Shown: positions 1 through 64,000 of the stretch, piece after piece
Position numbering within the stretch: the first letter of the stretch is position 1
How the letters are laid out: every line of letters starts with the position of its first letter
Source of the DNA: Oscillospiraceae bacterium
Lineage (GTDB): Bacteria > Bacillota > Clostridia > Oscillospirales > Oscillospiraceae
Assembly (NCBI GenBank): GCA_015068495.1
Contig: SVKL01000010.1
Span: 1 to 64,000 of the forward strand
Length of the DNA stretch: 64,000 nucleotides
Direction: 5' to 3'
Position numbers and translations under genes: made by a program
Notes under the pieces: generated by a model
Told to the model about the DNA's origin: nothing
The model's input: the letters and a program-made list of their open reading frames with translations, nothing else
Databases searched by the model: none

Positions 1-34
1 TTCCCACGATGAAGCCCCTCACAGAGTAATATTA

Positions 35-77
35 AGCCGAAAACGCTTGTTTCAAAGCGTTTTCGGCTTTTTGTTTT
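35..77 (+). terminator. Rho-independent terminator
   Basis: agccgaaaacgcttgtttcaaagcgttttcggctttttg: long perfect stem followed by a T tract. Confidence 0.8.
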
Positions 78-301
78 TCCAAATTATTGCTTAAAAATGT
101 GGTTTACGACAGATTTACGACGAATGAGCAGGTCAACGGTCTTTGGAAATTACGACAATAAGGTGTCGTAAACGTAGACTTAACAATGTACCGACAGGAT
201 TACCACTTACATATGAAATAGAACCGAATAGATGAAAAACGAGATTTTTCATAATTGAAATGCTATAATTCAGTAAACGCATTACGGAAAGGACAGATTA
301 T

Positions 302-1030
302 ATGTATGCCATAAGGACTGCTAACCTAACTAAAAAATATAAGGATATCATTGCGGTAGACCAATTAAATTTGCAGGTTAAAAAAGGCGAATTGTTTTCT
401 CTGCTCGGTGTAAACGGCGCCGGTAAAACAACCACGATTAAAATGCTGTCCTGCTTGACACAGCCCACAAGCGGCGATGCTTTTCTGAATGGAAAAAGCA
501 TTTGCAAAGATTCTGCTGCCGTGAAATCAATGATAGCCGTTTCTCCGCAGGAAACGGCGGTTGCGCCCGGACTTTCGGTTCGAGAGAACCTTGAACTGAT
601 GTGCGGGGCTCACGATTTTACAAAGGATAAGCAAAATGCGAAAATTGCAGAGCTGACCGACCTGCTCGGATTGGGATCTGTTAGCAAGAAAAAGGCAGGT
701 AAACTGTCCGGCGGCTGGCAACGCCGGCTGAGTATTGCTATGGCACTGATCAGCGAACCGGAGATATTGTTCCTAGATGAACCTACGCTTGGTCTTGATG
801 TGCTTGCCAGAAGCGATTTGTGGAATTTGATTCGTTCTCTCAAAGGGAAAGTAACCATTATTCTGACAACACACTATATGGAAGAAGCAGAAGCTCTGTC
901 CGACCGTATTGCAATTATGAAAGACGGCAAACTTCTTATCTGCGATACTGCTGACAAGATTAAGGAAACAGCGGAAACGGATAATTTCGAGCAAGCATTT
1001 ATTCGTATTATTAAGGGGGTGGCAAAATGA
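302..1030 (+). CDS. ABC transporter ATP-binding protein
   Basis: Walker A GVNGAGKTTT, signature KLSGGWQRRLS, Walker B ILFLDEPTLGLD; overlaps the permease start. Confidence 0.95.
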   Translation: MYAIRTANLTKKYKDIIAVDQLNLQVKKGELFSLLGVNGAGKTTTIKMLSCLTQPTSGDAFLNGKSICKDSAAVKSMIAVSPQETAVAPGLSVRENLELMCGAHDFTKDKQNAKIAELTDLLGLGSVSKKKAGKLSGGWQRRLSIAMALISEPEILFLDEPTLGLDVLARSDLWNLIRSLKGKVTIILTTHYMEEAEALSDRIAIMKDGKLLICDTADKIKETAETDNFEQAFIRIIKGVAK

Positions 1031-1758
1031 GAATGCTCACTTTTGCGAACAGAAATACGAAAGAAATATTACGGGATCCGCTGACACTGATCTTTGGACT
1101 CGGCTTTCCCCTTATTTTGATTGTATTGCTCAGTGCTATCCAAGCAAATATTCCCGTAAAACTATTCGAAATACAGTACTTAACTCCGGGGATTACGGTT
1201 TTCGGTTTAGCGTTTATGACGCTGTTTTCGGCAACCATTATTGCAAAAGACAGAGGAAGTTCGCTATTGCAGCGTTTATACACAACGCCGCTGACCCCGA
1301 TGGATTTCATTCTTGGCTACACGTTGCCTATAATTCCAATTTCTATTTCCCAATGCATTGTCTGTTATATTGCCGCAATCGTTCTCGGGTTGGATATTAC
1401 AGTGAATATTTTGTATGCTGTGTTATGCATCATTCCTGTTTCAATCCTCTACATCGCTCTGGGCCTTCTTTGCGGAAGCATGCTGACCGATAAGCAGGTA
1501 GGAGGGATCTGTGGTGCGTTGCTAACTAACCTTTCAGCATGGTTGTCGGGCGTTTGGTTTGATCTTGACCTTGTAGGAGGTGCTTTTAAGGAGATCGCAT
1601 ACGCACTTCCGTTTGTTCACGCAGTCGAGATAGAACGTGCTGTACTTGCAGGAGATTTTGCAGGGATTTTTCCTCATATTTGGTGGGTACTCGGATATGC
1701 CGCCGTTCTGCTCGTATTAGCGGTGCTAATGTTCTTGCGACAGATGAAAAAACAGTAA
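1027..1758 (+). CDS. ABC-2 type transporter permease
   Basis: About six hydrophobic segments; ABC-2-like N-terminus (FANRNTKEILRDPLTLIFGLGFPLIL); translationally coupled to the ATPase. Confidence 0.9.
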   Translation: MRMLTFANRNTKEILRDPLTLIFGLGFPLILIVLLSAIQANIPVKLFEIQYLTPGITVFGLAFMTLFSATIIAKDRGSSLLQRLYTTPLTPMDFILGYTLPIIPISISQCIVCYIAAIVLGLDITVNILYAVLCIIPVSILYIALGLLCGSMLTDKQVGGICGALLTNLSAWLSGVWFDLDLVGGAFKEIAYALPFVHAVEIERAVLAGDFAGIFPHIWWVLGYAAVLLVLAVLMFLRQMKKQ

Positions 1759-2118
1759 TTCTTCATATTGGAGAATATGTGTTTCATTGTTGTGCATAGT
1801 AAACACATCCACATTTTTACGACAGATTTTACGACAAATAGAATGAAGTTATGCCGCCTTATGACAGGTTATGTTTTACAATGAAAGCACTTTGGATTAA
1901 CGAAGTCAGCAAAAGGCAGAATAAATAAGGGTATAAGCTCTATCTTGCCTAAATCCCCACGATGAAACCTTTGGACTGACAAATTTCAGAAAAACCCAGT
2001 AGTTATGCGGTTTTTCGGTGGTTTAGAACCTTAAAAAACCACGCCACTACGCCAACTACTACGCCAATTTTCTGGGGAGATTTGCAGAGAAAAGTTACTA
2101 TGATAGACTAAAAGATCA

Positions 2119-2150
2119 AGCGCCGTGCAATTTGCACGGCGCTTTCTTCG
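2119..2150. terminator. Rho-independent terminator
   Basis: agcgccgtgcaatttgcacggcgctttcttc inverted repeat. Confidence 0.65.
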
Positions 2151-2235
2151 TCCAAACGAAAATTTATTGATTATATCAAATGACGGTGACACATTTTGGT
2201 CACCATCATTTTTATACACTATTGTAATGGTAAGG

Positions 2236-3018
2236 TCATCCCTTAATCGGCACAGCAATCTGTGTGATGTAATCGCCACTATTTTTACCACGGTTGGGAG
2301 GGCCTTCCAAATAGATGGAACGGAAGGAACCGGTGGTTTCGACATTGTTTTCTTTTACATAAGCCATCAGCGCACGAATAGCCGTTGTTGTTCCTTCGTA
2401 GGGGCCACGGTAATAGATACAGAGTGCCGGTGTTTCGGCAAACTCCATACGTTCAGGACCATCAAAGCTATCCTCTACGGGAATGCAGCACATTAAATCA
2501 AGCTTGTCAAGAGATGTGGACATACGCATGGTAAACATTCGGCTAAGCATAGACATTTTGCCTGTACGAGCGGCGGCAATATATGTATCTCGCAGTACGT
2601 TTGCCGCATTACCCACATTATCACAAACATACTGACGGGAAAAGCATACCTGCCGAGGAAGGGTGGTCTTACGAACTGTTAGATCCCCTTGCTTTGCGGA
2701 ACGCACCTGAAGCATCTGTATATTTCGATCCAAGGATGCACGAAGCTCCATGAGGCGCTCTAAATAAGTGTCGATGTTCTCAGTGTCGTAATAGTAGTCC
2801 TGCACTTCTTTTAGAGATAAACCCAACTGCTGCAGGGAACGGATTGAACGAATCTGTGTCATATTGTCCGCAGAATAATACCGGTATCCGCTTTCCTCAT
2901 CTTTAACAGCAGGAGTTAAAAGGCCCATATCCTCGTAAACAATAAGTGTCTTACGGGTGATGCCCATAATCTTCGTTACTTCACCGACTTTGAATAAATT
3001 TTCGGCGTGCTTTTTCAA
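2236..3018 (-). CDS. MerR family transcriptional regulator with GyrI-like effector-binding domain
   Basis: N-terminal FKVGEVTKIMGITRKTLIVYEDMGLLTPAVKDEESGYRYYS MerR HTH; C-terminal GyrI/AraC_E_bind-like region. Confidence 0.92.
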   Translation of the reverse strand: MKKHAENLFKVGEVTKIMGITRKTLIVYEDMGLLTPAVKDEESGYRYYSADNMTQIRSIRSLQQLGLSLKEVQDYYYDTENIDTYLERLMELRASLDRNIQMLQVRSAKQGDLTVRKTTLPRQVCFSRQYVCDNVGNAANVLRDTYIAAARTGKMSMLSRMFTMRMSTSLDKLDLMCCIPVEDSFDGPERMEFAETPALCIYYRGPYEGTTTAIRALMAYVKENNVETTGSFRSIYLEGPPNRGKNSGDYITQIAVPIKG

Positions 3019-3063
3019 TTTCCAATCACCTCGAATTTTTTTGGAGAAATTTGTAAAAGTCTA

Positions 3064-3094
3064 TTGACTTGAACCTTCGGGTCTAAGTTATAAT
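3064..3094 (+). promoter_or_regulatory. MerR-type promoter/operator, rightward
   Basis: TTGACT (3064-3069), 19-bp spacer, TATAAT (3089-3094); imperfect dyad CTTGAACC-ttc-GGTCTAAG inside the spacer. Confidence 0.7.
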
Positions 3095-3139
3095 TGTATT
3101 GTATCATATTATACCTTTCTTTGCAATAGAAAGCGGATT

Positions 3140-3416
3140 TTGGATGAATGGGATGTTGAGAGAAATCTGCCCCTTACCCCGGGCGATGTAGCACACACCA
3201 GTGATATTCCGGTATGGTGGAGATGCAAAAAGGGGCATTCCTGGTGTACCCAGGTCCGAAGCCACTCAAGAAGCTCCACAGGCTGCCCGGTATGCCGCGG
3301 AAAAACTGGAAGAGAAACGGCAACGGAAGCTTGAAGCCGCCCGTAAAAAGCATTTATCTCGCAAGCCTTTGGCGGCAAACGAAAAAGTAATTAACATAAC
3401 GGAGGAAGAGTTATGA
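3140..3416 (+). pseudogene. Remnant of a treble-clef zinc-ribbon (DUF4379-like) protein, probably frameshifted
   Basis: One repeat LDEWDVERNLPLTPGDV..WWRCKKGHSW....GCPVC in one frame; a plausible Lys/Arg-rich continuation (AAEKLEEKRQRKLEAARKKHLSRK) in another frame ending at 3416. Confidence 0.5.
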
Positions 3417-4495
3417 GAATGTCGAAGAACAAAATCATTATGGTGGCAATCATTGCACTTGTTGTCATCGCACTTGCAGTGACATTGGTGGTTCTCTTAA
3501 ACAGAGACAACAATGACCTGCCCCCTACGGACGGCACGACCCAGAGCACCGAACCGTCCGGCACGGAAGGGACTGACCCCACCGCGGGCACAACAGCTCC
3601 CACCACAGAAACGACTGAGCCGACTACCGAATCTACTGAGCCTAAGCCTACCGAGCCTAAGCCCACAGATCCCAAGCCTACTCAGACGACAAAGTACACT
3701 GTTACTTTTAAGGACTGGGACGGCAAGGTTCTGAAAACCGAGAAGGTAGAAAAGAGCAAGGCTGCTACCGCACCTGCTAATCCTACCCGTGCAAACTACA
3801 CCTTTACCGGTTGGGACAAGTCCTTTAGCAAGGTTACTTCTGACTTGGTGGTTACTGCTACCTATAAGCCTGTAGAAACCGAACCCACTCAGCCCACTGT
3901 CTACACTGTCACCTTTAAGGATTGGGACGGCAAGGTTTTGAAAACTGAGCAGGTAGAAAAGGGCAAGGACGCTACCGCACCTGCTGCCCCCACCCGTGAG
4001 CATTACAATTTTGCAGGTTGGGACAAAACCTTCAGCAGTGTCACCTCTGACTTGGTAGTTACTGCTACATATACCACTACCAAGCTGATTATCTCCGCGG
4101 AATCCGTTACCGTGAACAAGGGTACGGGTGAAGTGACTATGAATATCCGTGTGGTAAACAACCCCGGTATTATGGGCGCTGTTCTGAAGGTTTCCGTGAA
4201 CGATGATGTGCTTGCCGTTTCCGGCGCAAATAAGACCGGCTATCCCGGCCTGACCCTGACCGCTCCCGGCTCTGCGGCAACCTCTTCTCCCTACACCTTT
4301 ATGCTGGACAGCATGGATCTTTCCGCTGACGACAAGAAGGATGGCACACTGCTGACCATTACCTTTAAGATTAAAGATACCTCCGTTACCGGCAAGTACG
4401 ATGTGAAGTTGTCCTGCAACCAGGGTGGTATCTTTGATGAAAACTACAACGACCTGAACGTTACTTTCGTAAACGGATCGATCACTATTCAGTAA
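3413..4495 (+). CDS. Membrane-anchored cell-surface protein: N-terminal TM, Thr/Pro linker, two InlB-type B repeats, C-terminal cohesin domain
   Basis: TM IIMVAIIALVVIALAVTLVVLL; two VTFKDWDGKVLKTE..GWDK.F..V.SDLVVTATY repeats; C-terminus AESVTVNKGTGEVTMNIRVVNNPGIMGAVLKVSVNDDVL...GTLLTITFKIKDTSVTGKYDVKLS matches the cohesin pattern. Confidence 0.82.
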   Translation: MRMSKNKIIMVAIIALVVIALAVTLVVLLNRDNNDLPPTDGTTQSTEPSGTEGTDPTAGTTAPTTETTEPTTESTEPKPTEPKPTDPKPTQTTKYTVTFKDWDGKVLKTEKVEKSKAATAPANPTRANYTFTGWDKSFSKVTSDLVVTATYKPVETEPTQPTVYTVTFKDWDGKVLKTEQVEKGKDATAPAAPTREHYNFAGWDKTFSSVTSDLVVTATYTTTKLIISAESVTVNKGTGEVTMNIRVVNNPGIMGAVLKVSVNDDVLAVSGANKTGYPGLTLTAPGSAATSSPYTFMLDSMDLSADDKKDGTLLTITFKIKDTSVTGKYDVKLSCNQGGIFDENYNDLNVTFVNGSITIQ

Positions 4496-4513
4496 GCAGG
4501 AGGGAATTAGACA

Positions 4514-7500
4514 ATGAAGATGCAGCAAAATTGGCTTAAGCGGCTGATTGCTCTGGCGCTGGTCATTGTATCTCTTTTGCAATGGTTACCCGCAGAGACA
4601 ATCGCAGCTGCGATTGAAAATGCTCGCTCTACAACCGTCACAGCCGGCGATGTCAACGGCGACGGCACTGTAGACGCAAAAGATGTAAACTTAATTCGCC
4701 GTCATATTGCAGGCGGCTATAATGTCAATATCAACACACTGGCAGCAGAAGTAAATGGTGACGGTGTGATTGATGCAAAGGATGTCAACCTGACCCGCCG
4801 TTATATCGCAGGCGGCTATGATGTAGAACTGAAGCCTTGTGTTCTTTACACTGTCAAGTTTGAAACTGGCGGCGGTACTACATACGAAGATAAGGAAGTT
4901 CCCCAGGGCACTGTTATCAGCTCCTTCACCAAGAATCCTTATTGGGCAGATCATCTGTTTATGGGTTGGTGCTATGACGCAGAGCTGACCCAGAGCGTTG
5001 GCAGCAAAGATGTTGTCACCAAGGATATGACCTTGTATGCCAACTATCTGGAGCAGGTTCCTCTGGAAACCTTGGAGACACCCAACTTTGCAAGCGCTGA
5101 GGATGTAAATACCAACTTCACCATTACTGTGGTATCTACTGATCCGGAAATGACCGCGCAGGAAGTCCAGGCGGCGATTGCTGCGACCAATCTTGCCGAT
5201 CCCGACGCAAGCGGCTTTATCTCTGTTTCCGGCTCTAACGGCACTTATACCATTACCAGTGTTGGTGGATTCAACGCAGGCGGCACATATCGTATTTCTC
5301 TGAACAGCGATAAGCTGACCTTTAAGGATCAGCCGGAATCTGCCCGTGACTTTAACTTCACCGTCCATCGTGATGAAGTTATGAATCTTGACACAAATGC
5401 GGATGCAAAGTACATCCCCTTGGGCCAGATCAGCAACATCACCAACAACGGTCAGAGCGTATCCACTTTGGATATTGCTCTGTACGAAGTCAATGGCGAT
5501 AATATCTCTGTAACCGAGATGTCCACCGGCACATTTACCTACACCGGCACAACCTCCGTGCAGGTTGGCGATATTGTCTGTATTTATGAGGGCGCACTTC
5601 CCTCTGAAAGAGATCAGAACACCCCCAAGGATCAGCTGGGTGATATGGCGTTCCTGGAGATCACCGCTGTAAACGGCAGCACTTATACATATCAGAGCGC
5701 CGACACAGAAGATGTCCTCTTTATGCCGGATGTTCTGCCTATGCCCGAAGCTGCTGATACAGACAGCGATGCAAATACCATTACTGTGGAGAACAAGTAT
5801 CTGGACTACTCTGCGGATATGTACTCCTACATGAATCTGGACAGCCAGACTGTTGTGGGTGCTGGTGACTTCCTGGCGTTCTACACCGGTGACATTGCGG
5901 TACAGAGCGGCGAAAATGCTGCTGCCCTCACCGGCTACGGTAAGATCACCGCAGTAAGCACCAATGCCGATACCACTACCATCACCTTTATCAAGGTTAC
6001 TTGGGAAGAAGTGGAATCCTCTATGGATGTATATGCCAAGGAGGAAATGACCGCCCAGGAGCTGCTGGAAGGTATGGACACCGAGAATATGGAGTCCGAG
6101 ATCGAGCAGCAGGCGCTTAACAGCGGATTTGCCAATGAAGCTGCCCTGTATATGACCTCCCTGGCTCTGGCTACAGATAACTTCACACAACTTAGTGAGA
6201 ATATGAACCTTGCCGATTACAAGGTTACGCTGAAGGATGGCAAGACCGTTTCTCCCGAAGAGCTGCAGCTGATGGCTGGCGGCAAGGTGGAAGTTGAGAT
6301 CGAAGAGACTACCATTGAAGCAATCGTCGGTCTTTCCCCCACCCATTTGGGCGACATCAAGGGCACCAATGCCACCAAGAAGGGCATTGTGATCGGCCTG
6401 GATGTGACCGTTGTTTTCACCGTTGCAGCAAAAGGCATTGACGGTCATTTGGAGATTACTGTCACCGGTAGCTTTATCGAAGAAGTTGGACTTGACTTTG
6501 TTGCCGATGCAGAAGCAATCTGGGATGTTTGGGGCATCTTCCCCTACATTTCTGACTTTAGAGCAACTGCCAATGTGGATGTTCTGAACTACACCGCTGT
6601 TTCCTTCAACGCAACTATGGTCACGAAGGAAAATGAGGACGAGGAAGAGGAAGACGGAGAAGACGGCGACAACGACAACGACGATGAAGACGAAGAAGAA
6701 GTTGACATTGCCGAAGAGATCAAGGGCCTGCTGGAGAGCATGACCGCAGGCGACGAGGAAGACGATGAAAGCCAGGAAGAGGCTGAGGAAAACGAGAACA
6801 AGCTGATTCAGCGGTACTCCGAAATGCTCAACCAGGAATCTGATTGGATTAACATCGTAGAGTACAATATTACTGAGGTTAAGAAGAGCGTTCCCTTTGA
6901 GATTCCGCTTATCAACATCAGCTTTAAGGCAGATTTTGTGGTCAAGATCGATGCCAGTATTTCCATTGGCTTTGACTTTGAATATGTGGAAGGCACACGC
7001 TATGTATTCACTGTTGATGTAAAGGCAGGCGAGGTCCGTTCGAATACCATACAGCTGCAGGAGAAGGCATACCAGTTCTGCTTCTATGCTATGGGCCGCA
7101 TTGGTCTGAAGGCAGGTGTTGAATTGGGCTTTGGTATCTCTGTGATCGATGAGGCGGTGGCTGCGGTCTATGTTACTGCGGAAGCCGGTGCATACACAAA
7201 ACTGTATGGCTATTTCTTCTATGAGCTGAAATACACAGAATCCCAAGGTAAGACTTCCAAATACAGCGGTGCTTTGCTGATCCAGATCGGCATTTACTTA
7301 GAGGTAGGTTTGGAAGCAACTGCGGTTGGAGGGTACTTCTCCACAGAGGTTACATTCCTGGACAAGGAATGGCTGCTGTATCAGGCAGGTATCCGTCAAA
7401 ATGTGCTGGACTTTGTGACAACGCAGGAAGAGATGCCTGAGATCGCTTTGAAACAGTATGTTCGCAAAGCATATATTCCGAACAGCGTCTTTAGTATGAG

Positions 7501-10500
7501 CTATTTGGATCTTCTGACAGGTGACGGAGAAACGGCGCTGTATAGCGATTGGAATGACCCGTCAGTAAAAGACGATTTCCGGTCAGGTGACAATTTTGAA
7601 ATCACCATGACCAATAAGAAATTCTCTTATAATCCTCAAACAAATGCCATTTGGGTCAATCCGGATGCGGATGATGCAAAGCTGGAAGGTGAAATGATCA
7701 TCACCTTTAAGCGGCAGCCCATGACCTTTACCTCTAAACCTCTGCAGCGTAGGATCTCTCTGTATTGGGATAATACAAGAGATGGTTATATGATCGTTCC
7801 CAATACAAATGGCGGCTCTTACATTCCTATGATTATTAAGGGATATGAGGAAAAGTTGGAGAAGCCTGCCGATCCTGAAAAGCCCGGTTATAATTTCGCC
7901 GGTTGGTATAGCGATGAAGATCTGACTGTTCCTTATACATTCCCTGCAACGATGCCGGCATCCGATACCAACATTTATGCTAAGTGGGAAGCCCGTACCG
8001 ATATTCCCTACACTGTGGAGCATTATCAGGAGAATTTCCGCTCCGGTGAATATGAACTTACAGAGATTGAAGAGTTCAAGGGAACTACTGATACAACAGT
8101 TACCCCCGCAGTAAAGAATTATACCGGTTATGTGGCTCCTGTACAGGCGCAGCTGAAGGTGGAAGCTGACGGCAGCGCGATTCTCCGTTACTACTATGCT
8201 TTGGAGCGTCACAATGTCACCTTCGATGCCGGTCGAGTAGATGGTGTTGAAGTCACTGCAGAAGAGGATGTTACCTATAACCTGAAGTACGGTGCTAAGA
8301 TTACCGCCCCTGTTATGGCTATGAAGGGTTATACCTTCGTTGGTTGGACTGTGGACGGCACGACCCAGGCAACCGTAGCCGAAACTGTTGGTACGCAGGA
8401 TCTGACCTACACCGCAATGTGGGAGAAGGAAGCAAACACCGAGTACCGCATTGAGTATTATGTCCAGCAGGCAGACGGTCGCTACACCTTGCAGCACATG
8501 GTCAAGGATAAGACCGTTACCGGCAAGGTGTTCACAGAGGAATATCTGCGTAGCTTGTTGATCGACGGCACTGCTGCCGACGATAAGTACATCCAGGTAA
8601 ATGCTGTAGCCTTTGAAAATGTGACCGTTAAGGGCATTGTTACCAAGGAAGCTGCAGTAGATGGCAACGGCAAGACAGTTATTAAGGTCAACTATGGCAG
8701 AATCAAGCACACATTGACCTTTGATCCCAACTATCCCGGCGCAGAACCCATTGTTAAGGATATGTTCTATGGCGCTGAGATCGTTGCACCCCAGAATATG
8801 ACCCGTACCGGTTATACCTTTGTGGGTTGGGAAGTGGCTCCCGTGGCTCCTGTAATGCCTGCTGAAAGCCTGACCTATCGAGCAGTATGGCAGGCAAATA
8901 CCGATACTGCCTATAAGGTAGAGCATTACCAGGAGCAGCTGGATGGCTCCTATGCTTTGGTGGATACCGATAATGAGACCGGCACTACCGAAACTGAAGT
9001 TACTCCTGCTGTGAAGAATTACGAAGGCTTCACCGCTCCTCAGACCCAGACCGTGACCGTTAAGGCTGACGGCACACTGGTGGTGGAGTATAAGTACACC
9101 CGTAATTCTTACACCATTGCCTTTGATGCAGATGGCGGCGAGGTTGAGCCTTCTTCCATCACTGCTAAGTATGGCGAGTCCATTACTCTGCCCGCACCTA
9201 CCCGTGAGGGCTACGGCTTTGACGGCTGGTACAACGGCACTGTAGCCTTTACTAGCGCAACTATGGTTGCTGAAAATCTGACCCTGACCGCACAGTGGAG
9301 CGCAGGCAAGATCGGCTACACCGTCAACCACTATCAGCAGAATGTGGACGGAAACGGCTACACCCTGTATAAGACCGATAGCGGTACAGCTTCTATGGAC
9401 GAGGAGGTTACTCCCAGCCTTAACAGCTACGAAGGCTTTACCGCTCCGGGCAGCACCACTACCATTACCATCAAGGCCAGTGCTGCTGAAAATGTGGTGG
9501 ATTACTACTACACCCGCAATCAGTACACCTTGACTTGGGAATTGGGTATTGGCAGCGCCGAGGGACAGACCTATACCTCCGGCAAGGTTTATTACGGAGA
9601 AGAAGTGAAAGCGCCTGTTCCCGCAAAGGCAGGCTACACCTTCACTTGGAATACCACACCCGTGACCGTGATGCCTGCAAACGATCTGACCTATACCGCA
9701 AACTGGAAAGAAAATACCTATACTGTGATCTTCCACGCAAACAACGGTACGGACGAGCAGATCACTAAGGAGCTGGCATACAGCGCAGCTCTGGGCGAAA
9801 ACACCTTCCAGTATGCAGGCTATACCTTCGCAGGCTGGACAGATGGTGTCAATACCTATACGGAAAGCACCAAGCTGAGCCAGATCATCACCGGCAGCAC
9901 TACCACACTGAATCTCAATGCTGTGTGGCAGTCTCAGAGCTTCACCATCACCTATGTGGGTGTGGAGCCCGGTGAACACAACAACGCAACGGAGTATACC
10001 GAAGGCAATGCGGTATCCCTCACCGCTCCCAATGCCCGTCCCGGCTACACCTTTGCCGGCTGGTATGACAACAGCAGCTTCGATGGCAGCCCTGTGGATG
10101 CCATTACAGCAGGCTCCATTGGCAACAAGACCTTCTATGCCAACTGGCAGGAAAATGTTTACCACATTGTGCTGAATCACAATGATGGCACCAACATGAA
10201 GGACACCTACGCAAACCTGCCTTATACCGGTGAGTGGGTCACGACTGCACCTACCCGTTCCGGTTACACCTTCGCAGGCTGGGCACTGTCTGCTGATGGT
10301 GCTGTGGTATGCAGTGACGGCGCAAGACTGACCGCCTTTGTGGATGCCAATACCGCCAGCGGCGCAGTGATCGAGCTGTTCGCTAAGTGGAATGTGGTGG
10401 AATACACCATCACCTATGATCTGGGTATGCACGCAGCCTCCACCACCCATAACAATCCCACCAAGTATTCCATCGAAACCGGCGAGGATATTGTTCTGAA

Positions 10501-11854
10501 GGATCTGACACCCAAGAGCGGCTTCCGGTTCGGTGGTTGGTACGACAATGCGGAGTTTACCGGTGAGCGGATCAACACCATCGTCTTTACCAACACTGTG
10601 GACTATAAGCTGTATGCCAAGTGGGAGCATCCCGGTGTGTACTCTATTACAGCAACGGAAGAGACTCTGGCAGGCGGTCCTACCCTGACCGAAGGCTTCA
10701 ATGCTACCTTTACTGTAAAACGGACCATTCCCGAGGGAGCTGTGGCTACCTCTGATGTGCAGACAGTCTATGTCCGTACTCTGAACGGTACTGCTTATGG
10801 TACTACTCCCGAGATGATCAACGAAGAAGGCCAGGATCAGTTCCACTTTGCCCATACCGATCCTTCTCAGGAAGGCAGCGGTTATCTGGTATTCGGCCCT
10901 GACAGCGGTCTGGAGCAAATCATCACCGTCAGCGAAACGGATATGGAAAACTGGGATTATATGGCTTCCAGCTACCGCATCGGCGAGGCTGCCCGCTACT
11001 ACTTCGTGCAGATATACAAGGTGCAGGCAAGCAGCGGTGAAAATGCTGCCATCGATGCCCAGCAGGGCAAGGAGCAGCGGGATCTGCCTCTGACTCCCTA
11101 TGAGCTTCTGGAAACTGCTTACACCGATTGGACAGGCTTGCAGGCATATTTCAGCGATGGAAGCACGTGGAAGGAGGTAAAAACCTCCAAGGTATATACA
11201 CAGTATTACAAGGTTGAGGACATCCTTGGCAAGGCCCTTGCAAGCTACGCCTATACATCTGCCTCTAAGATCGATTATCGGATCGGTGCCACCAGATCGG
11301 GCAGTTCTTCCTCGGAAGTGATAATTTATAACAAGGACGGCTACGAGATGGGTTGGCTGACTGGCTGGCAGTCCATGTATTCGACGAAAAGAACATGGAA
11401 GGATTGGAATCTGAGTTCTAAGGAGCGGTTCGCGTTTAAGGGCAGATCCGGAAAAAATCCTGTCACTTTAGGCAATGTAGAGATGATGCTGAACGATGAA
11501 CAGTCGGCAGCTGCCGTGAATGCTTCGCCCTTGGCGGCTACGGCTTACAGTGCAGGCGAGGAAATTATGCTCACTGTGATCTTTAATGAGCTCATCAGCG
11601 AAATCGACACCGCAAACGGCGTTCCCACTCTGGACCTTTCCGGTACTGAGCTGAGCGCATACCTTGAAAATGCAGTATATGCTGAAAGCGGCGTGGGCAC
11701 CAATGCTTTGGTGTTCAAGGCAACTGTAAAGCAGGATCTGGATGCCAATGAAGTGCTGTATATCAACAATATTCTTGTAAATGCGACAGCAGATACATTT
11801 GCAACCGCCATCGGCACACTTGCTGCAGTGGTCAAAGACATCATGGGCAACTGA
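4514..11854 (+). CDS. Giant secreted surface protein (2446 aa): signal peptide, N-terminal dockerin, central region with acidic segment, MucBP-like and InlB B (Flg_new/Listeria-Bacteroides) repeats
   Basis: Signal-like MKMQQNWLKRLIALALVIVSLLQWLPAETIAAA; dockerin duplex GDVNGDGTVDAKDVNLIRRHIAGG / AEVNGDGVIDAKDVNLTRRYIAGG; many GYTFAGWY...YAKW repeats; no LPXTG-like C-terminus. Confidence 0.9.
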   Translation: MKMQQNWLKRLIALALVIVSLLQWLPAETIAAAIENARSTTVTAGDVNGDGTVDAKDVNLIRRHIAGGYNVNINTLAAEVNGDGVIDAKDVNLTRRYIAGGYDVELKPCVLYTVKFETGGGTTYEDKEVPQGTVISSFTKNPYWADHLFMGWCYDAELTQSVGSKDVVTKDMTLYANYLEQVPLETLETPNFASAEDVNTNFTITVVSTDPEMTAQEVQAAIAATNLADPDASGFISVSGSNGTYTITSVGGFNAGGTYRISLNSDKLTFKDQPESARDFNFTVHRDEVMNLDTNADAKYIPLGQISNITNNGQSVSTLDIALYEVNGDNISVTEMSTGTFTYTGTTSVQVGDIVCIYEGALPSERDQNTPKDQLGDMAFLEITAVNGSTYTYQSADTEDVLFMPDVLPMPEAADTDSDANTITVENKYLDYSADMYSYMNLDSQTVVGAGDFLAFYTGDIAVQSGENAAALTGYGKITAVSTNADTTTITFIKVTWEEVESSMDVYAKEEMTAQELLEGMDTENMESEIEQQALNSGFANEAALYMTSLALATDNFTQLSENMNLADYKVTLKDGKTVSPEELQLMAGGKVEVEIEETTIEAIVGLSPTHLGDIKGTNATKKGIVIGLDVTVVFTVAAKGIDGHLEITVTGSFIEEVGLDFVADAEAIWDVWGIFPYISDFRATANVDVLNYTAVSFNATMVTKENEDEEEEDGEDGDNDNDDEDEEEVDIAEEIKGLLESMTAGDEEDDESQEEAEENENKLIQRYSEMLNQESDWINIVEYNITEVKKSVPFEIPLINISFKADFVVKIDASISIGFDFEYVEGTRYVFTVDVKAGEVRSNTIQLQEKAYQFCFYAMGRIGLKAGVELGFGISVIDEAVAAVYVTAEAGAYTKLYGYFFYELKYTESQGKTSKYSGALLIQIGIYLEVGLEATAVGGYFSTEVTFLDKEWLLYQAGIRQNVLDFVTTQEEMPEIALKQYVRKAYIPNSVFSMSYLDLLTGDGETALYSDWNDPSVKDDFRSGDNFEITMTNKKFSYNPQTNAIWVNPDADDAKLEGEMIITFKRQPMTFTSKPLQRRISLYWDNTRDGYMIVPNTNGGSYIPMIIKGYEEKLEKPADPEKPGYNFAGWYSDEDLTVPYTFPATMPASDTNIYAKWEARTDIPYTVEHYQENFRSGEYELTEIEEFKGTTDTTVTPAVKNYTGYVAPVQAQLKVEADGSAILRYYYALERHNVTFDAGRVDGVEVTAEEDVTYNLKYGAKITAPVMAMKGYTFVGWTVDGTTQATVAETVGTQDLTYTAMWEKEANTEYRIEYYVQQADGRYTLQHMVKDKTVTGKVFTEEYLRSLLIDGTAADDKYIQVNAVAFENVTVKGIVTKEAAVDGNGKTVIKVNYGRIKHTLTFDPNYPGAEPIVKDMFYGAEIVAPQNMTRTGYTFVGWEVAPVAPVMPAESLTYRAVWQANTDTAYKVEHYQEQLDGSYALVDTDNETGTTETEVTPAVKNYEGFTAPQTQTVTVKADGTLVVEYKYTRNSYTIAFDADGGEVEPSSITAKYGESITLPAPTREGYGFDGWYNGTVAFTSATMVAENLTLTAQWSAGKIGYTVNHYQQNVDGNGYTLYKTDSGTASMDEEVTPSLNSYEGFTAPGSTTTITIKASAAENVVDYYYTRNQYTLTWELGIGSAEGQTYTSGKVYYGEEVKAPVPAKAGYTFTWNTTPVTVMPANDLTYTANWKENTYTVIFHANNGTDEQITKELAYSAALGENTFQYAGYTFAGWTDGVNTYTESTKLSQIITGSTTTLNLNAVWQSQSFTITYVGVEPGEHNNATEYTEGNAVSLTAPNARPGYTFAGWYDNSSFDGSPVDAITAGSIGNKTFYANWQENVYHIVLNHNDGTNMKDTYANLPYTGEWVTTAPTRSGYTFAGWALSADGAVVCSDGARLTAFVDANTASGAVIELFAKWNVVEYTITYDLGMHAASTTHNNPTKYSIETGEDIVLKDLTPKSGFRFGGWYDNAEFTGERINTIVFTNTVDYKLYAKWEHPGVYSITATEETLAGGPTLTEGFNATFTVKRTIPEGAVATSDVQTVYVRTLNGTAYGTTPEMINEEGQDQFHFAHTDPSQEGSGYLVFGPDSGLEQIITVSETDMENWDYMASSYRIGEAARYYFVQIYKVQASSGENAAIDAQQGKEQRDLPLTPYELLETAYTDWTGLQAYFSDGSTWKEVKTSKVYTQYYKVEDILGKALASYAYTSASKIDYRIGATRSGSSSSEVIIYNKDGYEMGWLTGWQSMYSTKRTWKDWNLSSKERFAFKGRSGKNPVTLGNVEMMLNDEQSAAAVNASPLAATAYSAGEEIMLTVIFNELISEIDTANGVPTLDLSGTELSAYLENAVYAESGVGTNALVFKATVKQDLDANEVLYINNILVNATADTFATAIGTLAAVVKDIMGN

Positions 11855-11876
11855 TACCCCGACAAAATGAAACAGG

Positions 11877-11906
11877 AAGCGCCATAGCCCGTCTATGGCG
11901 CTTCTT
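11877..11906 (+). terminator. Rho-independent terminator
   Basis: aagcgccatagcccgtctatggcgcttcttt. Confidence 0.75.
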
Positions 11907-11927
11907 TACAAGAAACGGTGAGCAATT

Positions 11928-12737
11928 ATGAACAAACGATTGGCGCAGATCATTTGCGCTGTGCTGTGTGTCTGCCTTGTGGTAGCAGGTGTATGGTTTT
12001 TCTTAAAAAAACAAAATAGTGAGCCGGTGGTCATTGCCGTCATAGACACGGGGATTTCCTCCAAAGCGATCCCTGCCGATCACATCCTGGAGGGCAAGAA
12101 CTACTATGACCCGGCTCTTTCCACCGAGGACACCTACGGGCACGGCACTGCGGTGGCATCTGTGATACTAAAGCATTTCCCCCAGGCGCGGCTTGTGCCC
12201 TTAGTCAGTAATGTCTATGATTCCGGCAAAATAGAGCAGGTCACGGGTGATGTGTTCGCCCAAATGATCCGGGATGCCATCGATGTGTACCATTGTGACA
12301 TTATCAATGTCAGCGCCGGTCTGATCCTGGATAAGACCCCCATCCGTGAAGCCGTTGCCTATGCCGAGGAGCAGGGTGTTCTGATCGTTGCATCAGCGGG
12401 AAATGACTATGCCCAGATCGGTGATTTTGCCTATTTCCCGGCAAGCTATGAAACGGTGTTTGCCGTTGGCTCTGTTACCAAGGACGGCACTTCCGTATCC
12501 GAATTTTCTCAGCGGGGCAAATGGGTTGACATCTATACCTGCGGTGAAGATGTACAGATCGCCACCCTAAGCGGCAACACAAAGCAAAGCGAAGGCACTT
12601 CCTATTCCGCTGCCCGCATCACAGCCGAAGCCGCAAAGCTGCTGCAAAAAGATTCTGACCTCACCGCCGCCCAACTCCGGGAAAAACTCCTTGGCTCTGC
12701 CCAGTCCCTCCCGGACGGCAGAAAATATATTCCGTAG
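11928..12737 (+). CDS. Membrane-anchored S8 (subtilisin-like) serine peptidase
   Basis: D: VIAVIDTGIS; H: YGHGTAVAS; N: VASAGND; S: EGTSYSAAR; N-terminal TM. Confidence 0.93.
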   Translation: MNKRLAQIICAVLCVCLVVAGVWFFLKKQNSEPVVIAVIDTGISSKAIPADHILEGKNYYDPALSTEDTYGHGTAVASVILKHFPQARLVPLVSNVYDSGKIEQVTGDVFAQMIRDAIDVYHCDIINVSAGLILDKTPIREAVAYAEEQGVLIVASAGNDYAQIGDFAYFPASYETVFAVGSVTKDGTSVSEFSQRGKWVDIYTCGEDVQIATLSGNTKQSEGTSYSAARITAEAAKLLQKDSDLTAAQLREKLLGSAQSLPDGRKYIP

Positions 12738-12768
12738 CGGATAGCCTACAGACAGGAGATGTCTTATA

Positions 12769-12855
12769 ATGGATAAATACAGAGTAAAGTTTGCAGACAG
12801 CAATGGCCGCAGGGCCGCCCTGGAACTGTGCTGTTTTTGCCCGGCTTTTTGCTGA
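12769..12855 (+). CDS. Putative 28-aa Cys-rich small protein MDKYRVKFADSNGRRAALELCCFCPAFC
   Basis: ATG with upstream ggag; last eight residues CCFCPAFC; directly follows the S8 peptidase. Not in the ORF track (too short). Confidence 0.35.
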   Translation: MDKYRVKFADSNGRRAALELCCFCPAFC

Positions 12856-12968
12856 AAATTTAATGTATGAAAGGTTTTTATTATGAAAAACGAAAATTAT
12901 TATGAAAAAACAAGAAAAATTTTGGAGGATAATATTATCCCGACCATGAAGCCGCTGGATAAAAATCA

Positions 12969-13004
12969 AACACCCTATGACTTTTCAGTCATAGGGTGTT
13001 TTTT
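12969..13004. terminator. Rho-independent terminator
   Basis: acaccctatgacttttcagtcatagggtgttttttg. Confidence 0.8.
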
Positions 13005-13037
13005 GTAAAATCGTTCCCAAAAGCAGAATCTACAAAG

Positions 13038-13493
13038 CTACTTTTTCATTTCCGTATAGGGAAGCTCCTCAAAGCCTGCTTTTTGATATACGTGGACTGC
13101 CCGCTGGTTTTCTGCCTCAACCTCCAAACGCAATACCGCATCCGGATATTTGTCTGCCACATAACGCAGAAACAGGCTTCCCAGCCCCAAGCCCCGGTAC
13201 GGCTCTTTAATGTATAGGTCTTCCACCCATATGCAGGGCTTTCCGAACTCTGTGGAAAAGCTTTTTGCCAGCATAGCGTATCCTTGAATCGTGTTTTCTT
13301 CCTCAAAGATATACCCCTCTAAATACGGGCATTGGTTGATGCAGTTATCAAAATCAGCCTTAAAGATTTCTTCCGACCCGTTACTCAGCACGGCAGGGGA
13401 AGCGTAAAATACGCGCATCATTTCCAGCACGTTTGCTCTGTCCTGCGGCTGCATACGCCTAATTGAACGATACAACTTAGATACCTCCTGCAA
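13038..13493 (-). CDS. GNAT family N-acetyltransferase
   Basis: IWVEDLYIKEPYRGLGLGSLFLRYV acetyl-CoA-binding motif; VYQKAGFEELPY C-terminus. Confidence 0.9.
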   Translation of the reverse strand: MQEVSKLYRSIRRMQPQDRANVLEMMRVFYASPAVLSNGSEEIFKADFDNCINQCPYLEGYIFEEENTIQGYAMLAKSFSTEFGKPCIWVEDLYIKEPYRGLGLGSLFLRYVADKYPDAVLRLEVEAENQRAVHVYQKAGFEELPYTEMKK

Positions 13494-13679
13494 ATTCTGC
13501 GGTTATTATACAATAAAAGCTTCGAAATTTCAATGTGACCGATTGGAAATGCTATGTGGTAGAAAAAAGGAAAAAGATATGCTATAGTAAAAATAATCCA
13601 ATCCTTTGTAAGATTTCCCTTTTGTTTCCCGTCAATATAAGTGAAAAGGCCTTTTGCAAAAGAATCGGGAGGTGACCAT

Positions 13680-14231
13680 ATGGAGGACCGTCAAATTATT
13701 GCGCTGTTTTGGAATCGGGATGAGCAGGCAATTTCCCAATCCCAAAAGAAATACGGGAGATTCTGTCACACCATCGCTTATCGCATTCTGAGTTCCTATG
13801 GAGACAGCGAGGAATGTGTCAACGACACGTGGCAAAAAGCTTGGAATGCAATCCCACCGGAAAAGCCCGCTGTTTTGCAGGCATTTTTCGGACGCATTAC
13901 CCGCAATCTGGCGCTGGACCGCTATGCCTACAAGGCAGCCAAAAAACGGAATATCCATTTGGAAGCCGCGATGGAGGAGTATTGGGAGTGCATCCCCGAC
14001 GGAAAGCCGAATTTAGAGGATTCTCTGGCGATGAAAGACCTGTTAAACCGCTTTTTGGCTGACTTGGATAAGCAGACCCGTATTATTTTTCTCCGCAGGT
14101 ACTGGTATGCTTGCTCCATAGGGGAGATTGCACGGTCGGTGGGCTTAATGGAGAGCAATGTGAGTGTGATTCTCCATAGGACGCGAAAAAAGCTGAAAGC
14201 CTATCTTGAAAAGGAAGGGATGTTTATATGA
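13680..14231 (+). CDS. ECF-type RNA polymerase sigma factor
   Basis: Sigma70 region 2 (ECVNDTWQKAWNAIPPEKP...FFGRITRNLALD) and region 4 (IGEIARSVGLMESNVSVILHRTRKKLKAYL); RBS before MEDRQI. Confidence 0.9.
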   Translation: MEDRQIIALFWNRDEQAISQSQKKYGRFCHTIAYRILSSYGDSEECVNDTWQKAWNAIPPEKPAVLQAFFGRITRNLALDRYAYKAAKKRNIHLEAAMEEYWECIPDGKPNLEDSLAMKDLLNRFLADLDKQTRIIFLRRYWYACSIGEIARSVGLMESNVSVILHRTRKKLKAYLEKEGMFI

Positions 14232-16195
14232 AGAAAAAATGGTTTCACACCTTAGAATTGGTGGATGAACAATATGTTGCTGAGGCAAATCCAAATAAAA
14301 AAACTGTTCCGTTACGGAAAAAACGAATTGTTATGACAGCGCTGGCAAGCGCCGCTGCCTGCCTTGCGCTTACTGTAACCGGCTTGTGGCTGTTTATGCC
14401 CTATGACAACGCCCCTCCCAGTATAGAGCACCACGAAAAGAACGACTACTACGCTGTGATTGAAAAGCTCAACGATTTCAAGAAAGAGCCTTTGCAATAC
14501 AATAACAATTTTGATATGATTGTGGACGATGTGGGAGATATGTTTTTGGGCGGTGTAAAGGGCGATGCTGCCAACACCGCAGTGCCCGAGGCAGCAGCGC
14601 CGGGTGCTGATCGGGGTGACGGATACTTTGAGACGAACACCACCGGCACCAGTGGCACCGGTAGTAGCACCTACGAGGAAATCACCGACAATCAGGTGGA
14701 GGGTATTACGGAAGCTGACCGCATCAAACGCTCAAGCACCCACATCTACTATCTGGATGGCAGCACGCTGAAGATTTTCAATATCGCAGGTTTGGATTCC
14801 CTGCAGGTGGGCAGCATTGCGCTGGAGGAAACTGCCTATGAAGCCTACCAGCGGCAGTGGGCATTCTATCTGTCTGCGGACTGTAAGACCGCAACGGTGT
14901 TCACCAAGTACCAAAATGCGAAAAAACAGCTTTGCGTTGGCGTGATTGCTGTGGATGTCAGCGATCCGGCAAATCCTGTGGAGAAAAACCGGCTGGAGAT
15001 TACCGGCAACTACCTGTCCTCCCGTGTGACCGACGGCAAGATCCTGCTGATGACAGAGTTTGTGTTGAACAAACAGACAATGGATTTTGACAAGGAGGAA
15101 ACCTTCCTGCCGCAGATTAACGGAGAAAGCATTCCTTCCGATTGCATCGTGCTGCCGGAGGATGTCAATTCCGCCCGCTACACTGTGGTAATGAAGCTGG
15201 ATGAAAACACCCTTGCAACCGAGGGTCAGACCGCATTCCTGTCCTACACCGAGGATATCTACGTGTCCCACGACCATATTTTCCTGACCCACGTATACGC
15301 AGATGTGCAGAAGCAGGAGAATGAGAATATCCGCAATGCTATGACGGAAATCACAGCTTTGCGCTACAAGGACGCTTTTGAAAAGAAAGGCACAGTGGTG
15401 GTCCGCGGCTATGTGAAGGACCAGTGGAGTATGGACGAATACGAGGGTATTCTCCGGGTGGTCACCACCACCAACGCCACAACGGTACACGAAACCTACG
15501 CAGGCAGTTCTGTTTCTGCAGAGATTTTGGTCACTGCCACCGGCAACTCCAACGCAAGCCTTTACTGTATCAACCTGAAGGATTTTCAGGTTGTGGCAAG
15601 TGTTGAGGACTTTGCTCCTCCCAGAGAGGAAGTGCAGTCTGTGCGGTTTGACAAGGAAACGGCTTATGTGTGTACCTCCATCGAGATGTCGGACCCGGTG
15701 TTCTTCTTCGATTTGTCGGATCTGAACAACATCACCTATAAGGATACCGGGAAGATTGACGGCTTCTCTTCTTCTTTGGTGAATTTCGGTGACGGGTATC
15801 TTCTGGGTATCGGACAGGAAAACTGGAACAACTTTAAGGCAGAAATCTATACGGAAACCGAAGACGGGGTAGAGGGCTTCTGCAAGTACGTTTTGGAGAA
15901 TGTGGACTATTCTGCCGATTACAAGTCCTACTATATCGACAGAGAAAATCAACTGCTGGGCTTAGGCATTACAGATTTCAGCGGAGACAGCGTTGTGGAC
16001 TACACCACAGGCCAAAAGGGGAATTCCCGTTATATCCTGTTGCATTTCGACGGATATAATTTGGTGGAGCTGATCAATGTAGAGCTGAAGGGCGACAATA
16101 ACCTCAAGCGCGGTGTCCTTGTGGAGGGCTATCTGTATCTGTTCGGCAAGGAAGACTTCCAAGTACTTGCCACACCCTTTGTAGTTCCCAATTAA
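14228..16195 (+). CDS. Membrane protein with extracellular beta-propeller domain; putative regulator/anti-sigma partner of the adjacent ECF sigma
   Basis: ATGA overlap with sigma gene; short cytosolic N-terminus, TM (VMTALASAAACLALTVTGLWLF), then a region resembling secreted beta-propeller proteins (PF09826 type). Confidence 0.82.
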   Translation: MKKKWFHTLELVDEQYVAEANPNKKTVPLRKKRIVMTALASAAACLALTVTGLWLFMPYDNAPPSIEHHEKNDYYAVIEKLNDFKKEPLQYNNNFDMIVDDVGDMFLGGVKGDAANTAVPEAAAPGADRGDGYFETNTTGTSGTGSSTYEEITDNQVEGITEADRIKRSSTHIYYLDGSTLKIFNIAGLDSLQVGSIALEETAYEAYQRQWAFYLSADCKTATVFTKYQNAKKQLCVGVIAVDVSDPANPVEKNRLEITGNYLSSRVTDGKILLMTEFVLNKQTMDFDKEETFLPQINGESIPSDCIVLPEDVNSARYTVVMKLDENTLATEGQTAFLSYTEDIYVSHDHIFLTHVYADVQKQENENIRNAMTEITALRYKDAFEKKGTVVVRGYVKDQWSMDEYEGILRVVTTTNATTVHETYAGSSVSAEILVTATGNSNASLYCINLKDFQVVASVEDFAPPREEVQSVRFDKETAYVCTSIEMSDPVFFFDLSDLNNITYKDTGKIDGFSSSLVNFGDGYLLGIGQENWNNFKAEIYTETEDGVEGFCKYVLENVDYSADYKSYYIDRENQLLGLGITDFSGDSVVDYTTGQKGNSRYILLHFDGYNLVELINVELKGDNNLKRGVLVEGYLYLFGKEDFQVLATPFVVPN

Positions 16196-16208
16196 AAGCG
16201 TTTTCCCA

Positions 16209-16244
16209 AGGGCGGCTGCAGAATCTGCAGCCGCCCTTTTTGTA
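16209..16244 (+). terminator. Rho-independent terminator
   Basis: gggcggctgcagaatctgcagccgccctttttgt. Confidence 0.8.
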
Positions 16245-16321
16245 GACAGGATTGCGTTGACAAGCAGGGGAGCGGCTGATATAATTTACATCGAATCATC
16301 TACCTGTGCTGGAGGAAAACT

Positions 16322-16894
16322 ATGGGCTTTGGGGAACTGTTTTTGTTGGCAATCGGCTTGAGTATGGATGCCTTTGCGGTGTCTGTGTGCAAGGGCTTGT
16401 CCGTGAAAAAAGCAGGCATAAAAGAAGCCACCATCTGCGGCGGTTGGTTTGGCGGTTTTCAGGCGCTGATGCCGTTAGCCGGCTATTATTTGGGGACGCT
16501 TTTTGCCGAAGCCATTAAAGCCTTTGATCATTGGATTGCCTTCGGCTTGTTGGCAATCATCGGCATCAATATGCTGAAAGAGGCCTTCAGCAAGGAATGT
16601 GACTGTGAGAATCATAATGCAGATTTTTCCGTGAAGACAATGTTTGTGATGGCGGTTGCCACCAGTATAGACGCGCTGGCGGTGGGCATTTCCCTTGCTA
16701 TGGCAGGAAATGTAAATGTCCTTTTGGCGGTTGTGCTGATCGGTGTGACCACCTTCTTGCTGTCGGCGCTTGGCGTGAAAATCGGCAATCTCTTTGGTAA
16801 CCGCTTTGAAAAGAAAGCCCAAATCGCCGGCGGTGTGATTCTGATTGTGCTGGGCGTAAAAATTCTTCTGGAGCATACAGGAGTTCTGAAATGA
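16322..16894 (+). CDS. mntP: Manganese efflux pump MntP
   Basis: LFLLAIGLSMDAFAVSVCKGL and VATSIDALAVGISLAM characteristic of MntP; about six TMs. Confidence 0.93.
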   Translation: MGFGELFLLAIGLSMDAFAVSVCKGLSVKKAGIKEATICGGWFGGFQALMPLAGYYLGTLFAEAIKAFDHWIAFGLLAIIGINMLKEAFSKECDCENHNADFSVKTMFVMAVATSIDALAVGISLAMAGNVNVLLAVVLIGVTTFLLSALGVKIGNLFGNRFEKKAQIAGGVILIVLGVKILLEHTGVLK

Positions 16895-17352
16895 TAAAGA
16901 CAGATAGACGCGTGAGGCTGTGTGCAGCCTTGCTGGCAGTAAATATCCTGTTTATATGGGGTAATTCCTTGTTGCCCGGCGAGGTGTCCGGCGCAATCAG
17001 CCATTGGGTACGGAATGTTTTGGCGTTTTTGCTGCCCGGCGGCACAGACAGCCCCGATACCGGACACGGTCTTGTGAGAAAGCTGGCGCATTTTACGGAA
17101 TTTGCCTGCTTGGGAGCACTGTTTACTTGGCTTTTGTCTATGTACAGAAAAGCTGCAATTTGGGCTTTGCCGTTGGGTGCTTTCGTGGCAAGTGTTGACG
17201 AAACCATTCAGCGCTTTGTGCCGGGCCGCGGCCCCAGTGTGATAGACGTGCTGATTGATACAGCAGGGGTGCTGCTGGGTATAGGGGTACTGCTTTTGGG
17301 ATATACTGTAAGAAAATCCCAAAAATCAAAAAAGGAGGACCCAATGAAATGA
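16891..17352 (+). CDS. VanZ family protein
   Basis: LVRKLAHFTEFACLGAL and DETIQRFVPGRGPSVIDVLIDTAGVLLG motifs. Confidence 0.92.
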   Translation: MIKTDRRVRLCAALLAVNILFIWGNSLLPGEVSGAISHWVRNVLAFLLPGGTDSPDTGHGLVRKLAHFTEFACLGALFTWLLSMYRKAAIWALPLGAFVASVDETIQRFVPGRGPSVIDVLIDTAGVLLGIGVLLLGYTVRKSQKSKKEDPMK

Positions 17353-17897
17353 AAAAGCAAATTACAATTTTGATGGCGCTGGCGCTTGCTCTGTCTATGA
17401 CCGCCTGCAGAAGAAAGGCAAACACCAATACAACGACAGATACCAACCAACAAACCGCGCTGACCGGCACAATGGAGGAGAATGTCAACAAACTGATTCA
17501 GGCAGAGCCTGTGGAGTTTATGGGCGGAATGCTGCCGGTGGACCTGAAGGATACCTCTGAAGAGGGGCTTTGGCAGCTGAAAAGCACCACCGGCTTGGAC
17601 TCTGCCGAGAAGATTACCGACGTTGCCGTCTATGAGCCGATGACCGGCTCGCAGGCGTTTTCTCTGGTGCTGGTGCGGGTGGCAGAGGGTAACGACCCCA
17701 AGGATGTTGCCCAACAGATGAAAGAGAATATCGACCCCAATAAGTGGATTTGCGCCAGAGCAGATCAGGTATCTGTCGCAGGCTATGGCGATACGGTTTT
17801 GTTTGTGATGGCAGACAGCAATTTGGACGTTGAGACAGAGGATTATGTAGAAGCCTTCAAAACCCTCTGTGGCGGAAAATTGGACTTTACTATGTAA
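17349..17897 (+). CDS. DUF4358-like lipoprotein
   Basis: Lipobox LSMTACRRK; DUF4358-like body. Confidence 0.65.
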   Translation: MKKQITILMALALALSMTACRRKANTNTTTDTNQQTALTGTMEENVNKLIQAEPVEFMGGMLPVDLKDTSEEGLWQLKSTTGLDSAEKITDVAVYEPMTGSQAFSLVLVRVAEGNDPKDVAQQMKENIDPNKWICARADQVSVAGYGDTVLFVMADSNLDVETEDYVEAFKTLCGGKLDFTM

Positions 17898-17971
17898 AAT
17901 ACGTGTTTTGGGCGTGTTGGAAAGCACGCCCAATTTTATAGAATGTAACGGATGCCCCAAGGAGGGTAAGT

Positions 17972-19357
17972 ATGCTTTTTTCCAGTGTTCCATTTTTATA
18001 TTACTTCCTGCCGGCAGTGCTTTTGTGCTATTTTCTTGTGCCGAAAGGGCTGAAAAACACCGTATTATTGGTGTTCAGCCTGGCTTTTTATGCTTGGGGC
18101 GAGCCCAAATATGTACTGCTGATGCTGGCGACCATTGCGCTATTTTATATCTGCGGTTTGGCAATCGGCAAGGCAAACACACAAAGCCTGAAAAAACTGT
18201 GGCTGCTTGTTTCGGTTGTTGTGGGCGTGGGTTTGCTGGCAGTGTTTAAGTACGCAGATTTCTTTATCGGCAGCTTCAATGCAGCAACCGGATTGAGCCT
18301 TCCTTTTTTGCGTCTGGCGCTGCCCATCGGCATCAGCTTTTACACCTTCCAATGCTTAAGCTACACCATTGATGTGTATCGGGGGAACGTTCCTGTGCAG
18401 AAAAACCCCATCCGCTTTGGCGCTTATGTCACGCTTTTTCCCCAGCTGATTGCCGGCCCTATTGTGCGTTACATTGATGTGGCGCGGGAACTGGAAAACC
18501 GTAGCCATAGCTGGGAGAATTTTCGATACGGCATACGCCGCTTTCTGATTGGCTTGGGAAAGAAAATTCTGCTGGCAGACCAGTTTGCGCTGCTGATAAA
18601 GCTGTTTCGCCAAGCTCCGGAGCCATCTGTTCTGTTTTATTGGATGTACGCCATCGCCTTTATGCTGAATATCTATTTTGATTTCTCCGGCTATTCCGAT
18701 ATGGCAATCGGCTTGGGCAGAATTTTCGGTTTTCACTTCCACGAGAATTTCAATTATCCTTACCTATCCAAAAGCGTTACGGAGTTTTGGCGCCGGTGGC
18801 ATATGAGCCTTGGCAGCTGGTTTCGGGATTATGTGTACATCCCGATGGGCGGTAACCGGGTGAGCCGTGCCCGTTGGGTGTTAAACATTCTGACGGTGTG
18901 GCTGCTTACCGGCCTGTGGCACGGGGCAGCGTGGAATTTTGTCCTGTGGGGGCTGCTGTTTGCTGTTTTGCTGCTGATTGAAAAATGGGTACCTGCTCTG
19001 CAAAGACTTCCGCAGCTTTTGCGGCATCTGTATGTGCTGCTGCTGATTTGCATTAGCTTTGTGCTGTTCAATGCAGAAACCCTTACGCAGGCAGGCGCAG
19101 ACCTTTTGGGAATGTTTGGCTTTGGCGGCGTGCCGCTGGTCACATGGGAAACGCTGTATTATTTGCGTAGCTTTGCAGTATTGTTGATTGTGGGTGCAAT
19201 CGGCGCAACACCCGTCGTAAAACGTGGCGCAGAGCGAATTTCTGCGACTGCTGTAGGCGCAGTCTTAGAGCCGATACTGCTCATAGCGTTGCTGCTGTTG
19301 TGCACAGCCTGTTTGGTGGACGGTTCTTTCAGCCCGTTTTTGTATTTCCGTTTTTAA
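17972..19357 (+). CDS. MBOAT family O-acyltransferase (AlgI-like)
   Basis: MLFSSVPFLYYFLPAVLL..YF; YFDFSGYSDMAIGLGRIFGF; EFWRRWHMSLGSWFRDYVYIPMGGNR; GLWHGAAWNFVLWG. Confidence 0.95.
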   Translation: MLFSSVPFLYYFLPAVLLCYFLVPKGLKNTVLLVFSLAFYAWGEPKYVLLMLATIALFYICGLAIGKANTQSLKKLWLLVSVVVGVGLLAVFKYADFFIGSFNAATGLSLPFLRLALPIGISFYTFQCLSYTIDVYRGNVPVQKNPIRFGAYVTLFPQLIAGPIVRYIDVARELENRSHSWENFRYGIRRFLIGLGKKILLADQFALLIKLFRQAPEPSVLFYWMYAIAFMLNIYFDFSGYSDMAIGLGRIFGFHFHENFNYPYLSKSVTEFWRRWHMSLGSWFRDYVYIPMGGNRVSRARWVLNILTVWLLTGLWHGAAWNFVLWGLLFAVLLLIEKWVPALQRLPQLLRHLYVLLLICISFVLFNAETLTQAGADLLGMFGFGGVPLVTWETLYYLRSFAVLLIVGAIGATPVVKRGAERISATAVGAVLEPILLIALLLLCTACLVDGSFSPFLYFRF

Positions 19358-19367
19358 GGAGCATAGT

Positions 19368-20471
19368 ATGAATAAGAAATTGCGTAATGCCGGCATTGTT
19401 GCTTTGCTGCTTCTGTGGATGGCGCTGACGGCGTTTCTGTGGTTTTCTCCTCCAAAGGCGCTGTCTGTTGCGGAGCGTAGACCGTTGCAGCAAATGCCCG
19501 AGTTTTCGTTAGAAAATTTGGTGAACGGCAGCTTTATGGGGAAGTTTGAGGAATACACACTGGATCAGTTTCCCCTGCGGGACGGATTTCGCAGGTTGAA
19601 ATCTATTTTCTCTTACAATGTATTGCAGCAGCAGGATAACAACGGCATCTATGTGCAGGATGGCTACGGGGGAAAATTGGAGTATCCCTTGAATTCTGTT
19701 TCCGTGTCCTATGCGCAAAAGCGGTTTTCCCATATTTACGAGACGTATTTGAAGGATACAGACAGTAAGATTTACCTGTGTGTTGTGCCGGATAAGGGCT
19801 ATTATTTGGCAGAGGACAACGGCTATCCGGCAATGGATTACGAAAAGCTGTTTGCGGATATGTCTGCCGGTATGCCTTGGGCGCAGCCGGTGGATGTCAC
19901 GCAAACCTTAGAAATCACCGACTACTACCGCACAGATACCCATTGGCGGCAGGAGAAGCTGGTGAAGGTAGCCCAAAGGCTCTGCGATGCGATGGGTGTA
20001 ACACCGCCAAAGGAAGCTGATTTTACCCAAACCCTTGTAACGCAGGACTTTTACGGGGTGTACTACGGGCAGGCGGCGCTTCCTATGGAATCGGAGCCGC
20101 TGTATATTATGGAAAGCCAGCTGCTTTCTGCCTGCCGTGTGTATAACCACGAAACAGGGAAGTATGGGCATATTTACGATATGGAAAAGCTGGCAGGACT
20201 TGACCCTTACGATGTGTATCTGTCCGGCCCGCAGGCGCTGCTGACCATAGAAAACCCCAACGCCACCACAGAAAAGGAGCTGATTGTGTTTCGGGACTCC
20301 TTCGGAAGCGCCTTGACACCGCTGCTGGTGCAGGGATATCAAAGGGTAACCTTAGTGGATACCCGTTATATTCACCCCACATTGCTTTCCCAGCAGCTAA
20401 CCTTTGACGGGCAGGATGTGCTGTTTCTTTACAGTACGTTGATTTTGAACAATAGCGCAAGCTTAAAATGA
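19368..20471 (+). CDS. DHHW family / AlgJ-like SGNH-type protein, partner of the MBOAT acyltransferase
   Basis: DYYRTDTHWRQE motif, FRDSFGSALTPLL; adjacent to MBOAT. Confidence 0.85.
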   Translation: MNKKLRNAGIVALLLLWMALTAFLWFSPPKALSVAERRPLQQMPEFSLENLVNGSFMGKFEEYTLDQFPLRDGFRRLKSIFSYNVLQQQDNNGIYVQDGYGGKLEYPLNSVSVSYAQKRFSHIYETYLKDTDSKIYLCVVPDKGYYLAEDNGYPAMDYEKLFADMSAGMPWAQPVDVTQTLEITDYYRTDTHWRQEKLVKVAQRLCDAMGVTPPKEADFTQTLVTQDFYGVYYGQAALPMESEPLYIMESQLLSACRVYNHETGKYGHIYDMEKLAGLDPYDVYLSGPQALLTIENPNATTEKELIVFRDSFGSALTPLLVQGYQRVTLVDTRYIHPTLLSQQLTFDGQDVLFLYSTLILNNSASLK

Positions 20472-20629
20472 CAAAACCGGGAAATTTTTCTCGGTTTTGT
20501 CATAAATTTGGTCATATTTCCACTTGACGGAAAAGTGGAATGTGGTATGATATGTATGCGAAATATCGAATATTTTGATACAATTGCTGTATTTTTGATA
20601 TGTTCTAATAAACACAATGGGAGAATTCT

Positions 20630-21949
20630 ATGGAAGTCAACGAAAATGAATACACAACCGTACCGGAGAAAAAATCTCCTTATGCAGACTCTCCTTATGA
20701 GAGTGCCTACATAGCGCCTGAAACGGAAAAACCGCAAAAGTGCAGCCCCGCGTCCAAGTCCAGACGGGGAAGACCTGTGCTGGCGGTGCTGCTGATTGTT
20801 GTCTGCTGCGCGGCCACAGGGTTTGGCGTGTCTAAGGCGTGGCAGAATAAGTTTTCCCGTATGGAAACCGCAATGAATGAAAAATTCGATGCTTTGGAAC
20901 AGCTCTATGGGGAATCGAAGAACGAAAACACATCCCAGCAGTTGCCCGAGCAAAACGCTCAAACATTGGGACAGGTCTATGCCCAGAATGTGAAGGCGGT
21001 TGTGGTTGTAACCTCTGACTACGGTCAGGGCTCCGGCTTTTTAATTTCTGCCGACGGCTATGTGGTGACCAATTATCACGTGGTGGAACAGGATAAGCAG
21101 GTGGAAGTGACGCTCCACAGTGGAGAAACGATGGCAGCGGAGGTTGTGGGACACGAATCCGGTAATGACATTGCGCTGTTGAAGGTGGATGGGGAGAATT
21201 TGCCCTTTGCAACCATCGGCAGCAGCGATAAGCTGGCAGTGGGCGATCAGGTGGCTGCAATCGGCAATCCCTTGGGTGAACTGACTGCCAGCTTGACCGT
21301 GGGATATATCAGCGCCAAGGATCGGGTGATGGACACCGACGGCAATGTGATCAATATGCTCCAGACAGATGCGGCAATCAACGCCGGCAACTCCGGAGGC
21401 CCTCTGTTTAATATGAACGGAGAAGTGGTGGGCATTATCACCGCAAAGTATTCCGGCTCCAGCGACTCCGGCGCATCCATTGAAGGCCTTGGCTTTGCGA
21501 TTCCCACGGATGATGTGGTGGGAATTCTTTCCGATTTGAAGGAATTTGGATATGTGACCGGCGCGTACTTAGGCGTGTATGTGCGGGATGTGTCTGAATC
21601 TGCTCAGTCCTACGGCTTGCCTGCAGGCGCCTATATCGAAGATGTGATTGACGGCTATTGCGCCAAAAAAGCGGGAATTCGCAAGGGTGACATTGTTGTA
21701 AATCTTGGCGGCTACGATGTAGATTCCGTCACAACTCTGACGCGGGTGCTCCGCCGGTTCGAGGCAGGGCAGAGTGTATCTGTTATGGTATACCGCAACG
21801 GAAAACAGGAATACTTAAATGTTACCTTGGATGAAAAGCCTGTGCAGGAGGAATCCTCTACAGAGGAAACCCTGCCTGCACCTACTCCCAATCAGGGTAG
21901 CGGCAATGGCTGGTTCGACTTTTTTGCGCCTTTCTTTGGCATCGGTTGA
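20630..21949 (+). CDS. HtrA/DegP-like trypsin-like serine protease with PDZ domain
   Basis: TNYHVVEQ (H), NDIALLKV (D), INAGNSGGPLFN (S); C-terminal PDZ; N-terminal TM. Confidence 0.95.
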   Translation: MEVNENEYTTVPEKKSPYADSPYESAYIAPETEKPQKCSPASKSRRGRPVLAVLLIVVCCAATGFGVSKAWQNKFSRMETAMNEKFDALEQLYGESKNENTSQQLPEQNAQTLGQVYAQNVKAVVVVTSDYGQGSGFLISADGYVVTNYHVVEQDKQVEVTLHSGETMAAEVVGHESGNDIALLKVDGENLPFATIGSSDKLAVGDQVAAIGNPLGELTASLTVGYISAKDRVMDTDGNVINMLQTDAAINAGNSGGPLFNMNGEVVGIITAKYSGSSDSGASIEGLGFAIPTDDVVGILSDLKEFGYVTGAYLGVYVRDVSESAQSYGLPAGAYIEDVIDGYCAKKAGIRKGDIVVNLGGYDVDSVTTLTRVLRRFEAGQSVSVMVYRNGKQEYLNVTLDEKPVQEESSTEETLPAPTPNQGSGNGWFDFFAPFFGIG

Positions 21950-21994
21950 TAGCGTTACAGAACGCAGGCTTGTTCTGTAATCAGGAGGATAATT

Positions 21995-23050
21995 GTGAAA
22001 AGAAAAGAAATTAACCCCAAAACCAAGCGCGTTTTGCTGATAATTCTCAGCGTTCTTTTGGCGGTGATATTGATTGCGCTGATCTTAGGCACTGCCTATA
22101 TGGAAAAAATGCTAAACCTTATTAACAGAAATCCGGACGACAGTACCATATCTTCAGAGGAATATCAGGAGTTCCTTGAAAAACAGGAAGAGACGCTGGA
22201 TTCCAATTACACCGGTGAAACCGATGACCCTAACGACGTGCAATGGGAGTCCAACAAGGCACCGGTTACAGATGAGGAGCACATTATCAACATTATGCTT
22301 ATCGGTCAGGATCGACGGCCGGGGCAAGGACGGCAACGCTCGGACGTGATGGTTCTTTGTACAGTTAATAAGTCCACACAAGAATTGACGCTCACCTCTT
22401 TTATGCGGGATATGTATGTGCCAATCCCGGGTTATGAGGATAATAAAATGAATGCCACCTACGCCTTTGGCGGTATGAAGCTTTTGGATAAGTGTTTGGA
22501 AAATAGCTTTGGTATTCACGTAGACGGCAATATTGAAGTTGATTTTGACGGATTTAGGGACGTTATTGATCTGATGGGTGGTGTGGAGATTAATCTGACC
22601 AACTCGGAAGCAAACCATTTAATTTCCAAAGGATACAAGGTGCATGCAGGCGTGTGCCAATTGGACGGAAGAACCGCACTGATCTATGTCCGAACCCGTT
22701 CTGTGGGTAACGGCGATTTTGACCGCACCGGACGGCAACGAAAGCTTCTCAATGCCCTGATTGATAAATGTAAGGGTATGAGCCTGAATCAAATGAAGAA
22801 TCTGCTGGAGAAAGCACTGCCGATGATTACCACGGATATGAGCAACCGGCAATTGCTGGATTACCTTATGGAGCTGGTGCCCATACTTGCCAATCTGAAG
22901 GTGAACAACTTGCGGATTCCGGCGGACAACACGTCGGAGCAGACATATTACAAATATGCCTATTATAAGCATGCAGGCAGTGTGCTTGTGCCGGATTTGG
23001 AGGCAAACCGGCAAAAACTGCAGGAGATTATGGCAAAAGCACCGGAATGA
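21995..23050 (+). CDS. LCP (LytR-CpsA-Psr) family protein
   Basis: MLIGQDRRPGQGRQRSDVMVLCTVN...SFMRDMYVPIPGY; VRTRSVGNGDFDRTGRQRKLL. Confidence 0.95.
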   Translation: MKRKEINPKTKRVLLIILSVLLAVILIALILGTAYMEKMLNLINRNPDDSTISSEEYQEFLEKQEETLDSNYTGETDDPNDVQWESNKAPVTDEEHIINIMLIGQDRRPGQGRQRSDVMVLCTVNKSTQELTLTSFMRDMYVPIPGYEDNKMNATYAFGGMKLLDKCLENSFGIHVDGNIEVDFDGFRDVIDLMGGVEINLTNSEANHLISKGYKVHAGVCQLDGRTALIYVRTRSVGNGDFDRTGRQRKLLNALIDKCKGMSLNQMKNLLEKALPMITTDMSNRQLLDYLMELVPILANLKVNNLRIPADNTSEQTYYKYAYYKHAGSVLVPDLEANRQKLQEIMAKAPE

Positions 23051-23051
23051 T

Positions 23052-23092
23052 AAACAAGAGCAGGACGTGCAACCACGTCCTGCTCTTTTCTT
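23052..23092. terminator. Bidirectional terminator between convergent genes
   Basis: aagagcaggacgtgcaaccacgtcctgctctttt. Confidence 0.8.
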
Positions 23093-23094
23093 TA

Positions 23095-25977
23095 TTATTT
23101 TTTGTACAGATTACGGAGGAAACGCTTTGCCACAGGGTTTTCCATACGCAAATCAACGGTGGAAATGATGTAGCGCTTGCCTTCGTAAACCTTTTCGGCA
23201 ACTGCGTACAGCGGGGGAACCGCTTGACCGTCCAAAACGGCCTCGAAGTCGTTGCCGGTGGTCAGAATCGGTGTGAAGCCTTCTGCCCGGAAGCACAGAC
23301 TTGACAAGGGAGACAGACGGTCCAAGGACTTATCGTACCACATTCTGAAGTCCATAGGCTCAAACTCTGCAACGGCAGGATGCCCTGTCTTCCGGGACAG
23401 GAAGTAAACAGGAGACAAGGGAGACTTAATCATATCAATGGTTTCACCGGCAATCTCGTGTTTGCCGACTTCCAAATCGTTGATAAAGACGATTTCGTCA
23501 TTTTCCGGCACAGTCACATCAGCAAATACCTCAACAGGGAAATCCTGCCAGGAAACTACCTGCTCCTTGGGGTCGAGAAGGATGGCGCGAACAGTATATT
23601 TCTGCCGGTCGGCAACCTCCGGCGCGGTGAAATCACAGCTTGCCACATATTCTGCGGTGCAGGCATCAGCCTGTACGGGCTTGTTGCCGGAGAGAATCAT
23701 CTGACCGTCCTTGTAAAGCTCGTAACGTACCTGCCAGCCGTCGTTTAGGACCTTGTTGGTATCGTTACAGATATGGGTTTCGATGCTGACGTTTTCTCCG
23801 CAGTAATAGGTGAATCTGTCGCTGCGCAGGGTCAGCAGAATGGGGGACAGGGCCTTGCGATAAGCAAAGTAGGCGGGCTTGGGATTCCGCTCGCAGTCCA
23901 TAATGGTCTTCATCCAGCCGGCGGGCCAAGCGTCAATGTACAGGTGAATTGCAAAGGAAATCATACGGGGGTCACGGCGATAGCTCTCGGTCATCATCTT
24001 GGTAGCATATTCCTGATGGGCCTGAGAAGCCTCTACCCAAGCCTCCATAGTGGGTTCGGGTGTGTCAAAGAAGTAGTTGTGGAAGGCCTTTGTTTGACCG
24101 CCTAAAACTTTGCCGGGGTCAAAGGGCTCCTGAATCCACTCTGCCGGATACCGCCGCCGCATCAAATCTGCGAAGTCAATACCCTCTGCGCCGTACTCAC
24201 CGCAGCCGTAGTACCAGCCGGGGGCGCATTTCTGACTGAAGCCCCGGTACAGCATACCGTAGTCCAGCTGACCGCCGTTGTACCACATAGTATAGCAGTG
24301 AATGTCGGGCATTGTGGTGTTCGTGGGAGGATCGAAGTCTCCGTCGCAGTGCTTAATCACATAGCCGGGAGCGGTGTATTCCACCAGCTGGTCGCATACC
24401 TCAAAGAAGACCTCCATTTCCGGATGGAGCATAAAGCGGTGGGGCTTGCCGGAGGCGTGGCTCCAACGCTCGTTCATATAGCTGATCATAATGTTACAGG
24501 GGTGGGAACGGATCAGCCGCATCATTTCTTCTACCTGACGGAAGGCTTCGCAGAACTTGTTTCTGCGGATAACGCCAAACAGGGGGAAGTCGGTTTGGGT
24601 TAGTAAACCCAGCCGGTCGCAATACTGATAAACCTCGTCCTGAACAGGACGTTGGGTCAGCCGCCAGTAGTTCATATTGCAGACCTTCGCCAGCAGAATA
24701 TCGTCAATTAACTGTTCGAAATCACCGTTGAGAACATCCTGCTGTTCAAAGCCCATGGTGTTTGCGCCGCGAAGGCGAATTTTTTCGCCGTTTAAGTAGA
24801 ACATACCCTTGGGGGAGGATTCCAAATCCTGCTTAAAGCTGCGCATACCGAAGTTTACCTTTTGGCAGTCAACGGTGGCATCGTTGTAACACAGAGAAAC
24901 CTGCATCTGATACAGATTCGGCTCTTCCAAAGACCAAACCTTGGGGTTGGGCAAATCAATGCGCAGGCGGTATTCGTGTCTGCCGTGTTCTGCTTTCAGG
25001 GAAACGGTTGGCGGGTTTTCGCCCTCGGCAGGATCATATTGATCCCAAGCATAGTCCCACTTGCGGTTGTGACCCTTGATGAAAACAGGGTCAATCTTTT
25101 TGTTCTCAAATACGGTTTCTTCAAAGTTCTCACCGTACAAGGACACCAAGAAGGAAACCTCGCGGGTTTCGTAGGTGGCATTTTCTACCTCCACCCACAG
25201 GGTCATTGCGCTGTTTTCCAAATCGGGCTGTACATACAGGTCGGTGATGTTGCAGGTGTCCCGCACTTCAATGTAAATGTCCTGATACAGACCCATACCG
25301 GGGGGGCAGTGATGCCAGCCGGATTGGGGGTCATCATAGCCCGGGCCGGTGGCGCCGTACAGCTTGTCACCGGCACAGGGATTGCTGCCAAATAGACCCT
25401 GCCGTGTGTTGCTGCGGTAGATGTAGTCATTTTCCAAGGTGATGTGCAAATCGTTTTCACCGGTATGCACCAAACGGGTAATATCAAACTCAAAGGCGCC
25501 AAAGAAGCCTTCGTGAGTGCCGGCAATTCTTCCGTTGACCAGCACGCCGGTTTTGTAGTCAGCGCCACGGCAGCAGAAATATACAGCCTTGCCATCGAAG
25601 TTGTCCAGCGTGAATTTTGTGGTAAATTCCTGCACTGCATCGCCGCAGGGGCCACCGTAGAAAGGAACGGTTACCTCTTCGCTGCCGTCCTTGATAAAGT
25701 GCCGCAGGTCAATGCGTGTTCTGTAATTGGGGATTTTGGGAGCCAGTTCCCGCAGGAAGGGCTTGTATTTTTCCCGCAGGTCAGCCAAAGCCTCCAGCAT
25801 TTCCTCCCGGGTAGACATATCCTTGGGGACAGAAACGGGGTTGCCGGTATTGCCGGTTAATACACATGGATTCTTCTCGAAGGGGATCGGTAAGGGCTGC
25901 ACAAGTGTACCTGTGCCGCCTTGCTGAGCAAGTCTTGCATATTGCTCAAACAGGTCCTTTTTTGGGGCAGCGCACAT
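23095..25977 (-). CDS. Glycoside hydrolase family 2-type enzyme
   Basis: GH2 sandwich and TIM barrel order; likely acid/base ISYMNERW and nucleophile GCGEYGAEG; start at MCAAPKK preceded by aaggagga, so the 985-aa ORF start is too far upstream. Confidence 0.85.
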   Translation of the reverse strand: MCAAPKKDLFEQYARLAQQGGTGTLVQPLPIPFEKNPCVLTGNTGNPVSVPKDMSTREEMLEALADLREKYKPFLRELAPKIPNYRTRIDLRHFIKDGSEEVTVPFYGGPCGDAVQEFTTKFTLDNFDGKAVYFCCRGADYKTGVLVNGRIAGTHEGFFGAFEFDITRLVHTGENDLHITLENDYIYRSNTRQGLFGSNPCAGDKLYGATGPGYDDPQSGWHHCPPGMGLYQDIYIEVRDTCNITDLYVQPDLENSAMTLWVEVENATYETREVSFLVSLYGENFEETVFENKKIDPVFIKGHNRKWDYAWDQYDPAEGENPPTVSLKAEHGRHEYRLRIDLPNPKVWSLEEPNLYQMQVSLCYNDATVDCQKVNFGMRSFKQDLESSPKGMFYLNGEKIRLRGANTMGFEQQDVLNGDFEQLIDDILLAKVCNMNYWRLTQRPVQDEVYQYCDRLGLLTQTDFPLFGVIRRNKFCEAFRQVEEMMRLIRSHPCNIMISYMNERWSHASGKPHRFMLHPEMEVFFEVCDQLVEYTAPGYVIKHCDGDFDPPTNTTMPDIHCYTMWYNGGQLDYGMLYRGFSQKCAPGWYYGCGEYGAEGIDFADLMRRRYPAEWIQEPFDPGKVLGGQTKAFHNYFFDTPEPTMEAWVEASQAHQEYATKMMTESYRRDPRMISFAIHLYIDAWPAGWMKTIMDCERNPKPAYFAYRKALSPILLTLRSDRFTYYCGENVSIETHICNDTNKVLNDGWQVRYELYKDGQMILSGNKPVQADACTAEYVASCDFTAPEVADRQKYTVRAILLDPKEQVVSWQDFPVEVFADVTVPENDEIVFINDLEVGKHEIAGETIDMIKSPLSPVYFLSRKTGHPAVAEFEPMDFRMWYDKSLDRLSPLSSLCFRAEGFTPILTTGNDFEAVLDGQAVPPLYAVAEKVYEGKRYIISTVDLRMENPVAKRFLRNLYKK

Positions 25978-26053
25978 AGGAATATCCTCCTTAATTCCTT
26001 TTATTTTTGCGGTTATTACTATACCATACGGGTACTTGGAAAACAAGTTCAAT

Positions 26054-27040
26054 TTACAAATTTTGCATAGATAACATCTGACATAAATCTGCAGAGATTT
26101 CCGCAGACAACGGGCTTTGCTGCAGGGCGCTTATCAAGGCGACGGTTTCAAACCGACAGCCAACAAATGCGGCTTCCACAATGTTTGACAAAGTCCAGTC
26201 CATAGAATCGGAATAGACCTTTGCGCCTGTGACGATACCATTCTTGGCCTCCAGCTGCAGATGAATATGCCCCCAAGGGAAATGTGCTTCACATGCAAAG
26301 GAGAAGGGAAGCGGCGTACCGAATAAATACTCCCAGCTGCTGTATTTCTCTTTTAATTCGGTGATTGCTGCCAAATCCGCATCTGTTAGTTTCAAAGCAG
26401 CAGCCGCGCCGCCGTAAACCTCTGCAAAGGCTTTCGCCATATGCTGCTTCATAGCGGCAATTGTCAGCCCGGGAGACAGCTCCTTCAAATTCACCACACG
26501 GGAACGGACGGACGCAACACCCTTTGCCTCCAGCTTGGCTTTGGGAGGGCTGAGATACCGCCCCAGCTTTTCTTTGTCCACATCCACCATCAGCGTGCCG
26601 TGATGATAGGCGTGGGTGGCGTTCTGATAAAAGGCATTTCCGGAGAATTTACGCCCGTCTGCCAATAGATCGTTCCGTCCGGACTTTTCGGCGGTAATGC
26701 CTGCCAATGCACAGGCTCGCTGAATCACAGCCACCTGCTTGTCCAAATCGTAATCCTCTTTACGCATAATAAAGGTGAAATTCAGATTTCCCAAATCGTG
26801 GAATACCGCGCCGCCGCCGGAAAGCCTTCGGGCAAGCTTACCGCCTTCTTCTTCCAGCAGGGAAGTGCGGCATTCCAGCCACGCATTTTGATTTTTTCCA
26901 ATTACCACGGTGTTTTGATTCTGCCACAGATACAGCACGCACACTCCCGGCGGGGTAATGTCCATTAGATGCTTTTCTGTTGCTAAGTTGAAATAGGGGT
27001 CAAAAGCGGTGCTTTCGAAAACGTGAAGCTTTGTAATCAT
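26054..27040 (-). CDS. lplA: Lipoate-protein ligase
   Basis: NQNTVVIGKNQNAWLEC..LLEEEGGKLARRLSGGGAVFHDLGNLNFTFI; start MITKLHVFES. Confidence 0.93.
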   Translation of the reverse strand: MITKLHVFESTAFDPYFNLATEKHLMDITPPGVCVLYLWQNQNTVVIGKNQNAWLECRTSLLEEEGGKLARRLSGGGAVFHDLGNLNFTFIMRKEDYDLDKQVAVIQRACALAGITAEKSGRNDLLADGRKFSGNAFYQNATHAYHHGTLMVDVDKEKLGRYLSPPKAKLEAKGVASVRSRVVNLKELSPGLTIAAMKQHMAKAFAEVYGGAAAALKLTDADLAAITELKEKYSSWEYLFGTPLPFSFACEAHFPWGHIHLQLEAKNGIVTGAKVYSDSMDWTLSNIVEAAFVGCRFETVALISALQQSPLSAEISADLCQMLSMQNL

Positions 27041-27120
27041 ACAGATCCTTTCTCGTACAGGGTTTGGGGTTATTATAAAATAGCCCAAGGGATACGTCAA
27101 CAATATTTTGTTAAATTCCC

Positions 27121-27176
27121 TTGACAAAAAATGTGTTTTAGTGTTATATTTGTTATATTAAAATAACATTATAACA
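27121..27176 (+). promoter_or_regulatory. Promoter plus DeoR-type operator
   Basis: TTGACA (27121-27126), 18 bp, TATATT; TGTTATA at 27142-27148 and 27151-27157, TATAACA at 27170-27176. Confidence 0.7.
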
Positions 27177-27190
27177 TCCGAGGTATCACC

Positions 27191-27940
27191 ATGAATCAAA
27201 TTCGTTTGAATAGGATGAAGACCTATATTGAAAAAAAGAATGTTGTCACCATCAAAGAACTGCAGGCGCTGTTCCCGGAGGTGTCCTTAATGACCATCCA
27301 CCGGGATTTGGACGCCTTGACGGAAGCAGGCGTGGTGGTGAAATTCCGCGGCGGTGCAAAATCCGTGCGCCACAACGGCGATCCGGAGTTCAATGTGCGG
27401 ATCGGGGAGAACAACTCCGGAAAGTTTGCCATTGCCCAAAAGGCTATGGAGCTGATCCAGCCCCACAGCTCGGTATTTTTGGATGCCAGCACCACCAATT
27501 TGATGCTGGCGCGGAGCTTGCCGGATATAAATCTGAACATTATTACCACAGGGCCCAGCATTGCGCTGGAGCTCTGCAGGCTGCATAATCCGGTGGTGAC
27601 CCTGTGCTGCGGCACCATAAACCGGAAAAATTTGGCCCTTTCCGGTCAAAATACCTTGGAAATGCTGAAGAAAATCAACATAGATTTGGCATTTATCGGT
27701 GTGTCGGGATTTAGTCTGGAGGCAGGCTTTACCTGCGGTACAGAGGGGGATATGCTGGTGAAGCGTATGGTCATTCAAAAGGCTCGCACCAGCGTTGTGA
27801 TGTGCAGCCACGACAAGCTCAAATGCCTGATGCCTTACACCTTTGCCCATCTTTCCGATGTGGATTATCTGATTTCCGATGAGCCGATGCCGGAGGCGTT
27901 TGCCGATGCCGCAAAGCAGGCTGGCTTAAAAATTTTATAA
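27191..27940 (+). CDS. DeoR/GlpR family transcriptional regulator
   Basis: N-terminal HTH VTIKELQALFPEVSLMTIHRDLDALTEAGVVVKFRGGA; DeoR C-terminal sensor domain. Confidence 0.93.
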   Translation: MNQIRLNRMKTYIEKKNVVTIKELQALFPEVSLMTIHRDLDALTEAGVVVKFRGGAKSVRHNGDPEFNVRIGENNSGKFAIAQKAMELIQPHSSVFLDASTTNLMLARSLPDINLNIITTGPSIALELCRLHNPVVTLCCGTINRKNLALSGQNTLEMLKKINIDLAFIGVSGFSLEAGFTCGTEGDMLVKRMVIQKARTSVVMCSHDKLKCLMPYTFAHLSDVDYLISDEPMPEAFADAAKQAGLKIL

Positions 27941-27949
27941 GGAAGCCAA

Positions 27950-27986
27950 GGCCGAATTCTGCATAGAACAGCAGAATTCGGCTTTC
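27950..27986 (+). terminator. Rho-independent terminator
   Basis: gccgaattctgcatagaacagcagaattcggctttcc. Confidence 0.65.
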
Positions 27987-28008
27987 CCACTTTTGTAGCA
28001 ATTAACTA

Positions 28009-28053
28009 TTGACGAAAGGTGTAGTGAGGTGTTATAATTAACAAGCTATAACA
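28009..28053 (+). promoter_or_regulatory. Promoter with overlapping DeoR-type operator
   Basis: TTGACG (28009-28014), 18 bp, TATAAT (28033-28038); TGTTATA-N10-TATAACA at 28030-28053. Confidence 0.75.
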
Positions 28054-28104
28054 ATGGGGGAGTTTGGATACCAACCGCCCTCAAAAATAAAGGAGGAAAT
28101 CCCT

Positions 28105-29988
28105 TTGGCAAATGCTGTTATTATGCCCAAAGCTGGCATAACCGTAGAAAGCTGTATCATCGGCGAATGGGTTAAGAAGGTTGGCGACACCGTAAACGTC
28201 GGCGACGTTCTGTTTACCTACGAGACCGATAAGGCAAGCTTCGAGTGTGAATCCACTGCAGCAGGTACTCTTTTGGACATCTTCTTTGAAGAGGGTGACG
28301 AGGTTCCCTGCTTGACAAACGTCTGCGCCGTCGGTAACCCCGGCGAAGACACCTCTGCTCTGCGTGGCGGTTCCGCTGCCGACGCACCTGCTGAGGCTCC
28401 CGCTGCAGCACCCGCAGCCGCCGCTGCACCTGCTGCTACACCTGCCGCTTGCGCCACCAAGGCCCGCGGTGTTCTGATGCCCAAGGCCGGCATCACCGTC
28501 GAGAGCTGCATCATCGGCGAGTGGCTGAAGAAGGTTGGCGATCAGGTTAAGGTCGGCGACGTTCTGTTTACTTACGAGACCGACAAGGCTTCCTTCGAGT
28601 GCGAATCCACCGAGGAAGGCGAGCTGTTGGCTATCTTCTACGAGGAAGGCGACGAAGTTCCCTGCCTGGAGAACGTCTGCGCTGTTGGTCCTCACGGTGA
28701 GCCCACCGATTGCCTGAAGGGCATCGGCGGCACTCCCGCTGCTGAAGCAACTGCTGAGGCTGCTGCTCCTGCCGCTGAGGCTGCTGCTACACCCGCTACC
28801 GGCGGTGTGGAAACTGTCATTATGCCCAAGGCCGGCATTACTGTTGAGTCCTGCCTGATCGGCGAATGGCTGAAGAAGGTTGGCGACCAGATTAAGATCG
28901 GCGACGTTCTGTTCACCTACGAGACCGACAAGGCTTCCTTCGAGTGCGAGTCCACTGCAGAAGGCGAGCTGCTGGAGATCCTCTATAACGAGGGTGACGA
29001 AGTTCCCTGCCTGGAAGCTGTCTGCAAAATCGGCGTGAAGGGCGCTGCTGCCGCAGCACCTGCCGGCAACGCCGGCGCTGCCGTATCTCCCAGAGCCAAG
29101 AAGCTGGCTGCTACCGCCGGTGTGGATGCCACTATGGCAACCGGTACCGGTCCCAACGGCCGCATCATCGAGCGTGATGTCCGCGAGCTGATGGCCAATC
29201 CTCCCGCTCAGGCTGCTGCTCCCGCAGTTGCTGCCGAGGCACCTGCTGCCGCTCCTGCTGCTGCACCTGCAGCTGCTCCTGCTGCAAGCGAAGCCGAATA
29301 CAAGGATGTGAAGTTCAGCGGTATCCGCCGTGCAATCAGCAAGTCTATGACTACCTCCTTGCACACGATGGCTCAGCTGACCCACAACACCTCCTTCGAC
29401 GCAACCAACATTCTGAACTACCGCAAGGCTCTGAAGGCTGCCGGTGGCGAGTACGCAGGCATTACCTTGGGCGACATCATTCTGTATGCTGTTTCCCGCA
29501 CCCTGCTGAACCACCCCGACCTGAACGCCAATATGCTGGATGACAACTCCATCCGCCTGTTCAACCACGTGAACCTGGGTGTGGCTGTGGATACTCCCCG
29601 TGGCCTGATGGTGCCCACCATCTTCCACGCAGACGAGATGAGCCTGCTGGAGATCTCCAAGGCTGTTAAGGCTTTGGCAGCTGAGTGCCGCGACGGCGCA
29701 ATCAGCCCCGACAAGCTGTCCGGTGGCTCCTTCACCGTATCCAATCTGGGTAATATGGGCGTTGAGTCCTTTACTCCTGTTATCAATCCTCCCCAGACCG
29801 GTATTCTGGGTGTTTGCGGCACTATCGACCGTGTCCGCAAGGGCGCAGACGGCTCTATCGAGCTGTACCCCGCAATGGGCCTGAGCCTGACCTATGACCA
29901 CCGCGCTGTGGACGGCACACCCGCAGCTAAGTTCCAAAAGGAACTGGGCTTCAATCTGGAGAACTTCACAGTTCTGCTGAGCAAGTAA
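28105..29988 (+). CDS. 2-oxoacid dehydrogenase complex E2 (dihydrolipoamide acyltransferase) with three lipoyl domains
   Basis: TTG start after aaggagg (LANAVIMPKAG); three FTYETDKASFECEST lipoyl motifs; peripheral-subunit-binding domain SPRAKKLAATAGVDATMATGTGPNGRIIERDV; catalytic YDHRAVDG. Confidence 0.93.
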   Translation: MANAVIMPKAGITVESCIIGEWVKKVGDTVNVGDVLFTYETDKASFECESTAAGTLLDIFFEEGDEVPCLTNVCAVGNPGEDTSALRGGSAADAPAEAPAAAPAAAAAPAATPAACATKARGVLMPKAGITVESCIIGEWLKKVGDQVKVGDVLFTYETDKASFECESTEEGELLAIFYEEGDEVPCLENVCAVGPHGEPTDCLKGIGGTPAAEATAEAAAPAAEAAATPATGGVETVIMPKAGITVESCLIGEWLKKVGDQIKIGDVLFTYETDKASFECESTAEGELLEILYNEGDEVPCLEAVCKIGVKGAAAAAPAGNAGAAVSPRAKKLAATAGVDATMATGTGPNGRIIERDVRELMANPPAQAAAPAVAAEAPAAAPAAAPAAAPAASEAEYKDVKFSGIRRAISKSMTTSLHTMAQLTHNTSFDATNILNYRKALKAAGGEYAGITLGDIILYAVSRTLLNHPDLNANMLDDNSIRLFNHVNLGVAVDTPRGLMVPTIFHADEMSLLEISKAVKALAAECRDGAISPDKLSGGSFTVSNLGNMGVESFTPVINPPQTGILGVCGTIDRVRKGADGSIELYPAMGLSLTYDHRAVDGTPAAKFQKELGFNLENFTVLLSK

Positions 29989-29991
29989 GAG

Positions 29992-31365
29992 GTGGCTATG
30001 GAACTGTTCGATTTACTGGTCGTTGGCGGCGGACCCGGCGGATACCTTTGCGCTGAGCGTGCTGCCCAAGGCGGTATGAAAGTTGCCTTGTTTGAGAAAA
30101 GAGCCCTTGGCGGCACTTGCCTGAATGAGGGCTGTATCCCCACCAAGACACTGCTGAACTCTTCCAAAATGTACCGTCACGCAACCGAAAGCGAGGCCTA
30201 CGGTGTTACCGCCAGCGGTGTCATCTTCGACCACGCAAAGGTAGTGGCACGGAAGAATAATGTGGTAAAAACACTGGTTGCCGGTGTTGGCGCAACAATG
30301 AATGCCAACAAGGTAACCGTGATTACCGGAGATGCAGTTATCTCCGGTCGCGCAGATGATGGCTTTGCTGTCACTGCAAACGGAACAACCTATACCGGAC
30401 GCCGGCTGGCAATTGCCAGCGGCTCCGAAACCGTGATTCCCCCCGTTCCCGGCCTGAAAGAGGGCTTGGCAGCCGGCTTCGTGGTGACCAACCGCGAGGT
30501 GCTGGATTTGATGGAACTACCCAAGGAAATGGTAGTTATCGGCGGCGGTGTTATCGGTTTGGAAATGGCCTACTACTTCGCCTCTGTGGGCGTTAAGGTA
30601 ACGGTTATTGAGATGATGCCCAAGATTGCCGGCGCAACCGATCCGGAAATCTGCAAGGTGCTCACCGACGCCTTTGAAAAGCGTGGTATGGTATTCAAGC
30701 TCTCTGCCAAGGTGCTGGAAGTGAAAACCAATTCCGTCATCTACGAGGAGAACGGCCAGCAGAAGGAAATCGCCTGCGATAAGGTTCTGCTTTCTGCCGG
30801 TCGCCGTCCTGCTACCGCAGGCATCGGCTTGGAAACACTGGGTCTGCAAATGGATAGAGCTGCCATTGTCACTGACCGTCATATGTGCACCACTGTACAG
30901 AATGTGTACGCAGTAGGCGACTGCAACGGTAAGTCTATGCTTGCCCACACCGCCTACCGGGAAGCTGAGGTTGCGGTAAACCATATGTTGGGCAAGTGTG
31001 ACGAAATGCGTTATGACGTAATCCCTGCCGTTATCTACACCGACCCTGAGGTGGCATCCATTGGCCACAGCAAGGAAGGCGCAGAGAAACTGGGTATGAA
31101 CGTAAAGGAAGTAAAGCTTCCTATGTCCTACGCAGGCCGTTACTTGGCAGAGACCAACGGCGGCAAGGGCTTTATCAAGCTGGTGGTGGACACCGACCGT
31201 AACCGGCTGGTTGGCTGCCATATGGTAGGCTCCTACGCATCTGAAATCATTATGACCGCAACGATGATGGTGGACACCGAGCTGACACCCGATCGCTTGA
31301 AAAAGCTGGTATTCCCTCATCCCACGGTTGCAGAAATTATTCGTGAAGCAATTTTCCATATTTAA
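29992..31365 (+). CDS. lpdA: Dihydrolipoamide dehydrogenase (E3)
   Basis: GGGPGGYLCAERAAQ; GGTCLNEGCIPTKTLL redox disulfide; GGGVIGLEMAYYFASVG; HPTVAEIIREA. Confidence 0.95.
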   Translation: MAMELFDLLVVGGGPGGYLCAERAAQGGMKVALFEKRALGGTCLNEGCIPTKTLLNSSKMYRHATESEAYGVTASGVIFDHAKVVARKNNVVKTLVAGVGATMNANKVTVITGDAVISGRADDGFAVTANGTTYTGRRLAIASGSETVIPPVPGLKEGLAAGFVVTNREVLDLMELPKEMVVIGGGVIGLEMAYYFASVGVKVTVIEMMPKIAGATDPEICKVLTDAFEKRGMVFKLSAKVLEVKTNSVIYEENGQQKEIACDKVLLSAGRRPATAGIGLETLGLQMDRAAIVTDRHMCTTVQNVYAVGDCNGKSMLAHTAYREAEVAVNHMLGKCDEMRYDVIPAVIYTDPEVASIGHSKEGAEKLGMNVKEVKLPMSYAGRYLAETNGGKGFIKLVVDTDRNRLVGCHMVGSYASEIIMTATMMVDTELTPDRLKKLVFPHPTVAEIIREAIFHI

Positions 31366-31379
31366 GGAGGAAATAAAAT

Positions 31380-33857
31380 ATGCCTAAGAGTTTATTTGTT
31401 GATCCTAAGGAAGTCCGTGCAGCCGGTAAGGTTACATTTAACGACATTCCCGTGAATCAGTACAACAAGTCCGTGAAGGACGAGCTGAAGTCCGGCAAGT
31501 ACACCAAGGAAGACCTGATTCGTATCTTCCGCGATATGACCGTTCTGCGTGAGTTCGAGACCATGCTGAACAACATCAAGACCCAAGGCGGCTACAACGG
31601 TATCGACCATACCTACCCCGGTCCTGCGCACCTGTCCATCGGTCAGGAAGCAGCCTGTGTAGGTCAGGCATACCTGCTGGACGAGAACGACTTCGCTTTC
31701 GGCAGCCACCGCTCCCACTCCGAGATTCTGGCTAAGGCTCTGTCCACCATCAACAAGATGAGCGACGAGCAGCTGATGAACGTGATGGAGAACTTCCTGG
31801 AGGGCAAGTGCCTGCGTTCTACCCAGCGTCTGGGTGAGACCAAGGACGTGAAGGAGCTGGCTATCCGCTTCATCCTGTACGGTACACTGTCTGAGATTTT
31901 TGCCCGTGAGACCGGTTTCCACCTGGGTATGGGCGGCTCTATGCACGCCTTCTTCCTGCCCTTCGGTATCTACCCCAACAACGCAATTGTTGGCGGCTCC
32001 GGCACTATCTCCACCGGCGCAGCCCTGTTCAAGAAGGTAAATGACAAGAAGGGTATCGTTGTCTGCAACGTTGGCGACGCTGCTATGTCCCGTGGTCCTG
32101 TTTGGGAAGCTCTGAACTTCGCTGCTATGGACCAGTACAAGACCTTGTGGGAGTCCCACAAGGACGGTATGCCCATCCTGTACAATATCTTCAACAACTC
32201 CTACGGTATGGGCGACCAGACCCGCGGCGAGACCATGGGCCAGGGCGTTATGGCTCGTATCGCTTCCGGCGTAAGCCCCACTCAGTTCCACGCTGAGACT
32301 GTTGACGGCTTCAACCCCTTGGCAGTGATCGACGCTATGGAGCGCAAGCTGGAGCTGCTCCGCAACGGCCAGGGCCCTGTAATGCTGGAAACCCTTACTT
32401 ACCGTTTCTCCGGCCACTCCGTCTCCGACCAGAACGCTTACCGTACAAAGGAAGAGATGGACGCTTGGAAGGAAGTGGACCCGCTGACCACCTATCCCGC
32501 AGAGCTGGTTAAGGCCGGTGTTATGACCCAGGCTGAGGTAGACGCTATCTTGGAGGAAACCAAGGAGCGTATGACTCTGATCTGCAAGGCAGCTGCCGAT
32601 CCCGAGATCAGCCCCTACTGCGATTTCGATAAGGATCCCGCTGTGGTTGAGCGTCTGATGTTCTCCAATCAGCAGGTCGAGGCTTTTGAAGCACATCGTA
32701 CTCCTGAGTTCACCGTTCCCAAGGAAGAGGCCGAAGGCTACAAGAAGATCAAGTCCAAGAGCCGCAGCCCCTGGGATGCAGACGGCAAGCCCGTTTCCAA
32801 GATGAAGCTGTACAACCTTCGTGACGCTCTGTCTGAGGTTATCTGGGACCGCTTCTACGAGGATCCCACTTTGATCGCTTACGGCGAAGACTGCCGTGAC
32901 TGGGGTGGCGCATTCGCTGTTTACCGTGGTATGATGGACGCTCTGCCTCACTGCCGTCTGTTCAACTCCAACCTGGCTGAAGGCGCAATCGTTGGTACTG
33001 CTGTTGGTTACGCACTGTCCGGCGGCCGCGCTCTGGTAGAGCTGATGTACGCTGACTTCATCGGCTGCGCCGGTGACGAGATCTTCAACCAGATGGCTAA
33101 GTGGCAGTCTATGTCCGCCGGCATCCTGAAGATGCCTCTGGTTCTGCGTGTTTCTGTTGGCTCCAAGTACGGCGCACAGCACTCTCAGGACTGGACCGCA
33201 CTGTGCGCACACATCCCCGGCCTGAAGGTGGTATTCCCCGCAACTCCCTGGGAAGCTAAGGGTCTGATGGAGACCGCTCTGAAGGGCACTGACCCTGTTG
33301 TCTTCTTCGAATCTCAGAGAATCTACGACAAGGGTGAAGAGTTCCACGAAGGCGGCGTGCCTGCTGAGCGTTACGAAATCACCATTGGTGACGTGAACAA
33401 GATTCGCGACGGTAAGGACGTTACCATCCTGACCGTGGGTGCTGTTCTGTACCGGGCTATGGATGCTGTAAAGGAACTGTCCGAGAAGTACGGTATGGAG
33501 GCTGAGGTTATTAACCTGCACTCTTTGGCTCCTCTGGATTACACCAAGATTGTGGAGTCCGTCCGTAAGACCGGTCGCGTGGTGCTGGTATCCGATGCTT
33601 GCGCCCGTGGCAGCTTTATGAATGACGTTGCCCGTAACATCACCGAGCTGTGCTTCGACGATTTGGATGCGCCTCCCGTTGTGATCGGCGCTAAGAACTG
33701 GATTACACCTCCCTTCGAGTTCGACAAGTACTTCTTCCCGCAGGCTGAGTGGATCATTGACGCTATCAATGATAAGCTGATTCCTTTGGAAGGCCACGTG
33801 TCCACCACCGGTTGCACCGAAGCTGAGCACATCCGCCGCGCTAAGGAAGGCGTGTAA
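31380..33857 (+). CDS. Fused E1 alpha-beta subunit of a TPP-dependent 2-oxoacid dehydrogenase
   Basis: Alpha half: GPAHLSIGQEA, GMGGSMHAF, TPP-site-like GDAAMSRGPVWEALNFAA; beta half: AYGEDCRDWGGAFAVYRGM, NLAEGAIVGTAVGYAL, GAKNWITPPFEF. Confidence 0.92.
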   Translation: MPKSLFVDPKEVRAAGKVTFNDIPVNQYNKSVKDELKSGKYTKEDLIRIFRDMTVLREFETMLNNIKTQGGYNGIDHTYPGPAHLSIGQEAACVGQAYLLDENDFAFGSHRSHSEILAKALSTINKMSDEQLMNVMENFLEGKCLRSTQRLGETKDVKELAIRFILYGTLSEIFARETGFHLGMGGSMHAFFLPFGIYPNNAIVGGSGTISTGAALFKKVNDKKGIVVCNVGDAAMSRGPVWEALNFAAMDQYKTLWESHKDGMPILYNIFNNSYGMGDQTRGETMGQGVMARIASGVSPTQFHAETVDGFNPLAVIDAMERKLELLRNGQGPVMLETLTYRFSGHSVSDQNAYRTKEEMDAWKEVDPLTTYPAELVKAGVMTQAEVDAILEETKERMTLICKAAADPEISPYCDFDKDPAVVERLMFSNQQVEAFEAHRTPEFTVPKEEAEGYKKIKSKSRSPWDADGKPVSKMKLYNLRDALSEVIWDRFYEDPTLIAYGEDCRDWGGAFAVYRGMMDALPHCRLFNSNLAEGAIVGTAVGYALSGGRALVELMYADFIGCAGDEIFNQMAKWQSMSAGILKMPLVLRVSVGSKYGAQHSQDWTALCAHIPGLKVVFPATPWEAKGLMETALKGTDPVVFFESQRIYDKGEEFHEGGVPAERYEITIGDVNKIRDGKDVTILTVGAVLYRAMDAVKELSEKYGMEAEVINLHSLAPLDYTKIVESVRKTGRVVLVSDACARGSFMNDVARNITELCFDDLDAPPVVIGAKNWITPPFEFDKYFFPQAEWIIDAINDKLIPLEGHVSTTGCTEAEHIRRAKEGV

Positions 33858-33863
33858 GCAACA

Positions 33864-34496
33864 ATGGAGATACAACGCACTGCCAATGCAGGTGTGCTGC
33901 TGAAGCTGGATGGCGTGTCTATCCTGCTGGACGGGCTTGCAGACAGGGTGGAAGGCTACCTTCCCACACCGCCTGCTATCGCCCAAGACTTGCTGGACAA
34001 CCTGCCGGATATCTTGGCGTTTACCCATTGCCATAAAGACCATTGCAGTGAAGCGTTGCTTCTCCCATACCGCAAACAGAATCTCCGGCCCATTATTGGG
34101 CCGGAGTTACTGCATCAAGGCGCGGTAAAAGTGGGGGATGTGACGATTACACCTGTGGCAAGCCGCCACTTGGGCAAGGCTGAGCCGGGACTTACCCACG
34201 TCAGCTACATTGTGCAGGGAAGCAAATGCCTGTGGTTTATGGGCGATGCTGCGCCTTTGCAGTGGAAAAACCGCACCGATTTACCCAAACCGGACGTGCT
34301 GATTGCCCCCTATGCCTACGGTAACACCAAGGCGGTATGGGATATGACCTGCAGCCTGACAAGGAATGTGGTTTTGCTGCACCTACCGGACAGAGAAAAG
34401 GATATATACGGTCTGTGGGACGGTGTGGATTCCACCACCCGCGGCACTACCGCCAACCTTTACATTCCGCAAATCGGTGAAACCATTGCAATCTAA
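33864..34496 (+). CDS. MBL-fold metallo-hydrolase
   Basis: FTHCHKDHCSEALL (HxHxDH) motif and later metal-site-like MGDAAP; last gene of the operon. Confidence 0.85.
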   Translation: MEIQRTANAGVLLKLDGVSILLDGLADRVEGYLPTPPAIAQDLLDNLPDILAFTHCHKDHCSEALLLPYRKQNLRPIIGPELLHQGAVKVGDVTITPVASRHLGKAEPGLTHVSYIVQGSKCLWFMGDAAPLQWKNRTDLPKPDVLIAPYAYGNTKAVWDMTCSLTRNVVLLHLPDREKDIYGLWDGVDSTTRGTTANLYIPQIGETIAI

Positions 34497-34527
34497 ATGA
34501 ATATAGGAACGAATCTTCCAATAAAGA

Positions 34528-34560
34528 AAAGGCGTGCTGCATTGCAGCACGCCTTTTGCT
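34528..34560. terminator. Bidirectional terminator
   Basis: aaaaggcgtgctgcattgcagcacgccttttgctt. Confidence 0.8.
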
Positions 34561-36449
34561 TATTTATAATAATTGCAGGTGAGTAAAAGATTGCTGATTG
34601 TCCGGAATTCAGAGGACAGCGCAGCCATCTGTGTGATTTCCTCTTGGGTTACGGACCTGTTTTGTGTGTTCATCAGAATCTGTTCGTTTTTGTAGGCGAC
34701 ACCCTCGCAAATCCAGCTTCCGTCGGGGAAGAGGGCGAAGCCTATATAGTTCGGGTCAAAGGCGTCCTGCCCTAAATAGGAATAGGGAGAATCAACGCCC
34801 AGCAGATTCAGTACCGTGGGGAGAAAATCCGCTGTGTTCAGGGTCTTGCTGACTTCCATAGACGGGCCGTCTGCCGACCAGATAAAGCAGGGAGTCTTTT
34901 CCAGCAATAATTCCTCGCTGACACCGGAATGCCCGTATAGTTCCTCCATATCCTTATAGCCGTAGGTGTAGTGGTCGGTCATCGCCACAATTACAGTGTT
35001 TTCCAGCTGCCCATTGGCTTCCAGTTCGGTTAGCAGACGGGCAAACATATTGTCCACCAGCTTGGCCTTTACCCGCGCGCAATCCTCTTCTTCACTGCCG
35101 TAGGCACCCCGATAGCTGGGGTATTTGCGCAGAGCATAGGCGCTGAGCACCTCGTTGTATTTGTAGCTTAAGTGCGCAGACCGGGTGATGATGGTGTTAA
35201 AGGTTAAACCGTCCCGGAAAAAATCTTCCTTGATTTCCTCGTTGTCAAACAGGTAAACATCGCTGTACAGGTCATTCTTTTCGTCGGTGTAGTCCTCGTA
35301 GCACACATAATTCTCATACCCCATTGCCGGCTCAAAAACACCGCGGCTGTAAAAGTCCGGGTCATTGTAGTGGAACACCTTGGCAGAGTATCCGTTTTCG
35401 GTCATTTGGGAGGCAATGGACTGATTGAAGCTGTTGGTCACATAGTCAAACACATAGCTGCCGGTTGTGGGGAGATAAATACCGGTGTTCATACAGAACT
35501 CAGAGTTTAAGGTGCGGGCGCTGCCGTAGCCGGGGGTGTAGAAGTTGGTGAACTGAATGCCTTCGTCCATCAAACGGCAGATGGTAGGTGTGTCTCTCTC
35601 CGTGATCATCCAGTCGTCCATAGACTCCATCAGCACCATAACCACATTTTTGCCTTCAAAAACGCCGGTCATCTCATTGTCCGTGTGCTGACCCCGCTGT
35701 GCAAAATACTGGTCCACCCTGTGTTTTTGCTGATTGATTGCCATACGATAGGCAGGGGTGAGGGGATACAGCTCATTGACCCAAATATCCCGCAGCGTCA
35801 GCTGATAAATGCCCGTGATATCAAAAACCTTCTTGGCATCATACATCGTTTTGTAGATGGCTCTGTAAGATGAGGACTGCTTGTATTCCGAGTGCGTACC
35901 CCAAACCTGTCTATCCCGCAGGAAAACAAGCTCCGGAAGAAAGCAAAGTCCAATCAAAAAGGCAACGCCGCTGATCAGATAGGGAAGACGGGAGAGAAAT
36001 TTCGCCGGCGTGACCGGAAAGAAACGCAAAACCAAAACGCCAATACCAATCATAATAACTGCGCCCACCCACCAAAGGACAGGGAAGTGGGAGAGTACAT
36101 CACCCAAAAAAGCAGCGCCCTCGCCGGCGTACCCAATGGTGGAAAGCCACATCAGCTTGTCGAATACCTGATAGTAGCCTGCCTGTGCCAATGCCCACAG
36201 AAAGATAGCGAAGTAAAGGATGCCGTAGGTGATTTTTGCGGCTTTTCTTGGCAGACACAGGATAAAACCTGCCAGCATCAGCGACCAGACAGCGCCGAAG
36301 CCCAAACCGGAAGCGCCGCTTGGCTTTAACAGGCAAAAGGTGAAAAGCTCAATAAAAAAGAAGGATGCAAACAGAATCCAAAAGCCAAGCAAGTATTTCC
36401 ACAGTGGCGACCTTTTGAAAAACTGCTTTACAGTAAGGAAAAAATTCAC
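34560..36449 (-). CDS. LTA synthase-like membrane sulfatase-fold protein
   Basis: N-terminal TMs then KNVVMVLMESMDDW, YTPGYGSARTLNSEFC, VIVAMTDHYTYG, TPCFIWSADGP. Confidence 0.9.
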   Translation of the reverse strand: MNFFLTVKQFFKRSPLWKYLLGFWILFASFFFIELFTFCLLKPSGASGLGFGAVWSLMLAGFILCLPRKAAKITYGILYFAIFLWALAQAGYYQVFDKLMWLSTIGYAGEGAAFLGDVLSHFPVLWWVGAVIMIGIGVLVLRFFPVTPAKFLSRLPYLISGVAFLIGLCFLPELVFLRDRQVWGTHSEYKQSSSYRAIYKTMYDAKKVFDITGIYQLTLRDIWVNELYPLTPAYRMAINQQKHRVDQYFAQRGQHTDNEMTGVFEGKNVVMVLMESMDDWMITERDTPTICRLMDEGIQFTNFYTPGYGSARTLNSEFCMNTGIYLPTTGSYVFDYVTNSFNQSIASQMTENGYSAKVFHYNDPDFYSRGVFEPAMGYENYVCYEDYTDEKNDLYSDVYLFDNEEIKEDFFRDGLTFNTIITRSAHLSYKYNEVLSAYALRKYPSYRGAYGSEEEDCARVKAKLVDNMFARLLTELEANGQLENTVIVAMTDHYTYGYKDMEELYGHSGVSEELLLEKTPCFIWSADGPSMEVSKTLNTADFLPTVLNLLGVDSPYSYLGQDAFDPNYIGFALFPDGSWICEGVAYKNEQILMNTQNRSVTQEEITQMAALSSEFRTISNLLLTCNYYK

Positions 36450-36594
36450 AGAAAATCCTCCGATTTAACAGTAATTTCCTTTAGTGTACCACATAGCTGC
36501 AGGAAAAACAACTTTCCCATGGAAAGGTTTACGAAGAATTTACTATTTTGTTAGGAAAGCGCCAATTTGTTTTGCCCTTTCAGCAAAAAAAGGC

Positions 36595-36623
36595 TTGACA
36601 AAACAGGCGCACATAGCTATAAT
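36595..36623 (+). promoter_or_regulatory. Sigma70-type promoter of the tRNA pair
   Basis: TTGACA (36595-36600), 17-bp spacer, TATAAT (36618-36623). Confidence 0.85.
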
Positions 36624-36643
36624 AAGCGTGTTCTGTTTGAGCC

Positions 36644-36719
36644 GCCGGTATAGCTCAGTTGGTAGAGCAGCTGATTTGTAATCAGCAGGTCGGGGGTTCG
36701 AGTCCGTCTACCGGCTCCA
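36644..36719 (+). tRNA. tRNA-Thr (anticodon TGT)
   Basis: GCCGGTA..TACCGGC acceptor, CTGATTTGTAATCAG anticodon arm, GGTTCGAGTCC T-arm, encoded CCA. Confidence 0.96.
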
Positions 36720-36748
36720 TACAGGCATCAGCAGAATAAAGTGAATAT

Positions 36749-36833
36749 GGGGGATTTCCCGAGTGGCCAAAGGGGACAGACTGTAAATCTGCTGCTTATA
36801 GCTTCGGTGGTTCGAATCCACCATCCCCCACCA
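36749..36833 (+). tRNA. tRNA-Tyr (anticodon GTA)
   Basis: Class II tRNA; GGGGGAT..ATCCCCC acceptor, CAGACTGTAAATCTG anticodon arm, long variable arm, encoded CCA. Confidence 0.96.
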
Positions 36834-36841
36834 AACCAAAC

Positions 36842-36866
36842 CCAGACCGTTAGGTCTGGGTTTTTG
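36842..36866 (+). terminator. Terminator downstream of tRNA-Tyr
   Basis: cccagaccgttaggtctgggtttttg. Confidence 0.8.
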
Positions 36867-36916
36867 GTTTGGTGGAGAATGGATGGTGAGATTCGAACCC
36901 ATAGCAGTGCAACTGT
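36865..36916. repeat. 52-bp direct repeat, copy 1
   Basis: tggtttggtggagaatggatggtgagattcgaacccatagcagtgcaactgt, identical at 38865-38916 (offset exactly 2000 bp). Confidence 0.95.
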
Positions 36917-37247
36917 CCGGTGGACAGTTGCTTCGACCAGTGCAAACACTGGTCGATACAATTATTTTCTTTCGCCTATGCGAAAGAAAATGCAAATCGA
37001 ATCCACCATCCCCCACCAAAAATCCTCGTTCGCAAGAACGGGGATTTTTACTTTTTCACTATTACCTCTTCACTCTTCACTTTACTCTTATTTACTCGGA
37101 TTTTTGGAAAGTAAGAAGTAATAGTGAATAGTGAAGAAGTTCGGTGTCTGCTCCGCAGACGAATATAAAAATCTCCGTCAAGGTGGATTCGAACCACCGA
37201 AGCAAAAATAATGAGCAGATTTAGCGATTTAATATCGCTAAGTCTGC
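36909..37247. repeat. Array of hairpins and tRNA-Tyr-like fragments
   Basis: Stems at 36909-36931, 36933-36956, 36964-36991, ~37017-37051, 37146-37160 and ~37214-37247; tRNA-Tyr 3' identities at 36997-37020 (direct) and 37182-37203 (inverted). Confidence 0.85.
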
Positions 37248-37394
37248 CTTTTTTAGTTTTTATAATTGTTAAATATTGCGGCACTTTTTCAATATGGTAT
37301 AATCAATTTGAAAATTTAGTGAGACCTTTTGCAGTTTCATCCGTTAAATAAGTGAAAGGAAATAGAATCGTACCTTTCGGAAAGGAGAAAATCA

Positions 37395-37952
37395 ATGGAC
37401 AACGGTGCAAGTAGCTACCGCCGTTTCCTTGATGGTGATGACAGAGGCTTAGCGGAAATCGTAAGAAATTACAGTGACGGTCTTATTCTTTATCTTAACA
37501 GTATCGTGAACAATATATCCGTTGCCGAAGAATTGATGGAAGAAACCCTTTATAAGCTCATAACTAAAAAGCCGAAATTTAAAGAAAAATATTCTTTTAA
37601 AACTTGGCTCTATACCATCGGGCGAAATGTAGCGATTGATTATCTAAGGCATAATTCAAAAATGTCTGACACTTCTTTTGAAGATTTAGAAAACTATGTT
37701 AAAGATGAGTATGATTTAGAAAGGCTCTATATTATTGAAGAACGCAAAATAATAGTACATAGAGCTTTGAAAAAACTGAATGCCGAGTACAAACAGGTTC
37801 TGTGGCTTCTCTACTTCGAAGGGTTATCAAATACAGAAGCAGCAATTGTTATGAAAAAGAATTCCCGTCAAATGAAAAATCTCGTTTACCGTGCAAAAAG
37901 CACTTTGAAATCAGAACTTGACAAGGAGGGCTTTGTTTATGAAGAATTATGA
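37395..37952 (+). CDS. ECF-type RNA polymerase sigma factor
   Basis: AEELMEETLYKLITKKPKFKEKYSFKTWLYTIGRNVAIDYLR; LNAEYKQVLWLLYFEGLSNTEAAIVMKKNSRQMKNLVYRAKSTL. Confidence 0.92.
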   Translation: MDNGASSYRRFLDGDDRGLAEIVRNYSDGLILYLNSIVNNISVAEELMEETLYKLITKKPKFKEKYSFKTWLYTIGRNVAIDYLRHNSKMSDTSFEDLENYVKDEYDLERLYIIEERKIIVHRALKKLNAEYKQVLWLLYFEGLSNTEAAIVMKKNSRQMKNLVYRAKSTLKSELDKEGFVYEEL

Positions 37953-38802
37953 TGAAATAACAAATGATTTGCTTGAACGCAGAGATCAGTATGAAACTGA
38001 ACAGAGAAACAAAAGAAAAGTTATGAAAAGAGCTATAATGCCGATTTGTTGCTTCTGTCTTGTGGCTCTTCTCGGTATAGGTTTATGGCAAGGCAATTTT
38101 TTCAATAGTAAACCGCCAATCACATTAGATGATTCAACCATTATCGGAGAAAAAGACTATGTAGATGACAAGGATGGCTCAGGCGGTGATAATGACATTG
38201 ATGGTGACTGGAGTCCAAACGGGCAAGATGCTCCGCCGAGCAATTCGACCAATTCCGCAACCTCAGAAGGCAGTGATACTACAGAAGATGTAAATAAGCA
38301 AGTATTTTTTGTAAATGAAATTAAAAGCACAGTAAGTGCAGCTCTAAAATATCTCGATCCTGCCGAGCATTATGAAGAAACATGGGATGCAAACAAGACG
38401 GCTCATTATCTTGGTAAGTATCTTAATAATATTCGTCACAACGGACTCAATTATCAAGGTGACGGAAGCCATAAAGTAACCTATAAGAATAACGGGGAAT
38501 TGGCGAGAGATATTATTTCATTTGAGTATTCATTCCAAGATACAAAAGTTATCGTGTCAACAAGTAAAATCAGTTATCCGTATGATTGCATTTATGGATT
38601 TGATGATGAAAAAATAACAACTTATGTTCAAAGCGTACCTGTTATCTTTGCCGGAACTGTTGGAACTACAGCAGAACACCAAGTTAATAAAGATTTTTTG
38701 GTTGCTGACTTTGAACACAACGGTGTTAAATACAGAGTAAAAGCAGAAAATATTACACATGGTGATTTTTATAAAGTAGTGCAGTCTATTATAACAGGAT
38801 AA
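37939..38802 (+). CDS. Membrane protein, probable anti-sigma factor partner
   Basis: Overlaps the sigma stop; short cytosolic N-terminus, TM AIMPICCFCLVALLGIGLWQ, then extracellular domain; start taken as MKNYDEITND. Confidence 0.7.
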   Translation: MKNYDEITNDLLERRDQYETEQRNKRKVMKRAIMPICCFCLVALLGIGLWQGNFFNSKPPITLDDSTIIGEKDYVDDKDGSGGDNDIDGDWSPNGQDAPPSNSTNSATSEGSDTTEDVNKQVFFVNEIKSTVSAALKYLDPAEHYEETWDANKTAHYLGKYLNNIRHNGLNYQGDGSHKVTYKNNGELARDIISFEYSFQDTKVIVSTSKISYPYDCIYGFDDEKITTYVQSVPVIFAGTVGTTAEHQVNKDFLVADFEHNGVKYRVKAENITHGDFYKVVQSIITG

Positions 38803-38864
38803 AAAGTTAAGGCAAAAAACCAATTTATCAAACACAAATTTTCAAAAATATAGTGGCACCTAAA

Positions 38865-38916
38865 TGGTTTGGTGGAGAATGGATGGTGAGATTCGAACCC
38901 ATAGCAGTGCAACTGT
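38865..38916. repeat. 52-bp direct repeat, copy 2
   Basis: Identical to 36865-36916. Confidence 0.95.
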
Positions 38917-38931
38917 TGTATTCTGGTACAA

Positions 38932-38962
38932 AAGCACCTGATTCTCAATTGAAATCAGGTGC
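38932..38962. terminator. Terminator-like hairpin
   Basis: aagcacctgattctcaattgaaatcaggtgctt. Confidence 0.65.
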
Positions 38963-38968
38963 TTATTC

Positions 38969-39157
38969 TTATTTTACTTCACTATTTTCTATTGCATAAT
39001 CAAGCAATATGTTGATTAACTCATTTCTTGATCGATTTGTTTCTTCAGCTAATTTATCAAGATTAGCCACTGTTTCATCCTTTATTCGAATAGAAAAGGT
39101 CTTAAATCCATCTTCGCCTTTTAATCCCTTTTTATTTATGATGAGTTTTTCTTTCAT
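38969..39157 (-). CDS. Small ribbon-helix-helix (CopG/Arc-like) protein
   Basis: FKTFSIRIKDETVANLDKLAEETNRSRNELINILLDYAIEN RHH pattern; gaggtgat RBS. Confidence 0.78.
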   Translation of the reverse strand: MKEKLIINKKGLKGEDGFKTFSIRIKDETVANLDKLAEETNRSRNELINILLDYAIENSEVK

Positions 39158-39328
39158 AAAATCACCTCACCAATATTATGACTTGACAAGTGTTATAATT
39201 ATATGTTATGTTTTATAACATAAACAAAAGGCGCAATAATGGGTTGTTTTTGGTATTAGCAATGATAGCTTTCTATTCCTTGCATAGCCTGCAATTATTT
39301 GCTATAATGTAACAAAGGAGCTGATTTT

Positions 39329-40072
39329 ATGGATAACAGCACGAAAACCTGCCCCAACTGTGGCGCAACCTGCAAAGCAAAAGATGAATATTGCAAAAGC
39401 TGTTGGAAGAAATTTGGCACCGAAACGGCGGATGATTCTGTTACAGAGAGTATGAATCAATCTGAATGGGTTGATTGGGAATTATTTATAGAGAAAAACG
39501 CAGATCGGTATATAGAAACATATAAAAAGAATGAAAACAAAAAGATCTTTGCACATATAAACTGGGCAGCACTCTGTTTTGGCTTGAACTGGGTCTTATA
39601 CCGCAAAATGACGAAGGTTGCAGTTGTTAGCTTTGTTATTATGTCTTTCGTTTTTTTGCTGATATTTACAGTTTCGTTGCTTCCCTATAGGACAGAGATT
39701 AAAAGCCTATACGAGGACATCAAGCCATATGAGGAGTATCTCGACAGGGGCGGAAAAACCGTATTGATAGATGCACAAGGGAGACCGTATTCTCCTGAAT
39801 TTGTTCAGAAAGGTGCATCCGCGCAAAACAAGCTTGCCAAAATACAAATCAAAGGGCAACTAAAATGTTTGCTCATAGTTCCGTTTTTCTGTGCCTTTTG
39901 GGGTTTCTTTGGTGATGCTATTTATAAAATGCATATTGAAGAAAAGATCAGAAGCAAAAACGGTGGAACTTCGGTTGCGGAATTAATAGGTGGGCGAATT
40001 GTGTTAAGCTTGCTGAACTTACTCCTCCTTAACCCGTTAACATCGCTTATTATCGGGTTGTTGTATCGATAA
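39329..40072 (+). CDS. Zinc-ribbon membrane protein with DUF2628-like domain
   Basis: N-terminal CPNCGATCKAKDEYCKSC; INWAALCFGLNWVLYRKM; hydrophobic segments. Confidence 0.75.
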   Translation: MDNSTKTCPNCGATCKAKDEYCKSCWKKFGTETADDSVTESMNQSEWVDWELFIEKNADRYIETYKKNENKKIFAHINWAALCFGLNWVLYRKMTKVAVVSFVIMSFVFLLIFTVSLLPYRTEIKSLYEDIKPYEEYLDRGGKTVLIDAQGRPYSPEFVQKGASAQNKLAKIQIKGQLKCLLIVPFFCAFWGFFGDAIYKMHIEEKIRSKNGGTSVAELIGGRIVLSLLNLLLLNPLTSLIIGLLYR

Positions 40073-40145
40073 GCGAATTGTATTTCGGATATAACGATGA
40101 TTAGAAAACGTAATTAGAGTAGCACCATAATGGTTTATAACAATC

Positions 40146-40178
40146 AAAACCCCAGACCTATCGGTCTGGGGTTTTTGT
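40146..40178. terminator. Terminator
   Basis: aaccccagacctatcggtctggggttttt. Confidence 0.75.
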
Positions 40179-40188
40179 TGCTGGGATA

Positions 40189-41007
40189 TTAACGTATAGA
40201 ATGGAGCATAAGCTTGCGGTATTCCCGGGGGGACATACTGAATTTCTCGCTGAAGCGCCGGGAAAAGTAGAATGGGTCACAAAAGCCGTACTGCTCACTG
40301 ATTGCCTTGATGGGCAGGCTGCCTTTTGCCACCAAGAGACTCGCCTCAAAAAGCACAACATCCTCAACATAGGTATGCACGGACACAGCCAATTCGTTTT
40401 TGAATTTCTTGGTCAAGGTGCTTTTTGATACAAACACGTGATTGGCAATTTCCTCTACTGAGAGCTGAGCGGTAAGGTGCTGCTTGATGTATTCAATCGC
40501 GGCGGTGACACAGGGGGAAATGTTCTTTTGCTGCAGGGGAATCCCGTATTGGTCGATGAATGACAGCAAAATCTCGTAAACTGCTTTGTGCACCCTTAGA
40601 GCATCGGTGATGGAGCTGCTCTCCAAATTACGGACAAAAAAGTCCGGGTTGCTTTCCGGCTTTTCCAATGCGCAGGGAGTCGGGAAGTTGCGGAGCAGGT
40701 CAATCTCATCCAAGTCGCAAAGCTTTAAGTGAAAATAGATGTGGTCAAGCTGATTGTCGCAGGCGTAGTCAAAGGAACAACCGGCGGGCAGAAGATACCA
40801 CTTGCCGGGCATCAAGGTGAGGGTTTGATTATCCTGAAAGGTAATGGTGGCGCTGCCGCTGACGATGTAAAACAGGCGGGAGTAGTAGGGATTCGGGACA
40901 GGCCCTCTCCAATCCGAGCCTACCGCGGCGCGGCCGTAATAAATCAGACGAAGACGCACGCTGTTTATGGCTTTGCATAGGGCGGAATTTATCTGTATCA
41001 TACGCAA
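40189..41007 (-). CDS. AraC family transcriptional regulator
   Basis: Cupin-like N-terminus; AraC HTH LSVEEIANHVFVSKSTLTKKFKNEL...ISEQYGFCDPFYFSRRFSEKFSMSPREYRK. Confidence 0.94.
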   Translation of the reverse strand: MRMIQINSALCKAINSVRLRLIYYGRAAVGSDWRGPVPNPYYSRLFYIVSGSATITFQDNQTLTLMPGKWYLLPAGCSFDYACDNQLDHIYFHLKLCDLDEIDLLRNFPTPCALEKPESNPDFFVRNLESSSITDALRVHKAVYEILLSFIDQYGIPLQQKNISPCVTAAIEYIKQHLTAQLSVEEIANHVFVSKSTLTKKFKNELAVSVHTYVEDVVLFEASLLVAKGSLPIKAISEQYGFCDPFYFSRRFSEKFSMSPREYRKLMLHSIR

Positions 41008-41140
41008 ACCTCCATGTTTTGTGCTGAATTATCTATGGATTATCCATATATACTGTTTTATTATTATAATACGACCGATTGTGCGGAAATGCAAGCAGGT
41101 CATTACGTTTTATGAAAAAGAATTATGGAGGGCACAAAAT

Positions 41141-41944
41141 ATGGCAAATGCAAAAAAGCTGCGTGACTATTTTTGGATTTGGGGTCACCCCACAAACTGT
41201 CTGCGGGCAGGTAACTTCGGCTTTAACAGACAATCCTTTGTATCTCCTATGGAGGGTCTGACCTATATGGGCGCAACCAATCTGATTTTGAATGATTTGG
41301 GAGAGCCTCCCTTTGATATGGTGGTTGAGTCGGAGGCAGCAAAGGATCTGCCTGAGCTGGCTTGGGTTGTCCACGGCGGTCACGATAAGGTGACAGAGCT
41401 GGTGGAACTGGCAAAGGACTATAAGAACATCACCAAGGCTTTTTACGATGATTTCTTCTCCTTGACCTATCCCGAAAACAACTTTACCAACTACACTCCC
41501 GAAATGATGGCCCAATACCGGGAGGAATTGCACGCTGTGGGATTGGAAATGTGGGTTGTGCTGTACACAGAGAATCTCCGGCAGGTGGATATGGGCATTA
41601 TCCGGGATTTTCTGAAGGAATTCGACGGTATCAGCCTGTGGTTTTGGAAGGAAGAGGAAATTCTCAATGACTTCGACAAGCACATCGCCGACTTCTTTGA
41701 GCTGTCCGAAGGCAAAAAGCGCCTGATTGGCTGCTACGTTTGGGACTTCGGCGCTGAAAAGGAAGCAACAGCCAAGGCAGTTCTGACCCAGCTCAACAAC
41801 GAAAGCAAGCTGATCAAGGACGGCTTAATTGACGGCGTTATCATCCATACCAATTCTGTGTTTGGCACCAACCCTCCCCTTGAGGCAGTGGATGCCTGTC
41901 AGGACTGGATGCGGGAGCACGGCGACGAGCCTGTTTCCCAATAA
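41141..41944 (+). CDS. Uncharacterised protein, possibly TIM-barrel-like, of the sugar locus
   Basis: RBS ggaggg before ATG at 41141; cytosolic 267-aa protein; no confident family. Confidence 0.75.
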   Translation: MANAKKLRDYFWIWGHPTNCLRAGNFGFNRQSFVSPMEGLTYMGATNLILNDLGEPPFDMVVESEAAKDLPELAWVVHGGHDKVTELVELAKDYKNITKAFYDDFFSLTYPENNFTNYTPEMMAQYREELHAVGLEMWVVLYTENLRQVDMGIIRDFLKEFDGISLWFWKEEEILNDFDKHIADFFELSEGKKRLIGCYVWDFGAEKEATAKAVLTQLNNESKLIKDGLIDGVIIHTNSVFGTNPPLEAVDACQDWMREHGDEPVSQ

Positions 41945-41971
41945 GCAGACAAAACGAAGGAGGTTTTTAGA

Positions 41972-42340
41972 ATGGGAAAGAAACAATGGAGTATTGTAGA
42001 CGGCTATCTGCCGCCGAAAAACAAGGGAGAAGCCGATAATTACCAAGGCCACGAATGTGTGCTGATTCTCAATAGAAACACACAGGATGCCCATTGCACT
42101 ATCGACATTTACTTTGAGGACCGCCCTCCCTACAAGGGCATTCAGTTCACCGCGCCTGCTGAGCGGATCTCTACCTTCTATACCCACGATGAAACGCTGT
42201 TCGGTGAGGTGGGGCTTGGCCGGATGGTGCAGTATTCTATGTATATTACCAGCGATGTGGAAGTGGTTGTCCAGTATGGCCGTATGGACGTAAATCAGGA
42301 CAATCTGGCCTATATGGTAACCTTGGGCTACGGCGAATAA
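41972..42340 (+). CDS. ASRT-like (sensory rhodopsin transducer family) protein
   Basis: SIVDGYLPP...HECVLILNRNTQDAHCTIDIYFEDRPP...VPAERIST..YSMYITSDVEVVVQYGRMDVNQDNLAYMVTLGY resembles the Anabaena sensory rhodopsin transducer family (PF07100 type). Confidence 0.72.
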   Translation: MGKKQWSIVDGYLPPKNKGEADNYQGHECVLILNRNTQDAHCTIDIYFEDRPPYKGIQFTAPAERISTFYTHDETLFGEVGLGRMVQYSMYITSDVEVVVQYGRMDVNQDNLAYMVTLGYGE

Positions 42341-42352
42341 AGAGGTACAGCT

Positions 42353-43393
42353 ATGACGATTGAAACTGTTTTGGGCCCGATTGATGCCTCCCAGTTAGGT
42401 GTTATCGCCCCCCACGAGCATTTTTTTATCGATACCACCTTTGAGGCGCAAACCCCACAGGATGAAGAGGCGCTGGCGCTGTTTGAATCCGATGTCAGCA
42501 TCCATAACGTGGATGTTCTGCGGAGAAATCCCTTTCTTGTGCGGGACAATATGGTACTGGAGGATTTGGATACCGCGGTATACGAGGTAAACCGGTTCAA
42601 AAAAGCCGGCGGCACAACCATCGTGGATTTAACCAACATTGGTATCAAGCGTGATTTGGCGAAAATTCGGGAGGTCAGCCGCCGTACCGGCGTGAATGTG
42701 ATTGCCGGATGCGGTCTTTACACCGGTCTAACCATTCCTGCGCCCTACAACCAAATGACCGCAGACCGGCTGGCGGATTGGATGATTGACGAAATCCAAA
42801 ACGGTGAGAAGGAAACCGGCATCAAGCCCGGTGTCATCGGTGAAATCGGCACCAGCGAAACGGTGGAGCCCTTGGAAGCCACCTCTCTCCGGGCTGCTGC
42901 CTTTGCAAATTTGGAGACGGGCTTGCCCATCTACATTCACACCTATCCTTGGAGCAGAGCGTCCTTGGAGGCAATTGATATTCTCACCGCCGAGGGTGTC
43001 CGTCCCGAGCAGATTTGCATCTGCCATTTGGATGTGGCATTTGATTACGATTACCTTTGCCGTGTGTTTGACAAAGGCGTTTATGCAATGTTCGATAATT
43101 TCGGAAAGGAATACTACTTCCCCAAGCAGGATGCGGTATTCTCCGGCGGTCCCTTTGAAACCGACCTTGACCGGGTCCGTATGATTATCCGTATGATTCA
43201 GGACAAGCACACAGACCGGCTGATGCTGGCAACCGACGTTTGCTTGAAATCCCTGCTGCACAGCTTCGGCGGCTGGAGCTATGACCACATTTTCACCAAT
43301 ATTCAAATGATGATGGAAAATGAGGGCATTACGGCCGAGGATATTGATACCATTTTGATGAAAAACCCTGTGCGGTTTATTTGTTCTCGCTAA
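42353..43393 (+). CDS. Phosphotriesterase-family amidohydrolase
   Basis: APHEHFFID N-terminal HxH, GVIGEIGTS, HTYPWSRA, LATDVCLKS metal-site pattern. Confidence 0.85.
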   Translation: MTIETVLGPIDASQLGVIAPHEHFFIDTTFEAQTPQDEEALALFESDVSIHNVDVLRRNPFLVRDNMVLEDLDTAVYEVNRFKKAGGTTIVDLTNIGIKRDLAKIREVSRRTGVNVIAGCGLYTGLTIPAPYNQMTADRLADWMIDEIQNGEKETGIKPGVIGEIGTSETVEPLEATSLRAAAFANLETGLPIYIHTYPWSRASLEAIDILTAEGVRPEQICICHLDVAFDYDYLCRVFDKGVYAMFDNFGKEYYFPKQDAVFSGGPFETDLDRVRMIIRMIQDKHTDRLMLATDVCLKSLLHSFGGWSYDHIFTNIQMMMENEGITAEDIDTILMKNPVRFICSR

Positions 43394-43411
43394 GGGAAAG
43401 GAGTAAGTTCT

Positions 43412-44914
43412 ATGAGCAATGATTTTGTAAAATCCTTTGAAATTGCCGGCGATGAAGGCTTTGGCGACATTGTTTCCAGAGCAAGAAAAAACAGCCGGGG
43501 CAAATTAAAGGTCGGCCTTTTGCCGCTGTCTTGGTTTGAGTGGTGGCCCATGTTCCCGGAAAGCGGAATGCGGGAAAACATTCTGTCGGATTGCGACCGC
43601 TTTATCGAGAGAATGCAGGAAAAGTTCGGAAATGACTACGAACTGGTGTATCCCGATTATTACATTGACACTCTGGACAAGGCGTTTGATGCGGGAGAGT
43701 ACTTCCGGGAGGCCGGCGTGGATATGGTGATTATCGACGAGGCAACCTACGTAACCGACTATTTCCCCATTCAGGTAATTGATGCCCTGCCCAATGTGCC
43801 GCTGGTACTGTTTGTGACGCAGGCCACGGACAACCTGTGGGATACGATGGTCAACACAGATGTCATCCGTTACGAGGGTCTGGTCAGCATCATCCAGCTT
43901 GCCGGCGCATTTTCCAAGATGGGCAGAGCGTACAAAGCGGTTGTTGGCTCTTTGGAGGACGAGGAAGCCTTCCGTGAGCTGGGTATGCATATGCAGGTTT
44001 TGCAGCTGATTCACGATCTGAAGTATTTGGATATCGGCTTTGTGGGCCATACCTTCCGGGGTATGTATGATATTGAGGTGGATAAGACAAAAATCAAGGG
44101 CGTCTTTGGCCCTAACGTAATGTACATCGATGTGATCCACCTGATTGACATTTGGAACAAGCTGACAGATGAGGAAATCGACGCATTTGTGACGAAACTA
44201 AAGAAAGAACTGCCCTATTCCTATGAGGCGGTAGATCCGGAGGATGTGCGGAAGTCTGCTTCTGTGGGTTTGGCAGTTACCAAAATGATTGATCGCTTTG
44301 GCATTGACTGTCTGACCTTACTGGGTCAGCACCACGTGGAGGTGGCAACAAGAGCCTCTGCGGATTTGTCCTTCTTCTGCGCGGAGAACAATGGCTATAT
44401 GACCAGCCACGAGGGAGATTTGGCGAACCTTGTTATGAAGCATATCCTCTATAAGCTGACAGGCAAGCTGCCGGTCTTCTTGGAGTGCTCTGCCTATGAT
44501 ATCAAGAGCGATACGATGCTTTTGACCCACCACGGTGTGGTAGACCCCAGAGTCCACGCTGCAAATCAGAAGCTTTGCCGTATCACCCCCTCTCCGGAGA
44601 AGTGGGACTTCACCGGCAAGGGAATGTCGGTGGAATACTGCGCAAAGGCAGGCAAGGTAACCTTGGCGTGCTTGATTGACGCCAAGGACGGCTGGAAACT
44701 GATGATTTCCGGCGGCGAATGTGTTGAAAAACCCCAGACGCCCTCCTTTGCTCCTCAATTCCATTTTAAGCACGAATCCCTTCCCATTAAGAAGTATATT
44801 AAGGGAATTGTGGAAGAGGGCATTGCCCACCATATTTGCTTGGTCTACGGCGACTGCCGTGAGGAATTGCGGCTCTATGCCGAGTACACAGGTTTGGAAG
44901 TTGTGGAAATCTAA
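43412..44914 (+). CDS. L-fucose/L-arabinose isomerase-superfamily protein
   Basis: KVGLLPLSWFEWWPMFPESG; long Rossmann-like N-half; C-terminal FHFKHESLP...HHICLVYGD typical of fucose isomerase-like proteins. Confidence 0.75.
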   Translation: MSNDFVKSFEIAGDEGFGDIVSRARKNSRGKLKVGLLPLSWFEWWPMFPESGMRENILSDCDRFIERMQEKFGNDYELVYPDYYIDTLDKAFDAGEYFREAGVDMVIIDEATYVTDYFPIQVIDALPNVPLVLFVTQATDNLWDTMVNTDVIRYEGLVSIIQLAGAFSKMGRAYKAVVGSLEDEEAFRELGMHMQVLQLIHDLKYLDIGFVGHTFRGMYDIEVDKTKIKGVFGPNVMYIDVIHLIDIWNKLTDEEIDAFVTKLKKELPYSYEAVDPEDVRKSASVGLAVTKMIDRFGIDCLTLLGQHHVEVATRASADLSFFCAENNGYMTSHEGDLANLVMKHILYKLTGKLPVFLECSAYDIKSDTMLLTHHGVVDPRVHAANQKLCRITPSPEKWDFTGKGMSVEYCAKAGKVTLACLIDAKDGWKLMISGGECVEKPQTPSFAPQFHFKHESLPIKKYIKGIVEEGIAHHICLVYGDCREELRLYAEYTGLEVVEI

Positions 44915-44944
44915 ATCAAAAGACCCTCATTTATAAACAAAACG

Positions 44945-44982
44945 CACGGGTTACCCCACTGGGGCAACCCGTGTTTTTATCT
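44945..44982. terminator. Terminator
   Basis: cacgggttaccccactggggcaacccgtgtttttat. Confidence 0.8.
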
Positions 44983-45002
44983 TGCAAACATTGCCCTTTT
45001 CG

Positions 45003-45031
45003 GTTGACTTCTCTAGGGAGTATGGTATAAT
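45003..45031 (+). promoter_or_regulatory. Sigma70-type promoter
   Basis: TTGACT (45003-45008), 17-bp spacer, TATAAT (45026-45031). Confidence 0.8.
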
Positions 45032-45069
45032 TGTGGAGGAATAAAATACCACAAAAGGAGAGAGCTGTT

Positions 45070-45825
45070 ATGTGGACGAAAAGAGTAAAAAAAGGCAAAT
45101 TAATTTGTAAGGTTTTCCCCACCAGAGACGAAATGGGTCAAGAGGCAGCAAAGGAAGTTGCAGAGAAAATCCGTGAGCTTCTAGCTGAGCAGGAGGAAAT
45201 CAATATGGTCTTCGCTGCTGCACCCTCTCAAAACGATGTGCTGAAGCACCTGCTGACCGAGGATGTGGATTGGTCCAGAGTTAATGCGTTTCATATGGAC
45301 GAATACATTGGTCTGGAGGACAAGTTTGAAAAGACCTTTGCTTACTATCTGAAGACTACTTTCTTCGATAAGGTGAACTTAAAGAGTGTGAACTACGTGG
45401 GCAGCGGCGATGTGGATGCCGTGTGTAAAAATTACACCCAGCTGCTCAGCTCCAGACAGATTGATGTGGTGCTGTGCGGCATTGGCGAGAATGCCCACTT
45501 GGCTTTTAACGATCCCCCTGTTGCCGATTTTAACGACAAGCTGGTCATTAAGCCCGTAAAGCTGGATGCCGTGTGCCGCAATCAGCAGGTGAACGACAAG
45601 ACCTTCGACACGCTGGATGAGGTGCCGGAGTATGCAGTTACCCTGACCATCCCCACAATGGTCTCTGCCAAGCATATGTTCTGCGTGGTGCCTACCGACA
45701 AGAAGGCGCAGGCAGTTTACGATACCATGAATGCAGAAATTTCCGAAGCCGTTCCGGCTAGCATTATGAGAACGCATCCCAGCGCACGGATGTACACCGA
45801 TGCTGCTGCAGGTGAGCTGCTGTAA
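45070..45825 (+). CDS. nagB: Glucosamine-6-phosphate deaminase family protein
   Basis: VNAFHMDEYIGL; GIGENAHLAFNDPP; start at MWTKRVKKGK after aaaggagag. Confidence 0.88.
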   Translation: MWTKRVKKGKLICKVFPTRDEMGQEAAKEVAEKIRELLAEQEEINMVFAAAPSQNDVLKHLLTEDVDWSRVNAFHMDEYIGLEDKFEKTFAYYLKTTFFDKVNLKSVNYVGSGDVDAVCKNYTQLLSSRQIDVVLCGIGENAHLAFNDPPVADFNDKLVIKPVKLDAVCRNQQVNDKTFDTLDEVPEYAVTLTIPTMVSAKHMFCVVPTDKKAQAVYDTMNAEISEAVPASIMRTHPSARMYTDAAAGELL

Positions 45826-45842
45826 CAAGGAGAGTTTTTCTG

Positions 45843-47735
45843 ATGAAAAAGAAGCTGGATATCGTTGCAATGCAAATTGACCTTGCACGACAGGTAGAAT
45901 CTATGCAGTACGTAAAAAGCTATATTGATTTTGCCAAGGAGAACGGCTGCAATACAGTCATTTTGTATTTGGAAGCCACCATTAAGGTGGAATGTGTTCC
46001 GTTCTTTCACGAGGACGAAACCTATTCTCCCGACGAGATCCGCGAGATTGTTGCCTACGGCAACGCAAATGGCATTGATATTATCCCTGCTGTGAACAAC
46101 CTGGGACATACTGAGTTGTTTCTGCGTCATAAAGAACTGGAGCATTTGTCCGAGTGTAAGGATTCAGAGATAGACGGCAGAGGTCTTCGTCCCGGCTTGG
46201 GCGATTGCGTCTGTGTGAGCAATCCGGAAGTGACTGAATTCTTTGATACATACTACCGTCAGGTTTTGGAGCTGTTTACCAGCCGGTATGTCAAAGCCGG
46301 TTTGGATGAGCCTTTTGATTTTGCGGTATGCCCCAGATGTACCGAGAGACTGAAAAACGGTGAAACCAAGGCAGATTTGTTCTATCAATATGTTATGCAC
46401 ACCTATGACCTGCTTAAGTCCCTTGGCAGAACGATGATGATGTGCGACGATTTCTTCGTCTATCTGGACATCGCAGCCAGACTGCCCAGAGACATCATTA
46501 TGTGCATGTGGAACTACGGCTTGGTGCAGGACGAAGTCCCCGGCCACTGGATCAACTGCATCAAGCGCGACTGGCTTAAGTACTATGATGAACTTGGTTT
46601 CCGTTATTTGGCCTGCGCTTATGCCAACAAGCGGGGAAGTTTGATCAATGTGGACAGCCTGACCCGCTATGCGGAGAAGTACCATCCTATGGGCATGGTG
46701 ATCACCGGTTGGGTCCGTACTGTCAATACCCACCTGTGTTCCTATCCTACCTATGCCTATGCCTGCAGACTGTGGAGCGGCCAAATCACCGAGCAAGACC
46801 GAATGAAGGTGTATACAGAATTTGTCGGCAGCCAAGAAGCAGCGGACATTCTGCTGAACGTCCACGGCAGCGGCGGCAGCTACCAGCCCAATAATCTGAA
46901 AATCTGTGAAAATTTCACCGCCGCCCGGTATAGCGGCCTACTGGTAGAAAAATTCGGCTTGGAGCGCTTGGGTGAGATTATCGACAAGATGGAAGATGGC
47001 CTGCAAAGGGATGTTTTGAAGGACATTTTTACATTCCGAGTGGATGGCTACTTAAGTATGTGCCAGCACAAGGTCTGCTTGGAAGCCTTCGATAATTATG
47101 AGTCCCGTCTGAGAAAACCGGCTTACTTCATCCGGCAGCTGGAAGAGATGAAGAAACTGAACCGCAAGGCATATGCCTACGGTCAGGAACTGTGGGAAAA
47201 GTACCGCCCGGGTATTAAATCCTTTGAAGATAAGTTTAATAAGCATTATTTGGGTAAGGAAAAGCGCTTTGATTCCATAATTGCCCAATTGCAGGAAAAT
47301 AAGCGCCACGGTGTGTTCTACGCAGATTGGATGCAGTACTGTGTTTACGGCACTCCCAGATTGATTATTGAAATCCATTACAAGGACAAGACCCTTGCAC
47401 CCACGGTGCACCGTACCAACGCAAAGGTGGTCGGCGGCACCAATACCGTCCGTATGGCTATGGAAAACAAGGCGGTTGACTATGTCTTATATACGCTCTA
47501 TGGAGAAGGCGCGGTATTCCCCGTCAACTTCCGCTACACCTACGGCGGCAAAAAGTATATTGCTTCCAGCATCACCAAAGTAGAGGGAGATGTGAAGGAT
47601 CTGAAGAAAGCCCTTACCAACGATACCCTCTGTGCAAAGATGGGTAGTGACGATGGTATGGCCCACTTTAATGATTTGGAATTCTCCAAGAGAAGACACA
47701 CGATTAAGGTGAAATTCAAAAGATTGAAAGGCTGA
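45843..47735 (+). CDS. GH20-like (beta-N-acetylhexosaminidase-related) protein, paralogue 1
   Basis: DE dyad in YVKAGLDEPFDFAVCPRC; TIM-barrel-like; about 630 aa; no signal peptide; NagB/NagA neighbourhood. Confidence 0.7.
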   Translation: MKKKLDIVAMQIDLARQVESMQYVKSYIDFAKENGCNTVILYLEATIKVECVPFFHEDETYSPDEIREIVAYGNANGIDIIPAVNNLGHTELFLRHKELEHLSECKDSEIDGRGLRPGLGDCVCVSNPEVTEFFDTYYRQVLELFTSRYVKAGLDEPFDFAVCPRCTERLKNGETKADLFYQYVMHTYDLLKSLGRTMMMCDDFFVYLDIAARLPRDIIMCMWNYGLVQDEVPGHWINCIKRDWLKYYDELGFRYLACAYANKRGSLINVDSLTRYAEKYHPMGMVITGWVRTVNTHLCSYPTYAYACRLWSGQITEQDRMKVYTEFVGSQEAADILLNVHGSGGSYQPNNLKICENFTAARYSGLLVEKFGLERLGEIIDKMEDGLQRDVLKDIFTFRVDGYLSMCQHKVCLEAFDNYESRLRKPAYFIRQLEEMKKLNRKAYAYGQELWEKYRPGIKSFEDKFNKHYLGKEKRFDSIIAQLQENKRHGVFYADWMQYCVYGTPRLIIEIHYKDKTLAPTVHRTNAKVVGGTNTVRMAMENKAVDYVLYTLYGEGAVFPVNFRYTYGGKKYIASSITKVEGDVKDLKKALTNDTLCAKMGSDDGMAHFNDLEFSKRRHTIKVKFKRLKG

Positions 47736-47746
47736 GGAGATCCCTT

Positions 47747-49636
47747 ATGAAAAAGAAACTGGATTTGATTGCACTGCAGATTGATTTGGCGCGGCAGAAA
47801 GAGTCCGTAGCCTACATAAAGCAGTACATTGATTTTGCAAAAGACAATGGCTATAATGCCGTGTTTCTCTATTTGGAAGCCACTGTTAAGGTGGCTTGCA
47901 CCCCGTTTTTTAATGAGGATGAATCCTATACACCGGATGAGATCCGGGAGATTGTTGCCTACGGCAATGCCTGCGGCATTGATATCATTCCCGCGCTGGA
48001 GAATTTGGCCCATTTGGAAAACTTCTTCCGCCACGAGGAGCTGTCCTTTATGTCGGAATGCAAGGATGCAAAGGTGGATGGCCGGGGCATTTTCTCCGGC
48101 TATGGCGACTGCCTGTGCGTGAGCAACCCCGAGGCGCTGGACTTTATGGATACCTACTATTCTCAGGTGATCCCCCTGTTTACCAGCCAATATGTCCACG
48201 CCGGTATGGATGAGCCCTTTGATTTTGCCGTATGTCCCAAGTGTACCGAGCGGTTAAATAACGGTGAGACCAAGAACGATCTGTTCTATAAGCATTTGAT
48301 GCGGACTTACAATTTGGTGAAGTCCTTCGGCAAGACCATGATGATGTGGGATGATTTCTTCCAGTATTTGAACGTGGTGGAAAGACTCCCCAGAGATATC
48401 ATTATGTGCACTTGGAACTACTCCTTTATTCAGGACGAAATCCCCGGTCACTGGCTCAACTGCATCAAGCGCGACTGGTTTAAGTACTATGATGAGCTGG
48501 GCTTTACCTATATCTTCTGCACCTATGCCAACAAGAGCGGCAGCCTGTTTAATGTAGACAGTCTCACCAACTATGCCGATAAGTACCACCCCATGGGTGC
48601 TTTGATGACTGCGTGGATTCGAACTACCAATACCTACCTTTGCTCCTATCCCACCAATGCCTACGCCGGCAGACTGTGGAGCGGCAGGATAAAAGAGCAG
48701 GACAGAGTGAAGGTGTACGCGGAGTTTGTGGGCAGTGAGGAAACAGCGAAGCTTTTGCTGAGCCAGAATGCTGCCAGCGGCAGCTATCAGCCCAACAATC
48801 TGGAAATTTGTGAGAATATTACCGGCGGCGGCTACAACGCAATTCTGTCCGCAGGCTATACAATGGAAAAACTGAAAGACATCCTGGATCATATGGAAGA
48901 GGGCTTCCAGAAGGATGTTTTGAAGGACATTTATTGCTTTAGAGTGTCCAGTTATCTGCCCCTTCTGCAGCACAGAATGGCATTGGAGGCTTTCGATAAT
49001 TACGAAACCCGCAATCAAAAGCCCGCCTATTTCGTAAAGCAGATCGAGAAGATGAAGGAGCTGAACCGGGAGGCCTATGGCTACGCCCAGCAGCTGTGGG
49101 CAAAGTACCGCGTGGGCATTAAATCCTTCAAAGATCAGTTTGATAAGCACTATTTGGGCAAGGAAAGCCGCTTTGACGGTATGATTGCCCAGCTGGAGAA
49201 GAAGGAAAAGCGCGGCGTGTTTTATGCCGAATGGATGCTTTACTGTGTTTACGGCACACCCAATGTCAGAGTGGAAATCTTCTATAAGGATAAGACCCTT
49301 CCGGCAACGGTGTATACCACCAATGCAAAAGTGGCAGGCGGTGTCAACACCATCCGTATGGCAATGGAAAACAAGCCTGTGGATTACGCGGTGTTCACCC
49401 TGTTCGGTGAGGGTGCGGTGTACCCGGTGAACTTCCGTTATACCTACGGCGGTAAAAAATATATCGCCTCCTCGGTAACCAAGCTTGCCGGTGATGTGAA
49501 GGACCTGAAGAAGGTGCTGACCAACGATACCCGCTGCGGCCAGATGGGCTGCGATGACGGCTATGCACACTTTAACGATATGCGCATTTCCAAAACAGAG
49601 CATAGTATTAAAGTGAAATTCAAGAGATTGAAGTGA
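47747..49636 (+). CDS. GH20-like protein, paralogue 2
   Basis: Highly similar to 45843-47735; DE dyad in YVHAGMDEPFDFAVCPKC. Confidence 0.7.
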   Translation: MKKKLDLIALQIDLARQKESVAYIKQYIDFAKDNGYNAVFLYLEATVKVACTPFFNEDESYTPDEIREIVAYGNACGIDIIPALENLAHLENFFRHEELSFMSECKDAKVDGRGIFSGYGDCLCVSNPEALDFMDTYYSQVIPLFTSQYVHAGMDEPFDFAVCPKCTERLNNGETKNDLFYKHLMRTYNLVKSFGKTMMMWDDFFQYLNVVERLPRDIIMCTWNYSFIQDEIPGHWLNCIKRDWFKYYDELGFTYIFCTYANKSGSLFNVDSLTNYADKYHPMGALMTAWIRTTNTYLCSYPTNAYAGRLWSGRIKEQDRVKVYAEFVGSEETAKLLLSQNAASGSYQPNNLEICENITGGGYNAILSAGYTMEKLKDILDHMEEGFQKDVLKDIYCFRVSSYLPLLQHRMALEAFDNYETRNQKPAYFVKQIEKMKELNREAYGYAQQLWAKYRVGIKSFKDQFDKHYLGKESRFDGMIAQLEKKEKRGVFYAEWMLYCVYGTPNVRVEIFYKDKTLPATVYTTNAKVAGGVNTIRMAMENKPVDYAVFTLFGEGAVYPVNFRYTYGGKKYIASSVTKLAGDVKDLKKVLTNDTRCGQMGCDDGYAHFNDMRISKTEHSIKVKFKRLK

Positions 49637-50781
49637 TTACGATGGTAAGAATTAAAAGTGATAAAATTATTGTAGGGGAGAGCCTGTTTGACGGCTATTT
49701 GTACATCCAAGATGGAAAAATTGTAAAAGTAAGCGCTGAGGAGTTACCTTGCGAGGAAGCCTATGACTACACAGGGCTCTATGTCAGCCCGGGCTTTATC
49801 GATTTGCACACCCACGGCGCCGGCGGGTATTCTTACTCCAACAGCTCTGTGGAGGAGATTATTGCAGCTTGTGATTTCTTCTTAAAACACGGCACCACCT
49901 GCGTGCTGCCCACCGTCACCACGGATGCATTTGCCGCTATGCGGGCATCTGCTATCAATGTGGAAAAAGCGATGGCAACCGGCAAGGTTCCCGGGGTGTA
50001 CGGCGTGCATATGGAAGGGCCCTACCTGTCCAAAAACCAGTGCGGCGCCCAGAATACTACCTTTATTACGCCTCCCGTTAAAGAGGATTATGAGGAGCTG
50101 ATTCTGAACCACAAGGATCTGATCAAGCGGTGGAGCTATGCCCCTGAGAATGATGCCAATGGTGAATTCTGCAAGTTTATCACCAGCCACGGTGTGACCG
50201 CTTCTGCCGGTCATACTGATGCAATCTATGACGAAATGAAGGTTGCGATTGCAAACGGCTGTAACAGCGTAACCCACCTGTACTCCTGTACCTCCACCAT
50301 CACCCGAGACCACGGCTTCCGTCGCCTTGGTGTGATTGAAACAGCGTATCTGGAGGAGGATATGTACGTGGAGATTATCGCCGACGGTAAGCACCTGCCC
50401 TACGACCTGATTCGGCTGATTCTGAAAAATAAGGGCAGTGACAGAGTTGCCTTGGTGACCGACAGTATGGCAATTGCCGGCACGTCAGTCAAGGAGGGTA
50501 ATTTGAGCGGCACAGAGTATATTGTGGAAGACAATGTGTGTAAGCTGAAGGACCGGTCTGCATTTGCAGGAAGCGTGGCAACTGCGGGTGACTTAATTCG
50601 GACAATGGTATTCGGTGTGGGCTGCAGCGTGCCTGAGGCAGTGAAAATGCTGACGAAAGTACCTGCCGAAATGCTGGGTGTGAACAAAGGTCAGCTTACA
50701 GAAGGCAAGGACGCAGATATCGTGGTGTTCGATGGGGACATCGCAATCAAGCAGGTTTTTCTTGCCGGTAAAAAAGTATAA
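49633..50781 (+). CDS. nagA: N-acetylglucosamine-6-phosphate deacetylase
   Basis: PGFIDLHTHGAGGYSYSNSS; HMEGPYLSKNQCGAQ; SAGHTDA; HLYSC; LVTDSMAIAG. Confidence 0.93.
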   Translation: MITMVRIKSDKIIVGESLFDGYLYIQDGKIVKVSAEELPCEEAYDYTGLYVSPGFIDLHTHGAGGYSYSNSSVEEIIAACDFFLKHGTTCVLPTVTTDAFAAMRASAINVEKAMATGKVPGVYGVHMEGPYLSKNQCGAQNTTFITPPVKEDYEELILNHKDLIKRWSYAPENDANGEFCKFITSHGVTASAGHTDAIYDEMKVAIANGCNSVTHLYSCTSTITRDHGFRRLGVIETAYLEEDMYVEIIADGKHLPYDLIRLILKNKGSDRVALVTDSMAIAGTSVKEGNLSGTEYIVEDNVCKLKDRSAFAGSVATAGDLIRTMVFGVGCSVPEAVKMLTKVPAEMLGVNKGQLTEGKDADIVVFDGDIAIKQVFLAGKKV

Positions 50782-50783
50782 AA

Positions 50784-50812
50784 AAGGGTGCGTTAGCACC
50801 CTTTTTGCGTTA
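50784..50812 (+). terminator. Terminator
   Basis: aaaaagggtgcgttagcaccctttttgc. Confidence 0.75.
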
Positions 50813-50931
50813 TTTTGCTCGCTTTTCGTACTATCTTTGCACAATACCAAAAGCATTGGAAAAATTGTTGACTTTTCCCTTTTGTATGCTATTATGCACG
50901 TAGAACAAAGTCCCGAAAGGAGCGTTCTGTT

Positions 50932-52818
50932 ATGAAAAACAAACTGAATTTAATCACCGTTCAGCTTGACCTTGCCCGGCAAAAAGAGAATCTGGAATTC
51001 ATAAAAAGCTACATCGATTTTGTTGCAGAAAATGGCTTTAATTCCCTTCGGTTGTACTTAGAGGCAACAGTGCGAGTGCCCTGTGCGTCCTTTTTCAATG
51101 AGGAGACCTCCTACTCTGAAGATGAGATTCGGGAGATTGTAGCCTACGGTAAGGAAAAGGGGCTGGAGGTGTTCCCAGCAGTGGAAAACCTTGCCCACTT
51201 GGAGCAGTTCCTTGAATATGACCAGCTGAAATTTATGGCTGAGTGCAAGGATATGACAAAGGACGGCAGAGGTATTCGGTCTACACCGGATTGCCTTTGT
51301 ATGAGCGAGCCGAAGGGCAGAGAATTCTTCGACACCTATTTTGCGCAGGTGGCGCAGCTGTTTGAAAGTGAATACTTTGAAGCCTGTATGGATGAGCCCT
51401 TTGATTTTATGGTTTGTCCCAAATGCAGAAAGCGACTGGAAAACGGGGAAACCAAGGAGGATATATTCCTTGAGCACGTCATACACACCAATGATTTACT
51501 GAAATCCTTGGGCAAAACTATGATTATGGCGGATGATTTCTTCCAGTATATGGACGTATCGGATCGGCTTCCCAGAGATATCATTATCGATTGCTGGAAT
51601 TATGACTATATCGATGACGAGCTGCAGGGGATGTGGACCAACCGGAAAAAGTGTGATTCTCTCCGCCGTTATGAGCAGCTGGGCTTCCAATACATATTCT
51701 CCACAAAAGCCTACGTGAATTCCTCTTTGTTTAACCACGAATCTATGACCAATTATGCCGATAAGTATCGCCCTACGGGTGCAATTGCTACGGTTTGGTG
51801 TCGGGCAGATAATTTCTACCAAGCCAGCTATCCGGTGATCGCCTATACAGGCAGAAACTGGAGCGGCAAGGCAACGACAGAGGACAGCCTGAAGATTTAT
51901 ACGGAATATTTGGGCAGTGAGGAAGCGGCAGACATTGTGCTGAATCTGAATAACGCAGACTCCACATTCCAACCTAACAATCTGGAAATCTGTGAAAACA
52001 GCAACGGCGCAAACTTCTATGCTGTCAACGGATTAAGCTATGCCCTGCGAAAGCTAAAGGCGATTGCCGACGGTATGGAGGATGGACCGCAGAAGGACAA
52101 CCTACTGTGCCTGTGGGACTGCAAGCTGGATGACTATTTAAGTGCCCGGCAGCATCAAATCTGCTTGGAGGCCTTTGATAACTATGAAACCCGCAGACAT
52201 AAGCCCGCTTACTTCATTCGTCAGTTTGAAGAATTAAAGGCGCTTAACCAAGTCGCCTATGACCACGGCAAAGCAATGTGGGCAAAGTACCGTCCCGGCA
52301 TTGTCTCCAACAAAGACCAATTCAACAGAAAATACCTTGGCAGAGCAAAGCGCTATGACGATTTAATTGCCCGGATTGAGAAAAATGAAAAGCACGGCGT
52401 ATTTTATGCCGAGTGGATGCTGCACTGCCAGTGGGGCACACCGAGAATTATTGTGGAAATCAACTACAAGGACAAGACCATTCCTGCCACCGTTTACAGA
52501 ACCAACGGTAAGGTGGGCAGATGCGTCAGCACCATTCGGTTTGCAATGGAAAACAAGCCTGTGGATAATGTGGTCTTTACAGTTCATGGCGAGGGCGCCA
52601 TCTATCCTGCCCATTTCCGCTATACCTGTGGCGGCAAGAAATATGTAGTTTCTTCTGTTACGAAGCTTGCCGGCGAAGCAAAGGATCTAAAGAAGATTCT
52701 GTTCAACGATACCCAGTTCGCAACCTTAGGCAATAACGACGGACAGGCGCATTTTGACGATTATATGGTATCGAAAACAGAACATAAGATTAAGCTGAAG
52801 TTCAAAAGATTTCGGTAA
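50932..52818 (+). CDS. GH20-like protein, paralogue 3
   Basis: Same architecture; DE dyad in YFEACMDEPFDFMVCPKC; own promoter TTGACT (50868-50873)..TATTAT. Confidence 0.7.
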   Translation: MKNKLNLITVQLDLARQKENLEFIKSYIDFVAENGFNSLRLYLEATVRVPCASFFNEETSYSEDEIREIVAYGKEKGLEVFPAVENLAHLEQFLEYDQLKFMAECKDMTKDGRGIRSTPDCLCMSEPKGREFFDTYFAQVAQLFESEYFEACMDEPFDFMVCPKCRKRLENGETKEDIFLEHVIHTNDLLKSLGKTMIMADDFFQYMDVSDRLPRDIIIDCWNYDYIDDELQGMWTNRKKCDSLRRYEQLGFQYIFSTKAYVNSSLFNHESMTNYADKYRPTGAIATVWCRADNFYQASYPVIAYTGRNWSGKATTEDSLKIYTEYLGSEEAADIVLNLNNADSTFQPNNLEICENSNGANFYAVNGLSYALRKLKAIADGMEDGPQKDNLLCLWDCKLDDYLSARQHQICLEAFDNYETRRHKPAYFIRQFEELKALNQVAYDHGKAMWAKYRPGIVSNKDQFNRKYLGRAKRYDDLIARIEKNEKHGVFYAEWMLHCQWGTPRIIVEINYKDKTIPATVYRTNGKVGRCVSTIRFAMENKPVDNVVFTVHGEGAIYPAHFRYTCGGKKYVVSSVTKLAGEAKDLKKILFNDTQFATLGNNDGQAHFDDYMVSKTEHKIKLKFKRFR

Positions 52819-52823
52819 TAAGA

Positions 52824-52860
52824 AAACCGGTGTATGATAAGCATACACCGGTTTTTTAAG
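52824..52860. terminator. Bidirectional terminator
   Basis: aaaaccggtgtatgataagcatacaccggtttttt. Confidence 0.8.
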
Positions 52861-53160
52861 TTAGGGTAAAAAGCAGTATAGCGCCAAGGTCAGCAGGGCG
52901 GTGCTTCGGTCCTCGGGTTTGTCGCCCGCCATAAGCAAAAGCAGCAGCACCACAATCAAATCACCGGTGTCAAAATCCTTCGGCAAAAGCTGCCGCAAGA
53001 AGCCGCCGATTGGGCTTGCCGGTGGCGGATGATGGGGTTGCGCAGGTGGGGGAGCCGGTGGCGGAAATGGCTGCTGCGGGCTTTGTCCGGTCCGGTGCGG
53101 CTCTTCTACGCGGTTTTTTCGGCGTGTCCCGTCCTGCTGCAGAACATAGCGATTATACAT
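52861..53160 (-). CDS. Hypothetical Pro-rich protein with hydrophobic C-terminus
   Basis: Tightly packed with the next two minus-strand ORFs; PPPAPPPAQPHHPPPASP linker, DLIVVLLLLLMAGD. Confidence 0.55.
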   Translation of the reverse strand: MYNRYVLQQDGTRRKNRVEEPHRTGQSPQQPFPPPAPPPAQPHHPPPASPIGGFLRQLLPKDFDTGDLIVVLLLLLMAGDKPEDRSTALLTLALYCFLP

Positions 53161-53164
53161 AACT

Positions 53165-53479
53165 TCACCTGCCTAAAAAAGCGGATGCCATACCTGCCAG
53201 CTTCGCCGCCCGCATGGCTTTCTCCAGTTTTTGAATTCGATTGCCACTTAAATAGGGGCCAAGGGCGTGTAGCAGCGCTTTCTGCTGGTTGTCGATTCCG
53301 GTCTTTCCAATGAAAGACGTGAGCTTTTGAATGGTAGCAAAGTCTAACTCCGGCGCAAAATCTGCCGACGGTGGATTTTCATTTTCCTCTGTTTGGAAAT
53401 TCTGCGCGATGGACATAATTTGCTGCATAATTTGGGGGTTGCCCAGTATTGCGCCCAACTGAGACTCCATATCCTCCAT
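53165..53479 (-). CDS. Hypothetical helical protein
   Basis: Overlaps upstream ORF end at 53479; same operon. Confidence 0.65.
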   Translation of the reverse strand: MEDMESQLGAILGNPQIMQQIMSIAQNFQTEENENPPSADFAPELDFATIQKLTSFIGKTGIDNQQKALLHALGPYLSGNRIQKLEKAMRAAKLAGMASAFLGR

Positions 53480-53706
53480 TACTTACCCCCCAGATCCTTT
53501 AGCAGTCGTTGCGCCTCCGGCGAGGAGAGCATCGTTTTCAGAGTTTGGGTGGCTTGGGAGTAATCTCCGGATTTTGCTTGGGTTACCGCTTGCTCCAGCT
53601 TGGTGTTGTCCCTCTGCTTGAGCATGGCAATCAACTGTTGCCCGGCAGGGCTTTTTGCCAAGCGCATAATTTCTTCCATAGAAAAATCCTGATTTTTTTT
53701 CTCCAT
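53479..53706 (-). CDS. Hypothetical small helical protein
   Basis: RBS aggaggcaatcatc before ATG; first gene of a three-gene operon. Confidence 0.65.
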   Translation of the reverse strand: MEKKNQDFSMEEIMRLAKSPAGQQLIAMLKQRDNTKLEQAVTQAKSGDYSQATQTLKTMLSSPEAQRLLKDLGGK

Positions 53707-53783
53707 GATGATTGCCTCCTGTCCAAATGCCTGTTATAATACTCTACAGATAGTATATGCACGAAGGAGACCGTAGGTGAACT

Positions 53784-54272
53784 ATGAAGGTGCTTGTTTT
53801 ATCGGATTCCCATTCCGCGCTGCGGTTTATGAGGAAATGCATAGAAAAAACAAAACCGGATGCCATTGTGCATTTGGGTGACTATTATGACGACGGCCAG
53901 ACGCTGGCGGAGGATTACCCCCATATCCCTGTGCATCAGGTTGCAGGCAATTGCGACAGATATCGCTGCCCCATCCACGCAAGAGAGCTTCTGTGCTATA
54001 ATCTGGGCGGTGTAATGACCTATATGACCCACGGGCACGGAGAAAGGGTAAAGTCCGGTATCGGTTACCTCGTAGCAGAAGCACGCCGCTGCGGGGCGCA
54101 GGTAGCCCTGTACGGGCATACCCACACACCGGATTGCCACAGGGAAGAAGACGGCCTGTGGGTTCTGAATCCCGGAAGCGCCGGCCACTCTGCCGGCATA
54201 TTGGAAACAGACGGGCAAACGGTAACAGCCTGCTATTTACTAACAGAAACAGATTTGGAGGATATGGTATGA
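53784..54272 (+). CDS. YfcE-family metallophosphoesterase
   Basis: LVLSDSHSALRFM; VHLGDYYDDG; VAGNCDR; MTHGHGERV; YGHTHTPDC; NPGSAG. Confidence 0.95.
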   Translation: MKVLVLSDSHSALRFMRKCIEKTKPDAIVHLGDYYDDGQTLAEDYPHIPVHQVAGNCDRYRCPIHARELLCYNLGGVMTYMTHGHGERVKSGIGYLVAEARRCGAQVALYGHTHTPDCHREEDGLWVLNPGSAGHSAGILETDGQTVTACYLLTETDLEDMV

Positions 54273-55039
54273 TTTTAACCATTGATGTAGGCAACACAAA
54301 TATCGTACTAGGCGGTGTCCGGGAGGATACCATTGTGTTTAAGGCAAGACTGCGTACCGAGGCAACCAAAACCTCAGACCAGTACTGTGTGGATTTGAAG
54401 ATACTGCTTGATATGCACAGGATAGCCCCTGAGGAGATTGAGGGGTGCATTATTTCCTCGGTGGTGCCGCAGGTGCTCAATTCCTTCCAGACTGCGATTA
54501 AAAAGCTGTTTGGAAAGACCTGTCTGGTGGTAGGCCCCGGCATCAAGACCGGTTTGGATATACGGGTAGAAAACCCCGGTCAGACCGGCGCTGACCTTGT
54601 GGTGGCAGACGTGGCGGCGCTGCGGGAGCATAAGCCGCCTCTGATTGTGATTGATATGGGCACAGCCACAACGATGTCTGTGCTGGATGCCAAAGGCGCA
54701 CATATCGGCGGCTGTATTATTCCGGGTGTGCGGATTTCTATGGACGCCCTTACAGACAAAACGGCATTGCTCCCAGGCTTGCAGCTGGATCAGCCCAAAC
54801 AGGCCATCGGCAGAAACACGGTGGATGCTATGCGCTCCGGTATTATGATGGGCACTGCCTGTATGCTGGATGGTATGGTCCAGCGAATGGAACAGGAATT
54901 AGGTGCGAAAACCACAGTGATTGCCACCGGCGGCATTGCAAAATTCATTGTGCCTCTGTGCAAGACACCTATGATTTACGATAAGGACTTGCTGATTAAG
55001 GGCTTGGCCACCCTCTATCGGGAAAACGAGAAAAAGTAA
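54269..55039 (+). CDS. coaX: Type III pantothenate kinase
   Basis: MILTIDVGNTNIVLGG; NPGQTGADLVVADVAAL; VIDMGTATTMSVLDAKGAHIGGCIIPG; start taken at 54269, not the upstream ORF start. Confidence 0.96.
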   Translation: MILTIDVGNTNIVLGGVREDTIVFKARLRTEATKTSDQYCVDLKILLDMHRIAPEEIEGCIISSVVPQVLNSFQTAIKKLFGKTCLVVGPGIKTGLDIRVENPGQTGADLVVADVAALREHKPPLIVIDMGTATTMSVLDAKGAHIGGCIIPGVRISMDALTDKTALLPGLQLDQPKQAIGRNTVDAMRSGIMMGTACMLDGMVQRMEQELGAKTTVIATGGIAKFIVPLCKTPMIYDKDLLIKGLATLYRENEKK

Positions 55040-55042
55040 GCG

Positions 55043-55198
55043 TTACAGTACCATCAAAAGCAGCAAGACGGCGCCGATTCCAAGACCGCTGGCAGCCATT
55101 AACAGCGAATCCAAAAGCTTTTGGATTATTTCGCGGCGTGTGGCGGCGTTGGGATAGGGAAGGGGTCGACAATTGGATTTACAGACAGCAGTTTTCAT
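55043..55198 (-). CDS. Putative 51-aa single-TM small protein
   Basis: MKTAVCKSNCRPLPYPNAATRREIIQKLLDSLLMAASGLGIGAVLLLLMVL with aaggagg RBS; below ORF-track cutoff. Confidence 0.55.
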   Translation of the reverse strand: MKTAVCKSNCRPLPYPNAATRREIIQKLLDSLLMAASGLGIGAVLLLLMVL

Positions 55199-55352
55199 AA
55201 ATATTCCTCCTTGAATTTATCTTATGCTGTCAGTATAAAGGAATATAAGTCCAAAAAAGCGGACTAAATCACGGTGTCGAAAATTGTCCTTGCAAGCAAG
55301 GGCACATCGTGGTAAAATAGTGGTTGAGAAAATCGCCGATAGGAGGTGGAGT

Positions 55353-55754
55353 ATGGGGATTTCGCAAAGCTGGGAACGTTTTACCCAAAAGAAAGGCGTA
55401 CAAAAAGTCATTACGTTTTTTAAGCAGGTTGGAATCGTACTGGGCTTGACGGGAAAATGGACCTACCGGATTCGCAGCTTGGTGCTGGCAATTCCGGTGT
55501 TTATCTACGCAGGCGCATTGGCAATCCGCAATGCCCGCTTGCTTCCGGAGATGGTCGGCGTAAACATTCTGGCAAACGGGGAATATCAGTGGTTGGTTGC
55601 CCGGAGCGCTGTGGTGATGATTCCCTTTGGTATCACGGTGTTGTGCCTGCTGCTGATGCTCTGCTCCAAAAAAGTCCTCTATCCGTGGCTGATCAGCGTC
55701 TTTTCTTTGGCGCTGCCCTATGTGGTATGGCTGACGAATAATTTGCCCACTTAA
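55353..55754 (+). CDS. Hypothetical membrane protein
   Basis: RBS aggaggtg before ATG at 55353; three hydrophobic segments. Confidence 0.7.
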   Translation: MGISQSWERFTQKKGVQKVITFFKQVGIVLGLTGKWTYRIRSLVLAIPVFIYAGALAIRNARLLPEMVGVNILANGEYQWLVARSAVVMIPFGITVLCLLLMLCSKKVLYPWLISVFSLALPYVVWLTNNLPT

Positions 55755-55786
55755 AAAGGTGCGTGTGATTCAGCACGCACCTTTCC
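55755..55786 (+). terminator. Terminator
   Basis: aaaggtgcgtgtgattcagcacgcacctttcc. Confidence 0.75.
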
Positions 55787-55817
55787 TTTGAAATCAGTTT
55801 ATACAGGAGTGTTTTTT

Positions 55818-56354
55818 ATGAATCCGGTAGTTGCGCAGGCCATAGGCATTGTGGCAATGTTCTTTCATATTTTTTCCTACCAACAAAAAACCGCAAAGGG
55901 AATTATTGCCTGCCAGCTTTTTGGTTCTCTGTTCTTTGGAATCAGTTATCTTATGCTTGGCGCCTATGTTGCCACAATGCTCAATGTGGTTGGTATGATT
56001 CGCGCTGTTGCGTTTTTGAAAAAGGATAAATTACATACAGAGCGCATCGGCTGGCTGATTGGCTTCGGGTTTGCCTATGTAGCGGCATACATTCTGAATT
56101 TTACGCTGCTGCATAAGGAGCCCTCGCTTTATAACCTTTTAATAGAGGCTTTGCCGGTTGTTGGTTTGTTTGCTACCCACCTTGCATTTCGCCACAACTC
56201 CACAAAGACCATTCGCAGATTCTGTGTTGTGTCTTCTGTGTCGTGGTTGATTTTCAATATACTTACGGTCGCCATCGGCGCAATTCTGTGCGAGGCGTTT
56301 TCCTTAGTGTCCATCGTTGTGGCGATGGTGCGGTTTGATAAAGAAAAAACATAA
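55818..56354 (+). CDS. YgjV-like inner membrane protein
   Basis: AQAIGIVAMFFHIFSYQQKTAKGIIACQLFGSLFFGISYLMLGA; multiple TMs. Confidence 0.75.
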   Translation: MNPVVAQAIGIVAMFFHIFSYQQKTAKGIIACQLFGSLFFGISYLMLGAYVATMLNVVGMIRAVAFLKKDKLHTERIGWLIGFGFAYVAAYILNFTLLHKEPSLYNLLIEALPVVGLFATHLAFRHNSTKTIRRFCVVSSVSWLIFNILTVAIGAILCEAFSLVSIVVAMVRFDKEKT

Positions 56355-56357
56355 AAG

Positions 56358-56396
56358 TAAGCCACCGAAGAAATTCTTCGGTGGCTTGTTTTTTAG
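56358..56396. terminator. Bidirectional terminator
   Basis: aagccaccgaagaaattcttcggtggctt. Confidence 0.75.
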
Positions 56397-56397
56397 A

Positions 56398-57423
56398 TTA
56401 GTCAAGAAAAACCTTTTGGCCAGATTTGGAGGATTCGTAGATTGACAGAATCACATCTACAGGACGCTTGCCCTCGTACACATCAATGAGAGGCTTGGTG
56501 CCATTGGTAAGGGCCTCCAAAAAGTCTGCAAATTGCAGAGTGTGCAAACTGGGGGAGAAAGCGGTGGGGTTTGCAGCAGTATCCTTTTCAAAAACAGCGG
56601 CATCTGTGTTTGTGGCGGCTCCGTTAATGCACCATTCGGTAATGGCGTCACCGGTAAATGTGAAATGGCCTTTTGTGCCTAAAATCTCAATGCGGTTGTC
56701 TCTGCCGGGATTCATGCAGGTGGTAGCTTCGATAATACCAACCGCGCCACTGGCAAACTCCACGGTGGCAACAGCAGTATCTTCAACCTCAATATCCCGG
56801 TCCATTGTTCTGCAAACAGCAGAAACAGCCTTTACCGGTCCCATCAGATATTGCAAAAGGTCAATGCCGTGAATGCCTTGGTTCATCAGAACACCGCCGC
56901 CATCCATAGCCCAAGTGCCACGCCAACCGGCGGAGGCATAGTACTCAGGAGAACGGTACATCTTCATATACACATCGCCCAGCAGTAACCTGCCAAATTC
57001 ACCGTCAGCAATGGCTGCCTTAAGCCGCTTAACATCATTAGAAAAACGCAGCTGGCAGATAGAGCCAAGCTGTACCCCATTGCGTTCTACAGCTTCTACA
57101 ATGCGGTTAAGCTGGTCGCGTGTGATCGCCATAGGCTTTTCCACGATGATGTGCTTGCCTGCGTTGGCTGCTGCAACAGCGGCATCCGCATGCAGACCGC
57201 TGGGGGTGCAGATGCACACAATGTCAACATCAGAGCAAGCCAGCATAGCCTCTAAGGTTTCAAATGCTTGACATTCATTTTCTTTTGCAAAGTTAGCAGC
57301 CCGTTCCGGTACCGCGTCATAGGCGCCTACCAGCTTTGCGTTGTCCAATGCGCGGATTGCACCCACGTGGGATACGGAGATGATGCCGCAGCCAATAATG
57401 CCAAAACCAAATGTTTTCATCAC
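56398..57423 (-). CDS. Gfo/Idh/MocA family oxidoreductase
   Basis: GFGIIGCGIISVSHVGAI; CTPSGLHADAAVAAANAGKHIIVEKPMAIT. Confidence 0.95.
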   Translation of the reverse strand: MMKTFGFGIIGCGIISVSHVGAIRALDNAKLVGAYDAVPERAANFAKENECQAFETLEAMLACSDVDIVCICTPSGLHADAAVAAANAGKHIIVEKPMAITRDQLNRIVEAVERNGVQLGSICQLRFSNDVKRLKAAIADGEFGRLLLGDVYMKMYRSPEYYASAGWRGTWAMDGGGVLMNQGIHGIDLLQYLMGPVKAVSAVCRTMDRDIEVEDTAVATVEFASGAVGIIEATTCMNPGRDNRIEILGTKGHFTFTGDAITEWCINGAATNTDAAVFEKDTAANPTAFSPSLHTLQFADFLEALTNGTKPLIDVYEGKRPVDVILSIYESSKSGQKVFLD

Positions 57424-57435
57424 AATAACCTCTTT

Positions 57436-58722
57436 TTAACGTTGTTTTTTGTTTCCAATACCAATCCAACGGGTTTCCTGCTTGGTATGGGAGTCGCCTG
57501 CCAACAGCTGCTCGTGATTTTCAATTACCTTACGGTAGCCGGCTGCGTACGCCTCAATCCATTCCTTGTCGAAGCACTTGAAATTGGGAACGGAGAAGCA
57601 TTCGATATCCACAGACCGCTGCAGGCTGTCGTCTTTGTCGCTGGGCGTGGTGGCGAAATCATAGAAGAAGGGATGGGTGTGCAGGCAGGCGTTGGCGCCG
57701 GGGTCGCACCAGCTGCCGTTTTCAGCACGGACGGCTTCGCAGAAACGGTTCACAGACAGACCGTGGAGTTCTTCCGATAAGTACAATCCGTTGGAACAGT
57801 AGAAGCCGGCCATATTTGAGCCGGTGGACTCGTCAACGCGGATGGGACGGATACCGGGAAGACCTTCCAGCAGATCCCAGAAGTAATTCATAGCCTTGCG
57901 GATTTCTGCGCAGCGCTCATCGTAGTACTTTAACTGCACCCGTCCCAGTGCAGCGCAAAGCTGATTCACACGGCCCTTTACTGCGCCGAGGGAAATCCGG
58001 GAGAAGGGCTGCAGCTCACCCAGCTGCTCAATATAACCCTCGTGGAAACGCTCGTGGTGGGCATAAGCCAGCGCACGCACGTAGTAGTCGCGGTTATCGG
58101 TGACAAGCATACCCATTTCGCCGGCGGCAAAGGTTTTTCCGCTCATCATAGACATAGCGGCGATATCACCGAAAGAACCCAGCTTCTTGCCCTTGTACAT
58201 ACCGCCCTGGGCGTGAGAGACGTCCTCAATCACAATCAGATTATGCTTCTTTGCAATTGCCATAATGGCATCCATATCGCAGGGATAAGCGCAGTAATGG
58301 ACAACCATCAGCGCCTTTGTTTTGGGTGTAATCCGGTGCTCAATATCGGCAGGGTCCATACTCAGCATTTCGTTCACATTGCAGAATACAGCCTTGGCAC
58401 CAAAGGTGTTGGCAGGGACGATACTTGCCCAGTAGGTTTTTGTGGTGCAGATGATTTCATCACCGGGCTGCAGACCAATGGCGAACATCGCAGCAGCCAA
58501 AGACATAGTGCCGTTGGTGTAGGCAAGGGCGTACTTCACACCTTGCCATTGGGCAAATTCCTCACAGAATTTTTCTGTGATGTCTACGCCGGAAAACTTG
58601 TTGCCGCGAATCACTTCCAGTGCGGCATCCTCGTCTTCTTTTGTGATGATGGGCCATTTGAACATATGGTTGGGGGTTTCTTTCACAGTGGGCGTACCGC
58701 CGAAAAGGGCTAATTTCTCCAT
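57436..58722 (-). CDS. DegT/DnrJ/EryC1/StrS family PLP-dependent aminotransferase
   Basis: YTNGTMSLAAAMFAIGLQPGDEIICTTKTY; VIEDVSHAQGGMYKGKKLGSFGDIAAMSMMSGKTFAAGEMGML. Confidence 0.94.
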   Translation of the reverse strand: MEKLALFGGTPTVKETPNHMFKWPIITKEDEDAALEVIRGNKFSGVDITEKFCEEFAQWQGVKYALAYTNGTMSLAAAMFAIGLQPGDEIICTTKTYWASIVPANTFGAKAVFCNVNEMLSMDPADIEHRITPKTKALMVVHYCAYPCDMDAIMAIAKKHNLIVIEDVSHAQGGMYKGKKLGSFGDIAAMSMMSGKTFAAGEMGMLVTDNRDYYVRALAYAHHERFHEGYIEQLGELQPFSRISLGAVKGRVNQLCAALGRVQLKYYDERCAEIRKAMNYFWDLLEGLPGIRPIRVDESTGSNMAGFYCSNGLYLSEELHGLSVNRFCEAVRAENGSWCDPGANACLHTHPFFYDFATTPSDKDDSLQRSVDIECFSVPNFKCFDKEWIEAYAAGYRKVIENHEQLLAGDSHTKQETRWIGIGNKKQR

Positions 58723-58769
58723 TTTTGTTTCCTCCTAAGCGTTGTATGAATAACAATGGTGTAGTTTAT

Positions 58770-59654
58770 TTATGCTTCCTCGTTTTTCGAGGCGTTCATC
58801 CGTTCCTGTCTGGGTGTGCGGTGGTATTTGCGTTTGTAACAGCGGCCGAAATAGCCCTCCTCTTGGAAACCGCAGCTATCGGTAATCTGAGCGAGGGTGC
58901 TGTTGCTGTGCTCCAGCATCAGCTTGGCGATTTTCAAGCGGTAATCGGTGATATAGTGAATGACCGTTTGTCCGGTTACCAGCTTGAATATTCTGCAAAA
59001 ATGGGATGTGCTGATGTTGCACAGCTCGGCGAGCTGATTGACAGTCAAAGCGCTTGCGTAATCGTTTCTGATTTTTTTAAGGGCCGGTTCAATGACAGAA
59101 TAATATTTTTCTGATTTACTGTTTCCCGGCAGAGGAGACAGGGGGCTTACCTCATCCCGGAACAGCAAAGCAAAGAACGCCAGCAGCAGCCCGCGGACGG
59201 TGGCGCGGTAACAGGGCTTTTCCGAGTCCGTCTCTTTTGCCAGCAGTGTAAGCAGCGCGTTCATATCTTCGTTGTTGCGAATCAAATGGTTAAAGCGCAG
59301 CTGCTTGCTCAGCAGCCTGTGGAACAAATCCAATTCGCCGGACATTTCCGTAGAGAAAAAATTCAAGTCTACAATGAGAAGCAGGTACTTTCCCGGGTCA
59401 TCTCCAACCCGGACGGTGGAATGGATTTCATAAGGATTGATAATCACAATGTCGCCGGCTGTGGCGTGTACATTGTCCTCTCCAATCAACAGCCAAGCCT
59501 CTCCGCTGTAGAAGAATTTGATTTCAATTTCAGGATGAAACAGCTCAGGCGCATTGGAAACAGAGGATTTTCCGGGTGTGATTCTCACCTTGAAGTCTTC
59601 GTCGGAAAAGCGAATGTTGTCTTGGCTGACTGTTCGGCTTTCTTTGCTTTGCAT
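58770..59654 (-). CDS. AraC family transcriptional regulator
   Basis: Cupin-like N-terminus; AraC HTH LTVNQLAELCNISTSHFCRIFKLVTGQTVIHYITDYRL...ITDSCGFQEEGYFGRCYKRKYHRTPRQER. Confidence 0.94.
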   Translation of the reverse strand: MQSKESRTVSQDNIRFSDEDFKVRITPGKSSVSNAPELFHPEIEIKFFYSGEAWLLIGEDNVHATAGDIVIINPYEIHSTVRVGDDPGKYLLLIVDLNFFSTEMSGELDLFHRLLSKQLRFNHLIRNNEDMNALLTLLAKETDSEKPCYRATVRGLLLAFFALLFRDEVSPLSPLPGNSKSEKYYSVIEPALKKIRNDYASALTVNQLAELCNISTSHFCRIFKLVTGQTVIHYITDYRLKIAKLMLEHSNSTLAQITDSCGFQEEGYFGRCYKRKYHRTPRQERMNASKNEEA

Positions 59655-59838
59655 CTCTACCGAATCCTTTCCCTAGCATTTTATACACGTGGGGGGACTG
59701 CTGTATCTACGGACATTATAACGCTGATTGCAGAGGGAAACAACCCCCTACATTGCCCGATTATAGGACAATCTTGCTCGAAAAACAAAATATTAGAATT
59801 TTATCCCATATATTTGAGTTAAAAAATGCAATTAAATA

Positions 59839-59870
59839 AGAAAGCAGGCGTATAACGCCTGCTTTTTTAT
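59839..59870. terminator. Terminator
   Basis: aagcaggcgtataacgcctgctttttta. Confidence 0.75.
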
Positions 59871-60508
59871 GTATTGATATAGGTTCGTAATGCGTCCATA
59901 GTATGAGCAATGGCAATCGCGCCTGCCTGCTCCATAGCTTCTACCTTGCCGTAGCCCCAGGCAACGCCGATGGTTGGGATTCCGTGGGCTGCAGCGCCCA
60001 ACACATCAAATTCCGTGTCACCTACCATAAGCATATTTTCCGGCGTACCGATTTTCTCCAGAAGGTAGGCAATCACATCAGCCTTATGGACACGGGTACC
60101 GTCTAAGGTGGCGCCGCAAATCACTTCAAAATATTGGTCAAGGTCGAATTTTTTCAGAATTTCCACAGAGGTAACCTCCGGCTTGGAGGTAGCAACAAAC
60201 AGCCGGTGTCCTTGCGCCTTCAGCGTTGCCAGTAGCTGGTGGATTCCGGGATAAGGGGTGTTTTCAAACTTTCCCACCGTGGTATACCGACTGCGGAATA
60301 CCTTCACAGCCTCTTGGGCTTTGTCTGCCGGCACACCGAACTGCTGAAAGGTTTTATCCAGCGGCGGCCCTACAAATACACCCATTTCCTCCCGCGGGGG
60401 AACAGGCAGACCAAAATGCTCCAGCGCCAAAATTGCGCAGTTGATAATCCCTTCACCGGAGTCGGTGAGAGTGCCGTCCAAATCAAAGAGAATGGCTTTT
60501 TTTGTCAT
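59867..60508 (-). CDS. HAD family hydrolase (phosphoglycolate phosphatase-like)
   Basis: ILFDLDGTLTDSGEGI; FVATSKPEVT; MVGDTEFDVLGAAAHGIPTIGVAWGYG. Confidence 0.94.
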   Translation of the reverse strand: MTKKAILFDLDGTLTDSGEGIINCAILALEHFGLPVPPREEMGVFVGPPLDKTFQQFGVPADKAQEAVKVFRSRYTTVGKFENTPYPGIHQLLATLKAQGHRLFVATSKPEVTSVEILKKFDLDQYFEVICGATLDGTRVHKADVIAYLLEKIGTPENMLMVGDTEFDVLGAAAHGIPTIGVAWGYGKVEAMEQAGAIAIAHTMDALRTYINT

Positions 60509-60526
60509 AGGCGGTAACCTCCAAAT

Positions 60527-61864
60527 TTATGCCTGCAGCCACTGGTCAATTGCGGGGAGAAGGTTTTCAAACCGGGCAAAGGTGTTATACATATCCCGTG
60601 TCTCCAATGGCGTTGTAAAGCTTCCGATTTCCAGCGTAAGAGATGGGATTCCCAGTTCGTCCATAGCCCAATCCTTATAGCCTGCACCGGTGGTGCCATC
60701 ATATTGTATGGGCGTATAGCCGGTTATTTGCGCAATTGCTTTTGCAAAGCTGAAAGAAAGGGAGTTGACAGGCTCTTTGTTGCCGTAGCGGTAATAAATC
60801 ACGCTTCCGTGGGAGTGAAAGCTCACCGTTGCGTCAAAGGAATTGTCCAAAGTATATTCCGCCAAGGCGGCGCTTTCTGCCGCGCAGAGGGGCTGACCGC
60901 CCCGATATCGCTCCGAGGAGGGCAGCGGATGCTCCCAGCTTTCCGACCAACCGGAGGGGAAGTTTCTGTTTAAGTCGATGCCCAAGGCATTTGACTTCCA
61001 TTTTTTTGCGTAGGTAGCAGAATCATAGGTAGTATATTCCAAATTCAAATCGGATTGATAGATTTCTGCTTGGGTGTCGTTTAGCTGCATAGTCTGGGAA
61101 AGGGTCACGCCGTCGGGATTGGACATAGGAATAATATGATAGCAGATATCATTTCCGGACAGATATCCTTCCGCTAAGCTGTGGTCGGCAATGGCCATCA
61201 GCAGCCACGCAGTGAAATACTCCCGCCCGTGGATCGCGCCTTGCATAAGCACCTGGCGCTTGGCGTTGGGATTTCCGATTTTAATAACCGGTATCTCCCG
61301 CCCAAGCTCACTTTCTCCAATGGATGCCCGGTGCACAAGACCGGGATAACGCTCCTGCAGCGCTTCAATATCTGTTAGCAGCTGCTGGTAGGAATACTGG
61401 CAGGTTGGGGAAATTACCTGCAAGCGCTTGGCAAAATAAGCTTCGTCTGCCGGCATTATGTAGTTGGCACTTACGTAGCCTTGCATCCCGTTATAGGTAA
61501 CAAGGGCGTATTTTCCGCTCCATTGTTCAAAGGTAAGGTGCTCCCCAAGGGGGATTTCGGAAAGGGTTTCTCCACCGCCGGGTTGGGAACGCAGATAAAT
61601 ATACTCGTTGCATAGAGGGGTCCAAATGTTATCGGGGATCACTTCCGGCTCAGTGGGCTGGGGTTCTGTTTCTCCTTGAGTCGGCTCGGTTTCCGGTTGG
61701 GTGGGGGTTGTGTCCGAGGTTTCGTTTACGGTGCTTTCTGTCGTAGCTTCTGTGGGAACTGTATGATATAACCCTTGTGTTTCTGCAGAGGACGTATCCT
61801 TGCACCCTATTAAAGAAAACAGCAAGGGGAAAAGACAAAGACAGGAAATAATTCTTTTGGGCAT
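60527..61864 (-). CDS. M14 family zinc carboxypeptidase, lipoprotein with SH3-like domain
   Basis: Lipobox LFSLIGCKD; SH3-like LRSQPGGGETLSEIPLGEHLTFEQWSGKYALVTYNGMQGYVSANYI; QGAIHGREYFTAW, GIDLNRNFPSGW, VSFHSHG, TLEIGSF. Confidence 0.92.
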   Translation of the reverse strand: MPKRIISCLCLFPLLFSLIGCKDTSSAETQGLYHTVPTEATTESTVNETSDTTPTQPETEPTQGETEPQPTEPEVIPDNIWTPLCNEYIYLRSQPGGGETLSEIPLGEHLTFEQWSGKYALVTYNGMQGYVSANYIMPADEAYFAKRLQVISPTCQYSYQQLLTDIEALQERYPGLVHRASIGESELGREIPVIKIGNPNAKRQVLMQGAIHGREYFTAWLLMAIADHSLAEGYLSGNDICYHIIPMSNPDGVTLSQTMQLNDTQAEIYQSDLNLEYTTYDSATYAKKWKSNALGIDLNRNFPSGWSESWEHPLPSSERYRGGQPLCAAESAALAEYTLDNSFDATVSFHSHGSVIYYRYGNKEPVNSLSFSFAKAIAQITGYTPIQYDGTTGAGYKDWAMDELGIPSLTLEIGSFTTPLETRDMYNTFARFENLLPAIDQWLQA

Positions 61865-61964
61865 AGATACCTCCACGTTGCGTATATGCTCATTTTAGCA
61901 CGAAAAATGCAGAACTACAACAGAAAAATGCAAAAAAAGCACCACCCCTTTGGGTGGTGCTTTT

Positions 61965-62053
61965 TGGCGGAGAGTTAGGGATTCGAACCCTAGGTTCCTT
62001 GCGGAATCACTAGTTTTCAAGACTAGCTCCTTAAACCACTCGGACAACTCTCC
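61965..62053 (-). tRNA. tRNA-Ser (anticodon TGA)
   Basis: Minus strand GGAGAGT..ACTCTCC acceptor; GCTAGTCTTGAAAACTAGT anticodon arm; long variable arm; encoded CCA. Confidence 0.95.
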
Positions 62054-62117
62054 GTGACGAGCCAATGATACCATTGCCGCATCAAAAAGTCAAGGGAGAA
62101 TCGGTGATAACCGGTTC

Positions 62118-63983
62118 CTATTTCCGCCGTTTCGGAGGAACGGGTCTTTTCTTGTTCAGTGGTTTGGGAGGTGCGGTACGGGGGCCGGACCTAGGCGGTA
62201 CAGCCCGAATCAGACATTTAGGTCCGGAGCCAATCAAGTCCTCTCTGTGGGCTTTTAACAGCGCCTCACGTACTAAGTAGTAGTTTTTAGGATTGCGGTA
62301 CTGAATTAACGCCCGCTGCATAGCTTTTTCGTGGGGGTCGGTGGGTACATACACCTTCTCCATCGTCCGGGGGTCAAGACCGGTGTAGTACATTACCGAG
62401 GACAATGTGGAGGGTGTGGGGTAAAAATCCTGCACCTGCTCGGGGTTGTAGCCCATATCCCGGATATACTCAGCCAGCTCCACCGCCTCTTTCATAGTAG
62501 AGCCGGGGTGGCTGGACATTAAGTAGGGCACTAAAAACTGATTCATCCCGTATTGCTTATTCAGGGCGTAGTATTTGTCCACAAACCGGTTGTAAACAGC
62601 ATTTCTGGGCTTACCCATACGGCTAAGCACCGCATCTGACACGTGCTCCGGCGCAACCTTCAGCTGACCGGAAATGTGGAACTGTACCAGCTCCTTAAAA
62701 AAGGTGTCCTTCTTGTCGGCAAGGAGATAGTCGAAGCGAATACCGCTGCGGACAAACACCTTCTTCACGCCGGGAATCTTCCGCAGTTTCCGCAGCAGCG
62801 CCACATAATCCGAGTGGTCGGCTCGCATATTTTTGCAGGGGGTGGGGTACAGACACTGCCGTCCACCGCAAGCGCCTTTGGTTAGCTGCTTTTCGCAGGC
62901 AGGGTGGCGGAAATTGGCGGTAGGGCCGCCTACATCGTGGATATAGCCCTTAAAATCCTTGTCCTTGACCATAAGCTCCGCTTCCGCCAAAATGGATTCG
63001 TGGCTGCGGGTCTGAATGATGCGTCCCTGATGGAAGGTCAGCGCGCAGAAGGAGCAGGCGCCAAAGCACCCACGATTGCTGACTAAGCTGAATTTAACCT
63101 CCTCAATGGCGGGTACGCCGCCCAGCTTTTCATAGCTGGGGTGATAGGTGCGGCAGTAGGGAAGCGCGTAAACTTCGTCCATTTCCGCGGTACTCATAGG
63201 CTTTTGGGGCGGGTTTTGCACCACAAATTGCTTTCCGTAAGGCTCAGCCAGCCGCTTTGCGGTAAAGGGGTCGCAGTTGCCATATTGGGTGCGGAAGCTT
63301 TCCGCGTAAACCCGCTTGTTGGCTTTTAACTGCTCATAGGAGGGCAGAATAATGGTGGGAAGGCTCTCGTCCAAAGCGTCCGTTTTGAATACCGTGCCGT
63401 CAATATAAGTAATATCCCGTACGTTCAGCCCGGAATTCAGCGCGTCGGCAATCTCCACAATACTCTTTTCGCCCATACCGTACATTAAAAGGTCAGCTTG
63501 GCTGTCCAGCAGTATAGAGCGCTTCAGACTTTCCGACCAGTAATCATAGTGGGCAAGGCGGCGCAAGCTGGCCTCAATGCCGCCGATTAAGATAGGTACA
63601 TCTTTGTATACCTGCCGAATCAGGTTGCAATAAACCACCGTGGCATAGTCGGGGCGCTTGCCCATAACGCCGCCGGGGGTAAAGGCATCGGTCTTCCGCT
63701 TGTGCTTGGTGACAGAGTAGTGGTTGACCATAGAGTCCATATTGCCGCCGGACACTAAAAAGCCAAGTCGCGGTCTGCCCAAAATGGCGATGGATTGGGG
63801 ATTCTTCCAATCGGGCTGGGAGATAATGCCCACCGAGTAGCCGGCATTTTCCAAAACCCGGCTGATGATGGCGTGACCGAAGGAGGGGTGGTCCACATAG
63901 GCATCACCAATGACATACACAAAGTCGCACTGGGTCCAGCCACGGTCCAGCATATCCTGTTTGCAGATGGGCAGAAAGTCCAT
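62118..63983 (-). CDS. YgiQ family radical SAM protein
   Basis: [30 protein letters not shown] radical SAM CxxxCxx[37 protein letters not shown]-terminus. Confidence 0.96.
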
Positions 63984-64000
63984 AAAAATCCCTCCTTGTC

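Follow-up and report, generated by a model that had tools for sequence, protein, structure and literature searches.

How is a secreted protein of 2446 residues kept on the cell when its C-terminus carries neither a hydrophobic segment nor a sorting signal that hydropathy or the sequence would reveal? The question is raised by three genes, all on the plus strand, in a 64,000-nucleotide stretch of Oscillospiraceae DNA from a gut bacterium (hereafter the window), which lies on contig C26 of a 1.77-Mb genome that is 93% complete and in 40 contigs. The original prediction had proposed that a membrane-anchored cohesin tethers a giant dockerin-bearing protein, with an adjacent protease as a possible release factor, and all three open reading frames were found where it had placed them. 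The explanation that we favor is that the first two genes probably encode the two components of a dedicated surface tether, a cohesin-dockerin pair serving where S-layer homology (SLH) domains would otherwise anchor the giant; the binding, the surface location, and the functions are what we infer from the sequences.

The anchor gene and the giant

The first gene (positions 3413 to 4495) encodes a protein of 360 residues. Its sole hydrophobic segment by hydropathy is a transmembrane (TM) anchor at the N-terminus (residues 1 to 33, positions 3413 to 3511), which is followed by a Thr/Pro stalk with two InlB-type repeats (PF09479, 3695 to 4075) and by a C-terminal cohesin (residues ~225 to 360, 4085 to 4492). 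Hydropathy and Pfam thus agree with the architecture that had been proposed from the sequence. Residues 232 to 359 matched the Pfam cohesin family (PF00963) with 28.8 bits against a curated cut-off of 24.1, and a genome search with the same profile returned window positions 4106 to 4489. The AF2 model of this domain (pLDDT ~96) has a jelly-roll fold, and its top Foldseek matches were cohesins, the best being the archaeal structure 2xdh (TMt 0.81, E = 3.8e-10). Profile and fold together identify the C-terminus as a cohesin. Upstream of the anchor gene, a short open stretch at ~3143 to 3340 (plus strand; WWRCKKGHSWCTQVRSH...GCPVCRGK) resembles a zinc-ribbon fragment.

The giant is encoded in the same frame at positions 4514 to 11854, with 18 bases between the preceding stop and its ATG. 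This spacing, together with an AGGAGG ribosome-binding site ahead of the ATG (4498 to 4503), makes coexpression of the two genes likely. A signal peptide is followed by a type-I dockerin (4643 to 4807), which consists of two near-identical Ca loop-helix segments (AKDVNLIRRHI and AKDVNLTRRYI). Dockerin_1 matched residues 44 to 98 with 45.2 bits (cut-off, 22.9), and the genome-wide PF00404 search gave 51.5 bits; the Ca loops that had been read by eye were thereby recovered by a profile. The second loop (AEVNGDGVID) departs mildly from the pattern, having Glu rather than Asp at ligand position 1.

Beyond the dockerin, the original prediction of about 2300 residues of InlB/MucBP-like repeats did not hold, whereas the signal peptide, the N-terminal dockerin, and the absent sorting signal were all borne out by Pfam and hydropathy. 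A MucBP identity was rejected, as no Pfam match to that family was obtained anywhere in the giant, and the repeats share the protein with two other regions. A first InlB-type repeat (4847 to 5041), in which similarity to SLH-bearing giants begins at residue 112, precedes a nonrepetitive region (residues ~190 to 1093) that contains a conserved core (residues ~408 to 1093, 5735 to 7792). An InlB-type repeat array follows (residues ~1094 to 2046, 7790 to 10621), and the protein closes with a unique tail (residues ~2047 to 2446, 10652 to 11851) in which neither an anchor nor a Pfam match was found. Pfam also returned no SLH domain for this giant. The core matched no Pfam family and no PDB fold below an E value of 0.01, so that we claim no function for it, and "adhesin" is a guess. 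Its AF2 model (mean pLDDT 70, pTM 0.55) contains very long strands of 26 to 38 residues, which may be a novel fold or an artifact of the model.

Anchor modules across the giant's family

The core, of about 690 residues, defines a family of surface proteins of 2000 to 4000 residues, termed core giants herein, in which it follows an N-terminal anchor and an InlB-type repeat. The window giant fits this definition (E = 1e-243 against a profile to which its own core contributed; independent relatives, to 2e-75), and homologues of the core were detected in 4 of 136 genomes from the genus and 13 of 394 from the order. All eight SLH-type giants carried a triple SLH at the N-terminus (E = 1e-27 to 1e-34). 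A dockerin occupied that position in the window giant and in four others (genomes G231, G213, G176, and G291), and homology among the giants begins directly after the SLH triplet or the dockerin. For example, residues 112 to 2045 of the window giant are collinear with residues 263 to 2204 of the SLH giant from G269 (37% identity over 2053 blastp columns); the respective start points follow the end of the dockerin (~109) and the SLH triplet.

In a phylogeny of the core, the window giant was sister to the SLH giant of G402 (support, 100/99) and nested among SLH giants, and the other four dockerin giants formed a separate clade (100/99). A single origin of all dockerin giants was rejected (p-AU = 2.8e-5), also when long branches were removed. 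These sequence relationships indicate at least two independent exchanges between SLH and dockerin, and the natural reading, which depends on the root, is that the window lineage would have gone from SLH to dockerin. The tether of the other four dockerin giants may differ, since no separate anchored cohesin was found within the stretch examined around them and since, in two cases, the giant itself contains a cohesin. Those two, in G231 (L130, giant at 2885 to 9490) and G291 (L133, giant at 5004 to 11795), combine an N-terminal dockerin with a cohesin towards the C-terminus, on contigs that end inside the genes, and such giants could self-associate. The core giants of three further genomes of the same genus (G005, G131, and G133) had no SLH; those of G005 and G131, whose starts are intact, had no dockerin, and by eye the G005 giant begins like a lipoprotein.

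SLH domains bind a pyruvylated epitope that is made by CsaB (PMC6030368). If a dockerin stands in for SLH, then genomes with dockerin giants need not retain the SLH system, and this prediction held. The six SLH-giant genomes (G356, G498, G220, G402, G269, and G387) had 39 to 96 SLH matches each, with CsaB above cut-off in five, compared to 0 to 4 SLH matches and no CsaB above cut-off in the five dockerin-giant genomes, among them the window genome (G000) with 3 SLH matches. Fisher tests gave 0.002 for SLH counts and 0.015 for CsaB, values that treat related genomes as independent and include some genomes that are 68 to 73% complete. Neither SLH nor CsaB was found in G005, G131, and G133.

The third gene of the locus (11928 to 12737, 269 residues) encodes a subtilase of the S8 family (PF00082, 110.7 bits) with aligned and intact Asp, His, and Ser motifs, a single TM segment, at the N-terminus, and no propeptide. 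It was rejected as a type VII secretion mycosin (TIGR03921, 133.9 bits against an equivalog cut-off of 278.75). A strong RNA hairpin with a stem of 12 to 14 bp (11876 to 11904; -23 kcal/mol, z = -3.8) occupies the gap behind the giant and may lower or uncouple expression of the protease. S8 genes lie 11 to 73 bases downstream, on the same strand, of six core giants (window, G005, G131, G133, G387, and G498); they were missing from the examined flanks of the giants in G356 and G220 and of a second giant in G498, and several other contigs end there. The protease is always attached, by a TM segment (window and the G005 group), by a lipobox-like motif (G387), or by three SLH domains (G498). Because it accompanies giants whatever their anchor, including those with SLH (G387 and G498) or with neither dockerin nor cohesin (G005, G131, and G133), the protease belongs with the giant family, and its membership in the cohesin-dockerin unit was rejected. 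The membrane-anchored protease described originally is thus present with an intact triad, but synteny ties it to the giant and not to the tether; most likely it would trim or shed the giant. Just downstream (13641 to 16195), genes for an ECF sigma factor and a membrane-anchored beta-propeller protein (PF09826) were observed.

Fit of the pair and competing explanations

By reading the in-frame DNA through two stops, the cohesin, linker, signal peptide, and dockerin could be modelled as one chain of 258 residues. AF2 (18 sequences) returned a pTM of 0.76; the pLDDT was ~96 in the cohesin and ~92 in the dockerin but 54 to 77 over most of the linker. By our own estimate, the cohesin alone would hardly yield more than 140/258 = 0.54, and cohesin plus dockerin (202 of 258 residues) about 0.78; the value obtained is near the two-domain expectation and so supports a defined mutual placement of the two domains, in a model in which the linker forces proximity, which has no non-cognate control and comes from a program trained on such complexes, and which is silent on specificity.

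Among 37 genomes of the genus, at least 33 of 55 cohesins had a dockerin within 10 kb, with no more than 1.5 expected, and cohesins were more similar within loci than between them (39 versus 33%, permutation p = 0.005). Over 8 to 10 loci, similarity of anchor cohesins correlated with similarity of the neighboring dockerins (r = 0.62 to 0.75, p ≤ 0.0007), a correlation that can stem in part from shared ancestry. The closest relative of the window pair, in G016, is again adjacent (cohesin 62% and dockerin 53% identical). In G016 (two loci), G096, G033, and G099, the anchor protein has a C-terminal cohesin, which in many cases is borne by a stalk of collagen-like sequence or repeats, and the next gene starts with a signal peptide, a cohesin, and a dockerin. 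Such cohesin-then-dockerin starts beside an anchored cohesin were observed at G016:C39 (L066:1978-8649), L067, L069, L070, and L072; as monovalent adaptors, these proteins could be joined head to tail into chains on the surface. Genes for histidine kinases and LytTR-like regulators were seen by eye near related giants or cohesin-dockerin pairs (L126:206-2199, L134:1607-3638, L069:4424-6504, and L070:5215-7492), possibly reflecting quorum-type control of surface display. Taken together, the fused-chain model, the adjacency within the genus, the similarity correlation, and the SLH/dockerin swap support the originally predicted two-component, noncellulosomal surface assembly, in which we infer that the two proteins bind.

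The pair is not alone in its genome. A scan for both modules found six Pfam cohesins and six dockerins at or above cut-off, spread over several loci in a ratio of ~1:1, which makes the pair one of several. Contig C10 encodes a dockerin giant of 2214 aa together with two smaller products, one with both cohesin and dockerin and one with a cohesin, and C11 encodes a cohesin-dockerin-GDSL protein. On C20, two TM- or PKTG-anchored cohesins (G000:C20:1-20000, L015) lie beside a transglutaminase and a 2801-aa LRR giant whose duplicated dockerin-like C-termini were recognized by eye, below the Pfam threshold. Elsewhere on C20 (G000:C20:48001-68000, L016), two giants with C-terminal dockerins adjoin two TM proteins of 388 and 672 aa, the N-terminal domains of which are weakly cohesin-like (hhalign probability 50%) and are possibly divergent cohesins.

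In cellulosomes, a dockerin often accepts more than one cohesin of its type. With six Pfam cohesins in the genome, the giant's dockerin might bind other or several of them (C10, C11, and C20), which would make the giant a client of a small shared scaffold. We consider this unlikely, since the dockerin recognition residues vary with the locus (AK/AK in the window, SL at C10/C11, RD/RN at C20a, and IS at C20b), the similarities of neighboring cohesins and dockerins track one another, and none of the genome loci read encodes a multi-cohesin scaffoldin, the maximum being one cohesin per protein. Nor was any plant-wall hydrolase found among the Pfam-scanned dockerin proteins (GDSL, transglutaminase, LRR, and unknown). 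Both results speak against a cellulosome in this genome, at 93% completeness. The second also bears on whether the pair is a decayed remnant of a cellulosome-type system that has no tether function today. The order does contain cellulosome-like genomes with 19 to 64 dockerins, and the Glu at ligand position 1 of the second Ca loop could be read as decay, but both reading frames are intact, over 2446 residues in the case of the giant, a close pair has been kept in G016, none of the Pfam-scanned dockerin proteins is a plant-wall hydrolase, and dockerin replaced SLH more than once; we regard a remnant as very improbable.

The clip might instead act in trans and link molecules or cells, with the giant attaching to the anchored cohesins of a neighbor, an arrangement of the kind proposed for methanotrophic archaea living in consortia with sulfate reducers. 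Two ORFs of G016 (1101 and 1109 aa) bear both cohesin and dockerin and could chain, the G231 and G291 giants likewise combine the two modules, and syntrophic adhesion by cohesin and dockerin has been suggested (PMC10553843). The window giant, which has no cohesin or other anchor, would be lost from the cell without a tether in cis, and its gene lies 18 bases from that of the cohesin in one genome, which leaves a role in trans improbable, though less so than decay.

Under the dedicated tether that we prefer, the product of the first gene would be a membrane-anchored stalk with a cohesin on its outer tip. The giant would be secreted and then kept on the cell when its N-terminal dockerin docks into that cohesin, so that the clip would perform the job done in related giants by the triple SLH through a pyruvylated wall polymer. 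The InlB-type repeats would form a long spacer, or a surface for contacts, by which the core is displayed outside the wall, and the S8 protease, at the membrane, would lie within reach of the giant to trim or shed it. Tentatively, and with somewhat less than even confidence, we extend this reading to CsaB-poor gut Clostridia, in which locus-specific cohesin-dockerin pairs may be a general system of giant display, gained repeatedly by N-terminal anchor-module swaps after loss of SLH and CsaB.

Relation to known cohesin-dockerin and SLH systems

To our knowledge, cohesin-dockerin pairs have been studied almost solely as the glue of cellulosomes. A family in which SLH or dockerin occupies the same position suggests a testable function, namely surface anchoring without a wall polymer, and core-giant and related loci are a source of matched cohesin-dockerin pairs, possibly of distinct specificity. 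Both modules occur together in 4333 human-gut MAGs (PMC12997984), and there is little explanation for why thousands of gut genomes carry them. In the open-licence papers searched, we met no account of a protein family in which dockerin takes the place of SLH, nor of a link to absent CsaB. The parts themselves are already known: anchoring cohesins (PMC11557425), noncellulosomal pairs (PMC12997984, PMC9012536, PMC10553843), and LRR and transglutaminase proteins that bear dockerins (PMC2930009).

Cellulosomes are anchored to cells by nonSLH-anchoring scaffoldins with a single cohesin and by TM-anchored proteins that likewise have one cohesin, such as those of Lachnoclostridium sp. MSJ-17 (PMC11557425), and there, as proposed for the window, a cell-bound cohesin protein captures a dockerin-bearing partner. 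The window pair differs in matching one cohesin to one adjacent nonenzymatic giant, and neither cohesin arrays nor fiber-degrading dockerin enzymes were seen in its genome. Ruminococcus flavefaciens also carries dockerins on noncarbohydrate proteins (LRR, transglutaminase, and serpin proteins, and 19 proteins with an N-terminal dockerin; PMC2930009), a cargo similar to that of the C20 locus, but its set sits in a large cellulosome genome with ~200 dockerin proteins.

Cohesin-dockerin use beyond cellulose degradation is known from Clostridium perfringens, whose glycoside hydrolases form pairwise complexes rather than scaffolded ones, and from the mucinolysome of Limousia (PMC12997984); the partners there are glycan-degrading enzymes, whereas the window partner is a giant that is nonenzymatic by Pfam. 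ANME archaea and their partner sulfate reducers encode likewise noncellulosomal cohesin/dockerin proteins with a proposed role in adhesion or surface organization (PMC9012536, PMC10553843); they are not reported to show a replacement of SLH on one protein family, and no dedicated anchor-giant gene pair is known to us from them. A further parallel to the putative clip would be SLH anchoring itself (PMC6030368), with the same job, the same N-terminal position, and the same giant family, the difference being that the clip joins protein to protein and SLH binds a pyruvylated secondary cell-wall polymer.
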